Shown: positions 1 through 64,000 of the stretch, one piece after another
Position numbering within the stretch: the stretch's first letter is position 1
Layout of the letters: every line of letters begins with the position of its first letter
DNA from: Methanoregula sp. PtaB.Bin085
Lineage (GTDB): Archaea; Halobacteriota; Methanomicrobia; Methanomicrobiales; Methanospirillaceae
Length of the DNA stretch: 64,000 nucleotides
Direction of reading: 5' to 3'
Assembly: GCF_002067035.1 (NCBI RefSeq)
Contig: NZ_MVQB01000027.1
Location: forward strand, 248,001 to 312,000
The notes under the pieces: generated by a model
The model's database searches: none
What the model was told of the DNA's origin: nothing
Seen by the model: the letters and a program-made list of their open reading frames with translations, nothing else
Position numbers and translations under genes: made by a program

Positions 1-43
1 CATTATTTCTCCGCGCAGCAGAAAAAAAGGAAAAGTTGAGTCT

Positions 44-1105
44 TTGCCCACGATTGTGAAAAATAAAGCAATTTTTGATCCTCAGTTTTTCAACCCGAAT
101 GCTGCAATAAAAAAAATGGATTCGTATGATTTTTATCCGGATTTATTGATGCCGGGTGGCTTTGAAACGAACCGATATCCAAATTATTGTTCAACCGTTG
201 CGGAAAAATGTGTTAATTTCCAGATAAAAAATAATTTCAGATATTTGGTAATTCCTACAAGATTCTACGAAGGAGCGCCAGATGTTGAACAATTTGTGCA
301 AAATCAAGAGACAAATTTTGTCACTCCTTTTTTAGAGGCTCGAAATAATCTCAATCCAAGTAAGGATGTAATTCTTCAACTAGTTCTCACGGCACACATG
401 TTAAAAAATAAATCATTTACAGATTATTTGCTAACGTGGATAACTGGTTTAGAAGGTTTAAAAGGAATCTACCTTATTACAGAATTATTACCACGAACCT
501 CTCAAATTACTGACGCCGAATTCTTACTAAATTTAATGAACTTTGTCCATGTACTCAATAAAAATAAAATGATTATTGTTCTGGGCTACCTCAATAGTGA
601 ATCTCTGGTATTATCGATTGCAAATCCATCAATAGTGACTATTGGTTCATTCGGTAATTTACGAATATTTAATTCAAAAATGTTTGAAGAAACAGAAACT
701 GGTGAGATAAAAGTACCGAGTTATAAAATATATTCACCTGTCCTTCTTGATTGGATTGATGCTCCCTATGTAGATTTAATGAGAAATCGATCCTTGGTTA
801 ACGATGACTTTTTCGGGGATAATGAATATCTTGAGACTATGTTCGGAACCGGATATAACGGCAGTGCCCAAAGCAGTGAACCATACAAACATTATTTTGT
901 AGAGATCTCAAAACAATTAAAAGAAATTCGAGCCCTTGTCGGTGCGAACAGATATTCTAAGGTGAGTGAAATAATTCAAAATGCTATTGAAGAATATTCT
1001 CGAATTAACAGCACGGGAATTGAAATAGGAAGACAGGGTGCATTCACGACTCAATTTGCAACTGCGGCAAATTTATTTGCCCGCGACCAAGGTTGGAGAA
1101 GCTAA
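44..1105 (+). CDS. Hypothetical protein of AT-rich two-gene island, possibly 5' partial
   Basis: I do not recognise this protein of about 353 residues. The TTG at 44 is a possible start, but the frame stays open to the window edge, so the gene may begin outside. It has no signal peptide or membrane segment. Alternating hydrophobic strands (YLVIPTRF, IILQLVL-like, MIIVLGYL, IVTIGSFG) and helices recall an alpha/beta barrel, which is inference only. The C-terminal third is helical and charged. Codon use is strongly A/T-ending, unlike the GC-rich genes downstream, suggesting transfer. It is followed after 3 bases by a PD-(D/E)XK-like gene on the same strand, so the two are probably cotranscribed. 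Confidence 0.6.
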   Translation: MPTIVKNKAIFDPQFFNPNAAIKKMDSYDFYPDLLMPGGFETNRYPNYCSTVAEKCVNFQIKNNFRYLVIPTRFYEGAPDVEQFVQNQETNFVTPFLEARNNLNPSKDVILQLVLTAHMLKNKSFTDYLLTWITGLEGLKGIYLITELLPRTSQITDAEFLLNLMNFVHVLNKNKMIIVLGYLNSESLVLSIANPSIVTIGSFGNLRIFNSKMFEETETGEIKVPSYKIYSPVLLDWIDAPYVDLMRNRSLVNDDFFGDNEYLETMFGTGYNGSAQSSEPYKHYFVEISKQLKEIRALVGANRYSKVSEIIQNAIEEYSRINSTGIEIGRQGAFTTQFATAANLFARDQGWRS

Positions 1106-1108
1106 AAA

Positions 1109-1540
1109 ATGGCATATAAAACTGAGGCTGAGATGGTGGAGGCTATTAAAAGGGCTGAGCAAATCCACAATTTCATGATTTCAGGAAAAAGTATAATGCA
1201 AGAGCAAGTCGCAGGTTTTTTTGGTGTTCCTGATATTATATTTATTAAGAGGAATAAGGAGAAACAAATTTCGTACGCATATGAAGCAAAACTTACTAAT
1301 TGGACTCGGGCATTAACGCAAGCTTTCCGCTATAAAGCATTCGTCAATAAATCATTTGTAATTTTAGATCACGATCATGTAGAACCTGCATTGTCGAATA
1401 CGGATAAATTTTGTAAAGCCAATGTTGGATTGATAAGTATCGACGACTCAGGTTCTATCCATTGTCATTATAATCCGTTTTTCGAAGAGCCGTATTCTCC
1501 GAGATTAGAAGAAAAGTTCAATGAAAAATTTCAATTATAA
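1109..1540 (+). CDS. PD-(D/E)XK nuclease-like small protein
   Basis: A 143-residue soluble protein. Around residues 40-75 it has GVPDIIF, then YAYEAKL, then ALTQAFRYK, followed by the strand SFVIL. This matches the PD-(D/E)XK nuclease core: an acidic D in PD, E-x-K in YEAK, and a helix with Q-A-x-R-Y. Such folds occur in restriction enzymes, Holliday junction resolvases and defence nucleases; which of these applies here cannot be read. It starts 3 bases after the upstream hypothetical gene and shares its AT-rich codon use, so the pair looks like a transferred module. It converges on purM. Confidence 0.6.
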   Translation: MAYKTEAEMVEAIKRAEQIHNFMISGKSIMQEQVAGFFGVPDIIFIKRNKEKQISYAYEAKLTNWTRALTQAFRYKAFVNKSFVILDHDHVEPALSNTDKFCKANVGLISIDDSGSIHCHYNPFFEEPYSPRLEEKFNEKFQL

Positions 1541-1592
1541 TTGATTAATATAGTATAATTCGGTTTAATTAAGAATTTTTTTTGTATGAGAA

Positions 1593-2609
1593 TCAGGTAA
1601 TCTCCATCCCGCCGAACCACGCCCCGGGCTCCTTCACCACGTTCCCGACAACCTGCGAGCCCTTCACCATCTTCAGCACCTTCGCAACCGAGGCCTTCGG
1701 GACAACGTAAGCATAGCCCATCCCCATGTTGAACGTGCGGTACATCTCCATGGGCGTGATGTCGCCGGCCTTCTGGATCCACGTGAAGATCTCGGGCGGT
1801 TTGATGGGTGAATCGAAGAGGAACCCGTACTTGCTGAGGCGGGTGAAGTTCAGCAGTCCGCCGCCCGTGACGTGGCACATGCCGTTCACCTTGCAGCTTG
1901 CCGCAACTTTCAGGCTTTCGTGGTAGATCCGCGTGGGGGTCAGGAGCTCCTGGCCGAAGGTCTTCTTCCCCTTGAACTTCTCATCGTAGCCCGCGTATTT
2001 CTCCACGACCCTGCGTGCGAGCGAGAGGCCGTTGCTGTGGACGCCCGTAGAGGCGACGCCGATGATGACATCGCCCGGCCGGATTGCATCGCCCGTGATA
2101 ATCTTGTCCTTCTTCTGCATCCCCATGCAGGTGCCGGCAAGATCGAGGCCGTTCACCAGGCCGCGGAGCGATGCGGTCTCGCCGCCCACGATATCGATGT
2201 TCGCCTGCCTCGCACCCTCGTTCAGGCCGATCCCGATCTGAGCCATCTTCTCGACGGAGAGCTTGTCGGTCGCGATGTAGTCCACGAACGCAACCGGCTC
2301 CATGTTCATCACGTACAGGTCGTTCACGTTCATCGCGATGCAGTCGATCCCGACCGTGGTCCAGTCCTGCAGCTGGTCCGCGACCAGCATCTTCGTGCCA
2401 ACGCCGTCGGTCGTGAGGGCCATCGCCATGTCGCCGAAATCCAGCAGGCCGGCAAAGTGGCCGACCTTCCCCATCATCTTCCCCTTTCCCTTCCTGCGGT
2501 AGGTCAGGTTTTTTATCAGGGCCCTGATTGCGGTTGCCTCGAGGTCGATGTCGACGCCGGCGGCTGCGTATGCACTCTTCGCCTTCGCTCTTGCAGAAGC
2601 CTCAGCCAT
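1593..2609 (-). CDS. purM: Phosphoribosylformylglycinamidine cyclo-ligase (AIR synthetase)
   Basis: PurM closes the imidazole ring of FGAM in an ATP-dependent step to give AIR in purine biosynthesis. The 338-residue protein has the PurM-type ATP-grasp-like layout, with TTDGVGTKM near residue 66, GIDCIAMNVNDL near 88, IVGGETASL near 140, STGVHSNGLS near 187 and HVTGGGL near 246. The length is normal. GGAGGA six bases before the ATG supports the start. The gene overlaps the end of the aspartate kinase gene by 8 bases, so both are read from one message. Confidence 0.95.
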   Translation of the reverse strand: MAEASARAKAKSAYAAAGVDIDLEATAIRALIKNLTYRRKGKGKMMGKVGHFAGLLDFGDMAMALTTDGVGTKMLVADQLQDWTTVGIDCIAMNVNDLYVMNMEPVAFVDYIATDKLSVEKMAQIGIGLNEGARQANIDIVGGETASLRGLVNGLDLAGTCMGMQKKDKIITGDAIRPGDVIIGVASTGVHSNGLSLARRVVEKYAGYDEKFKGKKTFGQELLTPTRIYHESLKVAASCKVNGMCHVTGGGLLNFTRLSKYGFLFDSPIKPPEIFTWIQKAGDITPMEMYRTFNMGMGYAYVVPKASVAKVLKMVKGSQVVGNVVKEPGAWFGGMEIT

Positions 2610-4002
2610 CGCTCTCCTCCGAGAGATGGAACTCGTCGTGGAGCACGCGGCACGCCCGGGCGCCGTCGTCCTGCTTCACCACGAAACTGATGTTCGCCTC
2701 GCTCGACCCCTGCGAGATCATCATCACGTTCACGCCGGCGTTTCCGAGCGCCGTGAAGATCCTGCCGCTGGTGCCGGGAGCACCGGCCATTCCGGCGCCG
2801 ACCACCGCGACCGCACTGACATCATGGTTGTGGGTGACCTCGCGGACAATCCCCTGCTTCACGAGATCGCCCAGCGCAACGACCGCTGTCTGAAGGTGGT
2901 TCTCGTCCACGATGAGGGAGATGTTCGCCTCGCTCGACCCCTGCGAGATCATCATCACGTTCACGTCATGGTCGGCAAGGTTGGAAAAGACTGCCTTTGC
3001 CACGCCGGGCCTGCCGATCATCTGGGCGCCGTTGATGTTGATCGCGGCGACCTTGTCGATGTAGGTGAGCGCCTTGACCACGCGGTTGTCCTTCTGCCCG
3101 TTGCGGACAATGACCGTCCCGGGATGCTTCGGGTTGAAGGTGTTCTTGACCCGCACCAGGATGTTCTTGCGCATCGCCGGCTCGATGGACCGCGGGTGCA
3201 TGACCTTGGCCCCGAAGTACGAGAGCTCCATGACCTCGAGGTACGAGAGCGAGGGCATGACCCGGGCGTCGTTGATGACCCGCGGGTCGCAGGTCATGAT
3301 CCCGTCCACATCCGTCCAGATCCAGATCTCGTCCGCGTCGATGCCGGCGCCTATGATGGAGGCGGAGTAGTCCGAGCCGCTCCGGCCGAGCGTTGTGAGG
3401 ATCCCCTCAGGGGTGCAGCCCATGAACCCCATGATCACCGGTATCTCCTTTTTGAGCATCGGGACGATCTTCTTCTGGACCTTCTCGTCGCTCCGCAGGA
3501 GCGAGGTCGACTCCCCGTGCTGGGGGGTGGTGAGGATGCCGGCCTCGCAGCCGTCCATCACGGTTGAGGCGATGCCCCGCTGCCGGAGGGCTGCCCCGAG
3601 GATCGGGGCCAGCAGGCGCTCGCCGAACGAGATGATGTAGTCTTTCGACCGCGGGGAACAGTCCCGCAGCGTGTAGATGGCAAACAGGATGTTCTGCAGC
3701 TTGATGAGTTTCTCATCGATCTCAGCCCCGACCTTCGCGACATGGTCGGGGGCCGCACCCTCGAGCGTGGTCATGTGCCGTTTCGAGAGCGACTGGATCA
3801 GCGGCGCAATGGCCGAATCGTCCTTTGCGTTCGGGAGTCTGGTGGCGATCTCGATCAGCTGGTCGGTCACGCCCCGCTGGGCGGAGACGACAACCGCAAC
3901 CTCGTCGCCTTTTGTATGGTGTTCCTCAAGGATGTCCACAACTTTTTTTATGCAGCTCGCGTCGGCGACGGACGTACCGCCGAATTTCATTAAAAGTCTC
4001 AT
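2602..4002 (-). CDS. lysC: Aspartate kinase with two ACT domains
   Basis: It phosphorylates aspartate as the first step toward lysine, threonine, methionine and, in methanogens, related products. The kinase domain begins with MKFGGTSVADA and contains SFGERLLAP, GRSGSDYSAS and the DVDGIMTCDPR region. Two C-terminal ACT domains follow, each with the segment VMMISQGSSEANIS, suggesting amino acid feedback control. The start used is the ATG at 4002; an in-frame GTG at 4014 and an ATG at 3990 are alternatives. It overlaps purM downstream and is divergent from tfrA across about 60 bases. Confidence 0.93.
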   Translation of the reverse strand: MRLLMKFGGTSVADASCIKKVVDILEEHHTKGDEVAVVVSAQRGVTDQLIEIATRLPNAKDDSAIAPLIQSLSKRHMTTLEGAAPDHVAKVGAEIDEKLIKLQNILFAIYTLRDCSPRSKDYIISFGERLLAPILGAALRQRGIASTVMDGCEAGILTTPQHGESTSLLRSDEKVQKKIVPMLKKEIPVIMGFMGCTPEGILTTLGRSGSDYSASIIGAGIDADEIWIWTDVDGIMTCDPRVINDARVMPSLSYLEVMELSYFGAKVMHPRSIEPAMRKNILVRVKNTFNPKHPGTVIVRNGQKDNRVVKALTYIDKVAAININGAQMIGRPGVAKAVFSNLADHDVNVMMISQGSSEANISLIVDENHLQTAVVALGDLVKQGIVREVTHNHDVSAVAVVGAGMAGAPGTSGRIFTALGNAGVNVMMISQGSSEANISFVVKQDDGARACRVLHDEFHLSEESDG

Positions 4003-4024
4003 CGATCGTCTCACTCTGCTGGGC

Positions 4025-4035
4025 TTTTATTTATG
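4025..4035 (+). promoter_or_regulatory. TATA-box candidate for tfrA
   Basis: The AT-rich stretch TTTTATTTATG lies about 30 bases before the tfrA ATG at 4062 in otherwise GC-rich DNA. With archaeal TATA-to-start spacing of about 25-27 bases, transcription would begin almost at the start codon, so the tfrAB message is predicted to be leaderless or nearly so. Confidence 0.45.
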
Positions 4036-4061
4036 TAACTATACGTCCCAGACACTATAAG

Positions 4062-5690
4062 ATGCTTGCAGATGACGTTGTGGATTGCCATGTGCTGGTG
4101 ATCGGGAGCGGGGGAGCGGGTGTCCGGGCTGCCATCGAGGCCTCGCAGCATGGCGACACGGTGCTCATCAGTAAAACCATCGTGGGCAAGGGAGGCTGCA
4201 CCACGATGGCGGAAGGCGGGTTCAACGCGGTCCTGCGTGACGAGGACTCGTGCGGGATCCATTACGAGGACACGATGAAGGGCGGGGCGTACCTCAACGA
4301 CCCGGCGCTCGTGGACATCCTCGTGAAGGAGGCGCCGCTGCGGATGGGGGACCTCGTGAAGTGGGGTGCGGTCTTCGACTTTACAGACATGGACGAAGTC
4401 GCCCAGCGGCCGTTCGGGGGCCAGCGGTTCCCCCGCACCTGCTATGCCGGCGACCGGACCGGCCACGAGATGATGACCACGCTCGTGGAGAAGCTGGACG
4501 GCACGGACGTTGCCACGCTGCAGGAGTACACGGTCATCGATCTCCTGAAAGACGGCGACCGGGTCATCGGGGCGATGGCCCTTGACGAGAGAGGAGACCT
4601 CGTGCTCCTCAAGGCCGACAGCACAATCCTTGCTACCGGCGGCGGCACGAAAGTCTACGATATCTCCACCAACTCATCGAGCGGGACGGGCGACGGGTAC
4701 GCCATCGGCTACCGGGCCGGCGCTGAACTGATCGATATGGAGATGATCCAGTTCCACCCGACCGGCGCGGTCTTTCCCTACGATGCCCGGGGCCGGCTCG
4801 TGACCGAGGCGGTCCGGGGCGAGGGTGGCGTGCTGAAGAACAGCAGGGGTGAGCGGTTCATGCAGAAGTACGATCCCCAGCGGATGGAGCTCTCGACCCG
4901 CGACGTTGTTGCCCGGGCCATCGCGACTGAGATCCTCGAGGGCCGGGGCACGCCGAACGGCGGCGTGTACCTCGACGTCACCCACCTCCCCCGCGAACAG
5001 ATCGAGAGCCGCCTCCCCGTGATGCTCGAACAGTTCCTGAAGTTCGGCGTGGACATCCGGACAACGCCGATGGAGGTCGCCCCCACGGCCCACCACATCA
5101 TGGGCGGGCTCCGGATCACGCCCGAGTGCCGGACAACGCTGCCCGGCCTCTTTGCCTGCGGCGAGGTCGCGGGAGGCGTGCATGGCGCCAACCGGCTGGG
5201 CGGCAACGCCCTTGCCGAGACGCAGGTCTTTGGCCGGCGGGCCGGGGCTGCTGCCGGGAAAGAGGAGAAGCGGCAGAAGCGTATCGACATCGAACAGGTC
5301 CGGCGGCAGGAAGAGCGGCTCGACCGGTTCCTGGCCGGCACAAAAAGCCCGTCCCGCGTCCGGATGATGCTCCAGCAGGCGATGTGGGAAGGTGCCGGGA
5401 TTTTCCGGAACGCCACGGACCTGAAACGGACGCTTGCGGCGGTCCATGTCCTTGCCGACAAGCCCCTCTGCGCCAAGACCTCCCGCAACCTTGCCGAGTG
5501 CTGCATTGTCCAGAACATGTGCCTCACTGCTTCGCTCATCTGCCGCCTCGCCCTGGTCCGCGAGGAGTCGCGGGGGGCGCACGTCCGTAAGGACGTCACG
5601 CAGTCCCACGATGCCGAACACTCGCCGTTTGCCCACACGTTCATCTCCAAGAAAGGGCAGGGGATCGAGCGAAAGGGGGGCGCAGCATGA
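4062..5690 (+). CDS. tfrA: Thiol:fumarate reductase, flavoprotein subunit A
   Basis: TfrA carries FAD and reduces fumarate to succinate, while TfrB oxidises CoM-SH plus CoB-SH to the heterodisulfide in the cytoplasm. The 542 residues show the FAD fold (VLVIGSGGAGVRAA), the fumarate reductase motif HPTGAVFPYDARG, EAVRGEGG, HHIMGGLRI and GEVAGGVHGANRLGGNAL near the C-terminal half. An in-frame extension upstream to 3825 exists, but it covers the promoter and the divergent gene, so the ATG at 4062 is chosen. The stop overlaps the start of tfrB by 4 bases. The pair supplies the reductive branch of the incomplete TCA pathway. Confidence 0.9.
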   Translation: MLADDVVDCHVLVIGSGGAGVRAAIEASQHGDTVLISKTIVGKGGCTTMAEGGFNAVLRDEDSCGIHYEDTMKGGAYLNDPALVDILVKEAPLRMGDLVKWGAVFDFTDMDEVAQRPFGGQRFPRTCYAGDRTGHEMMTTLVEKLDGTDVATLQEYTVIDLLKDGDRVIGAMALDERGDLVLLKADSTILATGGGTKVYDISTNSSSGTGDGYAIGYRAGAELIDMEMIQFHPTGAVFPYDARGRLVTEAVRGEGGVLKNSRGERFMQKYDPQRMELSTRDVVARAIATEILEGRGTPNGGVYLDVTHLPREQIESRLPVMLEQFLKFGVDIRTTPMEVAPTAHHIMGGLRITPECRTTLPGLFACGEVAGGVHGANRLGGNALAETQVFGRRAGAAAGKEEKRQKRIDIEQVRRQEERLDRFLAGTKSPSRVRMMLQQAMWEGAGIFRNATDLKRTLAAVHVLADKPLCAKTSRNLAECCIVQNMCLTASLICRLALVREESRGAHVRKDVTQSHDAEHSPFAHTFISKKGQGIERKGGAA

Positions 5691-7276
5691 AAGACCTGAC
5701 GGTGACGATCCGGCGCTTCGAGCCGGGCCGGGACCGGGCGCCGTACTTCCGGACCTACACGGTGAAGGTGAACGAGGGGGCCCGGGTTCTTCACGTGCTG
5801 CACGCGATCCACGATACCCTCGATCCCACGCTCTCGTACCGGTACTCCTGCGCATCGGGCCAGTGCGGCTCCTGCGCTGTCCGCATGAACGGCGAGCCGG
5901 TGCTTGCGTGCATGGAGGAGGCAAAGGACAACAGCACCATCGAGCCGCTGAACCTCCCGGTGAAAAAGGATCTCGTCACCGACCTTGTCCCGAAACTTTC
6001 GCAGATCGCCTCGTTCTGCACAAAGAAGGAGATCGTGCTCCCGAAGAAGGCCGACATCGATGCGATCAAGCCGCTGCGGGACTGCATCGAGTGCCTCTGC
6101 TGCGTCTCGGCGTGCCCGGCGGTCGATGTCACGAACTTTATCGGCCCCACCGGGATGCGGCAGGAGATGCGCCTCGTGCTCGACCCGCGGGACGGCGGCC
6201 ACCGGGTATCGGACGCTGTCCGCGACGGTCTCTTTACCTGTACGAGCTGCCAGGCCTGCTGGAAGGTCTGCCCCAAAGAGATCGAGATCCCGGGAAAGGC
6301 GATCGAGAAGCTCCGGGCCCGGGCCAACAGGCTCGGGTTCACCCTGCCCCGGCATCTCGAGGTCGCGGCGCTCGTCAAAGAGACCGGCCGGAGTATCGCC
6401 CGCACGTCCGAGTCGTTCCTTGAGCAGGTGCCGGATGTCATTGAGCCCGACGGCCCCATGAAGGCAACGGTCGGGTTCTTCGTGGGCTGCATGTACAACC
6501 TCCGGCAGCAGCAGTCGGCGCTCGACGCCATGGAAGTCCTGAAGCGCAACGGCATCCGGGTCATTGTCCCGAAGGACCAGGTCTGCTGCAGCTCGCCGCT
6601 CATACGCACGGGCCAGCTGGATTACGTGGACGAACTCAAGAAGAAGAACATCGAAGTCTTCAGATCAAGGGGCATCGACACCGTCCTCACCATGTGCGCC
6701 GGCTGCGGCACTACGCTCAAGAACGATTACCCGGCGGACAAGCCGTTCAGGGTCATCGACATCAACGAGCTCCTCGTCCAGCTCGGCATCGAGCCGCCCG
6801 CGAAGCTCGGCGTCAAAGCAACCTACCACGACCCCTGCCACCTGCTCCGGGGCCAGGGTGTCCGCGACCAGCCGCGGGAGCTGGCCCGGCAGGTCGTGGA
6901 CCTCGTGGAGATGCCGCCCGTCTGCTGCGGCAGCGGCGGCGGCGTCCGCTCCGGCATACCGGAAGAGGCTGCAGCCCTCGGCAAACGCCGGGGCGAGGAG
7001 ATCCGGAAGACCGGCGCAACGCTCGTCATCACCTCCTGCCCGTTCTGCGAGTTCCACATCGCCGGCCACACGGACAAGCCGGTGAAGCACATCGCGTCGG
7101 TGCTGCTCGAGGGGTACAGGGAGAAGGACCGGGCGGGGCCGGCGAAGCAGCCGGCGAAAGCCCGAAAACCGGCTGCTGAGAAGAAGGCCGGTATGAAGAA
7201 GGCGCCGGTAAAAGAACCGAAAGCTGCGAAGGCACCGAAGGCTCCGAAGAAGAAGGCGACCGGGAAAAAGAGCTAA
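5687..7276 (+). CDS. tfrB: Thiol:fumarate reductase, iron-sulfur subunit B
   Basis: TfrB is a fusion of a fumarate reductase iron-sulfur protein and an HdrB-like thiol-oxidising half. In order: a [2Fe-2S] region with CASGQCGSC and a later C near residues 50-75, [4Fe-4S] motifs CIECLCCVSACP and CTSCQACWKVCP, then two CCG domains (CMYN to CAGC, and HDPCHLL to CCGSGGG and CPFC). It passes electrons from CoM-SH and CoB-SH to TfrA. The last roughly 50 residues are an unusual tail rich in Lys, Ala and Pro. The gene overlaps tfrA by 4 bases. Confidence 0.92.
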   Translation: MKDLTVTIRRFEPGRDRAPYFRTYTVKVNEGARVLHVLHAIHDTLDPTLSYRYSCASGQCGSCAVRMNGEPVLACMEEAKDNSTIEPLNLPVKKDLVTDLVPKLSQIASFCTKKEIVLPKKADIDAIKPLRDCIECLCCVSACPAVDVTNFIGPTGMRQEMRLVLDPRDGGHRVSDAVRDGLFTCTSCQACWKVCPKEIEIPGKAIEKLRARANRLGFTLPRHLEVAALVKETGRSIARTSESFLEQVPDVIEPDGPMKATVGFFVGCMYNLRQQQSALDAMEVLKRNGIRVIVPKDQVCCSSPLIRTGQLDYVDELKKKNIEVFRSRGIDTVLTMCAGCGTTLKNDYPADKPFRVIDINELLVQLGIEPPAKLGVKATYHDPCHLLRGQGVRDQPRELARQVVDLVEMPPVCCGSGGGVRSGIPEEAAALGKRRGEEIRKTGATLVITSCPFCEFHIAGHTDKPVKHIASVLLEGYREKDRAGPAKQPAKARKPAAEKKAGMKKAPVKEPKAAKAPKAPKKKATGKKS

Positions 7277-7339
7277 GAGAATTCTTTTTTCTGAGCTCAA
7301 ATCAGAAAGAATATTACAAATAGAATATTCGTTTTTATA

Positions 7340-8317
7340 ATGCGAGAGTTGTTCAGGGCGGGGCTGCTGGTTATCTGCCTGATACCGATTTTTTTTCAGG
7401 GCGTTTCGGCGTGGAATGTGACCCAGCTCACCGTAGATCCATCCGGGCAATTGACAACAGGGACACCGGTTATTATCAACGGTACAATCGAATTTGCCCC
7501 ATCATTGAATCAGACTTTCGATACCGGGCATGGGCTGCTGATTCATACTGATCTTGAAAATGCACAATGGAATTACAGCATTATCCTCGACGGGCGTGAT
7601 TCCCCCCGGTATTCTGCAACCGGACCGTTACTCATAATTTCAGGATGGCTTGTAACGTATCCCTCCAGCGTCAATGAATCGATGAGACTGACAATAGAGG
7701 GAACATTACCGTCCGCTGACAGAATTCAAAATGTCACTTCCATCCGAATTCAGGAATTTGATGAGAGAGGAAGAATTGCTTCCGATACGTTTTTCGAGAC
7801 TGATGGCACGGATATCCATGAGAAAAGCGCGCCGCCTCCCCGGCCGTGTTGTTCTCCGGTTGACCTTACAGAAGAAAATCAGACACTGTGTCTTCATGAA
7901 AAAGTTATTGCTGAGAAAGAGGTCCGGGAAGCATCGGTTCCCGTTATAAAAGTCGATGGCATGATTGCAGATTTGAAATTCAACAGAAGTGCTGAATATC
8001 GATGGCGTTCCTCTTCAATCAGCTATTCATCAGCTTTGACGAAACGAGAAGCAGCCATGGATTATCTCATTATGGCTAATGAACAGATCAACAAATGTAA
8101 CTTTGAGCGTGCAAGAGAGAGGGCCCGTGACGCTTACCATAAAGGTAACGAGTCCTTCAACGATATATTACTTCAACCTACAATAATTGCAGATCCACCA
8201 CCTCCGAGGAATGGAAGGATAATTGCGATACTCATCATATCCGGGATTGCAACAATAATTCTTGTCATCGCCGGCTATTACTGGAGCAAAAGGCGGAAGA
8301 GGCGGAGTCTGGAATAA
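7340..8317 (+). CDS. Surface protein with signal peptide and C-terminal anchor, unknown function
   Basis: A 325-residue protein I do not recognise. It has an N-terminal signal peptide (LLVICLIPIFFQGVSA), an extracellular part with several N-x-S/T sites in the first 120 residues, and a predicted helical region around 230-270. A single C-terminal membrane helix (IIAILIISGIATIILVIAG) is followed by a basic KRRKRR tail that would remain inside. The topology suggests a surface-anchored protein. It stands alone downstream of tfrB and is visibly less GC-rich than its neighbours. Confidence 0.7.
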   Translation: MRELFRAGLLVICLIPIFFQGVSAWNVTQLTVDPSGQLTTGTPVIINGTIEFAPSLNQTFDTGHGLLIHTDLENAQWNYSIILDGRDSPRYSATGPLLIISGWLVTYPSSVNESMRLTIEGTLPSADRIQNVTSIRIQEFDERGRIASDTFFETDGTDIHEKSAPPPRPCCSPVDLTEENQTLCLHEKVIAEKEVREASVPVIKVDGMIADLKFNRSAEYRWRSSSISYSSALTKREAAMDYLIMANEQINKCNFERARERARDAYHKGNESFNDILLQPTIIADPPPPRNGRIIAILIISGIATIILVIAGYYWSKRRKRRSLE

Positions 8318-8422
8318 GCGCGGCGCCAGCGAAAAACTGATGCAGCCGGCCGGGATATTTTTCCCGGTCACCAATCTCCCCGGCCCCAATACCTTCATGA
8401 CCATCTCCTCCCAACGTTGCGT

Positions 8423-8806
8423 ATGGACAATATTCTGAAAGACACCGCAGGGCTCGGCATCCTTTTCTGGCTTGTCGGGTACCTTGCGGGGATCGTCGTG
8501 TTTTTTACTCCGTACAAGGACAGCATGGCCTGGATCATGCTGTTCACCTTTACGCCGTTCACCATCCTCGTGACCTGGTGGTGGTTCAGACAGCGCGATT
8601 ACGAGTCAACGGAATATTACGCGGGGGTCGGGATCGCATGGGCGGTCATCGCGATCGTGCTCGACTACGTGTTCATCGTGCGGCTGTTTTCCTCGCCGGC
8701 GTATTACGCCCCGCACATCTACCTGTACTATGCCCTGATGTTCCTGATCCCGGTCGGTGTCGGGCTGTATTTGAACCGGAATGTTGTTGTGGTTAAGGTC
8801 GGGTAA
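8423..8806 (+). CDS. Small four-helix membrane protein
   Basis: A 127-residue hydrophobic protein with about four membrane segments (ILFWLVGYLAGIVVFF, WIMLFTFTPFTILVTWWW, GIAWAVIAIVLDYVFIV, YYALMFLIPVGVGLYL) and short loops. The ATG at 8423 is preferred over the TTG at 8417. I recognise no family with confidence. It has no clear operon partner, and a non-coding region of about 700 bases follows. Confidence 0.65.
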   Translation: MDNILKDTAGLGILFWLVGYLAGIVVFFTPYKDSMAWIMLFTFTPFTILVTWWWFRQRDYESTEYYAGVGIAWAVIAIVLDYVFIVRLFSSPAYYAPHIYLYYALMFLIPVGVGLYLNRNVVVVKVG

Positions 8807-9517
8807 TTTTTTGGTAGCGCTCAACTTTTTTTGCGCTTTCATCCAATATTCCCGGCCGGGATCGCTCTCTTCATTCTCATCATTATCGGCATCTTCTGGT
8901 GCAAAAAAATCCCGGAAAAATAATCGGGCCGGCCCGGTATTTTTCCCGGAAAAAATCGTCCGGACCTCCGGCTCTCCCCCGCCACCGGGCCTCCGCCACG
9001 TCCCGCAGCCCATAGAACCGCCCGATCCGCTGTCCAATAGGGTCTATTAGGGCACATTTTACATCCGGCGTGAAAAACTGAATCGGGGCCCGTAAAGGCC
9101 CCGGAAAAAGTGAATTCGCAACACTTTTCTGCGAATTCGTCACATTTTCGGGCACCCGAAATTTTTCCCGTTTTCTCAAATCGCCATTAAAACGTCCCGT
9201 TTGGCAAAAGGAGCCCTGTTTGTCCAACGGGGGGAGACGGGCAGAGATACCCTTTTCCGGGAAAGGTCCTCCGACGGAGAAATGGGTGCACGTCAGCCCA
9301 TCGGAAGCGCGGTATCCCCTGCCCCGCGGGCCGGGGATTTCGCAGGACGACAGGCAGGAGCCAGGCCAGGGATTTTACGGCCCGGAAAATTCTCCGGAAA
9401 TTTTTTTATTACCGGTTCTACAGGAAAAATTTTTCAGAAAATTTCACGGGCCGGAATTCTGCAGAATTTTTAAAGATCCGGGATCAAAAGAGAACCGGAA
9501 AAATCCGGTGAAATAAC
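8807..9517. other. Non-coding region with hairpins and CCGGAAAA-type runs
   Basis: No convincing gene is present. Three hairpins stand in a row: 9085-9102 (GGGGCC/GGCCCC), 9112-9138 (GAATTCGCA/TGCGAATTC) and 9146-9161 (TTTCGGG/CCCGAAA). The end of the region, about 9370-9510, is full of loosely repeated CCGGAAAA/AATTTT blocks. A short stretch at 8835-8922 would encode a membrane helix with a KK tail, perhaps a gene remnant. Confidence 0.5.
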
Positions 9518-10681
9518 CTACTCCCCTTTTCCTTCTTTCATCAGGTACTCGAACGCCTCGAGCGCCGCCTTCGCCCCGTCGCCGGCCGCGATGATGATCT
9601 GCTTGCTCTTTTCGTTCGTGATGTCGCCGGCAGCAAACACGCCCGGCCTGTTCGTGTGGCAGTTGATATCCACGATGATCTCTTTCTGCTCGTTGAGCGC
9701 AACAAAACCATCAAGAATATCCGTGTTGGGCAGCCAGCCGATCTCGACAAAGACCCCGTCAAGCGGGAGCTGCTGTTCGGATCCCTTCTCGTCGCGGATC
9801 GTGACCCCGGTCAGGAACTGTTCGCCATGGAGGGCGGTGACCTTCGTGTGCTCGTGAACCGTGATGTTCCCGATCCCCTTCAGCTTTTCGACATACACCG
9901 CGTCGGCCTTTATGCTGCTGCGCACGATCAGGCTGACCGATGCAGCGATACTGCTCATCTCGATTGCCGTCTGGAGGGCCGAGTTGCCCCCGCCGACAAC
10001 CGCGACCTTTTTCCCTTTGAACAGCGGGCCGTCGCAGGTGGAACAGATCGAGATCCCACGCCCGATAAAGCGGTCCTCGCCCAGTACATCGAGTTTCCGG
10101 GGCCGCTTGCCCTGCGCAAAGATGATGGTTTTTGCAAAAAATTCCTGGCCGGTTGTCGTACTGACCCGGAAAACACCGTCCGCTTCGGAAAAGCCGGCAG
10201 CCCGGTCAATCTCGAGCCGGATATCATGCATGCGGACCTGCTCCTCGAACTTCTTCATCAGCTCCTCGCCCGAAACCATCCGGTAGCCCATGTAGTTCTC
10301 GACCGCCCATGATTCCAGCGCCTGACCGCCGATGTTCTCGCTGATGATCAGGGTCGAGAGCATCTTCCGTGCACAGTACATCCCGGCCGTAAGCCCGGCC
10401 GGTCCGGCACCGACAATCAGGACGTCGTACGCACCGCCCTCCCGGGTCTCACCGAAGAGCTCGTTCAGCCGCTGCGAGTCGAAGCCCACGATCACCTCGT
10501 CGTCAACGACAATCACCGGCACACCCCGCTGGCCCGAGAGCGCGATCATCTTCTCGGCCTGCGCCCGGTCCGCCCCGACATCGATGCTCTCGTACGGGAC
10601 GCCGTGCTTCTCTAAAAACGCTTTTGCCATCCGGCAGTACGGGCAGTTCTGGGTTGAATAGACGGTGACTCTGGTCATCAT
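9518..10681 (-). CDS. Glutaredoxin-like domain fused to thioredoxin reductase
   Basis: The 387 residues join a glutaredoxin or NrdH-like domain (residues 1-78, active site CPYC at about 14-17, later the cis-Pro GVPVIVV) to a thioredoxin reductase (FAD motif DVLIVGAGPAGLTAG near 85, catalytic CSTC near 215, nucleotide motif VAVVGGGNSA near 232, FAAGDI near the C-terminus). Electrons would pass from NAD(P)H or F420H2 through FAD and CSTC to the fused CPYC domain. A substrate and its reductase are thus in one chain. The gene is divergent from the LamG gene. Confidence 0.9.
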   Translation of the reverse strand: MMTRVTVYSTQNCPYCRMAKAFLEKHGVPYESIDVGADRAQAEKMIALSGQRGVPVIVVDDEVIVGFDSQRLNELFGETREGGAYDVLIVGAGPAGLTAGMYCARKMLSTLIISENIGGQALESWAVENYMGYRMVSGEELMKKFEEQVRMHDIRLEIDRAAGFSEADGVFRVSTTTGQEFFAKTIIFAQGKRPRKLDVLGEDRFIGRGISICSTCDGPLFKGKKVAVVGGGNSALQTAIEMSSIAASVSLIVRSSIKADAVYVEKLKGIGNITVHEHTKVTALHGEQFLTGVTIRDEKGSEQQLPLDGVFVEIGWLPNTDILDGFVALNEQKEIIVDINCHTNRPGVFAAGDITNEKSKQIIIAAGDGAKAALEAFEYLMKEGKGE

Positions 10682-10791
10682 GCCAACAAGGGCATGGCAA
10701 AATAAAAAAGTATTGTACCCGGCAGCAGGCGGCAGCGGGCGTGCCAGCGGAACCTTCTTTTTTCAACAGCCCCAATATACCCGTGAGCCGC

Positions 10792-12126
10792 ATGAAAACT
10801 CCCATGCATTCCCCGCGGAGCCTGAGGCCATACGCCGTTTTTTGTATCCTCCTCCTGCTTTGCGGCATACCGGCAGCTGCACAGGCACCGGCAGCAGCGC
10901 CCGATCCGGCGGTGTACCTGAACTTTGACGAGGGGAGCGGGATCCTGGCCCTCGATAACTCAGGGCATGCAAACAGCGGGACCCTCCATAACGCGACCCG
11001 GATCGAAACCACCGGGTGCAGCCGGGCGCTGTCATTTGCAAATCCCGACAGCTATGTCACGATCCCGTACCGTGCCCTGAATCACCCGGCAAAGGAGATC
11101 ACCGTTTCTGCCTGGTTCTATATCGACAACTATACAACGTCACCCCTTGTCTCATCGTACCGTAACGGGGGGTACCGCCTCGGGTTCGGCGACGGGAACG
11201 ACCTCTGGTGGACGCTCAACCTTGAAAACACGGGTGAGTTCTCGGTCGGGGTGCAGCACGACTATATCGCCCTCCACCAGTGGCACCACGTTACCGGGAC
11301 CTATGACGGCAGCACCATGAAACTCTATCTGGACGGGATCCTGCGGAACCAGGCAAACGCGACCGGCTCAATCCGGTACGGGGATGGCAACTCCGTGATC
11401 CTTGGCGCCGAAGCAGGCGCTGCCGATACGCCCGCGGACTGCCCCCGCTTCTTTTCCGGCGGCCTTGACGAGGTCAGGATCTACCCGGTTGCGCTCGGCT
11501 ACAGCCAGGTGATGGCGGACCGGCTGCGCTGCAACGAGGGCGTCCGCACGGCGCCCGATATCATGCCGGAGACACCGGGACCGGCTGCCTGCGAGACGGT
11601 CTCCGGATCAGTCCGTCTCACGCCCAACGGGACCGCGGACCGTGTCCTCCGGTTCAACAACAGGACGGTCAACGGCACCTGGCAGGTCTCCGCGCAGCCG
11701 GGATCGGTGCTCAGTGTCCGGGCATTCGATCTCTTCGCGAATGCAGACCCGGACGAGTGGTACCTGGAGATCGACAACGGGAGGGACAAGCCCGTCCGGA
11801 CGATCGCGTTCCCGCGGAGGATCAATGCGCCTGCCGAGGCTGTCCTGCCCTCCGGCAACGCAACCGTGACCGTGCGGTATTTCAGCGGGACGGAGCGGTT
11901 CCCGCTCCGGGTTCTCCTCCGGCTGGAGAGCCTGCCTCCTCCACCGGCCCGGCAGCCCCCGGCAGGAAACATCCTCGGGAACCCCATCATCGTGATCTAC
12001 ACGGCATCGTGGGCAACGCTCGTTGCCATCCTGCTGGTCATCATCTGGGTGCACCGGCGGAGACGGGCAAGGAAGGCCGCGGCGGGGGAAAGCGGATCAG
12101 AAGAGCAGGACGATAAAAAATTATAA
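10792..12126 (+). CDS. Exported LamG-domain protein with C-terminal membrane anchor
   Basis: A 444-residue surface protein. After a signal peptide ending in PAAAQA, a LamG/concanavalin A-like domain spans about residues 40-250 (AVYLNFDEGSG, ITVSAWFYID, WHHVTGTYDG, FSGGLDEVRIY). A second beta-rich part follows, then a membrane helix (IVIYTASWATLVAILLVII) and a basic tail. Such domains bind carbohydrate or protein ligands outside the cell. An in-frame GTG at 10741 exists, but the ATG at 10792, before the signal peptide and with GTGAG upstream, fits better. Its stop overlaps the convergent rubrerythrin stop. Confidence 0.8.
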   Translation: MKTPMHSPRSLRPYAVFCILLLLCGIPAAAQAPAAAPDPAVYLNFDEGSGILALDNSGHANSGTLHNATRIETTGCSRALSFANPDSYVTIPYRALNHPAKEITVSAWFYIDNYTTSPLVSSYRNGGYRLGFGDGNDLWWTLNLENTGEFSVGVQHDYIALHQWHHVTGTYDGSTMKLYLDGILRNQANATGSIRYGDGNSVILGAEAGAADTPADCPRFFSGGLDEVRIYPVALGYSQVMADRLRCNEGVRTAPDIMPETPGPAACETVSGSVRLTPNGTADRVLRFNNRTVNGTWQVSAQPGSVLSVRAFDLFANADPDEWYLEIDNGRDKPVRTIAFPRRINAPAEAVLPSGNATVTVRYFSGTERFPLRVLLRLESLPPPPARQPPAGNILGNPIIVIYTASWATLVAILLVIIWVHRRRRARKAAAGESGSEEQDDKKL

Positions 12127-12624
12127 AGTGATTTCCCGGAACTGCTTGCCGAATACGCCGCAGATCGGGCACTTCTCCGGGGGCTTGCCCAGCTCGATGT
12201 TGCCGCAGACCGGGCAGAGAAAGACCGGCTCCCTTGAAATGTCGCTGCCGGCCCTGATCGCGGCCAGCGCTTTTTTGTACAGGCCGGCGTGGACTTCCTC
12301 GGCCTTCATGGCATGCGTGAACGCGAGCACCGCATCGGTCCGCTTTTCGGCCTCTGCCGCCTTGATGAAACCCGGGTACATTGAGGTGAACTCGTGGGTC
12401 TCGCCTTCGACAGCCGCTTCGAGGTTCTTTGCGGTCGGGCCGATTGCCGTAAGGACTTTTAAGAGTTTCTTTGCATGGATCGCCTCGGCTTCCGATGCTG
12501 CCTTGAAGAGGATTGCAACATTTTTGAACCCTTCTTCTGCAGCCTTCTCCGAGAACGCGAGGTACTTCCGGTTTGCCTGGGATTCCCCGGCAAGCGCTTC
12601 CTTTGCGTTTTCAATCGTTGCCAT
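12121..12624 (-). CDS. rbr: Rubrerythrin
   Basis: Rubrerythrin is a di-iron peroxidase that reduces H2O2 in anaerobes. The 167 residues contain a ferritin-like four-helix bundle with iron-ligand motifs EAEAIHAKKL and KAEEVHAGLYKK, and a C-terminal rubredoxin-like domain with CPVCGN and CPICG that holds one iron. The start is the ATG at 12624 (MATIENAKEAL); the longer open frame upstream is not part of the protein. Small redox proteins nearby suggest a shared oxidative stress role. Confidence 0.93.
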   Translation of the reverse strand: MATIENAKEALAGESQANRKYLAFSEKAAEEGFKNVAILFKAASEAEAIHAKKLLKVLTAIGPTAKNLEAAVEGETHEFTSMYPGFIKAAEAEKRTDAVLAFTHAMKAEEVHAGLYKKALAAIRAGSDISREPVFLCPVCGNIELGKPPEKCPICGVFGKQFREITL

Positions 12625-12820
12625 GAGGGAATAGTATGGGGAGATCGTTCTTAAAGATTCTTCATGGGGCAGGATGCCCGCACCGGGAATGCCCGGGGGC
12701 CATATATTTCTATTGCCATACAGTAATGAAGAATAAAAAGAAACGTTTTTACTGGAACGCTGCACACCGGAGATGGTACAATACCGCGCAGGATTCAGCC
12801 TGCCCGGTTCCGGAGCTGTC

Positions 12821-13486
12821 ATGAAAAAGATGAAGGACCTGCCGCAGAACGATCGCCCGCGCGAGAAGATCGCGTGCAGGGGAGCTGCGGCCCTCTCGGA
12901 CACGGAACTGATCGAGGCAATCCTTGGCAGGGGCACGCGGAACCGCGATGTACGTGAGATCGCAAAGGACATCGGCCGGCTCGTGGCCGAGAAGGGGAAG
13001 GCGATCGGGTACGACGACCTGCAGGCGATTAATGGTATCGGCCCGACCAAGGCGTCCCAGATCATGTCCTGTTTCGAGCTGGGCCGGCGCTACTTCGGGA
13101 TGGTGGACAATGGAGTAAAGGTGACGCGGCCCGAGGACATCCTCCCGCTGGTCGCCCACCTGCGCGACAAGCGGCAGGAACATTTTGTCTGTATCGCCCT
13201 CAACGGCGCCGGCGAGGTGCTCGGCAACCGCGTCATCACGGTCGGCCTCCTGAACCACAGCCTCGTGCACCCCCGCGAGGTCTTTGCCGATGCCATCACC
13301 GACCGGGCGGCCTCGGTCATCTGCGTCCACAACCACCCATCGGGATCGCTTGAGCCGAGCCCGCAGGACATCGCTATCACGACGCAGCTCAGGGAGGCCG
13401 GCTCCATCCTCGGGATCCAGCTCGTGGACCATATCATCGTGACAAAAGCCGGGCACGTGAGCATGCGGGAGCGGGGGCTTGTGTAA
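12821..13486 (+). CDS. radC: RadC/JAMM family protein
   Basis: A 221-residue RadC homologue. The N-terminal part has a helix-hairpin-helix-like region (AINGIGPTKASQIM, about residues 70-85) and the C-terminal half is a JAB/MPN domain with the zinc motif HNHPSG followed by D. The family is historically linked to DNA repair, but its biochemical role is unsettled. The ATG at 12821 is chosen because the upstream extension to 12773 is not typical of the family. It is divergent from rubrerythrin. Confidence 0.9.
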   Translation: MKKMKDLPQNDRPREKIACRGAAALSDTELIEAILGRGTRNRDVREIAKDIGRLVAEKGKAIGYDDLQAINGIGPTKASQIMSCFELGRRYFGMVDNGVKVTRPEDILPLVAHLRDKRQEHFVCIALNGAGEVLGNRVITVGLLNHSLVHPREVFADAITDRAASVICVHNHPSGSLEPSPQDIAITTQLREAGSILGIQLVDHIIVTKAGHVSMRERGLV

Positions 13487-13805
13487 CTTGGACATTCTTT
13501 TTCATTGCAGAAAAATGGATGAAACGAGAAATTTCTTAGGATGGCCCCCCGCCTCAGGGCCCCTCACGGGGCACGGCGGGGCAGATTACCGGACCTGAAA
13601 AGCACGTAATTCTCCGCGTTCAATCAAAACGGTAATTGAAGCCGCCGCGGGAGCGCCCCCGCGGGGGTGGCGGCAGGAATCATAATGGGGGTATGGGGGC
13701 ATCAGCCCCCATCAACAATCAGGAGATTTGTTCATCCGCTTGTTCTTGTTAGGAAAATTTTTGGAATGACAAGAGAATCTGGAAAAAAAACGAACTAACG
13801 GTTTC
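13487..13805. other. Non-coding region with three strong GC-rich hairpins
   Basis: No gene is seen between radC and the convergent flavoprotein gene. Hairpins stand at about 13546-13582 (CCCCGCC/GGCGGGG arms), 13641-13674 (GCCGCC/GGCGGC enclosing the palindrome CCCCCGCGGGGG) and 13694-13711 (TGGGGGC/GCCCCCA with an ATCA loop). Some may terminate the two converging transcripts. Confidence 0.5.
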
Positions 13806-14399
13806 TCACTTCCCCAGCGCTTCCCCCAGCGCCTTCCCCTTCGCGTACGCCGCATCGAGCAGGTCCTTCCGGGTCCGGATATCGTGGATGGTGTCCATGT
13901 CGCTGATCAGCAGTTCGTCATGGAAAGGGCAGTCGATGATATCGAAGAACGCCTTCGCGGTCAGCTTCGCCCCCACAAAGACCTCGGGGATCTTCATGCC
14001 CGAGATGCAGATGAAGAGGCCGCGCCGCACCTTTTTCTTTTCCGGTGCAACCAGCGGCTGGTTCCGGACGTATTTGGCCATGAAGAAGACCTGGCACCGG
14101 TCGATGAAGGACTTCAGCCGCCCGGGGATGCCCATGGTCATCACGGGGGTCGCGACGATGATGCTGTCGGCATCGCGGATCTTCAGGTATGCCTGCTGCA
14201 TGTCGTCGTCCATGATGCAGGTCTCGTGCTCCCTGCAGAACATCATCTCCATGCACGGCTGGAAATCGAGGGTGTTGACCGAGATCGTCTCTGTTGTGCA
14301 GCCGGCGTCTGCTGCTCCTTTCAGCGCCTGCTGAAGGAGGATTGCCGTATTGCCTTCAGGGAGCGGGCTCCCGAGGATCCCGATGACCGTTCCTGCCAT
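13806..14399 (-). CDS. Flavodoxin-fold NAD(P)H-dependent FMN reductase
   Basis: A 197-residue protein of the NADPH-dependent FMN reductase / iron-sulfur flavoprotein superfamily. The phosphate-binding loop is GILGSPLPEGNTA at residues 5-17, and VATPVMTMGIPGRLKSFIDR is the usual flavin-site strand and helix. The cysteine region reads CMEMMFCREHETC (spacing 5 and 5), unlike the tight C-x2-C-x2-C of true Isf proteins, so a [4Fe-4S] cluster is doubtful. The start is the ATG at 14399; the upstream extension runs into the divergent promoter. Confidence 0.85.
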   Translation of the reverse strand: MAGTVIGILGSPLPEGNTAILLQQALKGAADAGCTTETISVNTLDFQPCMEMMFCREHETCIMDDDMQQAYLKIRDADSIIVATPVMTMGIPGRLKSFIDRCQVFFMAKYVRNQPLVAPEKKKVRRGLFICISGMKIPEVFVGAKLTAKAFFDIIDCPFHDELLISDMDTIHDIRTRKDLLDAAYAKGKALGEALGK

Positions 14400-14525
14400 A
14401 CTACTGATTCGGGAACGTCGTGCAATATACTTTTGCCTGCCGGCAGGCCACCGGCAGCAGGTCCAGTACGTACCAACACAATCCATATATATCATTCAGG
14501 CAGAGTGAAAGTCTGGTGAAAAACC

Positions 14526-14756
14526 TTGACCGAACAGAAGACCTATACTGCAGGCCAGAAGGTCGGCCCCGGTAAATACGTATGCATTGACTGCGGAAAG
14601 GAACTGACGCTCGACAAGAGCGAGCAGGACCTCCGCAAGTGCCCGTCCTGCGCCTGCGAAGAGTACCAGTGCTTCCCGATGACCCACATCCGGCCGGACA
14701 TCAAGACCCCGGAGGATGTCAAAAACCCGCCGAAACGCGGCAAGAGCAACATCTGA
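14526..14756 (+). CDS. Small zinc-ribbon protein
   Basis: A 76-residue soluble protein with a rubredoxin-like or zinc-ribbon pair: CIDCGKE at about residue 20 and CPSCACEEYQC at about 39. It probably binds one zinc or iron. The start is TTG at 14526, supported by an ideal archaeal GGTGA at 14515-14519. It heads a same-strand run of five redox-type genes that continues to 16709, pointing to a role in thiol or iron handling, which is inference. Confidence 0.8.
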   Translation: MTEQKTYTAGQKVGPGKYVCIDCGKELTLDKSEQDLRKCPSCACEEYQCFPMTHIRPDIKTPEDVKNPPKRGKSNI

Positions 14757-14866
14757 TCATCCATTTTTCTCTCGTACCGTTGACGTGAATGCTGGTGCCG
14801 CACAAGGGACCGGAATTCCATTCGTGATCTGCACCAGGACAGTACCGGATCCAGGAGACAGAAGTT

Positions 14867-14992
14867 ATGGTGAACGTTTCAAAGGAAGGGCAGGTCTTCA
14901 GGTGCGAGATCTGCGGCAATGTCGTTGTGGTGAAAGAGGCCGGCGGCGGAGAACTGATCTGCTGCGGCGAACCCATGGTGCTGGAGGACTGA
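14867..14992 (+). CDS. Desulforedoxin-like 41-residue protein
   Basis: A very short gene encoding 41 residues that begin [18 protein letters not shown] and end in [10 protein letters not shown]. The C-x2-C pair and the later CC match the desulforedoxin fold, the N-terminal domain of desulfoferrodoxin, which binds one iron by four cysteines. No superoxide reductase domain follows, so it is a stand-alone electron carrier. It ends 4 bases before the next gene, so the two are surely cotranscribed. Confidence 0.85.
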
Positions 14993-14996
14993 GGAT

Positions 14997-15389
14997 ATGG
15001 CAGCAGGGAAAAAGACCGTGGCAAAGAAGCCGGCTGCAAAGAAGGCATCGGGCCGGGGGCTCGGGAAACTCGAGAAACAGATCGGCCACGTGCCGAAGTT
15101 CTTCCGGGAGCTGACCACGAAGGAGCCCGAGATGTTTAACCTCGTCATGCGGTTCGAAAAGCACATCTGGGACGACGGGAAACTCTCGAAGAAGACCAAG
15201 AAGCTGATCGCTATCGCCATCGCGGCGGCCCTGCGGGACCAGCACGCGGTCAGGGCACAGCTGATGGGGGCAAAGAACGTTGGCTGCACCAAGGCGGAGA
15301 TCGAGGAAGCGCTCCGCGTGACCTTCCTGCTCTCCGGCATGCCGGCGTACGTGTACGGCAAGGCCCAGCTCGACGACGTGATGAAGTAA
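14997..15389 (+). CDS. Carboxymuconolactone decarboxylase (AhpD-like) family protein lacking the CxxC
   Basis: A 130-residue helical protein of the CMD family. A Lys/Ala-rich leader (residues 1-20) precedes the domain with KLIAIAIAAALRDQHAVRAQL and GCTKAEIEEALRVTFLLSGMP. In redox-active members the helix after IA-x-A carries C-x2-C-x3-H; here the matching positions read RDQHAVRAQL with no cysteine, so peroxidase-coupled disulfide chemistry is unlikely. It follows the desulforedoxin-like gene by 4 bases. Confidence 0.82.
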   Translation: MAAGKKTVAKKPAAKKASGRGLGKLEKQIGHVPKFFRELTTKEPEMFNLVMRFEKHIWDDGKLSKKTKKLIAIAIAAALRDQHAVRAQLMGAKNVGCTKAEIEEALRVTFLLSGMPAYVYGKAQLDDVMK

Positions 15390-15473
15390 CAGGTGGCGAG
15401 AGGCCGCTCTCTTTTTTTCCGTAAAAATCGGAAAAACCAAGGTATTTTACGATCCGGCTCCAAGAGAACTGCT

Positions 15474-16088
15474 ATGCCAGTCAGGGTCCTTGCATTTGCC
15501 GGAAGCCCGCGGCGGGGAGGGAACTCGGAGACCCTGCTCGACTGGGTGCTCGCGGCCATGGGAAACGAGGCGGACGTCACCATCGAGAAGATCCCGCTGA
15601 CCGAAGCGGACATCAATCCCTGCAAAGGCTGCAATGCCTGCCAGAAACTGAACAAATGCGTGCAGCGGGACGGGATGGATATCGTCCACGACAAGATCAT
15701 CGCGGCGGACGTGATCATCCTTGCCGCCCCGATCTTCTGCATGGGGATTGCTGCGCAGGCAAAGATGCTGATCGACCGGGCGCAGGTCTTCACCTCGCGG
15801 AAGTACGTGCTGAAGCTGCCGGTTGTCCCGCCGGAGCGGAAAGGGAAGCGGCTCGGGATTTTCCTCTCGACCGCCGGGCAGAACTGGAGTTACGTGTTCG
15901 ATGCCGCAATCCCCTCGGTGAAATGCTTCTATAACGTAATTGAGGTGAAGGACAGGGATATCAACTACCTGATGATCAACCATGTCGATGAGAAAGGCGC
16001 AATCCTCAGTCACCCGACTGCAAAAGCGGATGCAGAGAAGCTCGGGGCGGCCGTCATCGCCGAGATCAAAAAGCGGCTGGCAGCCTGA
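15474..16088 (+). CDS. Iron-sulfur flavoprotein (Isf family)
   Basis: A 204-residue Isf-type flavoprotein. The FMN loop GSPRRGGNSETLL is near residue 10, and the cluster motif CKGCNACQKLNKC (C-x2-C-x2-C-x5-C) near residue 46 binds a [4Fe-4S] cluster. The flavin-site segment AAPIFCMGIAAQAKMLIDR follows. Isf proteins of methanogens move electrons from ferredoxin to O2 or H2O2-type acceptors. The start is ATG at 15474 rather than the further upstream codon. It is paralogous to the next gene, which begins 12 bases later. Confidence 0.88.
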   Translation: MPVRVLAFAGSPRRGGNSETLLDWVLAAMGNEADVTIEKIPLTEADINPCKGCNACQKLNKCVQRDGMDIVHDKIIAADVIILAAPIFCMGIAAQAKMLIDRAQVFTSRKYVLKLPVVPPERKGKRLGIFLSTAGQNWSYVFDAAIPSVKCFYNVIEVKDRDINYLMINHVDEKGAILSHPTAKADAEKLGAAVIAEIKKRLAA

Positions 16089-16100
16089 GGGTGCAGGTAT

Positions 16101-16709
16101 ATGAAGATCAGTGTCCTGGGGATATCGGGAAGCCCGCACCGGCACGGCAACACGGAGACCCTGCTCGACAGTTTCCTTGACGGGGCAAAAGCGGCAGGGG
16201 CGTTGGTCGAGAAGGTGGTGCTCAAGGATCTCGACTATGCTCCCTGCCGGGGCTGCAATGCCTGCCACAAGACCGGCGAGTGCGTGGTGAAGGACGACGC
16301 AATCGTACTGTTCGACAGGGTGCTGAAAGCCGACTGCCTTGCCATCGCCTCGCCCATTTACACGATGGGGATCACCGCGGAGCTGAAGGGGTTCATCGAC
16401 CGGGGCCAGTATCTCTGGGCCCGGAAATTCATCTTCAAAACGCTCTACTTCACCGACAACCATATCAAACGCCACAAGGGTTTGTTCGTCTCGACCGCCG
16501 GCCAGAACTGGGATCATGTCTTCGACGGCGCCTTTCCCATGGTCACGGCCATCTTCAACGGCACCGGGTTCGAATACTACGACAACATCATCGCCAACAA
16601 CATGGACGAGTACAAAGGGATCAGGAATCATCCCACCGCGATGAAGGAAGCGTTCGAGAAAGGGCAGAAGGTCGTCGCGGTGATCGGAAAGCTCAACGCG
16701 CCGAAATAA
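16101..16709 (+). CDS. Iron-sulfur flavoprotein (Isf family), second copy
   Basis: A 202-residue paralogue of the preceding gene with the same order of motifs: GISGSPHRHGNTETLL, then CRGCNACHKTGEC for a [4Fe-4S] cluster, then ASPIYTMGITAELKGFIDR and a matching STAGQNW segment. The adjacent pair suggests duplication, possibly forming a heteromer. A shared hairpin terminator follows at 16712-16733. Confidence 0.88.
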   Translation: MKISVLGISGSPHRHGNTETLLDSFLDGAKAAGALVEKVVLKDLDYAPCRGCNACHKTGECVVKDDAIVLFDRVLKADCLAIASPIYTMGITAELKGFIDRGQYLWARKFIFKTLYFTDNHIKRHKGLFVSTAGQNWDHVFDGAFPMVTAIFNGTGFEYYDNIIANNMDEYKGIRNHPTAMKEAFEKGQKVVAVIGKLNAPK

Positions 16710-16711
16710 AA

Positions 16712-16733
16712 AATCCCTCCCGAAAAAGGGATT
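16712..16733. terminator. Hairpin between convergent genes
   Basis: Arms AATCCCT (16712-16718) and AGGGATT (16727-16733) with short A runs and T runs outside could end transcription from both sides. It sits in the 25-base gap between the Isf gene and the site-2 protease gene. Confidence 0.5.
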
Positions 16734-16734
16734 C

Positions 16735-17388
16735 TCAGAGATAGGAGAACGAGGCCACGAGGAGCCCGAACGAGGCCGCGATCAGGAGCGTGAAGGCCGG
16801 GGTATTCCAGTCCCAGATCTTCCGGCCGTCAAGCGGACCGAAGGGGAGCATATTGAAGGCCGCGATCATGGCATTGATCTGGATACCGGCAAGGCCGACA
16901 ACCGCGAGGAGACTCCCTCCCGATGCTGCAAGGCCGCCGCCAAGGACGTACAGGGCGGCAAAGGGGATGCAGAGCAGGAGGTTCGTGGCCGGTCCTGCGG
17001 CGGAGATCTTCCCGTTCTCTTCCCGGGTGAGCCCCCGCCCTTCGTACGGGTTGGTGTAGATGACCGTGGCACCCGGCGCCGCAAAGACAAAGCCGACAAG
17101 GGATGCCACGACCACCGCGATGAGGAGCATGCTGTTGTCCTTGTGGAACTCGGCCCAGTACCCGTACCGCATCGCGGTGAACTTGTGGGCCATCTCGTGG
17201 AGGATGAAGCCGATGCCCACCGTGAGGAGGGCGATGGCAAATATCACGAGTGCCGTTGCTGCGGTCACCTGCTGGAACGGGCGCAGGATTCCGTAAGGGG
17301 CGATCTTGATGATAGCAAAGGCAAGCGAGATCGCGAGCCATGCAATAAAAAGGTCCGCTTCCTCGCGCCGTGTGATCCGTTCGAACAT
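16735..17388 (-). CDS. Site-2 protease family (M50) membrane metalloprotease
   Basis: A 217-residue polytopic membrane protein with the zinc motif HEMAHK (HExxH) at about residue 64 inside a membrane helix and NMLPFGPLDGRKI at about 183-195, the third metal-ligand motif of site-2 proteases. It would cut membrane-embedded substrates. There is no PDZ domain, so this is a minimal form. The physiological target cannot be told; its neighbours are unrelated. Confidence 0.88.
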   Translation of the reverse strand: MFERITRREEADLFIAWLAISLAFAIIKIAPYGILRPFQQVTAATALVIFAIALLTVGIGFILHEMAHKFTAMRYGYWAEFHKDNSMLLIAVVVASLVGFVFAAPGATVIYTNPYEGRGLTREENGKISAAGPATNLLLCIPFAALYVLGGGLAASGGSLLAVVGLAGIQINAMIAAFNMLPFGPLDGRKIWDWNTPAFTLLIAASFGLLVASFSYL

Positions 17389-17483
17389 AGGATTTCCGGA
17401 GAAGATAGGGCTTTTTGCGCTTATCTGTTTTCGTGTCGGGAACCATGCGTATGTTTATGAGAATTCCCGGGGATGTACATGGT

Positions 17484-17768
17484 ATGTCCCTGGATGCGGT
17501 GCGGGCGGAGATATCGAAGGTGGATTCCGAAATAATCCGGCTCATTGCCGAGCGGCAGAAGCTGGCCGGCAGGATTGCCCGGATCAAGATCGCCCACAGC
17601 CTCCCTGTCCATGACGGGGAGCGGGCGAACAATGTGCTGGAATCTGTCTATGAGCAGGCAACCGAACGCCGCATCGATGCCGTATCCGTCCGGAAGATCT
17701 TCGAGATCCTGATCGCCATGAGCGAGGAGCGCCAGCGCGAGTGCTCGGGCGACGGGAACCTGCCGTAA
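17484..17768 (+). CDS. aroQ: Chorismate mutase, AroQ type
   Basis: It converts chorismate to prephenate for phenylalanine and tyrosine synthesis. The 94-residue all-helical domain starts MSLDAVRAEISKVDSEIIRL, with the typical R-x3-I-x3-D followed by ERQKLAGRIARIK and later EERQREC. The ATG at 17484 gives a normal domain length; in-frame ATGs at 17457 and 17415 would add up to 23 residues. No other aromatic gene is beside it. Confidence 0.85.
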   Translation: MSLDAVRAEISKVDSEIIRLIAERQKLAGRIARIKIAHSLPVHDGERANNVLESVYEQATERRIDAVSVRKIFEILIAMSEERQRECSGDGNLP

Positions 17769-18332
17769 TTTTTTTTTGGAGATTTCTGGAGGCGGAATCC
17801 GGTTCAGGAGATGAAGCCCCCCTCTTGCGCCGGCCCTGAGCCGAAGAACGTTTCACGCTCTCTTCCTGTTTCATGCATCTGGCCCTCAGCTCCTCCCGTT
17901 GGGGACGGGCGCATTGCCACGGTAGTACCTGCACAGGATGATCCGACACCAGAGTGATCGGGAAATACCGCGATATCCCAACGGGAAAAATCGGCTCTGG
18001 AGAAAACCTACTGAGATATCACTTAAAATTATGATGGAGCCACGGGCGCTCGGGGTCTGTCGACCTTCGCCCCGTGGAGCATTACCTTTCCGGTATCTAA
18101 AAAAAATCGGATATGGGGGTCAAGGGAGGGGTCACCTTCGCAAATTCCACTGAGCGTTTGATTACGGATTTCTACAGAGCAGAAAAATCACATCTGCTGA
18201 GGATGGAAAGCGGCACGGAGGATGCTTTGCACATTCTGCACGCCACGGCGGTCAGAGATAATACCCCGGGTCTGATCATCGTGCCGGATGAGGTCGCCAA
18301 AGCCGGGTGCACCAGTGTCCCCGTCCGGACAT
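17769..18332. other. Non-coding region between convergent genes
   Basis: No gene is supported. The region contains copy 1 of the structured intergenic repeat (17994-18156). The rest shows no clear feature. Confidence 0.5.
17994..18156 (+). repeat. Structured intergenic repeat, copy 1
   Basis: The element runs from GGCTCTGGAGAAAACC-like sequence through a hairpin core (GGAGCCACGGG ... CCCCGTGGAGC, with inner GGTC/GACC) to a GGGGTCACC-x-TCGCAA-x-TTCCACTGAG end. Two more copies stand at 29056-29263 and 39930-40129 (inverted). This copy lacks the inner GGGGGCTTGCCCCC and CCCCCTCTGGGGG hairpins of the others. Confidence 0.8.
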
Positions 18333-18827
18333 TCACCGCTCCCGGAGGACCCGGACCAGCACCTCAAGGTTCTGTTCCAGGTACATCAAATCCGGGCAGG
18401 AGAGATCCCTGTCAGGCTTCGTAACATCCGGCTGGATCCCGAGCAGGGACACCCCCGCCCTGGTCTCGCGCCCGACATACTCCATGACGACCCCCAGCGG
18501 GAGGGCATGGGTTGTGATCAGGGTTGCCTGGATCTGTTCCGGTTCGATCACCGCGATCGTGCCGGGCCGTGCTCCCGAATCGGCGGCATCCAGGAACAGG
18601 ATGTGATCCGGCCGGAACCGCCGGAGGGGACCGGTGATGCTCTCGGGGACCGTTCCGGCAAAAAAAACCGTCACGCCGGGGATCCGGTGCTTTTCGATCT
18701 CCCGCGCTGCGGTCATGCCGAGGCTGTCGGGAGGGCTCAGTTCGTCACCGATCCCGACAACTGCAAGCCTCCCGGCACCCCGTATCCGGGGCGGCAGGGT
18801 TTCCGTGAGCAGGGACGTATTCTCCAT
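18333..18827 (-). CDS. [NiFe] hydrogenase maturation protease, HycI type
   Basis: It cleaves the C-terminal peptide from the hydrogenase large subunit once nickel is inserted. The 164 residues have GIGDELSPPDSLG at about 25-37 (family pattern GxGN-x-L-x2-D-x2-G), LFLDAADSG near 80 and THALPLGV near 109, giving the D/D/H nickel-sensing set. It is the last gene of the Mbh-like operon, overlapping the ferredoxin gene by one base. The operon's large subunit carries exactly the C-terminal extension it needs. Confidence 0.9.
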   Translation of the reverse strand: MENTSLLTETLPPRIRGAGRLAVVGIGDELSPPDSLGMTAAREIEKHRIPGVTVFFAGTVPESITGPLRRFRPDHILFLDAADSGARPGTIAVIEPEQIQATLITTHALPLGVVMEYVGRETRAGVSLLGIQPDVTKPDRDLSCPDLMYLEQNLEVLVRVLRER

Positions 18828-19186
18828 CAGGTTACCCTGACATCCCGGTCAGTTCCGGTGCCCGCGTGCACATGCTCCAGGTGAATTGACCCGGTGGGAC
18901 AATGCCGCTCGCAGAGACCGCAGCGGATGCATTTGTACAGGTCCACCTGCGGCCGTTTCTTCCGGGCAAGGGTCTTTCCTTTGAATACAACGTCCCGGGG
19001 CCCGTCAATCATGGTTATGACCTGGGCCGGGCAGACCAGAGAACATTTCGAGCACCCGATGCAGAGCTCGTCGGTGTTCGCCACCCTCCCCCGGAACGTA
19101 TCCGGGATCGGTACTTTTATCCAGGGATACCGGATCGTGACCGGGCGCGAGAAAAAGTTCCCGATCATCTCCCTGAGAACGCTCAT
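18827..19186 (-). CDS. Hydrogenase 2x[4Fe-4S] subunit (MbhN/NuoI-like)
   Basis: A 119-residue polyferredoxin with CIGCSKCSLVCP at about 42 and CIRCGLCERHCP at about 86, each binding a [4Fe-4S] cluster. It carries electrons between ferredoxin and the small subunit of the hydrogenase on the inner membrane face. The start overlaps the NuoH-like gene by 4 bases. Confidence 0.9.
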   Translation of the reverse strand: MSVLREMIGNFFSRPVTIRYPWIKVPIPDTFRGRVANTDELCIGCSKCSLVCPAQVITMIDGPRDVVFKGKTLARKKRPQVDLYKCIRCGLCERHCPTGSIHLEHVHAGTGTDRDVRVT

Positions 19187-20157
19187 GGCACCACCCAGAG
19201 ATAGTTAATGACCAGCACGATCCCTGCCTGCACCAGGGCCGCGCTTGCAATATATTTCCAGCCGATATCATTGAGCTGGTCGATACGGAGACGGCCGGTC
19301 GCGACCGTGATCGAGGACAGGACAAGGAGGATGGCAAGGGTCTTGGCAAGGAAGAGCGCAAAACCGGCAGCCGCGTTCATCCAAGGCGCCGGGAGGACCC
19401 ACGGGAGCATGGGGCCGCCAAGGAACAGGGCGGCGATCAGGGCACTGCCGGTCACCAGCGATAGTTCCGTGGCAAGGTGCATAAGGGCCAGCCTCCGCCC
19501 CGTCAGCTCGGTCCAGGGCCCGGCAACGATCTCGGTTTCTGCCTCAGGAATGTCGAAGGGCGTTCGCTCCAGTTTTGCCTGGAGCCCGATCAATGCAACG
19601 ACAAAACCGATCGGCTGGAGGAACACAAGCCAGGGATTGTGCTGCTGCCAGAGCACGATGTCCGAGATCGACCAGCTGCCTGCCATGATGGCGGGTGTGA
19701 GGATGGCCAGGAAGAACGGCACCTCGTAAATGAAGAGCTGGGTCACTGCCCGGATCCCGCCAATGGCGGAGAAGATGTTGCGGGAGAGCCAGCCCAGCAG
19801 GAAAAGGGCCAGGGTCGGGAAGGCCATGAGGTAGAGGACAAGGACAAGGTCTCCCGAAAACGCGAACGGACTCGCGCCCGATACGGGAACGTAGAGGAAG
19901 GCGGTCATGACCGCTGCAAGAGCAATGACCGGGATCGCATCGAACAACCGCCGGTCCACGCCGTCCGGGTCGATCACTTCCTTGCCCAGCATCTTGATGA
20001 AATCGGCAAGCGGCTGGAAGATGGGCGGCCCGATCCGCTGCTGCATCCGGGCGGCGATCTTCCGGTCAAGGTACGCAAGGAAGAACGCGTACGCGAACAG
20101 GAACAAAAACCCCGGAAATACGAAGATGTACAGAAAGATGAACACGGGATCGCTCAT
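19183..20157 (-). CDS. Hydrogenase membrane subunit (MbhM/NuoH-like)
   Basis: A 324-residue membrane protein with about eight helices. AYLDRKIAARMQQRIGPP near residue 28 and LERTPFDIPEAETEIVAG near 195 are the conserved NuoH/Ech B signatures that link the hydrogenase module to the ion-moving arm. The ATG at 20157, with GGTGG upstream, is preferred over the GTG at 20166. It overlaps the large subunit gene. Confidence 0.92.
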   Translation of the reverse strand: MSDPVFIFLYIFVFPGFLFLFAYAFFLAYLDRKIAARMQQRIGPPIFQPLADFIKMLGKEVIDPDGVDRRLFDAIPVIALAAVMTAFLYVPVSGASPFAFSGDLVLVLYLMAFPTLALFLLGWLSRNIFSAIGGIRAVTQLFIYEVPFFLAILTPAIMAGSWSISDIVLWQQHNPWLVFLQPIGFVVALIGLQAKLERTPFDIPEAETEIVAGPWTELTGRRLALMHLATELSLVTGSALIAALFLGGPMLPWVLPAPWMNAAAGFALFLAKTLAILLVLSSITVATGRLRIDQLNDIGWKYIASAALVQAGIVLVINYLWVVP

Positions 20158-21335
20158 GGCCGCCACCCGTCCTGCCGGCTTTTGGGATCATGCCCTGACT
20201 CCCCGGCCGCAGTACCTGGCACCGCTCTGCCACCCCGCCGGTGTACCACGACCATGCGGCAGGTACACGAGAGGCAGGGATCGATTGCAGCAACAATCAC
20301 CGGGATATCCGCAAGGTTCTGGCCGGTAAGGCACATGGCAACGGAGGTCCAGTTTGCGAGTGTCGGCGAGCGGATATCGATCCGTTCAACCTTGTCCGTA
20401 CCGTTCGTCCGGATATAGTGGGCCAGCTCCCCCCGCGGGGCTTCGTAGCGCGAGAGGATCTCCCCTTCAGGTGCATTTTTTGGTGCCTCGACCCGGACCG
20501 GTCCTGCCGGGATATTTTCGAGGCAGAAGCGGACGATCTGCGTGCTCTCCCACAGTTCCCCGACACGGACGCGGGTGCGGCCGTACACGTCCCCGTGGTT
20601 GTCCGTGATGACCTTCCACGGGATTTCGTCGTACGCAAGGTACGGGTCGTCGCGGCGCACGTCGTAGTCCACCCCGCTTGCCCGTGCTGTCGGCCCGACC
20701 GCACCGTACTTCAGCGCCTCCTCCCGGCTCATCTTCCCCACGCCCCGGAACCGGATCAGCATCGTCTCCTCGCTGTTTACCATTCCGACGTACTTTTGGA
20801 TCCGGTCCTCAAGATCCGGCAGCCTCGCGAGGGCTGTTTTGATCTGTGCTGGCGTCAGGTCCCGGCGGACGCCCCCGATCTCGTTCATGCCGTAATGGAC
20901 CCGGTTCCCGCTCATCTCCTCCAGGGTGTCCTGCACTGCCTCGCGGTCCCGCCAGCTCCACATGAAGAGCGTGTTGAACCCGATCTCGTGGGCGGCAACG
21001 CCCAGCCAGAGGAGGTGGCTGTGCATCCGCTCGAGCTCGGCGATGATGGTGCGTATGTACCGGGCCCGCGGGGGGATCTCAAGGCCCATGATCTCCTCTA
21101 CCCCCTTGGCAAAGGCCGTGGCATGGGAGTGCGAGCAGATGCCGCACACCCGCTCGAGCAGCGGGAGGACCCGGATGAAATTCCGCTGCTCAGCCGCTTT
21201 TTCAATGCCCCGGTGGTTATAAGAGAGGTCGAGCTCGAGGCGCACGATCTTCTCGCCATCCGCGATAACCCGGAAGTTGACCGGTTCCTTGAGCGCCGGG
21301 TGGTGCGGCCCGATGGGAACAACTACTTCTGGCAT
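20154..21335 (-). CDS. Group 4 [NiFe] hydrogenase large subunit (MbhL/NuoD-like) with C-terminal extension
   Basis: The 393-residue catalytic subunit holds the NiFe site through ERVCGICSHSH near residue 62 and DPCLSCTCR near 352. Both cysteine pairs are intact, so it should be an active hydrogenase and not a NuoD. After the arginine of DPCxxCxxR follow about 32 hydrophilic residues, the cleavable peptide removed by the HycI-like protease encoded at the operon end. It is an H2/ferredoxin-type enzyme at the inner membrane face. Confidence 0.93.
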   Translation of the reverse strand: MPEVVVPIGPHHPALKEPVNFRVIADGEKIVRLELDLSYNHRGIEKAAEQRNFIRVLPLLERVCGICSHSHATAFAKGVEEIMGLEIPPRARYIRTIIAELERMHSHLLWLGVAAHEIGFNTLFMWSWRDREAVQDTLEEMSGNRVHYGMNEIGGVRRDLTPAQIKTALARLPDLEDRIQKYVGMVNSEETMLIRFRGVGKMSREEALKYGAVGPTARASGVDYDVRRDDPYLAYDEIPWKVITDNHGDVYGRTRVRVGELWESTQIVRFCLENIPAGPVRVEAPKNAPEGEILSRYEAPRGELAHYIRTNGTDKVERIDIRSPTLANWTSVAMCLTGQNLADIPVIVAAIDPCLSCTCRMVVVHRRGGRAVPGTAAGESGHDPKSRQDGWRP

Positions 21336-21817
21336 TTCAGCTCCTCTTCCGTTTTTATTCCGCCGTAGAAGTGACCGGGGTCCGGTTTCCAGTCCTTTCT
21401 CATGGGGTATTCACCGGCAGGCCAGTCCTCGTTCAGGACGACCCTGGTCAGGTCCGGATGTCCCTCGAAGACGATGCCGAACAGGTCATGGATCTGCCGC
21501 TCATAGATACCGGCCGGCGGGAGGAGATCCGACATTGTTGGCATCACGGGACGGGTCCGGGGGATGTCGACTGCAAGGGAGACGATAATGCGGTGTGGTC
21601 CGATCAGGTGATACAACAGTTCGAATGTCCCGCCGCGGTCAACGGTACTGATGGTGATAAGGCGATCAAACCCCAGCACTGCCTGTATGGTTGTTATCGC
21701 GTCGTGGAGCCTGCCGGGATCGGTTTTGACAGCAATGCGGTTTTTCCGGACCTGCAGGACAGCCCCGAATTCCTGTACCCGTTCTGCTATCGTTTCCGGA
21801 TTCACGGGACGGGTCAT
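21323..21817 (-). CDS. Hydrogenase subunit (MbhK/NuoC-like)
   Basis: A 164-residue soluble subunit with the NuoC-family end segment IYERQIHDLFGIVFEGHPD and EYPMRKDWKP. It joins large and small subunits structurally. The ATG at 21817 overlaps the stop of the small subunit (ATGA); the longer open frame to 21880 is rejected. It overlaps the next gene, too, as usual in this operon. Confidence 0.9.
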   Translation of the reverse strand: MTRPVNPETIAERVQEFGAVLQVRKNRIAVKTDPGRLHDAITTIQAVLGFDRLITISTVDRGGTFELLYHLIGPHRIIVSLAVDIPRTRPVMPTMSDLLPPAGIYERQIHDLFGIVFEGHPDLTRVVLNEDWPAGEYPMRKDWKPDPGHFYGGIKTEEELKCQK

Positions 21818-22347
21818 GGAACCTCCGCGGGACTTTTTTCCCCGGGAACCGGAGCAGGCAGTGGCTTTTTCTGCCGCCATTCCTTACCGCCATGTGCCGT
21901 ATCCTCGCGGAGGAGGTCAATGCACCTGACAACCGCGTTGATGATCTCATCAGGGCGCGGGGGGCACCCGGCGACATACACATCCACCGGGATGACGCTC
22001 TCCACCCGGTCCACGACCTGGTACAGTCCGCGGAATACTCCTCCCGAAGAGCCGCAGGCACCCAGCGCAATCACGTACTTCGGTTCCGGTATCTGTTCCC
22101 AGACCCTGCGAAGACGGGAAGCCTGTTTCAGGGTGGGTGTGCCGGTGACGATCAGGATATCCGCGTGCCGGGGCGAGCCCCTGACAAGGATCCCGAACCG
22201 CTCGACATCGAACCGGGGCATCAGGCACGCGATGATCTCGATATCGCAGGCATTGCAGCCGCCGCTGTTATAGACCGTTATCCAGGGGGATTTGATCCGC
22301 GCCCAGCTGACGAGCCTCCGGCTGATGCCATTGCCCGGGACTGCCAT
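21814..22347 (-). CDS. [NiFe] hydrogenase small subunit (MbhJ/NuoB-like)
   Basis: The 177 residues bind the proximal [4Fe-4S] cluster via GGCNACDIE near residue 30, GACGSSGGVF near 97 and VAGCPPRP near 126. It receives electrons from the NiFe site. The C-terminal tail of about 30 residues is basic and proline-rich, longer than in EchC. About 80 bases separate it from the NuoA-like gene, the widest gap inside the operon. Confidence 0.92.
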   Translation of the reverse strand: MAVPGNGISRRLVSWARIKSPWITVYNSGGCNACDIEIIACLMPRFDVERFGILVRGSPRHADILIVTGTPTLKQASRLRRVWEQIPEPKYVIALGACGSSGGVFRGLYQVVDRVESVIPVDVYVAGCPPRPDEIINAVVRCIDLLREDTAHGGKEWRQKKPLPAPVPGEKSPAEVP

Positions 22348-22426
22348 GGTTAATCATCACCCCCGTTCACGGATATTAAACCATGGATCGGGACAGCGCC
22401 TTTCTCCCAGTCCGTTCCCGCTGCCG

Positions 22427-22756
22427 TCACTGCTCCCACCTCAGGATCATGATTGCGATGGCCATGATGGCCAGGTACCCGAGCGGCCCCCAGAGCGGTG
22501 CATCGGCCGGGGCCGTTGCAAGGACCAGCGCCGCAACGTGGACCACCGTGAAGAAGAGGGCAACGTAGAAGAACTGGTAGCCGGGCTGCCAGACCTGCGC
22601 CTCCGCAACCTCGCCGCCCACGTAGGGCATGGTCTTGTTGACCGAGTGCGTGAACGGCGGTGCAACAGTCCGGGACCACGCATAGATCAGCCACCCGATC
22701 GCGAGGGCGTATGCCATGATGATGACCGGCGAGGTGAGGATCTCCCACGAGACCAT
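22427..22756 (-). CDS. Hydrogenase membrane subunit (MbhI/NuoA-like)
   Basis: A 109-residue protein with three membrane helices. Between helices 1 and 2 stands KTMPYVGGEVAEAQVW, resembling the PYE-type loop of NuoA and MbhI, followed by YQFFYVALFFTVVHVAALV. It would link the antiporter arm to the hydrogenase module. It starts one base from the preceding NuoN-like stop. Confidence 0.75.
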   Translation of the reverse strand: MVSWEILTSPVIIMAYALAIGWLIYAWSRTVAPPFTHSVNKTMPYVGGEVAEAQVWQPGYQFFYVALFFTVVHVAALVLATAPADAPLWGPLGYLAIMAIAIMILRWEQ

Positions 22757-24220
22757 TTACGGCACCCCCCCGATGAAGATCTGCTGTGCCGCATGCGAGA
22801 TCCACTCGAACGATTCGGGGAACAGGCCGAAGTAGATCGTCACGAGCGCAAGGAAGGCAACCGCCGAGATGATGGTCAGGGGCAGGGGTTTGACCGGAAC
22901 CGGGCATATTGCCCTGTCGGAACCACAGAAGAGGAGGGTCGATATGACCGGGATGTAGTACCCGAGCGAGAGGGCGCTGTTCAGGGCAAGGATCAGGGCG
23001 AGCGCAACGCCGCCGGCCATCGAGGTCACCATCCCGGCCTGCTCGAGGAGGAGCTTGCCGAGGAACCCGGACGTGAAGGGGACGCCGATGAGCCCGAAGA
23101 CGAAGACCACCATGGAGAACCCGAGGACCGGGTGCCGGGCCCCCAGGCCCCCCATCCCCTCTGTCCTGAAGGTCCCCGCATCCCGCGCGAAGGCGTCCGT
23201 GGCGAAGAACGCCCCGGATTTCATCATCGAGTACGCTATCGCGTAATAGAGACCGGCGACAAAACCGAGCGGCAGGTTGTAGATCAGGCCGATGCCGAAC
23301 CCAAGCAGGATGTACCCCATCTGGGCGATGCTCGAGTAGGAGAGGATGTACCGGAGGTCCGTCTGGTTCAGGGCGAGAAGGTTCCCGGCCGTCATGGTGA
23401 CGACCGCGATGAAGGTGATCACCATGCCGAGGGTCCATGGCAGGGTTCCCCCTGCCGGGAGCGCGGAGAGCGAGAGGACCATCGCGATCAGGACACCGAT
23501 CTTCGTCGGGCCGACCATGATGGCGGTGACCCCGACCGGTGCCCGGGCATAGGCATCCGGCAGCCAGGTGTGGAGGGGCACGATCCCCAGTTTCACGCCA
23601 TACCCGAGCATGATCAGCAGTGCCGCGAAGAGGACGATGCGGGCATCCGCCCCGGCAAGGGCAGCGGGGAGCCGGGAAATCTCCAGGGTGTGGCCCTCGA
23701 CAAACAGGAGGGCAACGCCCAGCAGGGCCGTGAGCGTGCCCGTCACGCCCTGGAGGAGGTATTTCATTGCCGCGGAGAGGGCCATGGGATCCGCCTGGTA
23801 CCGGTAGGCCACGAGCGCATAGACCGGGATGGCAGAGAGCTCGACCAGCACGAAGATCGTGAAGAGATCGGTTGCGAACCCCACAGCCATGGCGCCGGCG
23901 AGCGCAAAGAGGAAGAGCGGGTAGTAGAACTGGACCGGACCCTTCGGGTCGAGGCTGCCGGCCGATGCCCATGCCGCAACGGCCCCGATTCCCGTGACCA
24001 GGAGACCGCCGGTCAGGCCGATATAGGAGATCGTCGGGTACGACGCGTGCTGGAAGAGGACGTACACGAGGAGGCAGAAGACCGCAAGCAGGACGAACCC
24101 GGTCAGCGTCCCGCACCAGTGCCGGAGGTTGGGCGGGAACGCCTTTGTCAGGAAATACATACCGATGCCGCAGAGCGCGATGAAGAAGGGCATGAACCCC
24201 GCGATGTCGATCGGGTTCAT
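22757..24220 (-). CDS. Hydrogenase antiporter-like subunit (NuoN/MrpD-like), third ion-pump module
   Basis: A 487-residue polytopic protein of the complex I/Mrp antiporter family. The TM5 glutamate is in FVLVELSAIPVY, the TM7 lysine in GYGVKLGIVPLHTWLPDAY and the TM8 lysine in VGPTKIGVL, so the pump residues are all present. It starts at the ATG (24220) overlapping the stop of the fused antiporter gene (ATGA); the longer frame upstream is discarded. Confidence 0.92.
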   Translation of the reverse strand: MNPIDIAGFMPFFIALCGIGMYFLTKAFPPNLRHWCGTLTGFVLLAVFCLLVYVLFQHASYPTISYIGLTGGLLVTGIGAVAAWASAGSLDPKGPVQFYYPLFLFALAGAMAVGFATDLFTIFVLVELSAIPVYALVAYRYQADPMALSAAMKYLLQGVTGTLTALLGVALLFVEGHTLEISRLPAALAGADARIVLFAALLIMLGYGVKLGIVPLHTWLPDAYARAPVGVTAIMVGPTKIGVLIAMVLSLSALPAGGTLPWTLGMVITFIAVVTMTAGNLLALNQTDLRYILSYSSIAQMGYILLGFGIGLIYNLPLGFVAGLYYAIAYSMMKSGAFFATDAFARDAGTFRTEGMGGLGARHPVLGFSMVVFVFGLIGVPFTSGFLGKLLLEQAGMVTSMAGGVALALILALNSALSLGYYIPVISTLLFCGSDRAICPVPVKPLPLTIISAVAFLALVTIYFGLFPESFEWISHAAQQIFIGGVP

Positions 24221-27200
24221 GGCCCCGCCCCCAGGATGACGACCGTGACCAGACCGACGATAACGGCAACGACCATCGCGATGTTCCAGTTCGCGTCGCG
24301 GTTCTCCATTCCCATGGCCATGGCCCCTGCAGCGAAGAGGAGCCGGGCCCCCGTGGTTGCAAAGCCGTAGATGATCCTGAAACTCTCCTGAATCCCGCGG
24401 GCAGCGGAGCAGACTGCGTGGCATGCCTCCTCGTACAGGAGATCGAAGTCCCGCACAGGGACATCGTGGGGTTCGAGAACCTTCCTGCCGACCGTGAAGA
24501 AGAAGAGGGCTGCAGCCCCGAGCACGAGGACAGCGCTCAGCACGTGCGCCATATCGTACGCTGCGTACGTGGTGCTGGCGGGCAGGATTGCATACAGCAG
24601 CCCCGGGAAGATCCCGATGATGATACAGAGCGCTGCGGTCCCCAGCATGGCTGCCTGCATGAGGAGCGGCGGGTCGGATGCCTCCGTTGCCCCTTCGCGG
24701 ATGAACGCGAAGTACCCGAGCTTCAGGAACGAGAGGAATGTCCCGAACGACGCGATCTCAAGGAGAATCCAGAGCAGCAGGCTGGTGTGCTCCGCTGCAA
24801 CAAGGACCATGCCCTTGGAGACGAACCCGTTGAAGAGCGGGACGCCGGCGATGGAGAACGCGGCGACCCAGAAGGCGATGGCCGTGACCGGCATCTTCTT
24901 CCCGAGTCCCCCGACACGGCTCAGCAAATTCTCCCCGGTCTTCCAGACAATGACGCCGACCGCCATGAAGAGAAGGGCCTTGTACAGGATATGGTTGAAG
25001 AGGTGGGCCATCCCGCCGTCAAGCCCGAGCTGTCCGATGGCATCCGCTGCCCCCAGCCAGCCGAGGATCCCGATGCCGGCAACCATGTACCCGACCTGCG
25101 AGACGATATGGTAGGAGAGGAGGCGGCGCATGTCGTTCTGGAAGATCGCAAAGGCCACGCCGTAGACCGCCATGATCGCCCCCATGAAGGCGATAAACTC
25201 GGTCCCCGGCTGGGCCCTGGCAAGAAGGTAGACCGCTGCCTTGGTCGTATACACCGAGAGGAAGACGCTGGCAGCGAAGTTTGCCCGGGGATAGGCATCG
25301 GGAAGCCAGGTGTGGAGCGGGATGAACGCGATGTTCACGCCGATGCCAAGCACGATCAGCACCGATGCCCAGAGCTGGTACGGCCCGCCCGGGATCCCGG
25401 CGAGCGGACCGACAACGGGCGAGCCGCCGCCCATGATGAGGAGGGCGATGCCGGCCATGAGCAGGGTCCCGCCAAGGCCGTGGTACAGGAGGTAGCGGTA
25501 GCCGGCGCCGATCGCCTCTCCTCCTTCCTGCCAGATCAGGAAGGTCGAGGTGACGGCCATCAGCTCCCAGAAGAAGAGGAGCGTGATCCAGTCCCCGGCA
25601 AAGACCGCCCCGAGCGAGGTGCCGGCATAGAGGAGGGCGTAGAAGTGAAGCCGGGGTGCTGCGACAGCGGCAGCGTAGAGGATGGCGAGGAAGGTGATGA
25701 TGGCAAAGACAACCCCGGTCAGGTACGAGAGGCTGTCGACCCGGAGCAGCGTCAGGGTATAGCCCATGAAGGGGACACTCCATTGCGTCACAACGCCGGC
25801 GGCAGAGCCGCTGAAATACCCTCCCGGGAGAAGCAGGACATCGAGCAGCGCGATGGCGCCGAGGGCTGCCAGGCCAGCCTGCCGTGCCCGGCCCCTCAGG
25901 AAGAGCACAATCGGTGCACCAATCAGGAAGATAACAAAGGGCGGGATCGCGGTGCCCGCTGCAAAGGTCACGATACCCGGCACTGCAGCACGGGTCACTT
26001 CCGTGGCAACAGAAACGCTCAGGGCGTACGGGCTGAGAGGCAGAACCGTCCAGAGCCCGGCAAGAGCGGTCAGGACTGCGGTCACGACAACCGGCCCACG
26101 GAGGGTCAGGCGAACGCCGGGAACCTCCGGATCGCCGGGCCGGTAGAACGCCCGGATCACGATGGGGAGGAAATAGGCCAGGTTCAGGACGCTGACACCG
26201 ATGATCACGAGCAGGAGCCACCACTGCCCGGTATCACCCGCAGAGGTTCCGAGGGCAAGGTACCATTTCGCGATGAACCCTGCCATGGGGGGCAGCCCCG
26301 CCATGCTCAGGGCGGCAAGGGTGAACGCGGCAAATTCCCAGGGCATCTTTTTTCCAATCCCGTCCAGCTCGGAGATCTTTGTCTTCCCGGCCTCCACGGC
26401 GACCGTGCCGGCGACAAAGAACATCGTCAGTTTCCCCAGCGCGTGCGCCGTGAACGCGTAGGTTGCCTCGATCACGGCTGCAACTCTCCCGGCATCGGAG
26501 GCGGCGGACATCCCGGCCGGCAGGAGGATGGCAGCGCCAAGCACCATGTAGCTGAGCTGGCTCACCGTCGAGTACGCGAGCCGGAGCTTGAAATCATCCT
26601 GCCGGAGGGCAAGCAGGGAGCCGATCACAATGGTGACCACCGCGCTGCCGATGACAATGTCGTGGAGGCCGAGCGCCAGAACCTGATCGGGCCCGTACAG
26701 GTACCACATCAGCCGGAGGATGCCAAAGACCCCGGTGTTCACGACGGCAACCGCGTGCAGGAGCCCGCTCACCGGCGTGGGCGCAACCATGGCGCTCGGC
26801 AGCCAGCCATGCAGGGGCACGAGCGCCGCCTTCACGCCAAGGCCAAAGAAGAGCAGGAGGAAGGCAAGACGGGCGAACTCGGGGGCGATGGCGGCGATCC
26901 CCGGGTTACCTCCCGGGATGAACTCGAGGGTGTTTCCCATGCCGATGACGGCCATGATGCCGGCAAGGATGGCAACGCCGCCGCACTGGGTGTAGATGAG
27001 GTATTTTCTCCCTGCGGCAAGGGCCTCCGCCGTTTCCTTGTGGACAACGAGGGGATACGCGGTGATGGCGAGGATCTCGTAGAAGACGAAGAGGGAGAAC
27101 ATGTTGGAGGAGAGGGCAACGCCCATGACCGCCCCCATGGTGAGAGCGAACATCGCGTAATAGCGAGTCTGGGAGTGTTCCTTCAGCCCCCGCATATACC

Positions 27201-27501
27201 CGATATTGTAGACCGTCGTGATGATCCAGAGGACGGACGCAAGGGTGGCGAAGAGGAGGCCGAGGGGATCCGCGGTGAACCGGATGTCGAGCCCGGGAAG
27301 GATCTGCAGGGGGGCTGTCGCGAGGTGCAGGGGGGCGAACGCGGACGGGATTGCAAGGGCGCAGAGCAGGGCGGTTATGACTGCCGCAGCGAGCTGCACC
27401 CCCTCGCGGGCGTCCGGGCGGCTGGAGAGGAGCAGGACGAAAATGGTTGCCACGAACGGGACAAGGACGATGGCGGCAAGCATCCACGCGGAGAGGTCCA
27501 T
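24217..27501 (-). CDS. Tandem fusion of two antiporter modules (NuoL/M-MrpD-like), 1094 residues
   Basis: Two full complex I/Mrp antiporter modules lie in one frame. Module 1 (about 1-500) has FVFYEILAIT (TM5 Glu) and GLGVKAALVPLHGWLPSA (TM7 Lys), but its TM8 reads AVAVVNTGVF, Asn where Lys is usual. Module 2 (about 560-1000) has LLFFWELMAVT and keeps the TM8-type Lys (SVYTTKAAVY), but TM7 reads GIGVNIAFIPLHTWLP, Asn instead of Lys. A tail with an amphipathic stretch and a last helix follows, as in NuoL. No stop or frameshift is visible between modules, so this is a genuine fusion. Confidence 0.9.
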   Translation of the reverse strand: MDLSAWMLAAIVLVPFVATIFVLLLSSRPDAREGVQLAAAVITALLCALAIPSAFAPLHLATAPLQILPGLDIRFTADPLGLLFATLASVLWIITTVYNIGYMRGLKEHSQTRYYAMFALTMGAVMGVALSSNMFSLFVFYEILAITAYPLVVHKETAEALAAGRKYLIYTQCGGVAILAGIMAVIGMGNTLEFIPGGNPGIAAIAPEFARLAFLLLFFGLGVKAALVPLHGWLPSAMVAPTPVSGLLHAVAVVNTGVFGILRLMWYLYGPDQVLALGLHDIVIGSAVVTIVIGSLLALRQDDFKLRLAYSTVSQLSYMVLGAAILLPAGMSAASDAGRVAAVIEATYAFTAHALGKLTMFFVAGTVAVEAGKTKISELDGIGKKMPWEFAAFTLAALSMAGLPPMAGFIAKWYLALGTSAGDTGQWWLLLVIIGVSVLNLAYFLPIVIRAFYRPGDPEVPGVRLTLRGPVVVTAVLTALAGLWTVLPLSPYALSVSVATEVTRAAVPGIVTFAAGTAIPPFVIFLIGAPIVLFLRGRARQAGLAALGAIALLDVLLLPGGYFSGSAAGVVTQWSVPFMGYTLTLLRVDSLSYLTGVVFAIITFLAILYAAAVAAPRLHFYALLYAGTSLGAVFAGDWITLLFFWELMAVTSTFLIWQEGGEAIGAGYRYLLYHGLGGTLLMAGIALLIMGGGSPVVGPLAGIPGGPYQLWASVLIVLGIGVNIAFIPLHTWLPDAYPRANFAASVFLSVYTTKAAVYLLARAQPGTEFIAFMGAIMAVYGVAFAIFQNDMRRLLSYHIVSQVGYMVAGIGILGWLGAADAIGQLGLDGGMAHLFNHILYKALLFMAVGVIVWKTGENLLSRVGGLGKKMPVTAIAFWVAAFSIAGVPLFNGFVSKGMVLVAAEHTSLLLWILLEIASFGTFLSFLKLGYFAFIREGATEASDPPLLMQAAMLGTAALCIIIGIFPGLLYAILPASTTYAAYDMAHVLSAVLVLGAAALFFFTVGRKVLEPHDVPVRDFDLLYEEACHAVCSAARGIQESFRIIYGFATTGARLLFAAGAMAMGMENRDANWNIAMVVAVIVGLVTVVILGAGP

Positions 27502-27824
27502 TACCGCTCACCCCCGTTCGAGAGCGTCGAGATCGCGGCGATATCAAAGGTCTTCCAGACATGCCGGGCCAGGATGACGAGGGCGAGCGCAAGGCCGGCA
27601 ACGACCGCCTCGATCGCGATCAGGGTGAACACGACCGACTGCGACACGCCGGTGTCACCGGCCAGGTATCCCCCGAGGATGAAGACCAGGCTGACAGCCT
27701 TCCCGAGAAGTTCGAGGCCCATCACCATCTTGATCAGGTTGCACCGGGCGATCAGGGCAAAGAGCCCGGTGGCAAAGAGCGCCGCGGCAACAATGAGGAT
27801 GATCACCACCCCGCCCGGCATCAT
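27501..27824 (-). CDS. Hydrogenase membrane subunit (MbhG/MrpC/NuoK-like)
   Basis: A 107-residue protein with three membrane helices and the NuoK/MrpC pattern (LFALIARCNLIKMVMGLELLGKAV, with a mid-membrane Glu, then FTLIAIEAVVAGLALALVI with a second Glu). Two ATGs in tandem (27824, 27821) overlap the stop of the previous gene. The stop overlaps the start of the fused antiporter gene. Confidence 0.88.
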   Translation of the reverse strand: MMPGGVVIILIVAAALFATGLFALIARCNLIKMVMGLELLGKAVSLVFILGGYLAGDTGVSQSVVFTLIAIEAVVAGLALALVILARHVWKTFDIAAISTLSNGGER

Positions 27825-28063
27825 GGCTGCTGCCTCCCCGACTGGTTCCTGCCCAGCAGCAGGAGGATCGACAGGACGCCGGCAAGCACGATCATGCCCT
27901 GGAGGAGCACCTCGTAGGTCCGTGTCTTCCAGAGGACTTCCCCGACAACGGGCGAGACCAGCGCTGCCCCGGGCCATGACTGTGCCGGGGGAACGACAAG
28001 GGCGACAAACAGGACGAGGAAGAGCGTCCCGAGGAGGACCGCACACGCATTCTTGGCGTTCAT
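27821..28063 (-). CDS. Hydrogenase membrane subunit (MbhE/MrpB-like)
   Basis: An 80-residue protein with two membrane helices (ACAVLLGTLFLVLFVALVVP and EVLLQGMIVLAGVLSILLLL) joined by a loop with KTRTYE. This matches the small MrpB-like MbhE subunits by size, topology and position. It overlaps its neighbours on both sides. Confidence 0.75.
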   Translation of the reverse strand: MNAKNACAVLLGTLFLVLFVALVVPPAQSWPGAALVSPVVGEVLWKTRTYEVLLQGMIVLAGVLSILLLLGRNQSGRQQP

Positions 28064-28323
28064 GCACGCACCTTCTCCTCTTCCCCGCCGGCAAGGACAA
28101 GGGCTACGAGGAACAGGACGGCCACAAGGCCGCTCCCGACCACCAGTTCAAGCACCGCGGCATACGGGGACGCAAGCAGGAAGAACAGGGAGGCCAGGCC
28201 GACGCTCGAGAGCGCAAACGCGATGACTGCCCGGATGAGGTTCCGCTGCAGGATTGCAATGAACGCCAGAACCACGGTTGCGATCCCGGTGATGAGGATG
28301 AGGATGAAGTCAGGATCCGGCAT
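28060..28323 (-). CDS. Hydrogenase membrane subunit (MbhD/DUF4040, MrpB-like)
   Basis: An 87-residue, three-helix protein with the DUF4040-type segment AVIAFALSSVGLASLFFLLASPYAAVLELVVG-like (mid-membrane Glu in LELVVG), as in MbhD and NuoJ-like subunits. It is the first gene of the operon. No MbhA, B or C (MrpE, F, G) homologue is found upstream. Confidence 0.82.
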   Translation of the reverse strand: MPDPDFILILITGIATVVLAFIAILQRNLIRAVIAFALSSVGLASLFFLLASPYAAVLELVVGSGLVAVLFLVALVLAGGEEEKVRA

Positions 28324-28412
28324 CAGCGATCACGGCCCCCTGCAGCAACGTGTCTGTCGCGTATGGCGGGATTCCCCGGCCGGCTTCCCAAAGAAAGAGG
28401 AGAATTGTGCGA

Positions 28413-28446
28413 GAAAATCCACGGGTTTTCTGGTGCATGGATTTTC
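28413..28446. repeat. Inverted repeat upstream of hydrogenase operon
   Basis: Perfect 9-base arms GAAAATCCA (28413-28421) and TGGATTTTC (28438-28446), about 90-120 bases before the first operon gene. It may be a protein-binding site or leader hairpin. Confidence 0.55.
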
Positions 28447-28478
28447 AGGCAGGAAGTAGCGATCATGGTAATCTTCCG

Positions 28479-28547
28479 CGGGTTACCAGCAGTCCCTGCC
28501 CCCTGCGGCAGGATGCCGGTATCGGGATTACCCTGCTGGTAAGCCCG
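28479..28547. repeat. Long-arm inverted repeat upstream of hydrogenase operon
   Basis: CGGGTTACCAGCAG (28479-28492) pairs with CTGCTGGTAAGCCCG (28533-28547) with one bulged base. The 40-base loop is GC-rich. Confidence 0.55.
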
Positions 28548-29055
28548 TTACGGTGGTCGTGATCTTCTCTCTTGTTTCAATGATTGACTCATATCGTGAA
28601 GGAGGAGATTAATGTTTGGGTGCCGAACGGTCCGCCAGGACAGTGCGGACGAGAAGAACCCGAAGGGGTCTTCGAGCCGAAACTGGATTTGATCGATACG
28701 AGTTGCATGACGGAGAGGTCGGGTCTTTAATTTCTGAGTGATCTTCTGGACAGCGAATGCCTGACCCGGCCCTTCCTGTCGCAGGGGGTCGTTGGGGATA
28801 ATCCTGCGGGGTCCGATCGTCCGAAAATTGCAGGTAAACACCGTAAAATCCATTTTATTCCAGTCCTGAAACTATCGTGCTGATCTGATTTATCCCCAAT
28901 GACCCACCATCGAATTGGCGGATGTTACCGGGATTTCTCCGATATCACCGGTGAAAAATTCCGCTGGTTGAAGGCGAGGGTGCATAGGGGGGTCGTTGGG
29001 GATAATAATACGTGCCGGCCAGCAATCCGGCGAACCTTTGAAAAAAAGAATTACT

Positions 29056-29263
29056 TGCTTTGGAGAAAACCTCCTGAGGTATTGAATAAAAATTTTGATG
29101 GAGCCACTGGTGCTCGGGGTCTGTCGACCCTCGCCCCGTGGAGCATTGACTTTTCCGGGCATCTAAAAAATAATCAAAAGGGGGGGTCAGGGGGCTTGCC
29201 CCCTTGGGCTGCCTCCCCCTCTGGGGGAGAGAGGGGGTCACCCTCGCAATTCCACTGAGTGCG
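29056..29263 (+). repeat. Structured intergenic repeat, copy 2
   Basis: It shares both ends and the GATGGAGCCAC ... GCCCCGTGGAGCAT core with copies 1 and 3. The inner loop region is GGGTCTGTCGACCC. It also has the GGGGGCTTGCCCCC and CCCCCTCTGGGGG hairpins. It lies just beyond the 3' end of echF. Confidence 0.85.
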
Positions 29264-29356
29264 TTATAGGATTTTATTTCTGGAGATTTACTGCTTCGAC
29301 TTCCGAGAGGTTCGAAGAGCCAGAGGCTCCTCTCACCCTCAAGGAGGAGAAGACCA

Positions 29357-29740
29357 TCAGGTCTTCGGCTCTTCCTTCTTCTCCGGCTTCGCCGGCTTGA
29401 CGTACGTGATCGTGAAGGTCTCAATACCCTTCACGGTTGCCGGCGCCGTGTACTGCGTATCCATGGAGAGACATTTCGCCGGGCAGGTGTCAACGCAGGA
29501 GTTGCAGACAACACAGCGGAAGCGGTTGATCTGCCAGGTCTTTGCCTCCTTGTCGAGCACGATCGCCTGGGCGGGGCATTTCTTCACGCAGATGCTGCAG
29601 GAGATACACTTGCTGCCGTCCTGCACCACGTGCCCCCGGGAGATCGGGGTCTTCTTCGCTGCCTGGACCGGGTAGAGGATCGTTGCCGGTTTTGATAGGA
29701 CCGTTTTAAGGGCGGTTTTTACCATCTCAAAGTAGACCAT
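29357..29740 (-). CDS. echF: Ech hydrogenase subunit F, 2x[4Fe-4S] protein
   Basis: A 127-residue polyferredoxin with CISCSICVKKCP and CVVCNSCVDTCP for two [4Fe-4S] clusters, linking ferredoxin to EchC. The ATG at 29740 is preferred because GGTGA stands five bases before it; the GTG at 29749, which overlaps the echE stop, is an alternative. Last gene of the ech operon. Confidence 0.92.
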   Translation of the reverse strand: MVYFEMVKTALKTVLSKPATILYPVQAAKKTPISRGHVVQDGSKCISCSICVKKCPAQAIVLDKEAKTWQINRFRCVVCNSCVDTCPAKCLSMDTQYTAPATVKGIETFTITYVKPAKPEKKEEPKT

Positions 29741-29745
29741 GGCAC

Positions 29746-30825
29746 TCACCGCTCCGTGCAGCTGATGCAGGGGTCAATGGACAATACAATCACCGGCACA
29801 TCGGCAAGCTCGCATCCCTGCAGCATCTTTATCAGCGGCGGGATATTCGTCAAGGTCGGCGTACGGATCCGCGAACGCACGAGGAACTTCGAGCCATTGC
29901 CCTTGAGGTAATGGACCAGCTCGCCGCGGGGCTGCTCGGCCCGCATGAAGTACTCCCCGTCCGGTGCGCCCGTTACCTTGACATCGATGGGGCCTTCGGG
30001 GATCTTCTTCACTGCCTGCCGGATGAGATCGGTCGAGGTGAAGAGCTCCTTTGCCCGGACGGCACAGCGGGAATAACAGTCCCCGCAGCTGTCGGTAACG
30101 ACCTGCACGTTCAGCCGGTCGTAGGCGCCGTACCCGCTCTTCCGCAGGTCGATGGCAACACCGCTGCCGCGGGCCGTCGGGCCAACGGCACCGAGGTGGT
30201 ACGCGTCGTTCCGGGAGATCGTGCCGACGTTCCTGAGCCGGTGCCTGACTGAATCATCGTGCAGGAACACGTCGGTCAGCTCCTTCATCTCGCGATCGAG
30301 ATCGTCAAGGTCCTTTGTCATCCGGTCCAGCCGCTCGCTGCTGATGTCGCGCCGGACACCACCGACCTTGCTGGTGCCCTGGATGACCCGGCCGCCCGTG
30401 GTCTCCTCCATGAAGTCGAGGACCTTCTCGCGGGTCTTCCATGCGCCCATGAAGAGGTTCTCGAACCCGAATGCGTCGGCGAAAAGCCCGAGCCAGAGGA
30501 GGTGAGAGTGGAGACGGGAGAACTCGGACCAGATGACCCGCAGGTACTGGGCCCGCTCGGGGACGTCGATGTTCATGATCTGTTCGATACCCTGGCAGTA
30601 GGTAGCCCCGTGGATGAAGCTGCAGATCCCGCAGGTCCGCTCGGCGATGTACACGTACTCGGTGAACTCCCGCTTCTCCACGAGCTTCTCGAAGCCCCGG
30701 TGGATGTACCCAATCGACGGGATGGCGTCCACAACCCTCTCGTCCTCGAGCACGAGGTCGATGTGGATTGGCTCCGGGAGCACCGGGTGCTGGGGGCCGA
30801 ACGGGACGATGATCTGTTTCGTCAT
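29746..30825 (-). CDS. echE: Ech hydrogenase subunit E, large [NiFe] subunit without C-terminal extension
   Basis: The 359-residue catalytic subunit has ERTCGICSFIHG near residue 62 and ends exactly with DPCISCTER. The protein stops at the arginine after which other large subunits are cleaved, so it needs no maturation protease, as I recall for the EchE group. Both cysteine pairs for the NiFe site are intact. Neighbours on both sides overlap by 4 bases. Confidence 0.95.
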   Translation of the reverse strand: MTKQIIVPFGPQHPVLPEPIHIDLVLEDERVVDAIPSIGYIHRGFEKLVEKREFTEYVYIAERTCGICSFIHGATYCQGIEQIMNIDVPERAQYLRVIWSEFSRLHSHLLWLGLFADAFGFENLFMGAWKTREKVLDFMEETTGGRVIQGTSKVGGVRRDISSERLDRMTKDLDDLDREMKELTDVFLHDDSVRHRLRNVGTISRNDAYHLGAVGPTARGSGVAIDLRKSGYGAYDRLNVQVVTDSCGDCYSRCAVRAKELFTSTDLIRQAVKKIPEGPIDVKVTGAPDGEYFMRAEQPRGELVHYLKGNGSKFLVRSRIRTPTLTNIPPLIKMLQGCELADVPVIVLSIDPCISCTER

Positions 30826-31199
30826 GGCTTGCCCCCCTTCGTGACAGTGACCGGCGGTTTGCTGAACGGGAACTTCTCCGCGGTCCGTATCAGGGTTCCC
30901 TTGAAGTCGATGTTCATGCCCCGGACCTGGATGCCGAAGAGGTCGTGCATTTCGTTCTCGTAGATGAACGCATTCCAGTACATGCCGGAGATGCTGGGGA
31001 CCTCGGTCTCCGCGGGGATTGCGATCCGGACAACGTCGAGGTGGTAATCCTTGTCAAAGCAGTAGTTGATCTCGTACAGGTCTCCCACCTTGGTGCAGCC
31101 GATCTGGACAAGGCGGTATCCTTCGTTCCGGAACCGCTCGACGCTGCCTATCAGCTTTCCGACTTCGATGGCCGTGATGGTCTGTTTGTCCATGGTCAT
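30822..31199 (-). CDS. echD: Ech hydrogenase subunit D (NuoC-like)
   Basis: A 125-residue soluble subunit with the short NuoC-like signature MYWNAFIYENEMHDLFGIQVRGM. Position between echC and echE and the overlapping ends identify it. Confidence 0.92.
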   Translation of the reverse strand: MTMDKQTITAIEVGKLIGSVERFRNEGYRLVQIGCTKVGDLYEINYCFDKDYHLDVVRIAIPAETEVPSISGMYWNAFIYENEMHDLFGIQVRGMNIDFKGTLIRTAEKFPFSKPPVTVTKGGKP

Positions 31200-31663
31200 A
31201 CGGTCTCACCCGCCTTCGTGCCCTCAGCACTGCCCTTCTGCAGCATCGCGGCCCGCTTCTTCTCGAGGATCCCGAGCGCCGTGACTACGCCGTCGATGAT
31301 CGACTCCGGGCGTGCGGCACAGCCGGGGACGAAGACATCGACCGGGATGACCTTGTCGATCCCGCCCTGGACATTGTAGCACTCGCGGAAGATCCCGCCC
31401 GTTGCTGCACAGATGCCGATGGCGATGACGACCTTGGGCTCCGGCATCTGGTCATACACGTTCTTCAGGGGTACTTTGTTCTGTTCGTTGACACTGCCGG
31501 TGCAGAGCAGGATATCGGCATGTTTGGGGTTGCCGGTGTTGATGATGCCGAACCGCTCCACGTCGAAGACAGGGGTCAGGGCCGCGAGGATCTCGATATC
31601 GCAGCCATTGCACGACGATGCATTGTAGTGCACGATCCAGGGGGATTTCGCAAGATAGGTCAT
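31196..31663 (-). CDS. echC: Ech hydrogenase subunit C, small subunit
   Basis: The 155 residues bind one [4Fe-4S] cluster through SSCNGCDIE near residue 19, GICAATGGIF near 85 and VPGCAARPES near 115. It passes electrons between EchF and the NiFe site. Overlaps echB and echD. Confidence 0.95.
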   Translation of the reverse strand: MTYLAKSPWIVHYNASSCNGCDIEILAALTPVFDVERFGIINTGNPKHADILLCTGSVNEQNKVPLKNVYDQMPEPKVVIAIGICAATGGIFRECYNVQGGIDKVIPVDVFVPGCAARPESIIDGVVTALGILEKKRAAMLQKGSAEGTKAGETV

Positions 31664-32541
31664 GGCATCACCACCATCCCGAGGTAGTATAAGACCCCGA
31701 GGTTAACAAGCCCGAGGGTCCCGGCAATGATCCACGCGCTGCGGAGCATCAGCTGCCACTTGACCCGCGAGAAGGTGTTGTCGATGAGGATCTCGAGGAA
31801 GTACGCGACAACGATCGCAGCAACTGCCACGAGGGGGTTCCAGGCAAAGAAGAGCCAGATGACCCCGAGCAGGAAGACGTACTCGTACCAGTGGGCGATC
31901 TCGATCTTGCCGAGGTTGGGGCCGGCAAAGTCCGTGGTCACGCCCTTGACGATCTCCTGGTGGGCGTGGTGGGACGTTGAGAGGTCGAACGGCGACTTGC
32001 GGAGCTTGATGGTCAGCACGATGAGGTAGCCGATGAAGACGCCCGGGAGGTAGAGGATGATCGGGACCGCCGAGGAAACAATGGTGCTGACAAAGAAGCT
32101 CTTCGTAACCATGTACATCCCCACGGCGGTCATGATGATCATCGGCTCGTACGCGATGATCTGGAGGAGTTCCCGCTCTGCTCCCACGTGGCTGTACGGC
32201 GAGTACGAGGCGTACGCCCCGAGCACGATGAAGATATGGGAGAGCGTGAACGCGAAGATCACGAGCAGCATGTCCCCGCCCGAGAAGAACAGGGCGCCTG
32301 CCACGACCATGAAAACAAGGTAACTCAGGACGTAGAAGTTCTGGGTCACCGTGACCACCGGGTTCTCCTTCTCGAAGAGCTTGCCCACATCGTAAAACGG
32401 CTGGAGGATGGGCGGGCCGACCCTCCCCTGCATCCGTGCGGTGACCTTCCGGTCGATCCCGGCAATCAGCCCGCCGAGCAGGGGGGCGACGAGGATATAC
32501 ACCAGTGCATACACGATCGGCTGGAACTCTGCCGGGATCAT
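31660..32541 (-). CDS. echB: Ech hydrogenase subunit B (NuoH-like membrane protein)
   Basis: A 293-residue membrane protein with IDRKVTARMQGRVGPPILQP near residue 28 and LRKSPFDLSTSHHAHQEIVKG near 180, the NuoH-type contact loops. The ATG at 32541 overlaps the echA stop (ATGA); the longer frame to 32592 is not used. Confidence 0.94.
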   Translation of the reverse strand: MIPAEFQPIVYALVYILVAPLLGGLIAGIDRKVTARMQGRVGPPILQPFYDVGKLFEKENPVVTVTQNFYVLSYLVFMVVAGALFFSGGDMLLVIFAFTLSHIFIVLGAYASYSPYSHVGAERELLQIIAYEPMIIMTAVGMYMVTKSFFVSTIVSSAVPIILYLPGVFIGYLIVLTIKLRKSPFDLSTSHHAHQEIVKGVTTDFAGPNLGKIEIAHWYEYVFLLGVIWLFFAWNPLVAVAAIVVAYFLEILIDNTFSRVKWQLMLRSAWIIAGTLGLVNLGVLYYLGMVVMP

Positions 32542-34454
32542 AGCATCACCCCGACCAGCATGATGCCGGCAATGAGGAGCAGTCCCCAGCACATCGAGGT
32601 GCCGATCATGAACAGCCGCTCCTCGCCAAACATCTTCTCAAGGTAGTAGTTGGAGAGGACGACCTCGCGGGAGTTCCCCAGCGACCCGGCGAAATGCATG
32701 TTGCCGTCCATCGGCCTCCCGCCCATGTAGGGGGTTGCGGGGACGTGGGGGCCCTTCCTGTAGAAGAGCATGGAGAGCGGCATGATCATCAGCAGGCAGA
32801 GCATCATGATCATGATCGTGAGGTTGGCCTGCGCAAGCCCGGCCGTCTGGCCGTAGATGTTCAGGACGAACGGCTCGATCAGGACCCACGAGATGACCGG
32901 GAAGATGAGGCAGACGACCACGACGAGGCCGGTCAGGATCCAGAGCACGACCCACTTCTCCTTCTTCACGGTGTCCTCGAGAACCTCCTGCTCCCGCATC
33001 ACCGAGATGATCTTGCCCATCCACTTGCTCCAGAAGAAGACGGTGGCAGAACCGCCGAAGGCCAGGATGGCGATGAAGATGAGGCCGAACGGGGCCTGGA
33101 TGAATGCCTCGATCGCCGCCCACTTGGAGATGACCATACCGAACGGGGCAAGGAACATGCCGGCCATGCCGATGAACATCATGATGGCGATCCGCGGCAT
33201 CCGGACAATGAGCCCGCCCATGTCCTCGATGTTCCGGCTGCCGATCCGGTTCTCGACTGTCCCAACGCAGAGGAAGAGGAGGGACTTGGCAATCGCGTGG
33301 AAGATGATCAGAAGGATCGCGACCCACATCAGGTTGTAGGTGCCGACACCGGCGCAGGCTACGATCAGGCCGAGGTTTGCGATGGTCGAGTAGGCGAGCA
33401 CTTTCTTGGCATTGTTCTGCGATATCGCCATGAAGGAGGCGAGGGCGAACGTCATGCCGCCGACCAGCGCGATCATGAGCCCTTCGGTCGTTCCCGAGAG
33501 GACAGGGGCGAACTTCACAATGATATAGACACCCGCCTTGACCATGGTGCTGGAGTGGAGCAGGGCGGAGACCGGGGTCGGTGCGACCATGGCCCCGACC
33601 AGCCACGAGGAGAAGGGCATGAGGGCTGCCTTGGTGATGCCGGCAAAGCAGATCAGGACTGCCGGCACGAGCGCAAGGGCCTTGCCGGTCGTGAGCAGGT
33701 AGTTCAGGTCAAGCAGCCTGCCGGAGGGGTCCGAGAGGACGAGCCAGATGAGGGCTGCGAGGAACGCGAGCCCGCCCAGCAGGTTCATCACAAGGGCGAG
33801 GAACGAGTTGTTGGTCGCCTCCTCGGTTTCGGAGTACCCGATGAGCAGGAACGAACAGAGGGTCGTGATCTCCCAGAAGAAGAAGACCCAGAGCAGGTTG
33901 TTGGAGAAGACCAGCCCGAACATCGCGGCAAGGAAGAGGAACAGGATGGCAAAGAAGATGTTCCGGCGGTCCCTCACCTCGGGGTGGCGGGTGTGGTAGG
34001 TCTCCATGTATCCCACGGCATAGACGCAGATCAGGGTGCCGATGATCCCGATGATCAGGGCCATGATGATGGAGAACTGGTCGACGAACAGGTTGTTTGC
34101 GACATGCAGGCCGTGCGACAGGCTCGTCTCGAACCAGACGAGCAGGCCGGCCTGCAGCAGGACCAGGACCGCTGCAAGGGTCTTCCTGTGCTTCACCGCG
34201 AGATACAGGATGAATGCCACCATCAGCAGCTCAATGAAGAACATGACCTGCCCGACCTGTTCCGAGCCGACGGCATATAACAGCGTGTCCCGGTTATACC
34301 CGAGCACGAGCAGCAGCAACGATACAATCCCGATAGCAACCGCAGAGAGCTGGACGATCAGCGAGCGCGATGAGTCCCTGCGTTCAAAGAGCAGGAAGAT
34401 CGCTGCAATCAGCGGAAACAGGATGAGATACCCTAAGAGATCCAATATATGCAC
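32538..34454 (-). CDS. echA: Ech hydrogenase subunit A (NuoL-like antiporter module)
   Basis: A 638-residue polytopic protein of the antiporter family, the single pump module of Ech. The TM5 Glu (FFFWEITTLCSF), the TM7 Lys (GITKAALMPFSSWL) and the TM8 Lys (HSSTMVKAGVY) are all present. The start is most likely the GTG at 34454, because AGGAGG lies at 34462-34467, 7 bases before it; the ATG at 34478 has no ribosome site. First gene of echABCDEF. Confidence 0.93.
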   Translation of the reverse strand: MHILDLLGYLILFPLIAAIFLLFERRDSSRSLIVQLSAVAIGIVSLLLLVLGYNRDTLLYAVGSEQVGQVMFFIELLMVAFILYLAVKHRKTLAAVLVLLQAGLLVWFETSLSHGLHVANNLFVDQFSIIMALIIGIIGTLICVYAVGYMETYHTRHPEVRDRRNIFFAILFLFLAAMFGLVFSNNLLWVFFFWEITTLCSFLLIGYSETEEATNNSFLALVMNLLGGLAFLAALIWLVLSDPSGRLLDLNYLLTTGKALALVPAVLICFAGITKAALMPFSSWLVGAMVAPTPVSALLHSSTMVKAGVYIIVKFAPVLSGTTEGLMIALVGGMTFALASFMAISQNNAKKVLAYSTIANLGLIVACAGVGTYNLMWVAILLIIFHAIAKSLLFLCVGTVENRIGSRNIEDMGGLIVRMPRIAIMMFIGMAGMFLAPFGMVISKWAAIEAFIQAPFGLIFIAILAFGGSATVFFWSKWMGKIISVMREQEVLEDTVKKEKWVVLWILTGLVVVVCLIFPVISWVLIEPFVLNIYGQTAGLAQANLTIMIMMLCLLMIMPLSMLFYRKGPHVPATPYMGGRPMDGNMHFAGSLGNSREVVLSNYYLEKMFGEERLFMIGTSMCWGLLLIAGIMLVGVML

Positions 34455-34461
34455 CAGAGAG

Positions 34462-34467
34462 CCTCCT
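34462..34467 (-). promoter_or_regulatory. Ribosome binding site deciding the echA start
   Basis: AGGAGG on the minus strand, 7 bases before GTG at 34454 and inside the frame that would start at 34478. It argues for the shorter EchA. Confidence 0.7.
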
Positions 34468-34572
34468 GAGAAGATCATGGGGATTTTTCATTATTAATCA
34501 TATTGAATTGAGTCCGGAAACCGGTTCCGGTATGAAAAAGCTGAGATAAAATGGGGGATTTTGTTGTTTTTT

Positions 34573-34764
34573 GGATCGGATCGCGATTTTTGTACGGAGA
34601 TCGGGCAGCGGTTTTTCCGGAAAAATCGATCCTCGAATTTTTTTCCGGATCGGATCGCGATTTTCAGAAAAAAATCGATCGCCGGAATTTTTTTTCAAAT
34701 CGATCCGTGATTTTCAAAACAAAACCGGATCCTGTTTTTTGTTCAGAGATCGATCCGCGATTTT
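34573..34764 (+). repeat. Imperfect direct repeats, GATCGGATCGCGATTTT type
   Basis: Four copies: 34573-34590 and 34647-34664 (identical GGATCGGATCGCGATTTT), 34699-34714 (ATCGATCCGTGATTTT) and 34748-34764 (GATCGATCCGCGATTTT). Spacings are about 74, 51 and 50 bases. Between copies lie T- and A-runs with CCGGAAAAAT blocks. Confidence 0.75.
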
Positions 34765-35106
34765 GATTCGTAAAACCGGGTTTCCGTATTTATTTTGGAT
34801 CATGTCACGAATTCACTATCAACTCCGGATTCTGATTTTCTGCACCGCAGAAACCTCCGGTTGCTCGAAGTATACGGAACTTCACCTCCCGTAGTCTGGT
34901 ACAGGTACTGACGGTTTGATCTGAAAATTCAGGCAACAGTCATATTCCGCTGACCCCCGGGGGAATCTTGTGGGACAGGTATACCTGCTGGAGGCAATGA
35001 TCCAGGTCACGGGTTGAGTACCCTGCACCGAAATCGCAACCGGCAAATAGGAGGACAACTTATCACATTCTCTGAGAACATCCTACCCATAGGGGTTTGA
35101 TCTTTA

Positions 35107-35607
35107 TTGAGGGTAAAAGCAATCATACCCGATAAACGCATCTTCGTTTTCAGGGTCACCCAGTGGATTGGCCGGCTGAAAGGATCCCCATACATGGTAC
35201 TGGAGGTTCCCGGAGAGTGCTCGCTGTATGATTTCGCCATATTCATCCTTGCGAACTTTGACTTTGACGATGATCATGCCTTCGGGTTCTACAACCACCT
35301 GACCCGGTATACCGAGGCAACGGAGGCATACGAGCTCTTCTACGATAACAAGGATACCCGCATGGAATGCCCGCCATTTGTCAGGAGCGTTAAGAAGACG
35401 CTGGTGAAAACAGCGTTTCCCGAACCGGGAAAGAAGATGCTCTTTCTCTTTGATTATGGGGACAACTGGCAGTTCCGCATTGAACTTCTGGAGATCGAAC
35501 CGGCTGGTTCCAGAAAGCCGTACCCCAAATGCAGAGAGCGCCATGGGAAACCCTGTTCGCAATACGGGGACGATGACAATGAGGAGGGCGCCGGCGATCA
35601 CTTCTGA
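35107..35607 (+). CDS. pRiA4b ORF-3-like family protein
   Basis: A 166-residue soluble protein. FAIFILANFDFDDDHAFGFY near residue 43 and LFLFDYGDNWQFRIELLEIE near 110-130 match the plasmid pRiA4b ORF-3 family, found on plasmids and mobile elements and of unknown biochemical role. The start is uncertain: TTG at 35107 is the best codon found, with AGGGG upstream. The C-terminal end is acidic. Confidence 0.75.
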   Translation: MRVKAIIPDKRIFVFRVTQWIGRLKGSPYMVLEVPGECSLYDFAIFILANFDFDDDHAFGFYNHLTRYTEATEAYELFYDNKDTRMECPPFVRSVKKTLVKTAFPEPGKKMLFLFDYGDNWQFRIELLEIEPAGSRKPYPKCRERHGKPCSQYGDDDNEEGAGDHF

Positions 35608-35848
35608 TCCGGACCGGTGGCAGGGAACCACGTCATGGCCGGCATTTCCATGTAGGACACAGCGTGAAGATATTCACCCTCCGATCCGGATGACATGTCA
35701 GCGCTGCTGAACGTGACGCAGATTGACTTGCTCTGTCTCATGTTGTTTGTCCGAGTCAGCCGGTCCTGCCCTGCCGCGTGGGGACCCCCCGCATTGCGAT
35801 ATTCTCTCAGAAAGTAAGCGGGAAAGTGAACAGAAAAAGAAAAGCCCG

Positions 35849-36316
35849 TCACCTGTTTCGACGCATCCTGATGAAAAGAGCGGCACATATTGCAATTGCA
35901 ACGAATGCTCCCGGCACAACAAAACCCGGGGTTTTTCGGGCATTCACCGGAATCATCGAGCCCGACCAGGTCTCGTTGGCGCCGATAATCCAGACATCGG
36001 TAATCTGTGTCGGGTCATCCCGTGCCGCTCCTTTTCTGGCTTCGAAGATGAGTTGTTTCCCGCAGGAATTGGCCGCCGCGAGGTGAACAGACTTGTAGTA
36101 TGCACCCATATGCTCTTCGTGCCAGCGCCCTAAACCGCATTCCCCGATAAATCCCATGATGGCAGTGTTACTTTTTGCCATCGGATACCTGCCATAAAAG
36201 TCAGAATCTGAATCTCCCTTACCGGGATAGATGGGGGTTGTCTCTGCTGCCAGAACCGCACCGGGAACTATCCCGGTTACAAGGATTATGATCAAAACAA
36301 GTGCAGTCGGTCTCAT
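35849..36316 (-). CDS. Exported protein with PGF-CTERM-like sorting signal
   Basis: A 155-residue protein with a signal peptide (ALVLIIILVTGIVPGAVLA), an extracellular part with two cysteines (ECGLG and NSCGKQ) and one NETW glycosylation site, and the C-terminal tripartite end TPGFVVPGAFVAIAICAAL followed by RMRRNR. PGF, a hydrophobic helix and a basic tail are the archaeosortase A recognition signal; the protein would be cleaved and linked to lipid outside the cell. Its own function is unknown. Confidence 0.75.
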   Translation of the reverse strand: MRPTALVLIIILVTGIVPGAVLAAETTPIYPGKGDSDSDFYGRYPMAKSNTAIMGFIGECGLGRWHEEHMGAYYKSVHLAAANSCGKQLIFEARKGAARDDPTQITDVWIIGANETWSGSMIPVNARKTPGFVVPGAFVAIAICAALFIRMRRNR

Positions 36317-36920
36317 TGAACTCCTCAGGAAAACACTATTGGAATTTCATATCACAGATGACAGCCTTGTAGCCCGGATCCGGATACGTGACTGTCTCCG
36401 CCTTCCCTTCATATCATTATATGTTAAAAATAATTCATAATAATATTATTGATTTGATCCCGTGTGAGTTCGTTTCGCATTGTTTTGAAAAAATCGGGGC
36501 AGGGAAATTTCCTGCCCCTTGTTGTCGAAGAACGTTGAAACGTTCATCTCCTCCTTCAGGTCTTACAACCTTCAGGATTTTTGAGGGGATAACATGTACA
36601 ATCATCCCAGGTTCCAGCAATAAACCACCATTTCCCCGTTTCCGCCCGATTATCAAGGCGCTTTTAGAATCTGGTGCACCTGAATACAGAAGATAAAAGT
36701 TTAATCTTCCAAATGTGCACTAATAATCTCTTAGGATGGGGCGTGGAAAGCCGTTGCACCCTCCTTTGGTTCCGTTCAGGCAGGATTCTGCCGATACCAA
36801 TTCATCATACTTCATCAGACCTGATGTGATGCCGGGCCCTGCCCGGAAATCCTGCATATGCACCACGCGTATGCCGGTTTCCGGACGGCTGCCCGGCAGG
36901 TACAGCAGGGAGGTCATGGA
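36317..36920. other. Long leader and intergenic region before the pyrophosphatase gene
   Basis: No gene is seen. There is a strong hairpin at 36496-36518 (GGGGCAGG/CCTGCCCC), an AT-rich TATA-like block near 36688-36705, and a GC hairpin at about 36832-36846 (CCGGGC/GCCCGG). If the TATA-like block is used, the hppA leader is about 190 bases. Confidence 0.45.
36496..36518. terminator. Strong hairpin upstream of hppA
   Basis: Arms GGGGCAGG and CCTGCCCC around GAAATTT. It may end upstream transcription, but no long T run follows on the plus strand. Confidence 0.35.
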
Positions 36921-38981
36921 ATGATCGATCTACCGTTACAGATTGTAATTGCAATATGCATCCTCGCGCTGGCCCTTGCCGCGATTCTCGCCCGCAACCT
37001 GCTTGCGCAGGACCAGGGCACGCCGAAGATGCGTGAGGTTTCCGATGCCATCCGTGTGGGTGCGGAAGCATTCGTCAAACGCCAGTATTCGACCATCGCT
37101 ATTCTCGCCGTCGTTCTTGCGCTGGTGATCTTTGTTGTCTACTTCCTTACCGGACAATCGGACCTTGCCCTGGCAACCGCCGCCGCATACATCGTCGGCG
37201 CGACCTGCAGTGCCGTTGCCGGTATCGTTGCCATGTACGTTGCCGTGCGCGCCAACATCCGCACCGCTGCAGCAGCCCAGACCAGCGATGGCAAGGCACT
37301 CGACATGTCCTTCCATGGCGGGGCCGTCTCCGGCCTGATCATCGCCTCGATGTCGCTCCTTGGCGTCTCGATTACGTACATCGCCCTTGGCGCTGACCCG
37401 CTGCACACCCCGTTCGTCATCGTCGGGTTCGGCTTTGGTGCGTCGTTCGTCGCCCTCTTCGCCCAGCTTGGCGGCGGTATCTACACCAAGGCAGCAGATG
37501 TCGGTGCTGACCTCGTCGGGAAAGTCGAGGCCGGTATCCCCGAGGACGATGTCCGGAACCCCGCGGTCGTTGCCGACCTTGTCGGCGACAACGTGGGCGA
37601 CTGTGCCGGCCGTGGCGCCGACCTTTTCGAGTCTACCGCTGCCGAGAACATCGGTGCGATGATCCTCGGTGTTGCGCTCTTCCCGGTCTTCGGGGTCAAC
37701 GGCATCCTCTTCCCGATCGTCATGTGTGCCTTCGGTCTCCTGGCGAGCATGATCGGTATCCTGTGTGTCAGGGGCAGGGACGGCGCCGACCCGATGGACG
37801 CCATGAACATGGGATACTACATCACGGCGGCTATCTCCGCGGTCTTCCTCTTCTTCGGGGTCCAGTGGCTCCTCGGCGCCTCCGCAGGCTGGATGTACTT
37901 CTTCTTTGCCGGCCTCATCGGTATCATCCTCTCCGTCTGTTTCCTCCGGGTCACCCTGTACTACACCGACCACCACTACCGGCCGGTGCAGGAAATTGCC
38001 GACGCGTCCGAAACCGGGGCGGCGACAAACATCATCTCCGGGTTCTCCGTTGCCCTCGAGACCACCGCGATCCCCGCGATCCTCATCGGCATCTCGCTCC
38101 TGCTCTCCTACTGGTGCGGTACCCAGACCGGTATCGCAAACGGCGGCCTGTATGGCACTGCCGTTGCAACCATCGGCATGCTGATGGTCTGCGCCTATGT
38201 CCTTGCCATGGACACCTTCGGCCCCATCGCCGACAATGCCGGCGGTATTGTCGAGATGAGCCAGGCACCTGATGCGGTCCGGCACCGCATGGACAAACTT
38301 GACGCAGCAGGCAACACCACCAAGGCACTCACCAAGGGATATGCCATCGGCAGCGCATCGCTCGCGGTCTTCCTGCTCTTCAACGCCTACATGGCAGACA
38401 TCGCCAAACTCACCGGCAAGGCATTCGAGGTCGTCAACCTTGCCAAGGTCGATGTATTCGTCGGGGGACTGCTTGGTGCAATGCTCGTCTTCCTCTTTGC
38501 CAGCTTCGCCATCCGGGCAGTCTCCAAGACCGCCCAGTCGGTCATCGAGGCCGTCCGCGTCCAGTTCAAGGACAACGCCATTATGGCCGGCGACCGGAAA
38601 CCCGACTACGCCGCGGTCATCGACATCACCACGTCCGGGGCCCTCCGGAACATGGTCCTCCCCGGTATCCTCGTGGTTGGCTTCCCCGTCATCATCGGCA
38701 TGACCATGAAGTACGAAGCCCTTGCCGGCTTCCTCATGGTCGGCACCATCGCCGGCATCCTCCTCGCCCTCATCCTGAACAACGGTGGCGGCGCGTGGGA
38801 CAATGCCAAGAAATACATCGAAGCCGGTGCCCACGGCGGCAAGAAGAGCGAGGCCCACAAGGCAGCCGTCATCGGCGACACCCTCGGCGACCCCTTCAAG
38901 GACACCGCCGGCCCGTCGCTCCACGTGCTCATCAAGCTCCTCGCGACGCTCACGCTCGTGCTTGCGCCGCTCTTCATCTGA
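36921..38981 (+). CDS. hppA: Membrane-bound proton-pumping pyrophosphatase, K+-independent type
   Basis: It hydrolyses PPi in the cytoplasm and pumps H+ outward, recovering energy from biosynthesis. The 686 residues form about 16 membrane helices. The substrate motif is GGGIYTKAADVGADLVGKVE near residue 190, with further acidic motifs DNVGDCAGRGADLFE and DTLGDPFKDTAGPS. The stretch GNTTKA near residue 463-468 carries Lys where K+-dependent enzymes have Ala, which marks the K+-independent, H+-pumping class. GGAGGT seven bases before ATG 36921 fixes the start. Confidence 0.96.
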   Translation: MIDLPLQIVIAICILALALAAILARNLLAQDQGTPKMREVSDAIRVGAEAFVKRQYSTIAILAVVLALVIFVVYFLTGQSDLALATAAAYIVGATCSAVAGIVAMYVAVRANIRTAAAAQTSDGKALDMSFHGGAVSGLIIASMSLLGVSITYIALGADPLHTPFVIVGFGFGASFVALFAQLGGGIYTKAADVGADLVGKVEAGIPEDDVRNPAVVADLVGDNVGDCAGRGADLFESTAAENIGAMILGVALFPVFGVNGILFPIVMCAFGLLASMIGILCVRGRDGADPMDAMNMGYYITAAISAVFLFFGVQWLLGASAGWMYFFFAGLIGIILSVCFLRVTLYYTDHHYRPVQEIADASETGAATNIISGFSVALETTAIPAILIGISLLLSYWCGTQTGIANGGLYGTAVATIGMLMVCAYVLAMDTFGPIADNAGGIVEMSQAPDAVRHRMDKLDAAGNTTKALTKGYAIGSASLAVFLLFNAYMADIAKLTGKAFEVVNLAKVDVFVGGLLGAMLVFLFASFAIRAVSKTAQSVIEAVRVQFKDNAIMAGDRKPDYAAVIDITTSGALRNMVLPGILVVGFPVIIGMTMKYEALAGFLMVGTIAGILLALILNNGGGAWDNAKKYIEAGAHGGKKSEAHKAAVIGDTLGDPFKDTAGPSLHVLIKLLATLTLVLAPLFI

Positions 38982-39048
38982 AATACCTTTTTTTTATACC
39001 CGTCACGGATCGCAAGTTCTTTTCATTGCCGGCTGTTATCCTCTGAGC

Positions 39049-39858
39049 ATGAAACACAATTACCTGACATGCACTCTTGCTGTTTCCTTTGTCGTCGTCT
39101 TCCTGCTCCTGGCAGGATGTACCGGCTCCCCGTCGTCGTCCCAGCCTGCTGCCCCGGCATCCGCCGGCAGCCAGCCCGAGAAGACCTATATCGTGGGTAT
39201 CGACGGCCAGTACCAGCCGTTCAGTTACATAGACGCCAATGGCACCGCGCAGGGTTTCGATGTCGATTCCATGCGCTGGATCGCGCAGAAGAAGGGGATG
39301 AAGGTCACGTTCCAGGCAACGGCGTGGGACGGTATTATCCCGGCGCTCCAGGCAAAGAAGATCGACCTCATCTATGCGGGGATGACCATCACACCGGAAC
39401 GGGCGGAGCAGGTCAACTTCAGTATCCCGTACTGGGAAGTGAACCAGGATGTTGTTGCCCGGAAAGATTCGAACCTCACGCTTGACGATGTGAAGGCGGG
39501 AAAAGCCATCATCGGCACCCAGAGCGGGTGTACCGCGGCCATCTGGATCGACAAGAACCTGATCAGCACCGGCAGGATGCCGCAGGGCAACCTCAAGCTC
39601 TACGACAATACCCCGCTTGCGGTCGACGATCTCTCTGCAGGCCGGGTTGATGCGGTCATGTACGATGACCTTGTCCTCAAGGATATCATTGCAGGCAAGT
39701 CCATCAAAAAGATCGGCAACATCGAGACAAAGGAAGAGTTCGGCGTGGCTGTCCGGAAGGACGACACGGAGCTCCTTGCCACCATGAACGACGGCCTCAC
39801 CCAGCTGAAGGCGGACCCCTACTGGCAGGAACTCATCGTGAAGTACAAGATGAAGTAA
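39049..39858 (+). CDS. Amino acid ABC transporter substrate-binding lipoprotein
   Basis: A 269-residue family 3 solute-binding protein. The lipobox LLLAGCTG near residue 20-27 anchors it outside the membrane. Domain signatures are YIVGIDGQYQPFSYID, GFDVDSMRWIA, AWDGIIPALQAKKIDLIYAGM and ITPERAEQVNFSIPY. The ATG at 39049 is used. It converges on the permease/ATPase cluster 0.3 kb away and is paralogous to the binding protein at 42393, so it probably serves the same transporter. Confidence 0.9.
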   Translation: MKHNYLTCTLAVSFVVVFLLLAGCTGSPSSSQPAAPASAGSQPEKTYIVGIDGQYQPFSYIDANGTAQGFDVDSMRWIAQKKGMKVTFQATAWDGIIPALQAKKIDLIYAGMTITPERAEQVNFSIPYWEVNQDVVARKDSNLTLDDVKAGKAIIGTQSGCTAAIWIDKNLISTGRMPQGNLKLYDNTPLAVDDLSAGRVDAVMYDDLVLKDIIAGKSIKKIGNIETKEEFGVAVRKDDTELLATMNDGLTQLKADPYWQELIVKYKMK

Positions 39859-39929
39859 TCTGAAAACACTGGTTTTCTTTTTCGACTCTTTGAAATTTTT
39901 CTTTGGTGAAATCTTTCCCACAGCGTCCT

Positions 39930-40129
39930 AAGTCGAATTGCGAGGGTGACCCCCTCTCTCCCCCAGAGGGGGAGGCAGCCCAAGGGGGCAAGCCCCCTTG
40001 ACCCCCGTATTCTATCATTTTTTCGATACCCGGATAAGCTCATGCTCCACGGGGCGAGGGTCGAAAGACCCGAGCGCCCGTGGCTCCATCCCAATCCAAT
40101 ATTATCCCTTGCGAGGTTTCTATAGAGCC
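39930..40129 (-). repeat. Structured intergenic repeat, copy 3 (inverted)
   Basis: Read on the minus strand it matches copies 1 and 2 from the CGGCTCT end through GGATGGAGCCACGGGCG, GGGTCTTTCGACCC, GCCCCGTGGAGCAT, the two C/G-run hairpins and GGGGTCACCCTCGCAATTC. It lies between the convergent binding-protein and permease genes. Confidence 0.85.
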
Positions 40130-40149
40130 GATTTTTTTAAAGACATTGT

Positions 40150-40827
40150 CTACGCCCGGCTCTTCCCGGTCAATCCCGGCACCGCCACCCGTTTCTCGAG
40201 CAGGTGGACACCGTACGTGGTGAGCGTGACCAGCACGAGGTAGACGACACCGACGGCAAGGAATGCCTCGTTGAACATGAAGTACTTGGTGGCAACGAGC
40301 TTGGCTGCGCCGGAGAGCTCGACAACGGTGATCATGTACGCGAGCGACGAGTACTTGATGAGGTAGATGAACTCGTTCGAGAGGCCGGGGATAGCCCTGC
40401 GGAGCGCCTGCGGGAGGATGATGGTCTCGATGGCCTGCACCTTCGTCATGCCGAGTGCCTGCGCTGCGGTCATCTGCCCGTCCTTGATCGACTTGATTGC
40501 CCCGCGGACATACTCCGAATTGTATGCGGCGTTGCAGAGGATGAACCCGAGGACCGATGCAGTGAATGCCGGCAGGGTGATCCCGACCGTCGGGAGACCG
40601 AAGTAGAGCATGAAGAGAAGGAGGAGGAGCGGGCAGCCCTTGAAGAAGACGACATAGCCGGCGCAGGCAGTGGAGAGCGCGGGCCCGCCGTACTGCCTCC
40701 CGAGGGCGATCCCGATCCCGAGCACGAGGCCGAACGGGGCCGTGAGAAGCACCAGCTCAAGGGTGACGATCAGCCCCTGCCACAGTGCGGGCATCAGGAA
40801 CTGGGTGAGAAAGGTGACCGGGTCCAT
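40150..40827 (-). CDS. Amino acid ABC transporter permease (HisM family)
   Basis: A 225-residue membrane protein with five or so helices. The EAA loop reads GQMTAAQALGMTKVQAIETIILPQALRRAIPGL and contacts the ATPase. Its low identity to the second permease at 41592 suggests a heterodimer or two systems sharing one ATPase. It follows the ATPase gene by about 20 bases. Confidence 0.9.
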   Translation of the reverse strand: MDPVTFLTQFLMPALWQGLIVTLELVLLTAPFGLVLGIGIALGRQYGGPALSTACAGYVVFFKGCPLLLLLFMLYFGLPTVGITLPAFTASVLGFILCNAAYNSEYVRGAIKSIKDGQMTAAQALGMTKVQAIETIILPQALRRAIPGLSNEFIYLIKYSSLAYMITVVELSGAAKLVATKYFMFNEAFLAVGVVYLVLVTLTTYGVHLLEKRVAVPGLTGKSRA

Positions 40828-40847
40828 GGCTGGTGAGTGCTCCGCGT

Positions 40848-41588
40848 TCAGTGCTCCGATATCTTTCCGATGAACTCGCGGGTCCGGGGGTGCTTCGGGT
40901 TCTTCATGATCTCCGACGGGGGGCCCTGCTCCACGATCTGACCGCCTTCCATGAAGACCACCTCGGTGGCAACCGACCGTGCGAATCCCATCTCGTGGGT
41001 GACCACGAGCATGGTCATGCCGCTCTTTGCCAGGTCCTTCATGACCTCCAGGACTTCACGGGTCAGCTCGGGGTCGAGCGCGGAGGTCGGCTCGTCGAAG
41101 AGGATCACTTCGGGGTCCATGGCAAGCGAGCGGGCAATCGAGACCCGCTGGGCCTGCCCGCCCGAGAGCTCGGACGGGTAGTGGTCCGCCCAGTCCTCCA
41201 TGCCCACCCGGCGGAGCTCTTCCATCGCCTTATCCCGGGCCAGTGTTTTGTCCATCTTCCGCACCTTGATCGGGGCGATCTCCACGTTCTGCACCGCGGT
41301 CAGGTGGTCGAAGAGGTTGAAGTTCTGGAAGACCATCCCGATCCGCTGCCGGTACTCGCTGATGCGGTGGCCGCAGCCGGTGATCTCGTCGTCGTCGATA
41401 TAAACGTGGCCCCGGTCGGGTACGGTCAGCTGGTTGATGCAGCGCAACAGCGTGCTCTTGCCGGTCCCCGAGGGGCCGATGAAGACGATCGTCTCGCCTT
41501 TTTTTACATTGAACGAGATTCCGTGGAGGATCTCCCGTTCGCCGAAATTCTTGTGCAGGTCAACGACCCGGAGGATGTAGTCGCTCAT
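40848..41588 (-). CDS. glnQ: Polar amino acid ABC transporter ATPase
   Basis: The 246-residue ATP-binding subunit has Walker A GPSGTGKSTLLR near residue 38, signature LSGGQAQRVSIARSLA near 137-150, Walker B VILFDEPTSALDPEL and switch His in VVTHEMGFAR. It powers both adjacent permeases. The gene ends 20 bases before the next permease start and begins 3 bases after the preceding one. Confidence 0.93.
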   Translation of the reverse strand: MSDYILRVVDLHKNFGEREILHGISFNVKKGETIVFIGPSGTGKSTLLRCINQLTVPDRGHVYIDDDEITGCGHRISEYRQRIGMVFQNFNLFDHLTAVQNVEIAPIKVRKMDKTLARDKAMEELRRVGMEDWADHYPSELSGGQAQRVSIARSLAMDPEVILFDEPTSALDPELTREVLEVMKDLAKSGMTMLVVTHEMGFARSVATEVVFMEGGQIVEQGPPSEIMKNPKHPRTREFIGKISEH

Positions 41589-41591
41589 GGT

Positions 41592-42266
41592 TCACCCTGA
41601 TTGTATCCCGAAGCCCGGGATGGCGAATTTCTCTTCTGCCCTGAGGATCACCTGCATGCCGGCGTAGTTCAGCAGGATGAAGATCCCGGCGCAGGCCATG
41701 TACACCGGCAGGGTGACATAAGTCTGGCTGACGATCTGGGACGTGCGGGTCAGCAGTTCCATCACGCCGATGGCATAGCAGACTGCCGAGTCGGTGAGGA
41801 TCTCCGGGTACTCGTTCGACCAGCCGGGAAGGGAGATCCGCAGCGCCTGCGGCAGGATGATTGTCCTGATCGCCATCCACCGCGTCATGCCAAGCGAGAG
41901 GGCTGCGGTCATCTGTCCTTCGGCGATCGACTGGATGGCTCCCCGGAAGATCTGGGACTGGTACGCCGCCCCCCGGAGCCCGAGCACAACCGCGCCCACG
42001 ACAAACGGTGGGAAATCGAGCCCCATGACGGGAAAAATACCGAAGTAGAAGAGGAAGAGGAGGACGAGGATGGGCAGGCCGCGGAAGAACCAGACATAGA
42101 CCGCCGCGGGCGCCCGGAGCATACGGTTCCCGTACACCTGGATGAGAGCTATCGGGAGGCCGAGGACAAACCCGATCGCAAGGGCGCTCAGGACCAGGCC
42201 GAGCGTGACAGCAATGCCCCCCAGAAGGTAGGGGCCCCACGCGATCAGGATTGAGATGATGTCCAT
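41592..42266 (-). CDS. Amino acid ABC transporter permease (HisM family), second
   Basis: A 224-residue membrane protein with the EAA loop GQMTAALSLGMTRWMAIRTIILPQALRISLPGW. It belongs with the ATPase 3 bases downstream. Upstream lies the second substrate-binding protein gene. Confidence 0.9.
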   Translation of the reverse strand: MDIISILIAWGPYLLGGIAVTLGLVLSALAIGFVLGLPIALIQVYGNRMLRAPAAVYVWFFRGLPILVLLFLFYFGIFPVMGLDFPPFVVGAVVLGLRGAAYQSQIFRGAIQSIAEGQMTAALSLGMTRWMAIRTIILPQALRISLPGWSNEYPEILTDSAVCYAIGVMELLTRTSQIVSQTYVTLPVYMACAGIFILLNYAGMQVILRAEEKFAIPGFGIQSG

Positions 42267-42392
42267 GTCCGCTCCCGTGTCCGTGCAGCCTGCCCGTGAT
42301 GCCGCCGGTGAGTGGCTGCGATATAGAGTATAAGCAGGCCGGGCGGTTAAAAAAATTGTCTTTTAATCTTCCACAGGGGCTGCGGGAGGAAA

Positions 42393-43190
42393 TCACCCGA
42401 GGGAATACTTCGTCCGCAGGGTCTGCCAGTATGGATCCTTCATGAGATCCGCGAGGCCCTCATTGATGGTCCGGAGGAGCTCAGGATTGTTCTTCGGGAT
42501 GGCGACGCCATACTGCTCATTCGTATCGATCTCCGTAATGAGATGCGCGGGCTTCCCGGCAATGGCCGTGACCATGGAGGGTTTGTCGTAGATCGCGGCA
42601 TCGAGCCGGCCGATGGCGAGATCCTCGGCAACAAGCGGGAAGCTGTCGTACAGCTTCAGGTTATCGGCGGGCATGAGGCCCTTGTTCACCAGGTTGTTCT
42701 CCACCCAGATAGCGCCGGTCGTGCCCCGCTGGGCGCCGACCACCATCTTACCAGCGTAGAAGTCGTCGAGGGTCTTCTTCCCGCTGTCGGGAACCGCAAC
42801 GGTCTGGTTGATCTTGAGGTACGGGATCGAGAAATTCACCTTCTCCTGCCGCTCGGGCGTGATGGTCATGCCCGAGTAGACCATGTCGATCTTGCCGGCG
42901 TCCATGGAGGGTATCATGCCATCCCAGGCGGTCGGCTGGAACGTCACGTTCAGCCCTTTCTTCTGTGCGATCCACCGCATGGAATCCACGTCAAACCCGG
43001 TGGGGGTGCCATTCGGGTCGAGATAGCTATACGGCGGGTACTCGGCATCGATGCCGACAATGTACATTTTCTGCTGTCCGGATGCAGGTGCAGAGGCCTG
43101 CTGCGGGCTGCTGCCGGTGCCAGTACATCCGGCAAGGAGTAGTACAGTAACGAGCATGATGGTGAGAGGTACTGCAAACGATCGTTTCAT
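42393..43190 (-). CDS. Amino acid ABC transporter substrate-binding lipoprotein, second
   Basis: A 265-residue binding protein with lipobox LLLAGCTG and family 3 motifs YIVGIDAEYPPYSYLDPNG, GFDVDSMRWIA, AWDGMIPSMDAGKIDMVYSGM. It heads the minus-strand transport genes. Strong similarity to the 39049 protein indicates duplication; different ligand range is likely but cannot be read. Confidence 0.9.
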   Translation of the reverse strand: MKRSFAVPLTIMLVTVLLLAGCTGTGSSPQQASAPASGQQKMYIVGIDAEYPPYSYLDPNGTPTGFDVDSMRWIAQKKGLNVTFQPTAWDGMIPSMDAGKIDMVYSGMTITPERQEKVNFSIPYLKINQTVAVPDSGKKTLDDFYAGKMVVGAQRGTTGAIWVENNLVNKGLMPADNLKLYDSFPLVAEDLAIGRLDAAIYDKPSMVTAIAGKPAHLITEIDTNEQYGVAIPKNNPELLRTINEGLADLMKDPYWQTLRTKYSLG

Positions 43191-43291
43191 GAAAGAAGAG
43201 GTACCTGCCGGCCGCTATTTACCCGTTCCGTATTGATTCCCCAATCGCTGGGCCGCCTGATCCAGCAGATGCCGGGGAGCATATGGTACGG

Positions 43292-43477
43292 TCAGTCGCA
43301 CCCGCAGCCGAGATCGACACTGGCATCGATCCCCAGCCGGGAATACCGTTTCGGGTTTGCCTCGAACTGCTTTTTACAGTAGCCTGAGCAGAAATAATAC
43401 TTTGTGCCCTTGTAGGTTGTGGTCGCTTTCGCTTCTTCCTCGCCAATGACCATGAGACAGACAGGATCAGTTGCCAC
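43292..43477 (-). CDS. Small YHS-domain protein
   Basis: A 61-residue YHS protein: MATDPVCLMVI, TTTYKGTKYYFCSGYCKKQF, with a CGCD tail. YHS domains bind heavy metals or act as metal chaperones, as at the start of copper ATPases. The start is GTG at 43477. Three cysteine groups could bind Cu or Zn. Confidence 0.8.
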   Translation of the reverse strand: MATDPVCLMVIGEEEAKATTTYKGTKYYFCSGYCKKQFEANPKRYSRLGIDASVDLGCGCD

Positions 43478-43564
43478 GGGTATCGCCTTTTCCTGTACAA
43501 GAATCGTGCCGGGATCCTTAAGATTTATCCCATGATTCCGGAGACGGACCCCAAGAGAGACCCA

Positions 43565-44278
43565 TCAGAAAAACCGGACCGGCGCATCCGGATTCGTCTC
43601 CCGCTCGTGCTTAATCAGGTGGGCGTTGATATCCGAGAACGTTTTGAGGATGAGGAAGAGGACGAGCACCGGAAGGGTGGTTGTCAGGCCGAGGATCTGC
43701 AGGGCAAGGATCACGATGCTCCCGAAGATGATGGTCAGGTGCATCGGTATGATCCGCCCGTACGGCGAGAAGAAATTCTCGTTCACGAACCGGTAATCCT
43801 TCGGTCCTGTATGCCGGTACGTGATATACGAATACAGGTGATTTACAAAGAAGAGGCCGCAGGCGATCCGGATATTAGGATCGGAAAAATTCACGGCCCC
43901 GAAGATCTCCGAATCGACGATGATGAAGAAATAGCCCAGGTGGAAGAGACCGTAGTGGAGCGTGAAAAATCCTGCCATGATACACAGGTAGAACCAGGCA
44001 AACCTGAGGGTGACCCTGTCTGTCCCGCCCCGTTCGTCAATCGGTCTCTGGAGGTCGCCCCGGATGACCGCTGTATCGGCACTGAGAATTGAGATCACGG
44101 AGAAAATACCGATCACGACGCTCTGCACCCAGTAGACGAACAACACCGTGGCAAGGTCCCAGTTACCAAGGATGGCAAGGACGATGGTGACGATGTTGGC
44201 GAAGATGAGGGAGACGACCGGATAATTATGGAGGAGATCTCCCGGAAGTACCCGCGGGATGATTTCCGGGAGCTGCAT
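43565..44278 (-). CDS. DUF6498-like membrane protein
   Basis: A 237-residue membrane protein with about six helices and a C-terminal DINAHLIKHERET stretch, which resembles the DUF6498 family. No function is known. The ATG at 44278 (MQLPEI) is used; a longer frame to 44317 exists. It is divergent from the MerR regulator. Confidence 0.6.
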   Translation of the reverse strand: MQLPEIIPRVLPGDLLHNYPVVSLIFANIVTIVLAILGNWDLATVLFVYWVQSVVIGIFSVISILSADTAVIRGDLQRPIDERGGTDRVTLRFAWFYLCIMAGFFTLHYGLFHLGYFFIIVDSEIFGAVNFSDPNIRIACGLFFVNHLYSYITYRHTGPKDYRFVNENFFSPYGRIIPMHLTIIFGSIVILALQILGLTTTLPVLVLFLILKTFSDINAHLIKHERETNPDAPVRFF

Positions 44279-44374
44279 GAGGGTGTGGTTGCCCGCAGGG
44301 CACAAAAACCTGCGCATCCGCGGCGGGCCGGCTGCCGCTTTTGTGTACCTTCCCCCGCGGCAGACTGCGACACC

Positions 44375-44380
44375 CTATAA
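44375..44380 (+). promoter_or_regulatory. TATA-box candidate for the MerR-type gene
   Basis: TATAA within ACCCTATAAGG, 30 bases before the ATG at 44410, suggesting a near-leaderless message. Confidence 0.4.
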
Positions 44381-44409
44381 GGTTCCCGGGAGCACACAGT
44401 ACGGTAACA

Positions 44410-45273
44410 ATGGCTTCCGACCGTATTCCCATCGGCAGGTTCTCGCTCATCACCCGGCTGAGCCCCCGGGCGCTCCGGCTCTATGACGAGCGTGGCCTGC
44501 TGGTACCGGAGATCAAAGATCTCTGTACCGGGTACCGCTATTACGCAGGAACCCAGATCCCGCGGGGTGTCTCGATCAAGACACTCTGCAGCCTCGGGTT
44601 TTCCCTCTGTGACATCGACGTGCTCCTGACGGCAAAGGAGGAGCATGACAGCACAACCGTCCGGGAACTCTTTGCAAAGCGCCGGGGAGAGATACGGTCC
44701 GAGGTCTCACGGTTACAGCAGATCGAGGCCATCCTCGCTGACGGGGAGGCCTCGCTGGAGTCGATCTACATGTCGCTCAATGAACCACTCATCAGGGATG
44801 TCCCTCCCCAGCGGATCGTCGGGAAGAAAGGGACCGGACCGTACAGCGAAACGATCTCCCGGCTCATGCCGGAACTCTGCAGCCAGGTATCGTCAGAAGA
44901 GAACCGGAAGAACGGCCTGAGGGTGACCGGGCCGCCCATGACCCTGTACCATGACAGGGAATACCGCGAGAAGGATGCGACCATGGAGGTCGTTCTGCCG
45001 ATCGCCGGCAGGATCGTTCTTTCGGACCCTGATATGGAAGTGCGGACCCTGCCCGGCGGCAAGGTCCTCTCGCTCATCCACAAGGGATCTTACAGCGGGC
45101 TTCACGGGGCATGGAGCCGGATCGGGGCGTACGCCGAGGAGCGGGAGTTTGTCCTCACCGGCAGCCACCGGGAAGTGTACCTCAACGACCCGGCCACGGT
45201 CAGCGAGGAGGAGCTGCTCACCGAGCTCCAGATCCCGGTCGATACGGCAGCCCGCGGGCCGGTCGCTGACTGA
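44410..45273 (+). CDS. MerR-family regulator with GyrI-like ligand domain
   Basis: A 287-residue BmrR-type regulator. The N-terminal winged helix has IGRFSLITRLSPRALRLYDERGLL and GYRYYAGTQI; a coiled helix follows (about 90-125), then a GyrI/effector-binding-like domain with YHDREY, EVVLPIAGR and GKVLSLIHKGSY. Such proteins twist the promoter when a drug-like ligand binds. No efflux gene sits beside it; its target is unknown. Confidence 0.85.
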   Translation: MASDRIPIGRFSLITRLSPRALRLYDERGLLVPEIKDLCTGYRYYAGTQIPRGVSIKTLCSLGFSLCDIDVLLTAKEEHDSTTVRELFAKRRGEIRSEVSRLQQIEAILADGEASLESIYMSLNEPLIRDVPPQRIVGKKGTGPYSETISRLMPELCSQVSSEENRKNGLRVTGPPMTLYHDREYREKDATMEVVLPIAGRIVLSDPDMEVRTLPGGKVLSLIHKGSYSGLHGAWSRIGAYAEEREFVLTGSHREVYLNDPATVSEEELLTELQIPVDTAARGPVAD

Positions 45274-45402
45274 ACGCAGCTGGCCTCCTCTTTTTTAATA
45301 CCGGGTCATTGGGGAAGCTCTTATCGAATTCTCGTCCTGTCCCGGCATCTCCGGAAGGACGGGTTTAATCCGCCTTCGAGGCCATAGTACCGCTGATTGG
45401 TT

Positions 45403-45906
45403 ATGGCCGCACGCATTCTTGTCGCATATACCACCCGGAAGGGATCGACTGCAGAGGTTGCCCTTGCCATCGGGAAGGACCTGGAGAAGACCGGTGCTGT
45501 CGTCACAGTGGCTGACATGACGACAATCTCATCGCTGGAGGGATATACCGGGGTGGTGATCGGTACACCGGTTTATACCGGGAAAGTGAGTGGCGATGTT
45601 ACCGCGTTCGCCACACGGTTCAAAGACCAGCTCCAGCAGGTACCGGTCGCGGGATTCGTCACCGGGATTGCTCCTGTATACCCGAAGACCGGCGATGTGT
45701 CGGTGTTCACCGGGCAGCTTGCCGGAGCGCTGGCTCCGGTACAATTGGTTGCAGTCGCCATGTTTGCCGGAAAGCTTGATGCCGCCCGCCTCTCCCTCAT
45801 CGAGCGGGGGATGACTTCGCTTCTGAAAGTCCCGACCGGCGACTTCCGTGACTGGGCTGCCATCGCCGCATGGACCCGGGAGCTGCCGGCAAAGATGGGG
45901 ATATAA
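45403..45906 (+). CDS. Flavodoxin-domain protein (HemG-like)
   Basis: A 167-residue protein starting MAARILVAYTTRKGSTAEVA, the FMN phosphate loop of flavodoxins, with VVIGTPVYTGKVSGDV near 50. It resembles menaquinone-dependent protoporphyrinogen oxidase-type flavodoxins. The role here is not clear. The ATG at 45403 is preferred over TTG at 45397. Confidence 0.82.
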   Translation: MAARILVAYTTRKGSTAEVALAIGKDLEKTGAVVTVADMTTISSLEGYTGVVIGTPVYTGKVSGDVTAFATRFKDQLQQVPVAGFVTGIAPVYPKTGDVSVFTGQLAGALAPVQLVAVAMFAGKLDAARLSLIERGMTSLLKVPTGDFRDWAAIAAWTRELPAKMGI

Positions 45907-45956
45907 CTACCATTACCCGAAACGTTACACCAGTTCCGGCACGAGGTATCGTATCC

Positions 45957-46133
45957 ATGTCCCCGACCGTCCGCAAAGACTGCGCCTGCCCGAAGGTGAC
46001 GTGCCGGCGTCACACCCTCTGCGATGAGTGCGAGGCGGAGCAGGCAAGGAAGGGGAACCTTCCATTCTGTAAACGACCACGAAAGGTATCGCTCCGGGAC
46101 CGGATACGGGAACTGCTGGGGCTCGGGAAATAA
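45957..46133 (+). CDS. Small cysteine-rich protein
   Basis: A 58-residue protein: KDCACPKVTCRRHTLCDECEAEQ and LPFCKRP give seven cysteines and one His in a pattern seen in small zinc-binding proteins of anaerobes. The C-terminal 15 residues form a basic helix. It starts at ATG 45957, about 50 bases after the flavodoxin gene. Confidence 0.65.
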   Translation: MSPTVRKDCACPKVTCRRHTLCDECEAEQARKGNLPFCKRPRKVSLRDRIRELLGLGK

Positions 46134-46225
46134 TACGGCCTTGTCTTGTCATTGATTTTGAAAAGATCTTTATGGATTACAAACCGCGCCCCACCCCGAT
46201 CCTTCATGTGAGGAAAAAGAGAGAG

Positions 46226-46803
46226 TTATGCGGTCTTCTTTGCCCACCAGCTGGGCGGGAAACCGGCCTCGGGGCCATATCCCCCGGTCTGATACATGGC
46301 TCCCATGAACGACTGGTTGTCTGCTGCCATGGTGACGAAGAAGGTCCCGGCCGAGCTGTCAGCTTCAGTGGTACATGTCTCGCTGTATTTTCCGGCATAG
46401 ACATTTTTCTCGATCTTCCCGTTCAGCGTGCCCTGGCAGCCTCCTCTCATGTAAGTCCCGCTCACATCCCAGCACTTCTGGGTGAGGGTAACGGGCACCG
46501 GATCTTTGTCTTCCCAGACGCCGGCCTCGCGGACATCGTGGTTCGATGCATACCCGACTTCGCGGGAGTCCCAGCTGCCGGTCAGGACTTCCTTGTCCGG
46601 GCAGGGGGGGTGGTGGCCGCCGCTGCTGGTGCCGCGGTCTGCGATGCTGTCCCGGCTGCTCCCGGGGTTGCCGGAGCGGCCTGGGTAGTCTGGACCGGTG
46701 TGGGGATCCCGTTCGTCGTGGTCGTTGTTGTCGTACACCCTGCGAACAGCAATGCCATGCAGGTCAGCGCAAGCAGGAGAACAATGGATCCGGAGAAATT
46801 CAT
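46226..46803 (-). pseudogene. Lipoprotein of a three-member local family, frameshifted in a C-run
   Basis: The 5' part encodes a lipoprotein signal (LALTCMALLFAGCTTTTTTT) and an Ala/Pro/Thr linker. The 3' part, in another frame, continues CPDKEVLTGSWDSREVGYAS to FPPSWWAKKTA, matching the next lipoprotein along its length. The frames break at a run of seven G on the plus strand (46604-46610); one more base would restore a protein of about 190 residues. It may be a real frameshift, phase variation or a sequencing error. Confidence 0.8.
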
Positions 46804-46916
46804 AGACCTAGGGAATGTGCCGTGATTCCAGAAAAACACGGTGGATATTCGTTGTTCCCGTGAGGGCGGCATACCTCACAGTAAAAGCGGGATATCCGCC
46901 CGTTGAAAAAAGGAGA

Positions 46917-47510
46917 TTATGCCTTTCTGCCAATCCAGCTGGGCGGGAAATTATACTCGGGGCCGTAGACACCGGTCCGGTACCAGGCTCCGATGAATGA
47001 CTGGTTGTCGGCTGACATGGTGGCTTTGAAGGTTCCATCAAAGCTGTCGATATCGGTCGTGCACTTGTGGGCGAATTTCCCGGTGAACACATTCTTGTCC
47101 AGCTTCCCGGTGATCGTGCCGGGGCACGAGCCGACCGTGTAGGTCCCGGTAACGTCCCAGCATTTCTGGGTGAGGGTCATCGGTTGCGGATTATAATCGG
47201 TCCAGACATTGGGATCGCTGGCATCGTGGTTGGCGGCATACCCTACCTCGCGAGTGTCCCAGCTGCCGGTCAGGACCTCCTTGTCCGGGCAGGCAGGGGT
47301 GGTTGATGCAGCTGCAGGAGCCGCCGGGGCTGCAGAGGATGCAGGCGCTGCTGCTGCCGGGGCCTGTGCGGCCGGTGCCGATGCGGGGGCGGCCGTCTGC
47401 GCCGCGGTCGGGTTTCCGAAGGTCGTGGTTGTCGTTGTGGTACAACCGGCACTAAACAGCACGATACACGCAAGTGCGAGCAGGAGAACTGCAGGGATGG
47501 CAGGTTTCAT
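46917..47510 (-). CDS. Exported lipoprotein, local family member 2
   Basis: A 197-residue lipoprotein: lipobox LFSAGCTT, a Thr and Ala/Pro linker (residues 24-70), then a domain with four cysteines: CPDKEVLTGSWDTREVGYAA, KCWDVTGTY, SCPGTITG, HKCTTDID and TMSADNQSFIGAWY. It looks like an extracellular beta-rich domain with two disulfides. The function is unknown. It is intact, unlike its frameshifted neighbour. Confidence 0.75.
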   Translation of the reverse strand: MKPAIPAVLLLALACIVLFSAGCTTTTTTTFGNPTAAQTAAPASAPAAQAPAAAAPASSAAPAAPAAASTTPACPDKEVLTGSWDTREVGYAANHDASDPNVWTDYNPQPMTLTQKCWDVTGTYTVGSCPGTITGKLDKNVFTGKFAHKCTTDIDSFDGTFKATMSADNQSFIGAWYRTGVYGPEYNFPPSWIGRKA

Positions 47511-47669
47511 GATATTACCATAGCGGGAAAAATAATAAAGGATTATGATATGATTTGCAGAAACCGGCGCTGTCAGACCGGCTTTTTTCGTGCCCCCCTT
47601 TTAAAAACCGGTACTATATTGTGTTCAGATCACACGGTTTTTTATCCCTTCACCCCGAAATGGGAAACC

Positions 47670-48209
47670 ATGGAACACCCAAGGATATTCTGCATTCTCG
47701 CCGTACTCCTGTGTATCACCTTGGCCCTTGCCGGGTGCTCATCATCAAAAGGGCCGGCTCCGTTATCGATATCGCAGCCTGCATCGGCAGCTGCTGCAAC
47801 AACCACCCCTGCATGCCCGGACAAGCTCGTCTGGGACGGCGAATGGCAGACTGCCTGGCTTGCTATGGCCGGCAACCATGACCTGAGCACCGCATGGACC
47901 AAGTATAAGGACCGCCCCTATGGCGATGTGTCGACAATGACCATGAAACAGACATGCTGGGACGTCGAGACTACCCTGAATTATCCGAACGTGCAGTGCG
48001 TAGCCACCATGAAAGGAACCATCGACAAGAATGTCCTCTCGGGAACCTGGTCTGCTCCGACAATGTGCGGGACGAAATCCGAAACGGGCCGGAAATTCTC
48101 CCTGACCATGGCGGCAGACAACAAGTCCTGGCTTGGCGATTTCTATTCCGACGGACAAGATCCCTCAGTTTTCCCGCCCAACTTAGCCGGCCGCAGGCCG
48201 GTTAAGTAA
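47670..48209 (+). CDS. Exported lipoprotein, local family member 3
   Basis: A 179-residue lipoprotein with lipobox LALAGCSS and the same domain as the two divergent genes: PACPDKLVWDGEWQT, QTCWDVETTL, VQCVATMKGTIDKNVLSGTW, TMAADNKSWLGDFY. It is the most diverged of the three. The ATG at 47670 places the signal peptide at the N-terminus. The gene is transcribed away from the other two. Confidence 0.75.
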   Translation: MEHPRIFCILAVLLCITLALAGCSSSKGPAPLSISQPASAAAATTTPACPDKLVWDGEWQTAWLAMAGNHDLSTAWTKYKDRPYGDVSTMTMKQTCWDVETTLNYPNVQCVATMKGTIDKNVLSGTWSAPTMCGTKSETGRKFSLTMAADNKSWLGDFYSDGQDPSVFPPNLAGRRPVK

Positions 48210-48311
48210 CTATTTTTTGTCCGGCCGGACACCAAAATTCATAATATCACAGGAAAAAGATCAGCATCCATTACGTACTGAGCACTGGCAGCGGATTACC
48301 GGGAAGGAGAC

Positions 48312-49634
48312 ATGATCATGTGGTTTCCGGATATCAGGACAATTTTTCTGATGATCTTCCTTATCAACGCCTTCCTGACGCTGATGATCTTTGCCTACTG
48401 GAAGACCCAGAAGACCCATGACGGATTTGCTCTCTGGGCAGTCAGCCTGCTCTTCCAGTCGCTTGCCTACCTTCTCTTCATGCTCCGGGGAGAGGTCTCC
48501 GATCTTCTCTCAATACCGGTCGCCAACGTCTTCAGCATGCTCGCCATGATCATGCGGGTCGATGCGATACGGCGGTTCATCTGGGGCAGGCCGATACCGG
48601 CGGGGTATTATTCACTGCTGGTCCCGATCTTCATCATCTACTGGTATTATACGTACATTCTTGATTCGATCATCCTGCGGGCCCTTGTTTCAACGCTGTG
48701 TATCGCCCCGGTGCTTATCATTGCGGGATACCTTGCCCTAATATCTGTCGAGCGGGAGAACCGGATTATCCGGTACCTGTTCGCAGCGTCCCTGACCATC
48801 CCCGCCTTCATCCTGATCGTCCGTCTCGCTGCCTGGTTCGCTATCCCAGAACAGTATACCCTGTTCAGCACGGATATCTTCAACACGGCGTTCTTCGTCA
48901 TCGCGATGATCGCCGATATCCTTGCAACCGGTTTCTTCCTGATGCTGAACATGGTCCGCTCCCAGAAGGAGCTCCGGCAGACCAATGAAAAGCTGAACCT
49001 CCTCTCCAGTATAACGCGGCATGATATCAGGAACCAGCTCCATGCCCTTTCCGCCTATCTTGAGTTGTCCCGGCAGGCCGTCGGGAAGCTTGACACTGCC
49101 ACCGAGCTGATTGCCAGGGAAGAGCAGATCGTCGCGACTATCACCCACCAGCTCAATTTTACCGGGGATTACCAGGATATGGGAATCGCTGCTCCTGTAT
49201 GGCAGAACGTGGACGATGCCGTCAGGACCGCTTCTGCTGCGTTGCAACTCAGGGATGTACGGATCGATATCGACCGCCAGGATCTCGAGGTCTGGGCCGA
49301 CCCGTTGTTAGGCAAGGTCTTCTACAACCTCATCGACAATGCCCTGAAATATGGCGGCGGGAAACTCTCGGTTATCAGGATATCCTCGCGGGAGACGGGA
49401 TCGGGACTTGCCCTGGTTTTAGAGGATGACGGCGCCGGGATATCGGAAGGGGACAGACAACACCTTTTCGAGCGCGGGTATGGAAAGAATACCGGCCTTG
49501 GCCTGTTCCTCTCCCGCGAGATCCTGTCAATCACCGGGATTACCATCAGAGAGACCGGAAAAACAGGTGGCGGGGCACGTTTCGAGATGACCGTGCCGAA
49601 AGGCGGGTACCGGTTTATAAAGAGAGAAACCTGA
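48312..49634 (+). CDS. Membrane histidine kinase
   Basis: A 440-residue sensor kinase. The N-terminal 215 residues form about seven membrane helices with no extracellular domain, a 7TM-type input. The kinase core has the H-box SSITRHDIRNQL (His near 237), N-box NLIDNALKYGG, DDGAGI and GKNTGLGLFLS. GGAGA upstream of ATG 48312 supports the start. No response regulator gene is adjacent, so it may act on a distant partner. Confidence 0.9.
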   Translation: MIMWFPDIRTIFLMIFLINAFLTLMIFAYWKTQKTHDGFALWAVSLLFQSLAYLLFMLRGEVSDLLSIPVANVFSMLAMIMRVDAIRRFIWGRPIPAGYYSLLVPIFIIYWYYTYILDSIILRALVSTLCIAPVLIIAGYLALISVERENRIIRYLFAASLTIPAFILIVRLAAWFAIPEQYTLFSTDIFNTAFFVIAMIADILATGFFLMLNMVRSQKELRQTNEKLNLLSSITRHDIRNQLHALSAYLELSRQAVGKLDTATELIAREEQIVATITHQLNFTGDYQDMGIAAPVWQNVDDAVRTASAALQLRDVRIDIDRQDLEVWADPLLGKVFYNLIDNALKYGGGKLSVIRISSRETGSGLALVLEDDGAGISEGDRQHLFERGYGKNTGLGLFLSREILSITGITIRETGKTGGGARFEMTVPKGGYRFIKRET

Positions 49635-49704
49635 GTCCGGCTTCGTGGTCTCACAGAACATCATTATTTTACCGGCATTCGTGCGTTGACATTTCCTTCT
49701 CCCC

Positions 49705-50073
49705 ATGAATGAAAAGCCGTTTGAATTCTGGAGGATGCGGCGCGGCGGCTCATTCACTATCACAAGAGCCAACCTGCCGGGCATCTTCCGGCAGGTGGTC
49801 TCCCCCGCCCGCCTCATCGCAGGTAAGAGATCAGAGACCACACTCCGCGAGATAGTACAGGCAAAACAGATCGGGATCGAAAAGATCAATGCGGAACGGA
49901 TTGTTCTCACCCGCCATTCCATCCCCTTCAATGCTGCAGCAATTTTTTGTATCTGTGAAGTGTGGAACAGGTTTAAGGACTGGCGCTATACCGACACATC
50001 GATAATCACCATGAAACAGGCCTGCCGGGACCGAAATACGCAGGACTCCCGCCGGATCCCGGCGAGCCGGTGA
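49705..50073 (+). pseudogene. Decayed copy of the HTH regulator gene
   Basis: The 122-residue frame matches the regulator at 51707 over its first 85 residues (EKPFEFWRMRRGGSFTI, KINAERIVL, HSIPFNAAAI). The recognition helix is damaged (GISRQAVSRAL has become GIFRQVVSPAR with a proline), the original start is lost (ATATG to ATTTC), and the cysteine-rich end is replaced by unrelated sequence. Half of the palindromic operator, GTTGACAT, is retained upstream. Confidence 0.75.
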
Positions 50074-50088
50074 TGTATCCTGCAGCAC

Positions 50089-51369
50089 TCAAACCGGGTT
50101 CACCTTTGCCATCAGGTTTCCGGCAGCCTCAGCGGCATTCCGGAGGATCTCCTCCTCCCGCGGGACAAAGCGTTCGTGCATCAGGACCCGGCCATTGCAG
50201 ATGGTTGTCACCACATCGGCACCTGAACCGCGGGAGACAAGGTACTCCGCGATGGCTCCGGGCCGCATGGAAGGAGAGAACGCAGGACGGACCAGGATGA
50301 TATCAGCAGGGGCTCCCTGTTCTATCCTTCCGGAGGGGAGCCTGAGCGCTTCCGCTCCTGAACGTGTCGCCATGCCGAGAGCAATTTCCGGCGGGAGAGC
50401 TGCACGGTCGTTCCACGAGAACGCATGGAGAAGCGAGGCCATCCTCATCTCCCTGATGAGATCGAGGCTGTTGTTCGATGTGCATCCGTCAGTGCCAAGG
50501 CCGCAGTTCACGCCGGCAGCCTTCAGCCATGGCAGGGGCATGGTCCGGGAAACCGCAAGTTTCATGTTGCTGACCGGGTTGTGGGCAACATGCACCCGGT
50601 TTGCGGCAAGCAGGCTGCATTCGGCCCGGTCAAGCCAGCAGCAGTGGGCGGCAACGGTTGACGGGGTGAGCACCCCGCACCGTTCGAGCCACAGCGCCGG
50701 CCGCATCCCGTGCAGGTCGATACAGTCCCGGACCTCCCTGCCGGTCTCGCTGAGGTGGATATGGATCCCGATATCCTCCGTACGGGCGAACGCGGCGCTC
50801 CACCGGAGACCTTCTTCGGAGACCGTGTATACCGCATGGGGACCGATAGACGGCTGTACCCGATCGCAGCCCCACTGCCGTACAGCCCGGACAAACGTCT
50901 CCGCCTTCTTCCGGGCTCTTTCAAGCAGGTCCGGATCCCCGAGATCCGTAAACCCGCACGAAACGCAGGCCCGCATCCCCATGCCACGGGCAGCCCGGGC
51001 AGTCTCCTCCGGGAAAAAGTACATATCGTGAAACGCCGTGGTCCCGGATTTAATCATCTCGAGGCAGGAGAGTTCCGTCCCTCTGAAGACGTCCTGGGGG
51101 GTCATCCCGGATTCGGCGGGGAGAACCCGCTCGGACAGCCAGGAATCAAGGGGCAGATCATCAGCATAGCCCCTGATCAGGGACATGCCGGCATGGGTAT
51201 GGAGGTTGATCAGGCCCGGAAGGGCATGAAGGCCACGTCCGCTGATGACAAATTCCGCCCCGCTCCTGAAATCCCGCCCGGCAGCCGCCCCCGCTGCAGC
51301 GATAATCCCCTCGTTATCAATGCAAATGTCCTGCCGTTCACCGTCGACGATGACATCCTGCAGGAGAAT
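50089..51369 (-). CDS. mtaD: Amidohydrolase of the MtaD/SAH-deoxyadenosine deaminase family, non-ATG start
   Basis: A zinc or iron deaminase acting on 5'-methylthio-, 5'-deoxy- or S-adenosylhomocysteine-type nucleosides, part of SAM recycling. The first ATG (51186, MSLIRGYADDLPLDSW) would omit the metal motif: the frame continues upstream with LPGLINLHTHAG and a normal beta-sandwich leader back to an ATT at about 51369, after GAGGGG. Further motifs: HIHLSE, AHCCWLD, VAHNPVSNMKL and GLGTDGCTSNN. Full length is about 426 residues, normal for the family. Confidence 0.85.
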   Translation of the reverse strand: MLLQDVIVDGERQDICIDNEGIIAAAGAAAGRDFRSGAEFVISGRGLHALPGLINLHTHAGMSLIRGYADDLPLDSWLSERVLPAESGMTPQDVFRGTELSCLEMIKSGTTAFHDMYFFPEETARAARGMGMRACVSCGFTDLGDPDLLERARKKAETFVRAVRQWGCDRVQPSIGPHAVYTVSEEGLRWSAAFARTEDIGIHIHLSETGREVRDCIDLHGMRPALWLERCGVLTPSTVAAHCCWLDRAECSLLAANRVHVAHNPVSNMKLAVSRTMPLPWLKAAGVNCGLGTDGCTSNNSLDLIREMRMASLLHAFSWNDRAALPPEIALGMATRSGAEALRLPSGRIEQGAPADIILVRPAFSPSMRPGAIAEYLVSRGSGADVVTTICNGRVLMHERFVPREEEILRNAAEAAGNLMAKVNPV

Positions 51370-51674
51370 AGACCTGTTCCCCTCAAACAGGGCATCCTCG
51401 ATTCCGTGGAGCGGTATGTTCTTCCTTCTCAGGACAGGATGGTATCCTGAATTTACCCATTAATTTTTTCTCTGCCGGTGCCTTTCGGACGGAGGGCTCC
51501 GGGGCGCCCCGAATGCGTTCCTGCTCCACCCAAGCTTTAAACAGGGAAATCTCATCCTGCACGAATACCAGGATGATGACCGGTTTTTTTGGCCGGATCA
51601 TGGGACCGGTAATCAGGGTCCGGAAACAGGACGGAGTTTTTTACACATTCCGTCCCGTACCTGTTCCCAAAAAA

Positions 51675-51685
51675 TTATTATAAGG
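51675..51685 (+). promoter_or_regulatory. TATA box of the five-gene operon
   Basis: TTATTATAAGG. Its center lies about 27 bases before the ATG at 51707, so the message should be leaderless. Confidence 0.65.
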
Positions 51686-51710
51686 TCAACATGCATATGT
51701 TGACATATGC
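51686..51710 (+). promoter_or_regulatory. Two overlapping palindromes over the operon start
   Basis: TCAACAT-GCAT-ATGTTGA (51686-51703) and GCATATGT-TG-ACATATGC (51693-51710) are both perfect in their arms. They cover the expected transcription start and the start codon of the HTH gene, the classic place for an autorepressor. Confidence 0.75.
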
Positions 51711-52153
51711 TTCTGCCCACCAATGAAAAGCAGTTTGAGTTCTGGAAGCTGCGGCGCGGCGGTTCGTCCAACATCACAATAGCCAACCTGCTGGGCATTT
51801 CGCGGCAGGCAGTGTCCCGCGCTCTCCTTGTCATGGACGAGAAGATCGAGACCACCCTCCACGATATGGCTCAGGCAAACCAGATCGAGATCGACAAGAT
51901 CAATGCGGAGCGGGGCGTTCTCATCGGCCGGTCCATTCCCTTCAATGCCGCCGCAATCATTTTTATTTCGGAAAAGCACGGGATCCAGGTCTGGTACGAG
52001 CACGACGGGAACTGCGGGTCGTGCCAGCGGTACACCGAATGCATCGAGCTCCTCTGGGACTATGCAACCGAACTCGGCATAAAAATTGAAAAAACCGCAG
52101 ACCCGACGAAAATGGCAGAAGAACTGTTCGCGAAAGTGAAGGCGATAGTCTGA
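51707..52153 (+). CDS. HTH transcription regulator with C-terminal cysteine cluster
   Basis: A 148-residue DNA-binding protein. A helix-turn-helix at about 23-45 (ITIANLLGISRQAVSRALLVM) is followed by an EDKI-type helix and a sensing half with C103, C106 and C112 (CGSCQRYTEC), which could hold zinc or an Fe-S cluster. It is the first gene of a five-gene overlapping operon and has palindromic sites over its own start, so autorepression is likely. The stop overlaps the next start (TGATG). Confidence 0.8.
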   Translation: MLLPTNEKQFEFWKLRRGGSSNITIANLLGISRQAVSRALLVMDEKIETTLHDMAQANQIEIDKINAERGVLIGRSIPFNAAAIIFISEKHGIQVWYEHDGNCGSCQRYTECIELLWDYATELGIKIEKTADPTKMAEELFAKVKAIV

Positions 52154-52944
52154 TGACGCGGTTTACTGACGTCATACGGGGATGGTTCGGGTGGTGCCCG
52201 ATGGATACCGCAGGGAGGCAGGAACCTGCCAAAAGTATTGCGGGAGAGCCCCATGACAGGGATACCGCAGGTGCCGGCCCGGTGGAACGGCGCACGGCGC
52301 TTTTTCTGTACCTCACCCTTGCAGTCGTGGGGCTGTCCTGGATCACCGGCATCGTTGCTCTGCCCTATCTCCCGGAGATTATCCCGGTCCACTGGAATAT
52401 CTACGGGGAGCCCGACGGGTTTGCAGGGCGGCTTGCGGGAACCTTCGGCCTTCCCGCAATCATGACCCTTGTCGCGCTGCTCCTCGTTGTGCTGCCCCGC
52501 TTCGAACGAATGCGGGAGCAGTTTGAAGAATCCCGTGATATCTATACCATGGTCGTCTTCGCAGCAATGTGCCTGCTTCTTGGTATCCATATCACAGCGC
52601 TGCTCTCATCAGCAGGGTTGGACCTGCCGGTGGCAGTCGCCTTCCCGGTGCTGCTCGGATTCTTCTTCATCGTGATCGGCAGCCTCATGCCCTCGATCCG
52701 GAGAAATACCACCGTGGGATTCCGCCTGCCATGGACGGTGCGGGACGATACGGTCTGGAGGAGGACACACGAGCATGGCGGGCCGGTCTTTGTCATTGCC
52801 GGCATCCTGATCATCCTTGCAAGTACCGCTGCAGGGGCAGCGGCAATGCCGGTCGCGTTCGGGATCATTGTCATTGCCTGCGTGTATATCACTGTCTGGT
52901 CCTACCGGCTGGCACGCGCCGGAACAACGGAGGCAGCGGAATAA
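52153..52944 (+). CDS. SdpI/DUF1648 family membrane protein
   Basis: A 263-residue membrane protein with an N-terminal cytoplasmic segment (IRGWFGWCPMD) and about six helices. LPEIIPVHWNIYGEPDGF is the DUF1648 motif, and TVGFRLPWTVRDDTVWRRTHEHGG is the SdpI motif. In Bacillus, SdpI is the immunity and signal protein controlled by its autorepressor SdpR; the order regulator-SdpI seen here is similar. The gene overlaps both neighbours. Confidence 0.85.
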   Translation: MTRFTDVIRGWFGWCPMDTAGRQEPAKSIAGEPHDRDTAGAGPVERRTALFLYLTLAVVGLSWITGIVALPYLPEIIPVHWNIYGEPDGFAGRLAGTFGLPAIMTLVALLLVVLPRFERMREQFEESRDIYTMVVFAAMCLLLGIHITALLSSAGLDLPVAVAFPVLLGFFFIVIGSLMPSIRRNTTVGFRLPWTVRDDTVWRRTHEHGGPVFVIAGILIILASTAAGAAAMPVAFGIIVIACVYITVWSYRLARAGTTEAAE

Positions 52945-53546
52945 TGACCACAAAACCGGGTGCATGGATACGGGACCGGCTTGGCTGGTGCCCGAATAAT
53001 AGTATGGTCCGTTTCGGCAGGCCTGCAACACGGGATCCGGATTTCCCTGTACGGACTGCCGGCAGTCTCCCGGGCAGGACCGGCAGTTCAGGAGAGCCGG
53101 GCGCACCATCCCAGCGGACCTACGAGCATACCCAGACCGGGATGCTCCAGATCATCGCGGTTCTTGCAATCATCGTCATCATCCTTGTCATGACACTCCT
53201 CTTCGGGCCGCTTCTCATCCCTCTTGCGGTCCTGTTCCTCCTTGTTGTCACGGTGCTCTGCTTCGCGACACTGACCGTCACGATTGAAGACGATGCAGTG
53301 CGTATCCGCTTCGGACCCCTCGGTCTTGTCCGGAGGGAATGGCCGGTCCGGGACATCGTTGCAGTCTCCGAGGTCACGAATCCCTGGTACTATGGGTACG
53401 GGATCCGCTGGACGCCGCACGGGCCGCTCTATAATGTTTCCGGAAGCCATGCGATCGAGATCCTGCTCCTCTCTGGGAAAAAAGTCCGGATCGGCACTGA
53501 TGAGCCGGAAGCGCTGGTGAGGGCTATCAGCCATGGAATCCGTTAA
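52944..53546 (+). CDS. Membrane protein with PH-like domain and GWCP motif
   Basis: A 200-residue protein: N-terminal AWIRDRLGWCPNN, a proline/glycine-rich linker (25-60), two membrane helices (65-115), then a beta-rich C-terminus LTVTIEDDAVRIRFGPLG, REWPVRDIVAVSEV, IEILLLSGKKVRIGTDEPEALV typical of bacterial PH-like (bPH2/DUF) domains. GGAGG ten bases before the ATG supports the start. Overlaps the next gene by 14 bases. Confidence 0.75.
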   Translation: MTTKPGAWIRDRLGWCPNNSMVRFGRPATRDPDFPVRTAGSLPGRTGSSGEPGAPSQRTYEHTQTGMLQIIAVLAIIVIILVMTLLFGPLLIPLAVLFLLVVTVLCFATLTVTIEDDAVRIRFGPLGLVRREWPVRDIVAVSEVTNPWYYGYGIRWTPHGPLYNVSGSHAIEILLLSGKKVRIGTDEPEALVRAISHGIR

Positions 53547-53877
53547 CAGGAGAGATCTGCGGATACAAGGGGGAATCCGTGGATGGCCGGGGTGGTGCCT
53601 CTCTGCGCCTGCACGGCAAGCACGGATCCCGGAAATACCGGATCAGCGCTGCAACCCTGTCGAACCGGATCCGGGGTTGCCCCCTGCAGGAAAAAACCTG
53701 ATTATGCCGGTTGTCATACCGTGCTGGATGACAGCAATATCCCTGCTCATTTTGATTTCTACCGGCTTTGTCGGCGGCAATGCCTGGTGGCCTGTCTTTG
53801 TCCTTATCGTGATCGTCATATTTACAATCATTCTTTGCCGGTCGCACCAGACCGGCATTCAGGATGAATCCCGATGA
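53533..53877 (+). CDS. Small membrane protein with GWC motif
   Basis: A 114-residue protein with N-terminal GGIRGWPGWCLSA, a Pro-rich stretch and two membrane helices (VIPCWMTAISLLILIST, WWPVFVLIVIVIFTIILC). I do not know the family. It shares the IR-x3-GWC motif with the two preceding products. Overlaps both neighbours. Confidence 0.65.
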   Translation: MESVNRRDLRIQGGIRGWPGWCLSAPARQARIPEIPDQRCNPVEPDPGLPPAGKNLIMPVVIPCWMTAISLLILISTGFVGGNAWWPVFVLIVIVIFTIILCRSHQTGIQDESR

Positions 53878-54695
53878 TGCTTCAAAAGCTGTCGTTCCTC
53901 TGCCTGATGCTTGTGTTGGTAATTTTCGCAGCCGGTTGTACCGGCACAGACACTCAGTCATCCCCGGTTCCTGCGTCTCTGGCGATTTCTCCCGATCCAC
54001 CCATTTTCAGGACAACCGGAGTTACCGTGTCTCTGCAGCCGTCAGCTGCCGCGGCAGCAGAAGCGGTACCGTCCCCGGTACCGGCCAGGATCTTCAGCGG
54101 CGAATACCGGTGGGCGGAGTACCGGATCAACAACACCATAACATTACCTCCCAATTCCCGCTACCAGTGGGAGTATGCGGCAAGGATCGAACGTTCGTAT
54201 GAGGAGTGTAACGGAACTCCTGCAATCCATGAAAACGTGACCGTCACCGGTGATTACGGCGAATGGATTGGCAATGAGCTGGTCACTACAAAAAACGGTT
54301 TCCACGCCACGGAGAACATGTACTATGAGCGATCGACGAAACGTATCCTTGGCGGGACCTTCACCAGCTCCGGTGCCGGGAGGAATTACTTTTCCGAGAC
54401 TGTTCCCGAAGATGTAGTATATCGCGGAGACCATGCCGGGGGGTGGCTGCTCATTTCCCCGTTTGAAGACCTGAACACCTCATTGTCTTATGATGGAAAG
54501 GATCCCGTCACCGTACCGGCAGGCACGTATCGGGATGCCCGTAAATATACCGGGAACTTCCGTAATCTGCCCCGCTACCCGATGACCTTCTGGGTAGCCG
54601 AAGACATTCCTGTGCCGGTCCAGTACCGGATCAGCAACCCGGATCTTGGAGGCGAGGATCCGGTCCAGACATTTGAACTGATTGCCTGGGGGTGA
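53874..54695 (+). CDS. Exported lipoprotein, last gene of the five-gene operon
   Basis: A 273-residue lipoprotein with lipobox IFAAGCTG and a large beta-rich extracellular part (RYQWEYAARIERSYEECNG to FWVAEDIPVPVQYRIS). The central YTGNFRNLPRYPMTFWVAE recalls outer-surface beta domains, but no family is certain. Two ATGs in tandem at 53874 and 53877 overlap the stop of the small membrane protein. Confidence 0.7.
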   Translation: MMLQKLSFLCLMLVLVIFAAGCTGTDTQSSPVPASLAISPDPPIFRTTGVTVSLQPSAAAAAEAVPSPVPARIFSGEYRWAEYRINNTITLPPNSRYQWEYAARIERSYEECNGTPAIHENVTVTGDYGEWIGNELVTTKNGFHATENMYYERSTKRILGGTFTSSGAGRNYFSETVPEDVVYRGDHAGGWLLISPFEDLNTSLSYDGKDPVTVPAGTYRDARKYTGNFRNLPRYPMTFWVAEDIPVPVQYRISNPDLGGEDPVQTFELIAWG

Positions 54696-54786
54696 AACCA
54701 CAGGGTTCCGGTTTTCCTGACATGCCGGACAGCCGTTTTTTTACCAAATCCATCTCTTTATCTGCGATGCCGGCAACCTGCTTTTC

Positions 54787-55179
54787 ATGACACTGAACAC
54801 GAAAACAACGCAGGAGATCAAAGCCGTCATTGACGAATACCTCCGCCTGTATAATGCAAAGGATGAGCGGGGAGTCCTTGCACTCTTCTCAAAAAATATT
54901 GCCGGTTTCGGCACTGCAAAAGACGAGATCGTCACGAACCACTCCCAGCTCAGGATGCTGATCCATTCAGATCTCAATCCTGCAAATGCCATACGGCTCG
55001 GCATCACGGTGCTCACGATGGGCGGAGAGGGGCCGGTCGCATGGGTCACCGGGCTCTGCACCTTCGGAGGCAGTATCGGCGGGAACCGGATCCACATGGA
55101 CGGCCGGATGACGGCGGTTCTCGCGAACCATGGCGGCCGGTGGCTCTTTGAGCAGGTCCACTTCTCGGTACCGGGATGA
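54787..55179 (+). CDS. SnoaL-like (NTF2-fold) protein
   Basis: A 130-residue soluble protein. TTQEIKAVIDEYLRLYNAKDERGVLALFS at the N-terminus and later beta strands ending in HGGRWLFEQVHFSVP fit the SnoaL_3/DUF4440 NTF2-like fold. These proteins bind small ligands; the substrate is not known. Confidence 0.78.
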   Translation: MTLNTKTTQEIKAVIDEYLRLYNAKDERGVLALFSKNIAGFGTAKDEIVTNHSQLRMLIHSDLNPANAIRLGITVLTMGGEGPVAWVTGLCTFGGSIGGNRIHMDGRMTAVLANHGGRWLFEQVHFSVPG

Positions 55180-55222
55180 GAGGAATCGGATCCGGACTGC
55201 CCTTCCCCTTCAGGTTCTTTTT

Positions 55223-56098
55223 TTACACATTCTCAGCCGGCAGCTCCGGCAGCCTGTCACGGAAGTACCAGAACACGAACGCGAGCGCGATGTAGAATAC
55301 GGCAACGAACCACCCGAACTCCCCGAGCATCGCCTGGCCTGCATCGGTGGTGGTGGTCAGTACCGGATAAAACTGCTGGATAAAGTAGTTCCAGAAGCCA
55401 TGGAAGAGGACGGCAACCCAGACGCTGCCGGACACCAGCCGGAGCCATGCCAGAATGAGCCCTGCGCCCATAACAGACGGGATGAAGACGGCCAGAGAAT
55501 ACCAGATCGATCCGGTTCCATGGTAGGTACCAAAGAACATCATCGGGAAATGCCACGAGGTCCATACTGCAGCGGATAGCAGGGCCAGCTCAGTAAATCC
55601 CATGAACCGGGCAAGTTCCGGCACGAGGAAACCCCGCCAGCCGAACTCCTCGCCTGCAGCTGCGAAACAGTTGAAGGCAATGGCAAGGAAAAAACCGGGG
55701 ATAAAGGAAACCGCGAAGATGAGGGGGATGTTTGCCGTATTCACCGGGGCGATGCCGGTGAGCCATGCAGTACCGAACATGATGAGGCCGGCAATAACCG
55801 GAAGGCCGATGCCCGCGGCAATCCAGACCGGTTTTTTCAGGCCGGTGCCAAACCCCTTCAGGTTGCGCTGGAAATACAGCCGGGTGCTCACCGCCGCAAG
55901 CGCCGGGCACCACATAGCACCCACCGCATAGATCATCAGGAGGGTTGCGTTCTCCTTTACCAGAGCCGTCTGCGAGGTCAGGTACCAGAATACCGATGAA
56001 AAGAGGAACGTCAGGATCACAAAGGTGATGACCATGATCTTCGGGTTCGTTGCCGTGTGGGATGTACCCTCTGGGTGCCGTGATGCGGGCTTTGCCAT
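55223..56098 (-). CDS. CPBP-family intramembrane metalloprotease (CAAX/Abi)
   Basis: A 291-residue protein with about eight helices. The glutamate motif AAGEEFGWRGFLVPEL (EExxxR) near 147, SWHFPMMFFG near 186 and LFHGFWNYF near 238 are the three catalytic motifs. It may process prenylated or bacteriocin-like proteins. No neighbours give further context. Confidence 0.88.
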   Translation of the reverse strand: MAKPASRHPEGTSHTATNPKIMVITFVILTFLFSSVFWYLTSQTALVKENATLLMIYAVGAMWCPALAAVSTRLYFQRNLKGFGTGLKKPVWIAAGIGLPVIAGLIMFGTAWLTGIAPVNTANIPLIFAVSFIPGFFLAIAFNCFAAAGEEFGWRGFLVPELARFMGFTELALLSAAVWTSWHFPMMFFGTYHGTGSIWYSLAVFIPSVMGAGLILAWLRLVSGSVWVAVLFHGFWNYFIQQFYPVLTTTTDAGQAMLGEFGWFVAVFYIALAFVFWYFRDRLPELPAENV

Positions 56099-56193
56099 AG
56101 AATGATTTCATGCCGTAATAAGGTATAATCCCATCTTTCTGCCCGTGGCGGTATCGGAAATATCCGGGCGGGAAGCATAATAAAAAGTGATTG

Positions 56194-58305
56194 TTACGGA
56201 CTCCCGGTTCCGGATACACCAGTAATCCCGAGGCGCTGGTAGAACGCCGCTGTTCCGGGCTCATGGCCGAGGAAACGCTCCAGAAGCACGCCACCGTCAT
56301 GCATATTCCCCTGCGAGAGGATCTGGTTCCTGAGCCGCATCCCTGTGGTCTGGTTCGTCATGCCGTCACGCCGGAACTCATCCGCAATCTCGAGCGCGTA
56401 TACCTTGGACCAGAGATACCCGTAATACCCGGCATCGTAGCCGCTCATAAGGTGTACGAACGATGCCGGCTGGTGGATTCCTTCGGGCTGGGAAATTCCC
56501 GTTACCTCGCTGTAGATGCGGCGGGAGACCGCGGTGACATCGACGGGCCCGTCGGCCGTATGGTATTCCATGTCTTCGAGCGAGTTAGCCAGGATGCGGC
56601 CGTAATACTGCCCGATACCGGCATCCCGACCCGCGATGACGCGGTCGCGGAGTTCCGGCGGGAGCTTCTTTGAGGAGTTGGTATAGTGGCTCGACAGGGA
56701 GTCAAGCACCACCGGATCCCAGGCCCATTCCTCGAGTGTCTGCGACGGGGTTTCGACGAAGTCGAGCTCGGTACTGAACCCGGACCAGGTGCCGTACGGG
56801 ACGGTGGTCAGGAGGTAGTGCATCGCATGCCCGCCCTCATGGAAGAGCGTCTCGATATCATCCATGGTCAGCAGGCCGGGTTTGTCCCCCTGCGGGGCGG
56901 GGAAGTTGCCGATAATGGCAGTGACCGGGACCGACCATGCGCCGTCCTTCATCCGCCCGCTGATGAGCGGGAACGTGGCAAAGTGCCCGTACTTGCCCTC
57001 GCGGGGATAGAGATCAAGATACAGGTAACCAACGGTCTCTCCGCCAGTCGCGTTGAGTGCACGGTACAGCCGGACATCCGGAGACCAGACGGGTGCACCC
57101 GTGACCTCCTCGAAACGGATGCCAAAAAGCTTGCCGTAGATCCCGAAGATTCCCTGCACGGTACTGTCCGCCGGGAAATACTCTTTCACCGCATTCTCAT
57201 CGTAATCGAACTTCCGGAGTTTCTGGATCTCCTCCAGGTATGATACATCCCACGGATCAACGGATGTTGCCAGGGGATCGGTCTCCTTTTTAAAGAGCAG
57301 GAGTTCTGCATCCTCAACCCGGCACTTTTCCTTCAGCGGCTCTCTGATGGTCCCCAGAAAAGCCATGACCCGGCTGCTGTTCTGTGCCATCCGTCCGTCG
57401 GTCCGGTAATCAGCCCATGTCCGGTACCCGAGTTCCTTTGCAATGGACTGGCGCAGGAGGATTGCCTGCTCCAGGATCGCAGTATTCTCCACTGCCTGCC
57501 GGTTATTGTACGCCATGTACATCATTTTCCGCGTTGTGTTCAGGCTGGCATACTTCATTACAGCAATATAGTCGGGATACTTTGTCGTGACCCTGTACGT
57601 GCCGTCCGGCAACTCCGTAAACGTACCGAGCGTGCCGGCCGGGACCCCGGCCAGTTCCGTTGCCGTAAACACGAGCGTGGTGTTGTCGTTGTTGAGGTTG
57701 GCGGAGAACCGGGATTCAAGCCCGCTCAGCTCGTCATTCATCTTCCGGACCTTTTCCAGCCGTTCATCAGGAAGCTTCAGACCGTTCCTCTCGAATTCCC
57801 GCAGGGTAAGATTGAACAGCCGGGCCTCTGCAGGCGTGCGGGGAGATACTGTCCGCAGCGCATCGTACAGGCCGCGTCTCGAATAGATATCGTTCATGAA
57901 TACCGCGGAGGATTCCTCGACAGCCATTCCCTCGGCGGAGACCTGCGGGTCGGGATAGACATATCCCATCAGCGTGAGCGGCCAGATCGCACCCGTGTAA
58001 TCGGTCATTGCCGTGTCGAAAGCAAGGAGGGTATTTTCGAACGTGCGCTCACCAGGGGGCAGAGCTGCGATCTTGTTGAAGGAGGCGTTTGCATGCTCCT
58101 GTGCGGATGTTGCCAGGAGGGGGATTTCACCCGGCGTGTACTGGGCCCGGAGCGGGACCATCGGATCCTGCGATGCACCGGTCGCTGGATTTTGCGGCGA
58201 CCGGGACGGATTGCTTCCGAGGCACCCGGCAGTTGCGAGGAAGAGAATTAACAGGATAATTCCACCGGCTATGCACCGGATTTTTCTGTCATGACGGGAG
58301 AACAT
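56194..58305 (-). CDS. Exported M3-family metallopeptidase (oligoendopeptidase/thimet type)
   Basis: A 703-residue zinc peptidase with a lipoprotein signal (LILFLATAGCLG), which is unusual: most M3 oligopeptidases are cytoplasmic. The zinc motif is FHEGGHAMHYLL (HExxH) near 486 with E about 26 residues on (ELDFVETPSQ). The N-terminal half has the helical lobe typical of M3. It would digest oligopeptides outside the cell. It is convergent with nothing close. Confidence 0.9.
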   Translation of the reverse strand: MFSRHDRKIRCIAGGIILLILFLATAGCLGSNPSRSPQNPATGASQDPMVPLRAQYTPGEIPLLATSAQEHANASFNKIAALPPGERTFENTLLAFDTAMTDYTGAIWPLTLMGYVYPDPQVSAEGMAVEESSAVFMNDIYSRRGLYDALRTVSPRTPAEARLFNLTLREFERNGLKLPDERLEKVRKMNDELSGLESRFSANLNNDNTTLVFTATELAGVPAGTLGTFTELPDGTYRVTTKYPDYIAVMKYASLNTTRKMMYMAYNNRQAVENTAILEQAILLRQSIAKELGYRTWADYRTDGRMAQNSSRVMAFLGTIREPLKEKCRVEDAELLLFKKETDPLATSVDPWDVSYLEEIQKLRKFDYDENAVKEYFPADSTVQGIFGIYGKLFGIRFEEVTGAPVWSPDVRLYRALNATGGETVGYLYLDLYPREGKYGHFATFPLISGRMKDGAWSVPVTAIIGNFPAPQGDKPGLLTMDDIETLFHEGGHAMHYLLTTVPYGTWSGFSTELDFVETPSQTLEEWAWDPVVLDSLSSHYTNSSKKLPPELRDRVIAGRDAGIGQYYGRILANSLEDMEYHTADGPVDVTAVSRRIYSEVTGISQPEGIHQPASFVHLMSGYDAGYYGYLWSKVYALEIADEFRRDGMTNQTTGMRLRNQILSQGNMHDGGVLLERFLGHEPGTAAFYQRLGITGVSGTGSP

Positions 58306-58434
58306 GGGGCTTCAGCGATCAGATAGGATGCAGGTACTGATAAAGAAGCCCGGCATGGCATCATCTCCCTGAGCAATCCTTTTTCCTTAAGGGGATATTT
58401 CCCCATACTAATGGCCTCTCCTTGAAATGTCACC

Positions 58435-58970
58435 ATGAAAAGCCGGGCTGCATGGCGCTCATGGCTTACAGGGAACCATGATAAAAGAAAGGAGATCTGG
58501 CTCGTTCAAACAAAAAAACGAGCAAAATCCCCTCTGGTTCGTACGATGAGGCCGTGGAGGAGGTGATCTGTTCCGGCTGAATTGACGGGCAGGTCCGTGC
58601 CGTCGATAATGACCGGTACCTGCAGCGGTACTCACCATGAACGATAAAGAGCCGCTGGTCGAAGATGAACATCTCCCGAGAAAAAGGATAATCGCGGCAG
58701 GTCTGGTGACCGGTGGGGGCAGGACAGTGTTCGAAGGAGCCATGCAGGAGGATCGGACTGTTCCGTCGCAGGAGAGCTGTTCTGTTCCGGCCGAACTGGC
58801 AGCCGCCCTTGAATCAAATCCCGTGGCAGCAGAGAATTCTGAGAACATGACTGCGACCCACCATCTGATGTATGCTGCCCGGGTGAGCTCTGCCAAAAAG
58901 CCTGAAACACGACAGAAAAGGACAGAGCGGAGTATTGGTTCCTCATGGAGAACAACCGGCTCGTGGATGT
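58435..58970 (+). pseudogene. Broken YdeI/OmpD-associated family gene
   Basis: The three-frame reading MKSRAAWRSWLTGNHDKRK, then (after a frameshift near 58540) GSYDEAVEEVICSG-stop-IDGQVRAVDNDRYLQRYSP-stop, then ELAAALESNPVAAENSEN and ARVSSAKKPETRQKRTERS follows the YdeI bacteriocin-protection family from start to end. Both stops are TGA, most simply TGG to TGA and CGA to TGA. No intact copy is in the window. Confidence 0.85.
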
Positions 58971-59036
58971 CTTCGGGATCAGGAAAAAGGAATGATGAGG
59001 TGACAGGTATTTCATGGATCGATATTATCAAAAAGG

Positions 59037-59606
59037 TTACCGCAGTAACTCCCGGCCTATCAGGTACGCCCGGTCCATGAACTCCTTCTTCGTTTCGACC
59101 GCCGGCTTATTCCCGGCATCGAGATCATAGCCGACCATGTACTCTTTTACCAAAAGTCCGGAAAGTCCCACGGCGAACATGAACGAGTCAATCCCGGGCC
59201 GGAACAGCCGGGCATCCGGCTGGTTCTGCGTGAAGATGAACGAAACCTTCTTTCCTGCAGGCATCTTCGGGGTCAGGTCCATCCCGATGTACGGGAACAT
59301 CCGGTCGAGCCATGCCTTGGCCTGCGCGGTAACGCCGCCGAAATAGATGGGTGACGCCACGATCATCCCGTCACATTCCTTCATCAGCGTATGGATCTTC
59401 TGCATATCGTCCTTCACCGCACATTCTGCAACATCGTTCTTCTTGCACCAGTAGCAGGCCTGGCAGCCTTTGATCTTCAGGTCATTCAGGAATATGGTCG
59501 CGACATCGACGCCCTGTTCTTTCAGCGCCTTTTCTGCTTCTGCAGCCAAGATTGCCGTGCTGCCGTTCTTCCGGGGGCTCCCGATCAGGATGGTTGCTTT
59601 TTTCAT
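59037..59606 (-). CDS. Flavodoxin-fold NAD(P)H-dependent reductase, Isf-like
   Basis: A 189-residue flavoprotein with GSPRKNGSTAILA near residue 9 and CQACYWCKKNDVAEC near 48 (C-x2-C-x2-C-x7-C), a possible [4Fe-4S] site. ASPIYFGGVTAQAKAWLDRMF is the flavin segment. It is the last gene of the minus-strand flavin array. Confidence 0.87.
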   Translation of the reverse strand: MKKATILIGSPRKNGSTAILAAEAEKALKEQGVDVATIFLNDLKIKGCQACYWCKKNDVAECAVKDDMQKIHTLMKECDGMIVASPIYFGGVTAQAKAWLDRMFPYIGMDLTPKMPAGKKVSFIFTQNQPDARLFRPGIDSFMFAVGLSGLLVKEYMVGYDLDAGNKPAVETKKEFMDRAYLIGRELLR

Positions 59607-59627
59607 GGCTGATATTCCCCCTTCCTG

Positions 59628-60194
59628 TTACCGGACCCAGGTCACGTTTGCCGGGTGTTTGTCGTGAACCCCGGGATTCTCCTCCGGGTATCCGAAGACA
59701 ATCGTACCGACCGGGCTGTATCCTTCCGGAATCCGGAACCCGGCCATGAGCTCCCTGTTCCCGTACGCTACTTCCGTCGAGCCTATCCAGCAGCTGCCGA
59801 TACCGAGAGCATGGGCGGCAAGCATCATGTTCTCAGCGGCGAGCGAGCAGTCAATCTCCCGGAACCGGCTGCCGGTCTTCCCGACAACCATGATGACGGT
59901 CGGGGCATCGTAGTAGATCGAGTATCCCGGGCTCTCCAGCAGCTGCCGGAACGCGTCCGACATCCCGTTGTGTGCGTCCTTCATGAGCGAGATCATGATC
60001 GGCCTGACATAGTCCGAGACCTCTCGCAAGAAGTTCTGGTCCTGCACGACAACGAATGCCCACGGCTGGAGCGCGAGCGCCGACGGGGCATAGGTCCCGG
60101 CCTTCAGGATCTTTTCAATAACAGCATCGGGAATCTGCTTCTTCCCGAACTTCCGGACACTGCGGCGTGTCATGATTGCTTCGAGTGCTTCCAT
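59628..60194 (-). CDS. Nitroreductase-family FMN protein
   Basis: A 188-residue nitroreductase: ALEAIMTRRSVRKFGKKQI at the start, APSALALQPWAFVVVQD, LAAHALGIGSCWIGS and PVGTIVFGYPEE. It uses FMN and a reduced nicotinamide or F420-type donor. It is separated from the previous gene by about 20 bases. Confidence 0.9.
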   Translation of the reverse strand: MEALEAIMTRRSVRKFGKKQIPDAVIEKILKAGTYAPSALALQPWAFVVVQDQNFLREVSDYVRPIMISLMKDAHNGMSDAFRQLLESPGYSIYYDAPTVIMVVGKTGSRFREIDCSLAAENMMLAAHALGIGSCWIGSTEVAYGNRELMAGFRIPEGYSPVGTIVFGYPEENPGVHDKHPANVTWVR

Positions 60195-60275
60195 AATGGT
60201 TTACCTCCCTTGTTCTGGTTCATCATGGGTTCTTCAGTCATACAACTCGTCATCTTCAGGGGATTCCGTTCGATA

Positions 60276-60863
60276 TCATCCCACCCACCGCACTTTCTGC
60301 GTCAGGTCAGCATCGATACGGGCCGGAGCCCGGGGGATCTTCTCCGGGTACCCGAGCGGCGTCACCGCGACAATCTCCCTGTCATCAGGGATAGCGAGGA
60401 TCCTTCGCAGGGCGGATTCATCGCGGAGCGGGCCGGTCATCCAGCAGGTTCCAAGACCGAGGGCGGTTGCCGCGATGAGGAGGTTCTCCATCGCTGCGCT
60501 CGCACTCTCGAGGTCCGCTTTCCGGAAATTCGGCTTTTCGTCAATGGGGATCAGGACCACGATGACAACCGGTGCCCCTCCGTACGTCTCGGCAAACCGG
60601 GTGAACCCCTCCCGTGTTATGAAGTCCCGCATGGGGGACTGGTCCCAGTGCGAGAGGTACTCATCAAGCGTGGACCGGTAATTCGCACCCATTTCAAAGA
60701 TCTTCTCCCCGGTAACGACAACGAACTCCCATGGCTGCCGGTTAAGGCCGGAAGGTGCCCTGTTGGCCGCATCAAGGACCGCAAGGATATCCTCGCGGTT
60801 GACCGGGTCGGGGAGATACTGGCGGATCGCCCGTCGCTTCTGAATCGCTTCAAGAACATCCAT
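60276..60863 (-). CDS. Nitroreductase-family FMN protein, second
   Basis: A 195-residue paralogue: VLEAIQKRRAIRQYLPDPV, APSGLNRQPWEFVVVTG, IAATALGLGTCWMTG and VAVTPLGYPEK. Two nitroreductases side by side, alternating with Isf-type flavoproteins, suggest a shared redox task. Confidence 0.9.
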   Translation of the reverse strand: MDVLEAIQKRRAIRQYLPDPVNREDILAVLDAANRAPSGLNRQPWEFVVVTGEKIFEMGANYRSTLDEYLSHWDQSPMRDFITREGFTRFAETYGGAPVVIVVLIPIDEKPNFRKADLESASAAMENLLIAATALGLGTCWMTGPLRDESALRRILAIPDDREIVAVTPLGYPEKIPRAPARIDADLTQKVRWVG

Positions 60864-60869
60864 TGCGTA

Positions 60870-61520
60870 TCACGCCGTATCAGCAGTTTTTGTGAGCCGC
60901 ACGCCAAGTTGATAGGCACGCCTGCAGTCCTGCGGGAAGACCTCGCGCTGCCGCTTTCTCCGCTCTTCAGGGTCACAGTAACTGAAGACCACCTTGTCGT
61001 AATCCTCGAACTGGAGCGTCTCGTTGCAGATGAAGGATTCGGCATGGCCAAACATCATCTTCAGGGCGTTTGCACTCGCCTTAATATGCCAGCCCAGCCG
61101 CTCTTTCATCATCTGCTCGGTGACATTCATCGTATAGACAAACGCTGTGCGGAGTGCCGGGGCAAGAGAGTGCGGAGGGGGCGAGTACACCAGGTCCGGG
61201 AAGAAGAGCCGTTCCATAAATGACCGCATCTCCCCGGTCACGATACCGAAATCGATCGGTGAACCGAGGATCAGGACATCGCTTGCCCGGATCTTTTCAA
61301 GAACGGGGGAGAGACCGTCCTTCATGGCGCACTTGCCGTAACTCTTACCGTCTTTGAGCTTGCAGGCAAAACAGCTGCTGCAGCCCTTGTAGTCGAGGTT
61401 GTAGAGATGGATGAGTTCCGTCTCCGCTCCCTGCGATTCTGCCCCTTTGAGGGCATGTTCGAGCAGCGTTGCGGTATTCCACGTCTTCCGCGGGCTTCCG
61501 TTGATTGCAATGACGTTCAC
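60870..61520 (-). CDS. Flavodoxin-fold NAD(P)H-dependent reductase, Isf-like
   Basis: A 216-residue flavoprotein beginning (GTG start) MNVIAINGSPRKTWNTATLL, with CSSCFACKLKDGKSYGKC near 46 as a wide cysteine motif, and LGSPIDFGIVTGEMRSFMERL. The start is inferred; a longer open frame exists up to 61718. It ends 6 bases before the nitroreductase. Confidence 0.83.
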   Translation of the reverse strand: MNVIAINGSPRKTWNTATLLEHALKGAESQGAETELIHLYNLDYKGCSSCFACKLKDGKSYGKCAMKDGLSPVLEKIRASDVLILGSPIDFGIVTGEMRSFMERLFFPDLVYSPPPHSLAPALRTAFVYTMNVTEQMMKERLGWHIKASANALKMMFGHAESFICNETLQFEDYDKVVFSYCDPEERRKRQREVFPQDCRRAYQLGVRLTKTADTA

Positions 61521-61549
61521 GCTATCATTTCCTTTCCCCGGGGGTTCCT

Positions 61550-62368
61550 TTACGCCCACGTTACCTTCAGCGGTTTCCGGCGCGGGATCCCGAAAATCTT
61601 GTGCTGCGGGTAACCGAACATCATCGCATACGCGCACTTCCTCCCTGCAGGGATCCCGAGCGCCTCCTGCAACGGCCTGTACTGCGAGGCAGCCATTGCG
61701 ACGAATCCCGCCCAGCACGTCCCGACGCCGAAAGACGGTGCTGCAATATCGAAATGGGTCATGGCGATGATCGCATCGGTCTGGGCCATCGGATTCCCAT
61801 CCGGTATTGTGGCAACGAGAAGATGGGGGGCGCCCCGGCAGATGACATCACTGCCAGCCTCCCAGGCACCGATGAGGAGCGGGATGTAGCCATTCATGGG
61901 ATGATCGGTGTTCCGGAGCGTCTTCATCCATTCGATGGTCAGACCGGCAACCTTCCGGACCTTATTCGGATCATGGATGACAACCCATTCCATTGGCTGC
62001 CCGTTCCCCGCCGATGCCGCGTACCGGGCGATATCGAGGACTTCGAGTATCTTCTCTTTCGGCACCGGATCCTTTGTATAGCGCCGGACGGACCGGCGTT
62101 TTTTCAGGTAGAATCCCATCTCCTCCGGTGCGATGGTTCCCGCACCAGCAGGGAGACGTTGTTTCTCGTCCGGGCGGTCGTTGAAGATGAGAGCCTGGGA
62201 CGGGCAGCAGGCCTCGCAGTGCCCGCACCCGATGCACATTCCCTCGTTTGCTTTGTTCACCTTCGGCAGGGTGTTCTCGTCAGCGGGGTCGATGACCCCC
62301 ATCACGCAGACGCTGGAGCAGATCCCGCACCGGGTGCAGAGATCCTGGTCGACAAGTATCGAAGTCAT
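61550..62368 (-). CDS. Ferredoxin-nitroreductase fusion
   Basis: A 272-residue protein whose N-terminus is a 2x[4Fe-4S] ferredoxin (CTRCGICSSVC near 11 and CIGCGHCEACCP near 45), followed by a nitroreductase domain (KKRRSVRRYTKDPV near 90, AASAGNGQPMEWVVI, FGVGTCWAGF, MMFGYPQ). Electrons can go directly from ferredoxin to FMN. Confidence 0.92.
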   Translation of the reverse strand: MTSILVDQDLCTRCGICSSVCVMGVIDPADENTLPKVNKANEGMCIGCGHCEACCPSQALIFNDRPDEKQRLPAGAGTIAPEEMGFYLKKRRSVRRYTKDPVPKEKILEVLDIARYAASAGNGQPMEWVVIHDPNKVRKVAGLTIEWMKTLRNTDHPMNGYIPLLIGAWEAGSDVICRGAPHLLVATIPDGNPMAQTDAIIAMTHFDIAAPSFGVGTCWAGFVAMAASQYRPLQEALGIPAGRKCAYAMMFGYPQHKIFGIPRRKPLKVTWA

Positions 62369-62423
62369 GCTTTCATTCCTGTTTCTTCATCTTATTCATC
62401 CGTTCATCGGGCACTTCCGGTTT

Positions 62424-63011
62424 TTATGCGGGCAGCGGGTGACGGATGAAATGTTTCAGAAGCTGTGCCATGGTCTTCCCGAGATGCCGTGCACGGTCCA
62501 TCCCCTCTTCGTCCTTTTCGACATCGCCAATATCCCGGCCGATACCGATAACGGGAAGGCCAGGGACGATCATGTCGTTTGCAAGAAGGAAGTGGAGCAT
62601 GGAATCCGCCGTGCGGCTTGCCCCGGCCCTCCTGACCGCGACCGTCACGTTCCCGACCTTGTGTTTCAGGGGGTGGCCGTTGGCATACGAGACAAACCCG
62701 GCCCGGTCGATGAGCGCCTTCATCTCTGCGGTGATATCGAGGAAATAGACAGGGGAGCCAAGAATGATGCCATCCGCTTCCCGCATCTTCCGGATACACA
62801 AATTGACAATGTCGTCGTCGATGACGCACTTCCCGTCCCGGTTCTCAAAGCACTTCATGCAGGCGAGACAGCCGTGAACCTTCTTCCCCCCGATCTGGAT
62901 AGTCTCTGTCTCTATGCCCTTCTTTTCCATCTCTGCAAGGATGGTCCGGATAAGGACAGATGTGTTGCCATCCTTCCGCGGGCTCCCGTTGATTGCGAGG
63001 ACTTTTGTCAT
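62424..63011 (-). CDS. Flavodoxin-fold NAD(P)H-dependent reductase, Isf-like
   Basis: A 195-residue flavoprotein with VLAINGSPRKDGNTSVLI near 4 and GCLACMKCFENRDGKC near 46 (C-x2-C-x2-C-x7-C). GSPVYFLDITAEMKALIDRAG follows. It is close in sequence to the other two Isf-like members of the array. Confidence 0.87.
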   Translation of the reverse strand: MTKVLAINGSPRKDGNTSVLIRTILAEMEKKGIETETIQIGGKKVHGCLACMKCFENRDGKCVIDDDIVNLCIRKMREADGIILGSPVYFLDITAEMKALIDRAGFVSYANGHPLKHKVGNVTVAVRRAGASRTADSMLHFLLANDMIVPGLPVIGIGRDIGDVEKDEEGMDRARHLGKTMAQLLKHFIRHPLPA

Positions 63012-63015
63012 GGCA

Positions 63016-63579
63016 TCAGCTCTTTATCAGTTTCCTGCCGGCACTCCACGCATTCCCGGCATGCTTCCCGAGCGTCCAGTAGCGGTTGTCGGGCATGGTC
63101 AGGAAGAGAGGGTCGATCTCGGGGAAGTCGGGTTTCCTGTCCTTGATGACACGCCCGTCAGCATACGCACCAACAATCTCACCGATATACAGGCTGTTGG
63201 TAGGGAGGGTGACCTTCTGCACAAGCCGGCATTCGAGCGTGACCGGGCACTCCTGTATCATCGGAGCGGTTTTCAGGGTGCCATAAAAGAGATCGAAGAT
63301 CTTTGATTTGTCGGCTTTCCTTCCTGATACGAGCCCGCAGTAATCGGTCTTCTCGAGAAGAGCCGACGACGGGATATTCACGGAAAATGTCTTGGTCTCA
63401 GCAATCCCTTTCTGAGTATAGTGATTGTTGTTGATCCCGCATACGATCATCGGCGGATTCGCGTTCGCCCGGGTACACCATCCCACAGTCATGAAATTTG
63501 CTTTTCCTTCAACCTGCGTCCCGACGAGAACGACGGGCATCGGAATGAAAAAGTTCTGTCCGATTGGATTCTTCTCCAT
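63016..63579 (-). CDS. Flavin reductase-family protein (FMN-binding split barrel)
   Basis: A 187-residue protein: MPVVLVGTQVEGKANFMTVGW, ANANPPMIVCGINNNHYTQKGI and KTFSVNIPSSALLEKTDYCG fit the flavin reductase-like split barrel. First gene of the seven-gene minus-strand array; divergent from the HxlR gene by 170 bases. Confidence 0.88.
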   Translation of the reverse strand: MEKNPIGQNFFIPMPVVLVGTQVEGKANFMTVGWCTRANANPPMIVCGINNNHYTQKGIAETKTFSVNIPSSALLEKTDYCGLVSGRKADKSKIFDLFYGTLKTAPMIQECPVTLECRLVQKVTLPTNSLYIGEIVGAYADGRVIKDRKPDFPEIDPLFLTMPDNRYWTLGKHAGNAWSAGRKLIKS

Positions 63580-63698
63580 GTATCATCTCCCCGCACGGTG
63601 TGCGGCATGACGGGACAGAAAGCCATATACAGGCGGAATACAAACTATTCTTCTGTAAGGGCAATCTGAACCATTGGATTAGAATCAGCCTTAACTGA

Positions 63699-63706
63699 TT
63701 ATATAG
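63699..63706 (+). promoter_or_regulatory. TATA-box candidate between hxlR and the flavin array
   Basis: TTATATAG, about 45 bases before the HxlR ATG at 63749, in an AT-rich gap that must also serve the divergent array. It is symmetric enough to be read on either strand. Confidence 0.45.
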
Positions 63707-63748
63707 CAAATACGGTAAAAAAAGAAATATACTTTCATTGAGGTAACC

Positions 63749-64000
63749 ATGACATACACGAAGAACGGCAAGACCTTCCACTGCCCGGTTGAGGCTGCCC
63801 TGGATGTAATCGGAGGCAAATGGAAACCCCTTATCCTCTGGGCACTGAGGGACAATGTCATGCGCTTTGGCGAGTTGCAGAAGCAGCTGCCGGGGGTTAA
63901 CACCAAGATGCTCACGAAGCAGCTTCGTGAACTTGAAGAGGACGGCGTGATCAGCCGGAAAGTATACCCGGAGGTCCCGCCGCGGGTTGAATACGCTATT
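63749..64000 (+). CDS. HxlR-family transcription regulator, 3' end cut by the window
   Basis: The 84 visible residues begin [33 protein letters not shown] and continue with [30 protein letters not shown], the HxlR winged helix. A single cysteine (HCPVE) sits at the usual redox position. GAGGT before the ATG supports the start. It likely controls the divergent flavin array. Confidence 0.9.

Follow-up and report, generated by a model that had tools for sequence, protein, structure and literature searches.

Gene content and layout of the operon

The window analysed here (64,000 nucleotides from Methanoregula sp. PtaB.Bin085) contains an operon of five forward-strand ORFs with overlapping stops and starts, as the first-pass annotation of this DNA had described. 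The first gene (51707..52153) encodes a 148 aa regulator with an HTH, for which AlphaFold2, Foldseek, and NCBIfam comparisons point to a Tfx/EnfR-like "eighth note" fold. Gene 2 (52153..52944) encodes a 263 aa tagged membrane protein with ~6 TM segments by hydropathy, and its Pfam matches (PF13630, E = 6e-17; PF07853, E = 2.5e-16) confirm the earlier SdpI-type (SdpI/DUF1648) assignment. Gene 3 (52944..53546) encodes a tagged 2-TM protein of 200 aa; the "PH-like" domain originally proposed for it is possible but weak, as the match to the bacterial-PH family PF03703 (E = 0.026) is below the cut-off. Gene 4 (53533..53877) encodes a small tagged 2-TM protein of 114 aa (body family 6). Gene 5 (53874..54695) encodes an untagged 273 aa lipoprotein that we regard as accessory; the lipobox AAGC (FAAGC-T) agrees with its initial annotation as a lipoprotein gene, and a Pfam search assigned it to no family.

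The "GWC" motif was first ascribed to a single gene; the motif itself stands, but it proved to be an N-terminal tag on the products of genes 2, 3, and 4. The tag consensus is IRxWLGWCPN or AEHWLGLCRKPP, at the N terminus of otherwise unrelated membrane proteins. In the window it occurs as GWCP in gene 2 (52153..52203, MTRFTDVIRGWFGWCPM) and gene 3 (52944..52997, MTTKPGAWIRDRLGWCPN), and as the variant GWCL in gene 4 (53569..53601, GGIRGWPGWCL), all on the forward strand. In gene 2, GWCPM is invariant in an alignment of seven relatives and the linker behind the tag varies; the tag is predicted to form a short helix inside a low-confidence tail (pLDDT 65 for the protein, used here for no more than an indication of a mobile tail). 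The gene 3 tag shares its GWC core with 205 genes of C-type operons. The tag lies ~50–70 aa ahead of the first TM segment, and since this stretch is mostly positively charged, the tag is probably cytoplasmic. A lipobox was considered for the tag and rejected, because the hydrophobic stretch before the Cys is absent. According to pattern searches, on which the genome-wide tag counts are based, N-terminal GWCP tags in the source genome are confined to this operon, and the other SdpI-family ORF of that genome is untagged.

Fold, cysteine motif, and operator of the regulator

The AlphaFold2 model of the regulator (pLDDT 90.6, pTM 0.84) has two short helices, a long stem helix, an antiparallel sheet, and two C-terminal helices, in a helix order matching the "eighth note" fold described for Tfx/EnfR proteins (MTH0916; TON_1525, PDB 8hno) (PMC10570040). 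The top Foldseek match is EnfR 8hno, with a probability of 0.90 but E = 0.08 and a TM score of 0.34. The NCBIfam model tfx (TIGR00721) matches the window regulator with E = 6.6e-4 and 19.6 bits, under the 60.25-bit cut-off, and gives weak matches in 36 of the 45 regulator family members (best E = 9e-6); a PDB sequence search with the regulator profile returned HTH-level matches only (EnfR, E = 0.28). The window regulator has no curated-level match to the SdpR model NF033789 or to ArsR, and NF033789 was touched by one of the 45 relatives (E = 0.06). By its modeled structure, the regulator appears to be a Tfx/EnfR-fold protein and not an ArsR-type SdpR. It differs from Tfx and EnfR in scoring far below the Tfx cut-off, with a Foldseek E-value of just 0.08, in possessing an extra HisCys3 motif, and in its putative targets, which are tagged membrane proteins and the regulator itself. 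The likeness includes the genetic arrangement: the Tfx gene lies directly upstream of a target operon, comparable to the place of the regulator here, and EnfR binds as a dimer to a pseudo-palindrome centred at −21 from the translation start, comparable to the palindromic operator predicted here.

The C-x2-C-x5-C sensor noticed at first in the regulator is present, and its full form is H99-x3-C103-x2-C106-x5-C112 (52001..52042, forward strand), a putative [4Fe-4S] site identified by alignment. The motif is invariant in all 45 aligned regulators, and among ~112 distinct intact regulators it is missing in one (L133), where the His has been lost and the gene looks decayed. H-x3-C-x2-C-x5-C is the ligand spacing of PF10588 (NADH-G_4Fe-4S_3), which matches 28 of the 45 regulators (best E = 3.8e-4), with the window regulator under the curated cut-off. 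The spacing is thus that of the HisCys3 [4Fe-4S] site of NuoG (N5) and [FeFe]-hydrogenase, with the difference that the motif is here in a regulator, falls below the Pfam cut-off, and holds a putative cluster. Based on this conservation, HisCys3 is likely to be a metal site, and there is a reasonable, if smaller, likelihood that the site binds Fe-S, probably [4Fe-4S]. In methanogens, the regulator MsvR likewise responds to redox state, has conserved cysteines, and recognizes a conserved motif in the promoter of its own gene (PMC3729527), but it has a V4R domain and lacks both the HisCys3 motif and a tagged operon.

Upstream of the regulator gene, a TATA-like element (TTATTATAA; 51675..51683, forward strand) corresponds to the TATA box previously called. 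In 117 of the 130 regulator genes, a TATA-like hexamer begins 28–32 bp upstream of the start codon (mostly at −28, in 71, or −30, in 36), and the transcript is therefore probably leaderless. Two overlapping palindromes had been reported; the one at 51685..51704 is conserved, whereas the second, at 51693..51710 (GCATATGT-TG-ACATATGC), is not kept as a palindrome in relatives. The conserved palindrome, GTCAACA-TGCATA-TGTTGAC, is a perfect 7+6+7 operator (GTCAACA-N6-TGTTGAC) that has its sole exact match within the window between the TATA box and the start codon, directly below the former and at ~−22 to −3 relative to the latter. Its position is fixed across the 130 regulator promoters, at least five of the seven arm pairs are retained in 123 of them, and the arms show compensatory paired changes (C-G/A-T and C-G/T-A). 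The predicted recognition helix (codons 33–40, RQAVSRAL; 51803..51826, forward strand) divides the regulators into two types, with SRQAVS[RK] accompanying operator GTCAAC and TRQGVSQ accompanying operator GTAAAC; the operator types are separated by regulator positions 32 (S/T, one exception), 35 (A/G), and 38 (RKH/Q), the last two with zero exceptions. Because the palindrome keeps its place and shows compensatory changes, and because the variants of operator and recognition helix correspond, the autoregulation suggested in the first-pass annotation has strong comparative support, and the regulator very probably controls its own operon via this palindrome. C-terminal positions 84, 115, 116, 141, and 144 also differ between the types, which may reflect core repacking only.

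A variable cassette and the pairing of tag with regulator

The expectation of a conserved five-gene order failed: the cassettes occur in 59 different orders, and among the 128 loci compared no other has all five window genes together, so that a fixed five-gene module can be rejected. The SdpI-like gene is an optional member (19 of the 128 loci), relatives of genes 3 and 4 occur at 17 and 11 loci, respectively, and relatives of gene 5 at five, some of them at operon ends. What is conserved is a three-part unit consisting of the HisCys3 regulator, the palindrome, and a variable run of tagged membrane proteins, present across the Methanomicrobiales, Methanosarcinales/Methanotrichales, and Archaeoglobales. 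Despite the failed order, comparison of loci indicates that the system is real, as the N-terminal tag and its match with the regulator type, which the first-pass annotation had missed, are conserved.

The unit also accounts for a known family. Earlier records of DUF1673 (arCOG06827) describe only a family that has expanded and bears a motif (PMC4158269, PMC4390880), the "MGWCP motif" being one table line in PMC4158269. The DUF1673 arrays of Methanosarcina lie directly behind a matching regulator and operator and carry the matching tag, and the regulator is present in 29 of 30 DUF1673 genomes; judged by this context, these arrays belong to the regulator–tag system. The difference from the earlier record is that the motif here occurs on unrelated families and is tied to a regulator. 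Window genes 2 and 3 share the DUF1673 trait of an N-terminal GWCP followed by a membrane protein (gene 4 has GWCL) and match PF07895 (DUF1673) weakly, at 12 bits versus a cut-off of 30.4; family-1 bodies at other loci pass this cut-off.

In all 247 tagged genes, the tag type is that of the nearest upstream regulator (GWC in 205, GLC in 42). The tagged set was chosen by GWC/GLC regular expressions, so that tag conservation is partly by construction, which does not apply to the W/L split. The expression matched the first gene in 102 of the 112 regulator entries, and of the misses inspected, most were one-residue variants or wrong-frame picks; for four further genomes, 30 fetched loci among the pattern matches were read singly. 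Type-A regulators form one clade, the type having changed a single time, and the W/L split was therefore tested from the tag side. The tree of body family 0 requires five switches between operon types, at least four of them forced by supported branches, and two further body families show one switch each; in total, at least six independent moves are indicated, always with the matching tag. At L028 and L082, the moved genes keep a C-type remainder (CPN, CPH) with L replacing W. At eight loci both operon types adjoin, and the tags are never mixed. On the regulator side, the pairing consists of one large event and a charge change in Methanothrix: E at position 108 occurs in Methanothrix and in type A, two separate supported clades, and tags are basic after the Cys in 32 of 32 cases with E108 regulators versus 12 of 93 with others, a link for which an independent-pair test on the regulator tree had two changes only and thus no power. 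These patterns suggest that each tag version pairs only with its own regulator version and that the regulator reads the tag; from the covariation, direct contact between the tag and the regulator of its own operon is slightly favored.

Proposed mechanism, alternatives, and relation to known systems

In the mechanism that we propose, the first gene would encode a dimeric Tfx/EnfR-fold protein; by binding the palindrome that separates the TATA box of its gene from the start codon, this protein would repress the whole leaderless operon. Going by the motif, the C-terminal HisCys3 most likely holds an oxygen- or redox-sensitive [4Fe-4S] cluster that would serve as the sensing element. The downstream genes would provide a variable assortment of membrane proteins, unrelated to one another, with free cytoplasmic N-terminal tails that start with the short helical tag, and this tag, in view of the covariation, would be a docking motif for the same-operon regulator, probably at or near its Cys-cluster loop. 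Docking would anchor the regulator at the membrane and thereby link operon expression to the abundance or state of the tagged proteins, much as SdpI acts on SdpR in Bacillus. We consider the chances evenly balanced that this is a feedback-controlled membrane-protein operon in which a cytoplasmic autorepressor docks on the tags of its own products. More tentatively, membrane capture of the regulator could relieve repression; held with similar reserve is the proposal that a dedicated Fe-S autorepressor has as its ligand a portable tag borne by many unrelated membrane proteins, regulator and tag fitting like lock and key, in two or more orthogonal versions within one cell.

The most serious alternative, although we consider it unlikely, is that a third partner, such as a membrane insertase, quality-control protease, or assembly scaffold, reads the tag and recruits the operon products, and that regulator and tags have diverged in step for the sole reason that each operon type is inherited as a block. 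The single change of regulator type fits this, tag variants might be inherited together with operator variants, and a short helical tail resembles targeting signals; however, body families have switched operon type at least six times with a matching tag each time, adjoining operons of both types in one genome would need two operon-confined specificities, and the distribution of tag genes and DUF1673 among genomes follows that of the regulator. It is improbable that the tag Cys is instead a cofactor ligand (for a shared Fe-S cluster or metal, or a Cys-Pro haem), with the tagged proteins as redox sensors or cluster recipients and not docking partners: the Cys is retained in both tag types and GWCP contains a CP dipeptide, but HisCys3 already gives the regulator four ligands, and type-A tags mostly lack the Pro (CR in 34 of 42), a point against a haem CP motif, which was rejected.

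Two further explanations have very little probability. The heavy reshuffling of cassettes would suit an origin of the shared N-termini as a recombination by-product via homologous 5′ ends, with the peptide functionless; however, the synonymous-codon likeness of tags is hardly higher within an operon than between genomes (0.558 vs. 0.487), a comparison on which gene conversion behind the tag conservation was rejected, and codon choice at the Gly and Pro positions is free despite fixed residues. Tag conservation acts at the protein level, and this alternative, the least probable of all, is largely refuted. Scarcely more credible is the original reading of an archaeal SdpR–SdpI toxin-immunity or stress module of five fixed genes. 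An SdpI/DUF1648 homolog does adjoin an autoregulator, but it is optional, gene order is not conserved, the predicted regulator fold differs from that of SdpR, and there are no notable matches to defence families: PADLOC gave one marginal match (CARF_TM, E = 0.005) to the TM part of gene 3, and a defence system was rejected. A non-systematic look at the surroundings saw no SdpC-like toxin gene adjoining the operon.

The resemblance to SdpR–SdpI initially remarked upon may still hold for the mechanism proposed here, i.e., membrane capture of an autorepressor, by analogy with Bacillus subtilis, in which an autorepressor is likewise followed by an SdpI-family membrane protein, with SdpI sequestering SdpR at the membrane (PMC1626106). 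It does not hold for the components, as the SdpI-like gene is optional and the regulator is not ArsR-type, and capture would here rely on an N-terminal tag that is portable and occurs on many unrelated proteins. To our knowledge, no regulatory system described so far has a regulator reading a tag common to a whole operon. The open-access literature searched contained no text on the regulator, operator, or tag pairing; the claim that the system was not yet described thus largely stands, apart from the MGWCP motif of DUF1673 already tabulated (PMC4158269).

An orphan "MGWCP motif" family of methanogens would thereby become a concrete, testable regulatory system with representatives in genera that can be cultured, Methanosarcina among them. 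The predictions are that Fe-S regulators of a new class are built on the Tfx/EnfR scaffold, that their precisely defined operator falls into two specificity classes, and that a short peptide, likewise in two classes that match, serves for docking. Binding of the tag to the regulator, if it occurs, would show a way to put arbitrary membrane proteins under membrane-based feedback and offer an orthogonal regulator–tag pair for archaeal synthetic biology; if an Fe-S autorepressor reads the tag, redox or membrane state would exert a self-measuring feedback control over any membrane protein that gains it.

Traces of the regulator and operator also occur outside the operon. The window contains a decayed second regulator copy (49705..50073, forward strand) without the Cys motif, with 63% identity over residues 2–90 of the regulator and half an operator retained upstream (...GTTGACATTTC). 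A second genomic copy of the operator (G000:C43:96431) lies upstream of a Yip1-domain gene; extra copies occur in Yip1 gene promoters in five genomes, and, in six of six genomes, in the promoter of a gene whose secreted product weakly matches DUF3821.

The window operon

The first-pass annotation proposed five overlapping genes, and the + strand indeed encodes five ORFs (51707–54695), each stop overlapping the next start. The regulator gene (51707–52153) is followed by three genes for proteins that share a short N-terminal tag (52153–52944, 52944–53546, and 53533–53877) and by an untagged lipoprotein gene (53874–54695). A TATA-like element (51675–51683) lies upstream of the palindrome GTCAACA-TGCATA-TGTTGAC (51685–51704), with the start codon two bases further on; of the two overlapping palindromes initially described, this one stands, and the second is absent from relatives. 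The source genome is Methanoregula-like, and the regulator of its closest relative (Methanoregula sp., locus L003) is 89% identical.

A decayed second regulator copy (49705–50073), 63% identical across 89 residues and still preceded by half an operator, is the relic of a second operon; the operon genes are gone, and an amidohydrolase is encoded in their place on the opposite strand. Just upstream of this copy is a gene for a membrane histidine kinase (48312–49634; HATPase_c, SpoOB-type helix).

Regulator and operator classes

Relatives of the regulator number 48 in public genomes; further searches gave matches in 59/150 genomes of the order and 71/393 sampled genomes of the phylum, some of these genome-level matches being decayed copies. 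The motif H99-x3-C103-x2-C106-x5-C112 is kept in 45/45 regulators of one alignment; among ~112 distinct regulators the His is lost in a single full-length copy (L133, which has other damage too), and the decayed window copy lacks the motif. NuoG N5 has the same ligand spacing at its HisCys3 [4Fe-4S] site. PF10588 matches were obtained for 28/45 regulators (best E = 3.8e-4), with the window regulator below the curated cut-off. In a confident AlphaFold2 model (pLDDT 90.6), the predicted elements follow the same order as in the EnfR/Tfx ‘eighth note’ fold (PMC10570040), and EnfR is the top Foldseek match (probability 0.90, E = 0.08). Because the sequence falls outside the curated Tfx family, we refer to the regulator as Tfx/EnfR-like rather than as a Tfx member.

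The palindrome has a fixed position in 130 regulator promoters, in most ending 1–3 nt before the start codon. At least 5/7 arm pairs occur at -22..-3 in 123/130, and a 7/7 inverted repeat (best repeat each) in 62/130 observed versus 1/130 shuffled promoters. At two positions both arms change together (C-G/A-T and C-G/T-A). A TATA-like hexamer is located 28–32 bp upstream of the start codon in 117/130; as the operator lies over the predicted start site, repression is predicted. The C-class operator (GTCAAC-N8-GTTGAC) accompanies the recognition helix SRQAVS[RKH], and the A-class operator (GTAAAY-N8-RTTTAC) accompanies TRQGVSQ; Methanosarcina operators combine half-sites (GTCAAC/GTTTAC or GTAAAC/GTTGAC).

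Whole-genome searches identified a C-class operator in the promoter of an unlinked Yip1-domain membrane protein gene in the source genome and four relatives; in the source genome this second perfect operator (contig C43, 96431–96450; locus L243) is just below a TATA-like sequence, and the gene is untagged. An A-class operator precedes a secreted-protein gene (weak DUF3821 match) in 6/6 A-class genomes searched. In L250, L251, L254, L255, L262, and L263, the large secreted protein behind the type-A operator is encoded close to the tagged operon, with the weak DUF3821 match in L251. Comparison among genomes shows a conserved operator, an autoregulatory layout, a predicted regulon beyond the operon, and the pairing of regulator type with tag type.

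Tagged proteins and class pairing

Behind the regulator 59 different orders occur, and neither the kind nor the order of genes is conserved. These genes represent at least 10 families without mutual BLAST matches, including DUF1673, DUF6159-like, SdpI/DUF1648, PH-like, and small 2-TM proteins; beyond the order, a weak match adds an AglB/STT3-core-like protein. Such tagged proteins (L046:6441–7232 and L047:5852–7009, from Methanothrix and Archaeoglobales relatives) resemble the soluble AglB/STT3 oligosaccharyltransferase core, with a weak Pfam match in L047 and a WWDYA motif in Methanothrix.

The tag reads M-x-R-h-S-E-x-I-R-x-W-L-G-W-C-P-N in the C class and M-T-R-V-S-E-I-A-E-H-W-L-G-L-C-R-K-x-P in the A class. 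About 50–70 residues, mostly of positive net charge, lie upstream of the first TM segment, and the sequence directly behind the tag varies among relatives; this length, charge, and variability fit a short motif on a mobile cytoplasmic tail, as would be expected.

Tag class equals operon class in 247/247 tagged genes (205 C-class genes have GWC and 42 A-class genes GLC, without exception), a set chosen by the GWC/GLC motifs with the split between them not preselected, and with counts inflated by relatedness and most genomes metagenome-assembled. The match holds in eight loci where both operons adjoin. In a tree of body family 0 (the protein remainder, built without the tag), five class changes are needed, four of them forced by supported branches, and body families 2 and 5 each add one; the moved genes of families 2 and 5 differ at the W/L position and retain C-class sequence in the rest of the tag (CPN, CPH). 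On the tag side, the pairing reflects more than one inheritance event. Gene conversion was ruled out as the cause of shared tags, since tag codons are scarcely more similar within operons than between genomes (0.558 versus 0.487).

The two classes are told apart by residues of the regulator's recognition helix and by C-terminal-domain positions 84, 107, 108, 115, 116, 141, and 144; some of these differences may reflect core repacking. Basic residues follow the tag Cys in 32/32 cases where the regulator has Glu 108 (in the Cys loop), versus 12/93 where it does not. Glu 108 occurs in A-class and in Methanothrix regulators, each a supported clade separate from the other; with only two regulator-side changes, this link is suggestive only, and weaker than the W/L pairing.

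Putative mechanism and range

We infer that the regulator would sense through a [4Fe-4S] cluster, that the tag would contact the regulator, and that the regulator would be captured at the membrane, as described for SdpR-SdpI (PMC1626106). Alternatively, membrane recruitment may serve to switch the regulator, or a third partner may read the tag.

Within the source genome, true N-terminal GWCP tags are confined to the window operon; its other SdpI-family (SdpI/DUF1648) ORF, outside the operon (contig C13, L002), is untagged and apparently frame-broken in the assembly. DUF1673 is known as a family that is expanded in Methanosarcina and bears an ‘MGWCP motif’ (PMC4158269; PMC4390880). These arrays are the regulator-operator-tag system found here: the regulator is present in 29/30 DUF1673 genomes, and the arrays begin directly behind it, with up to ~11 tagged genes.
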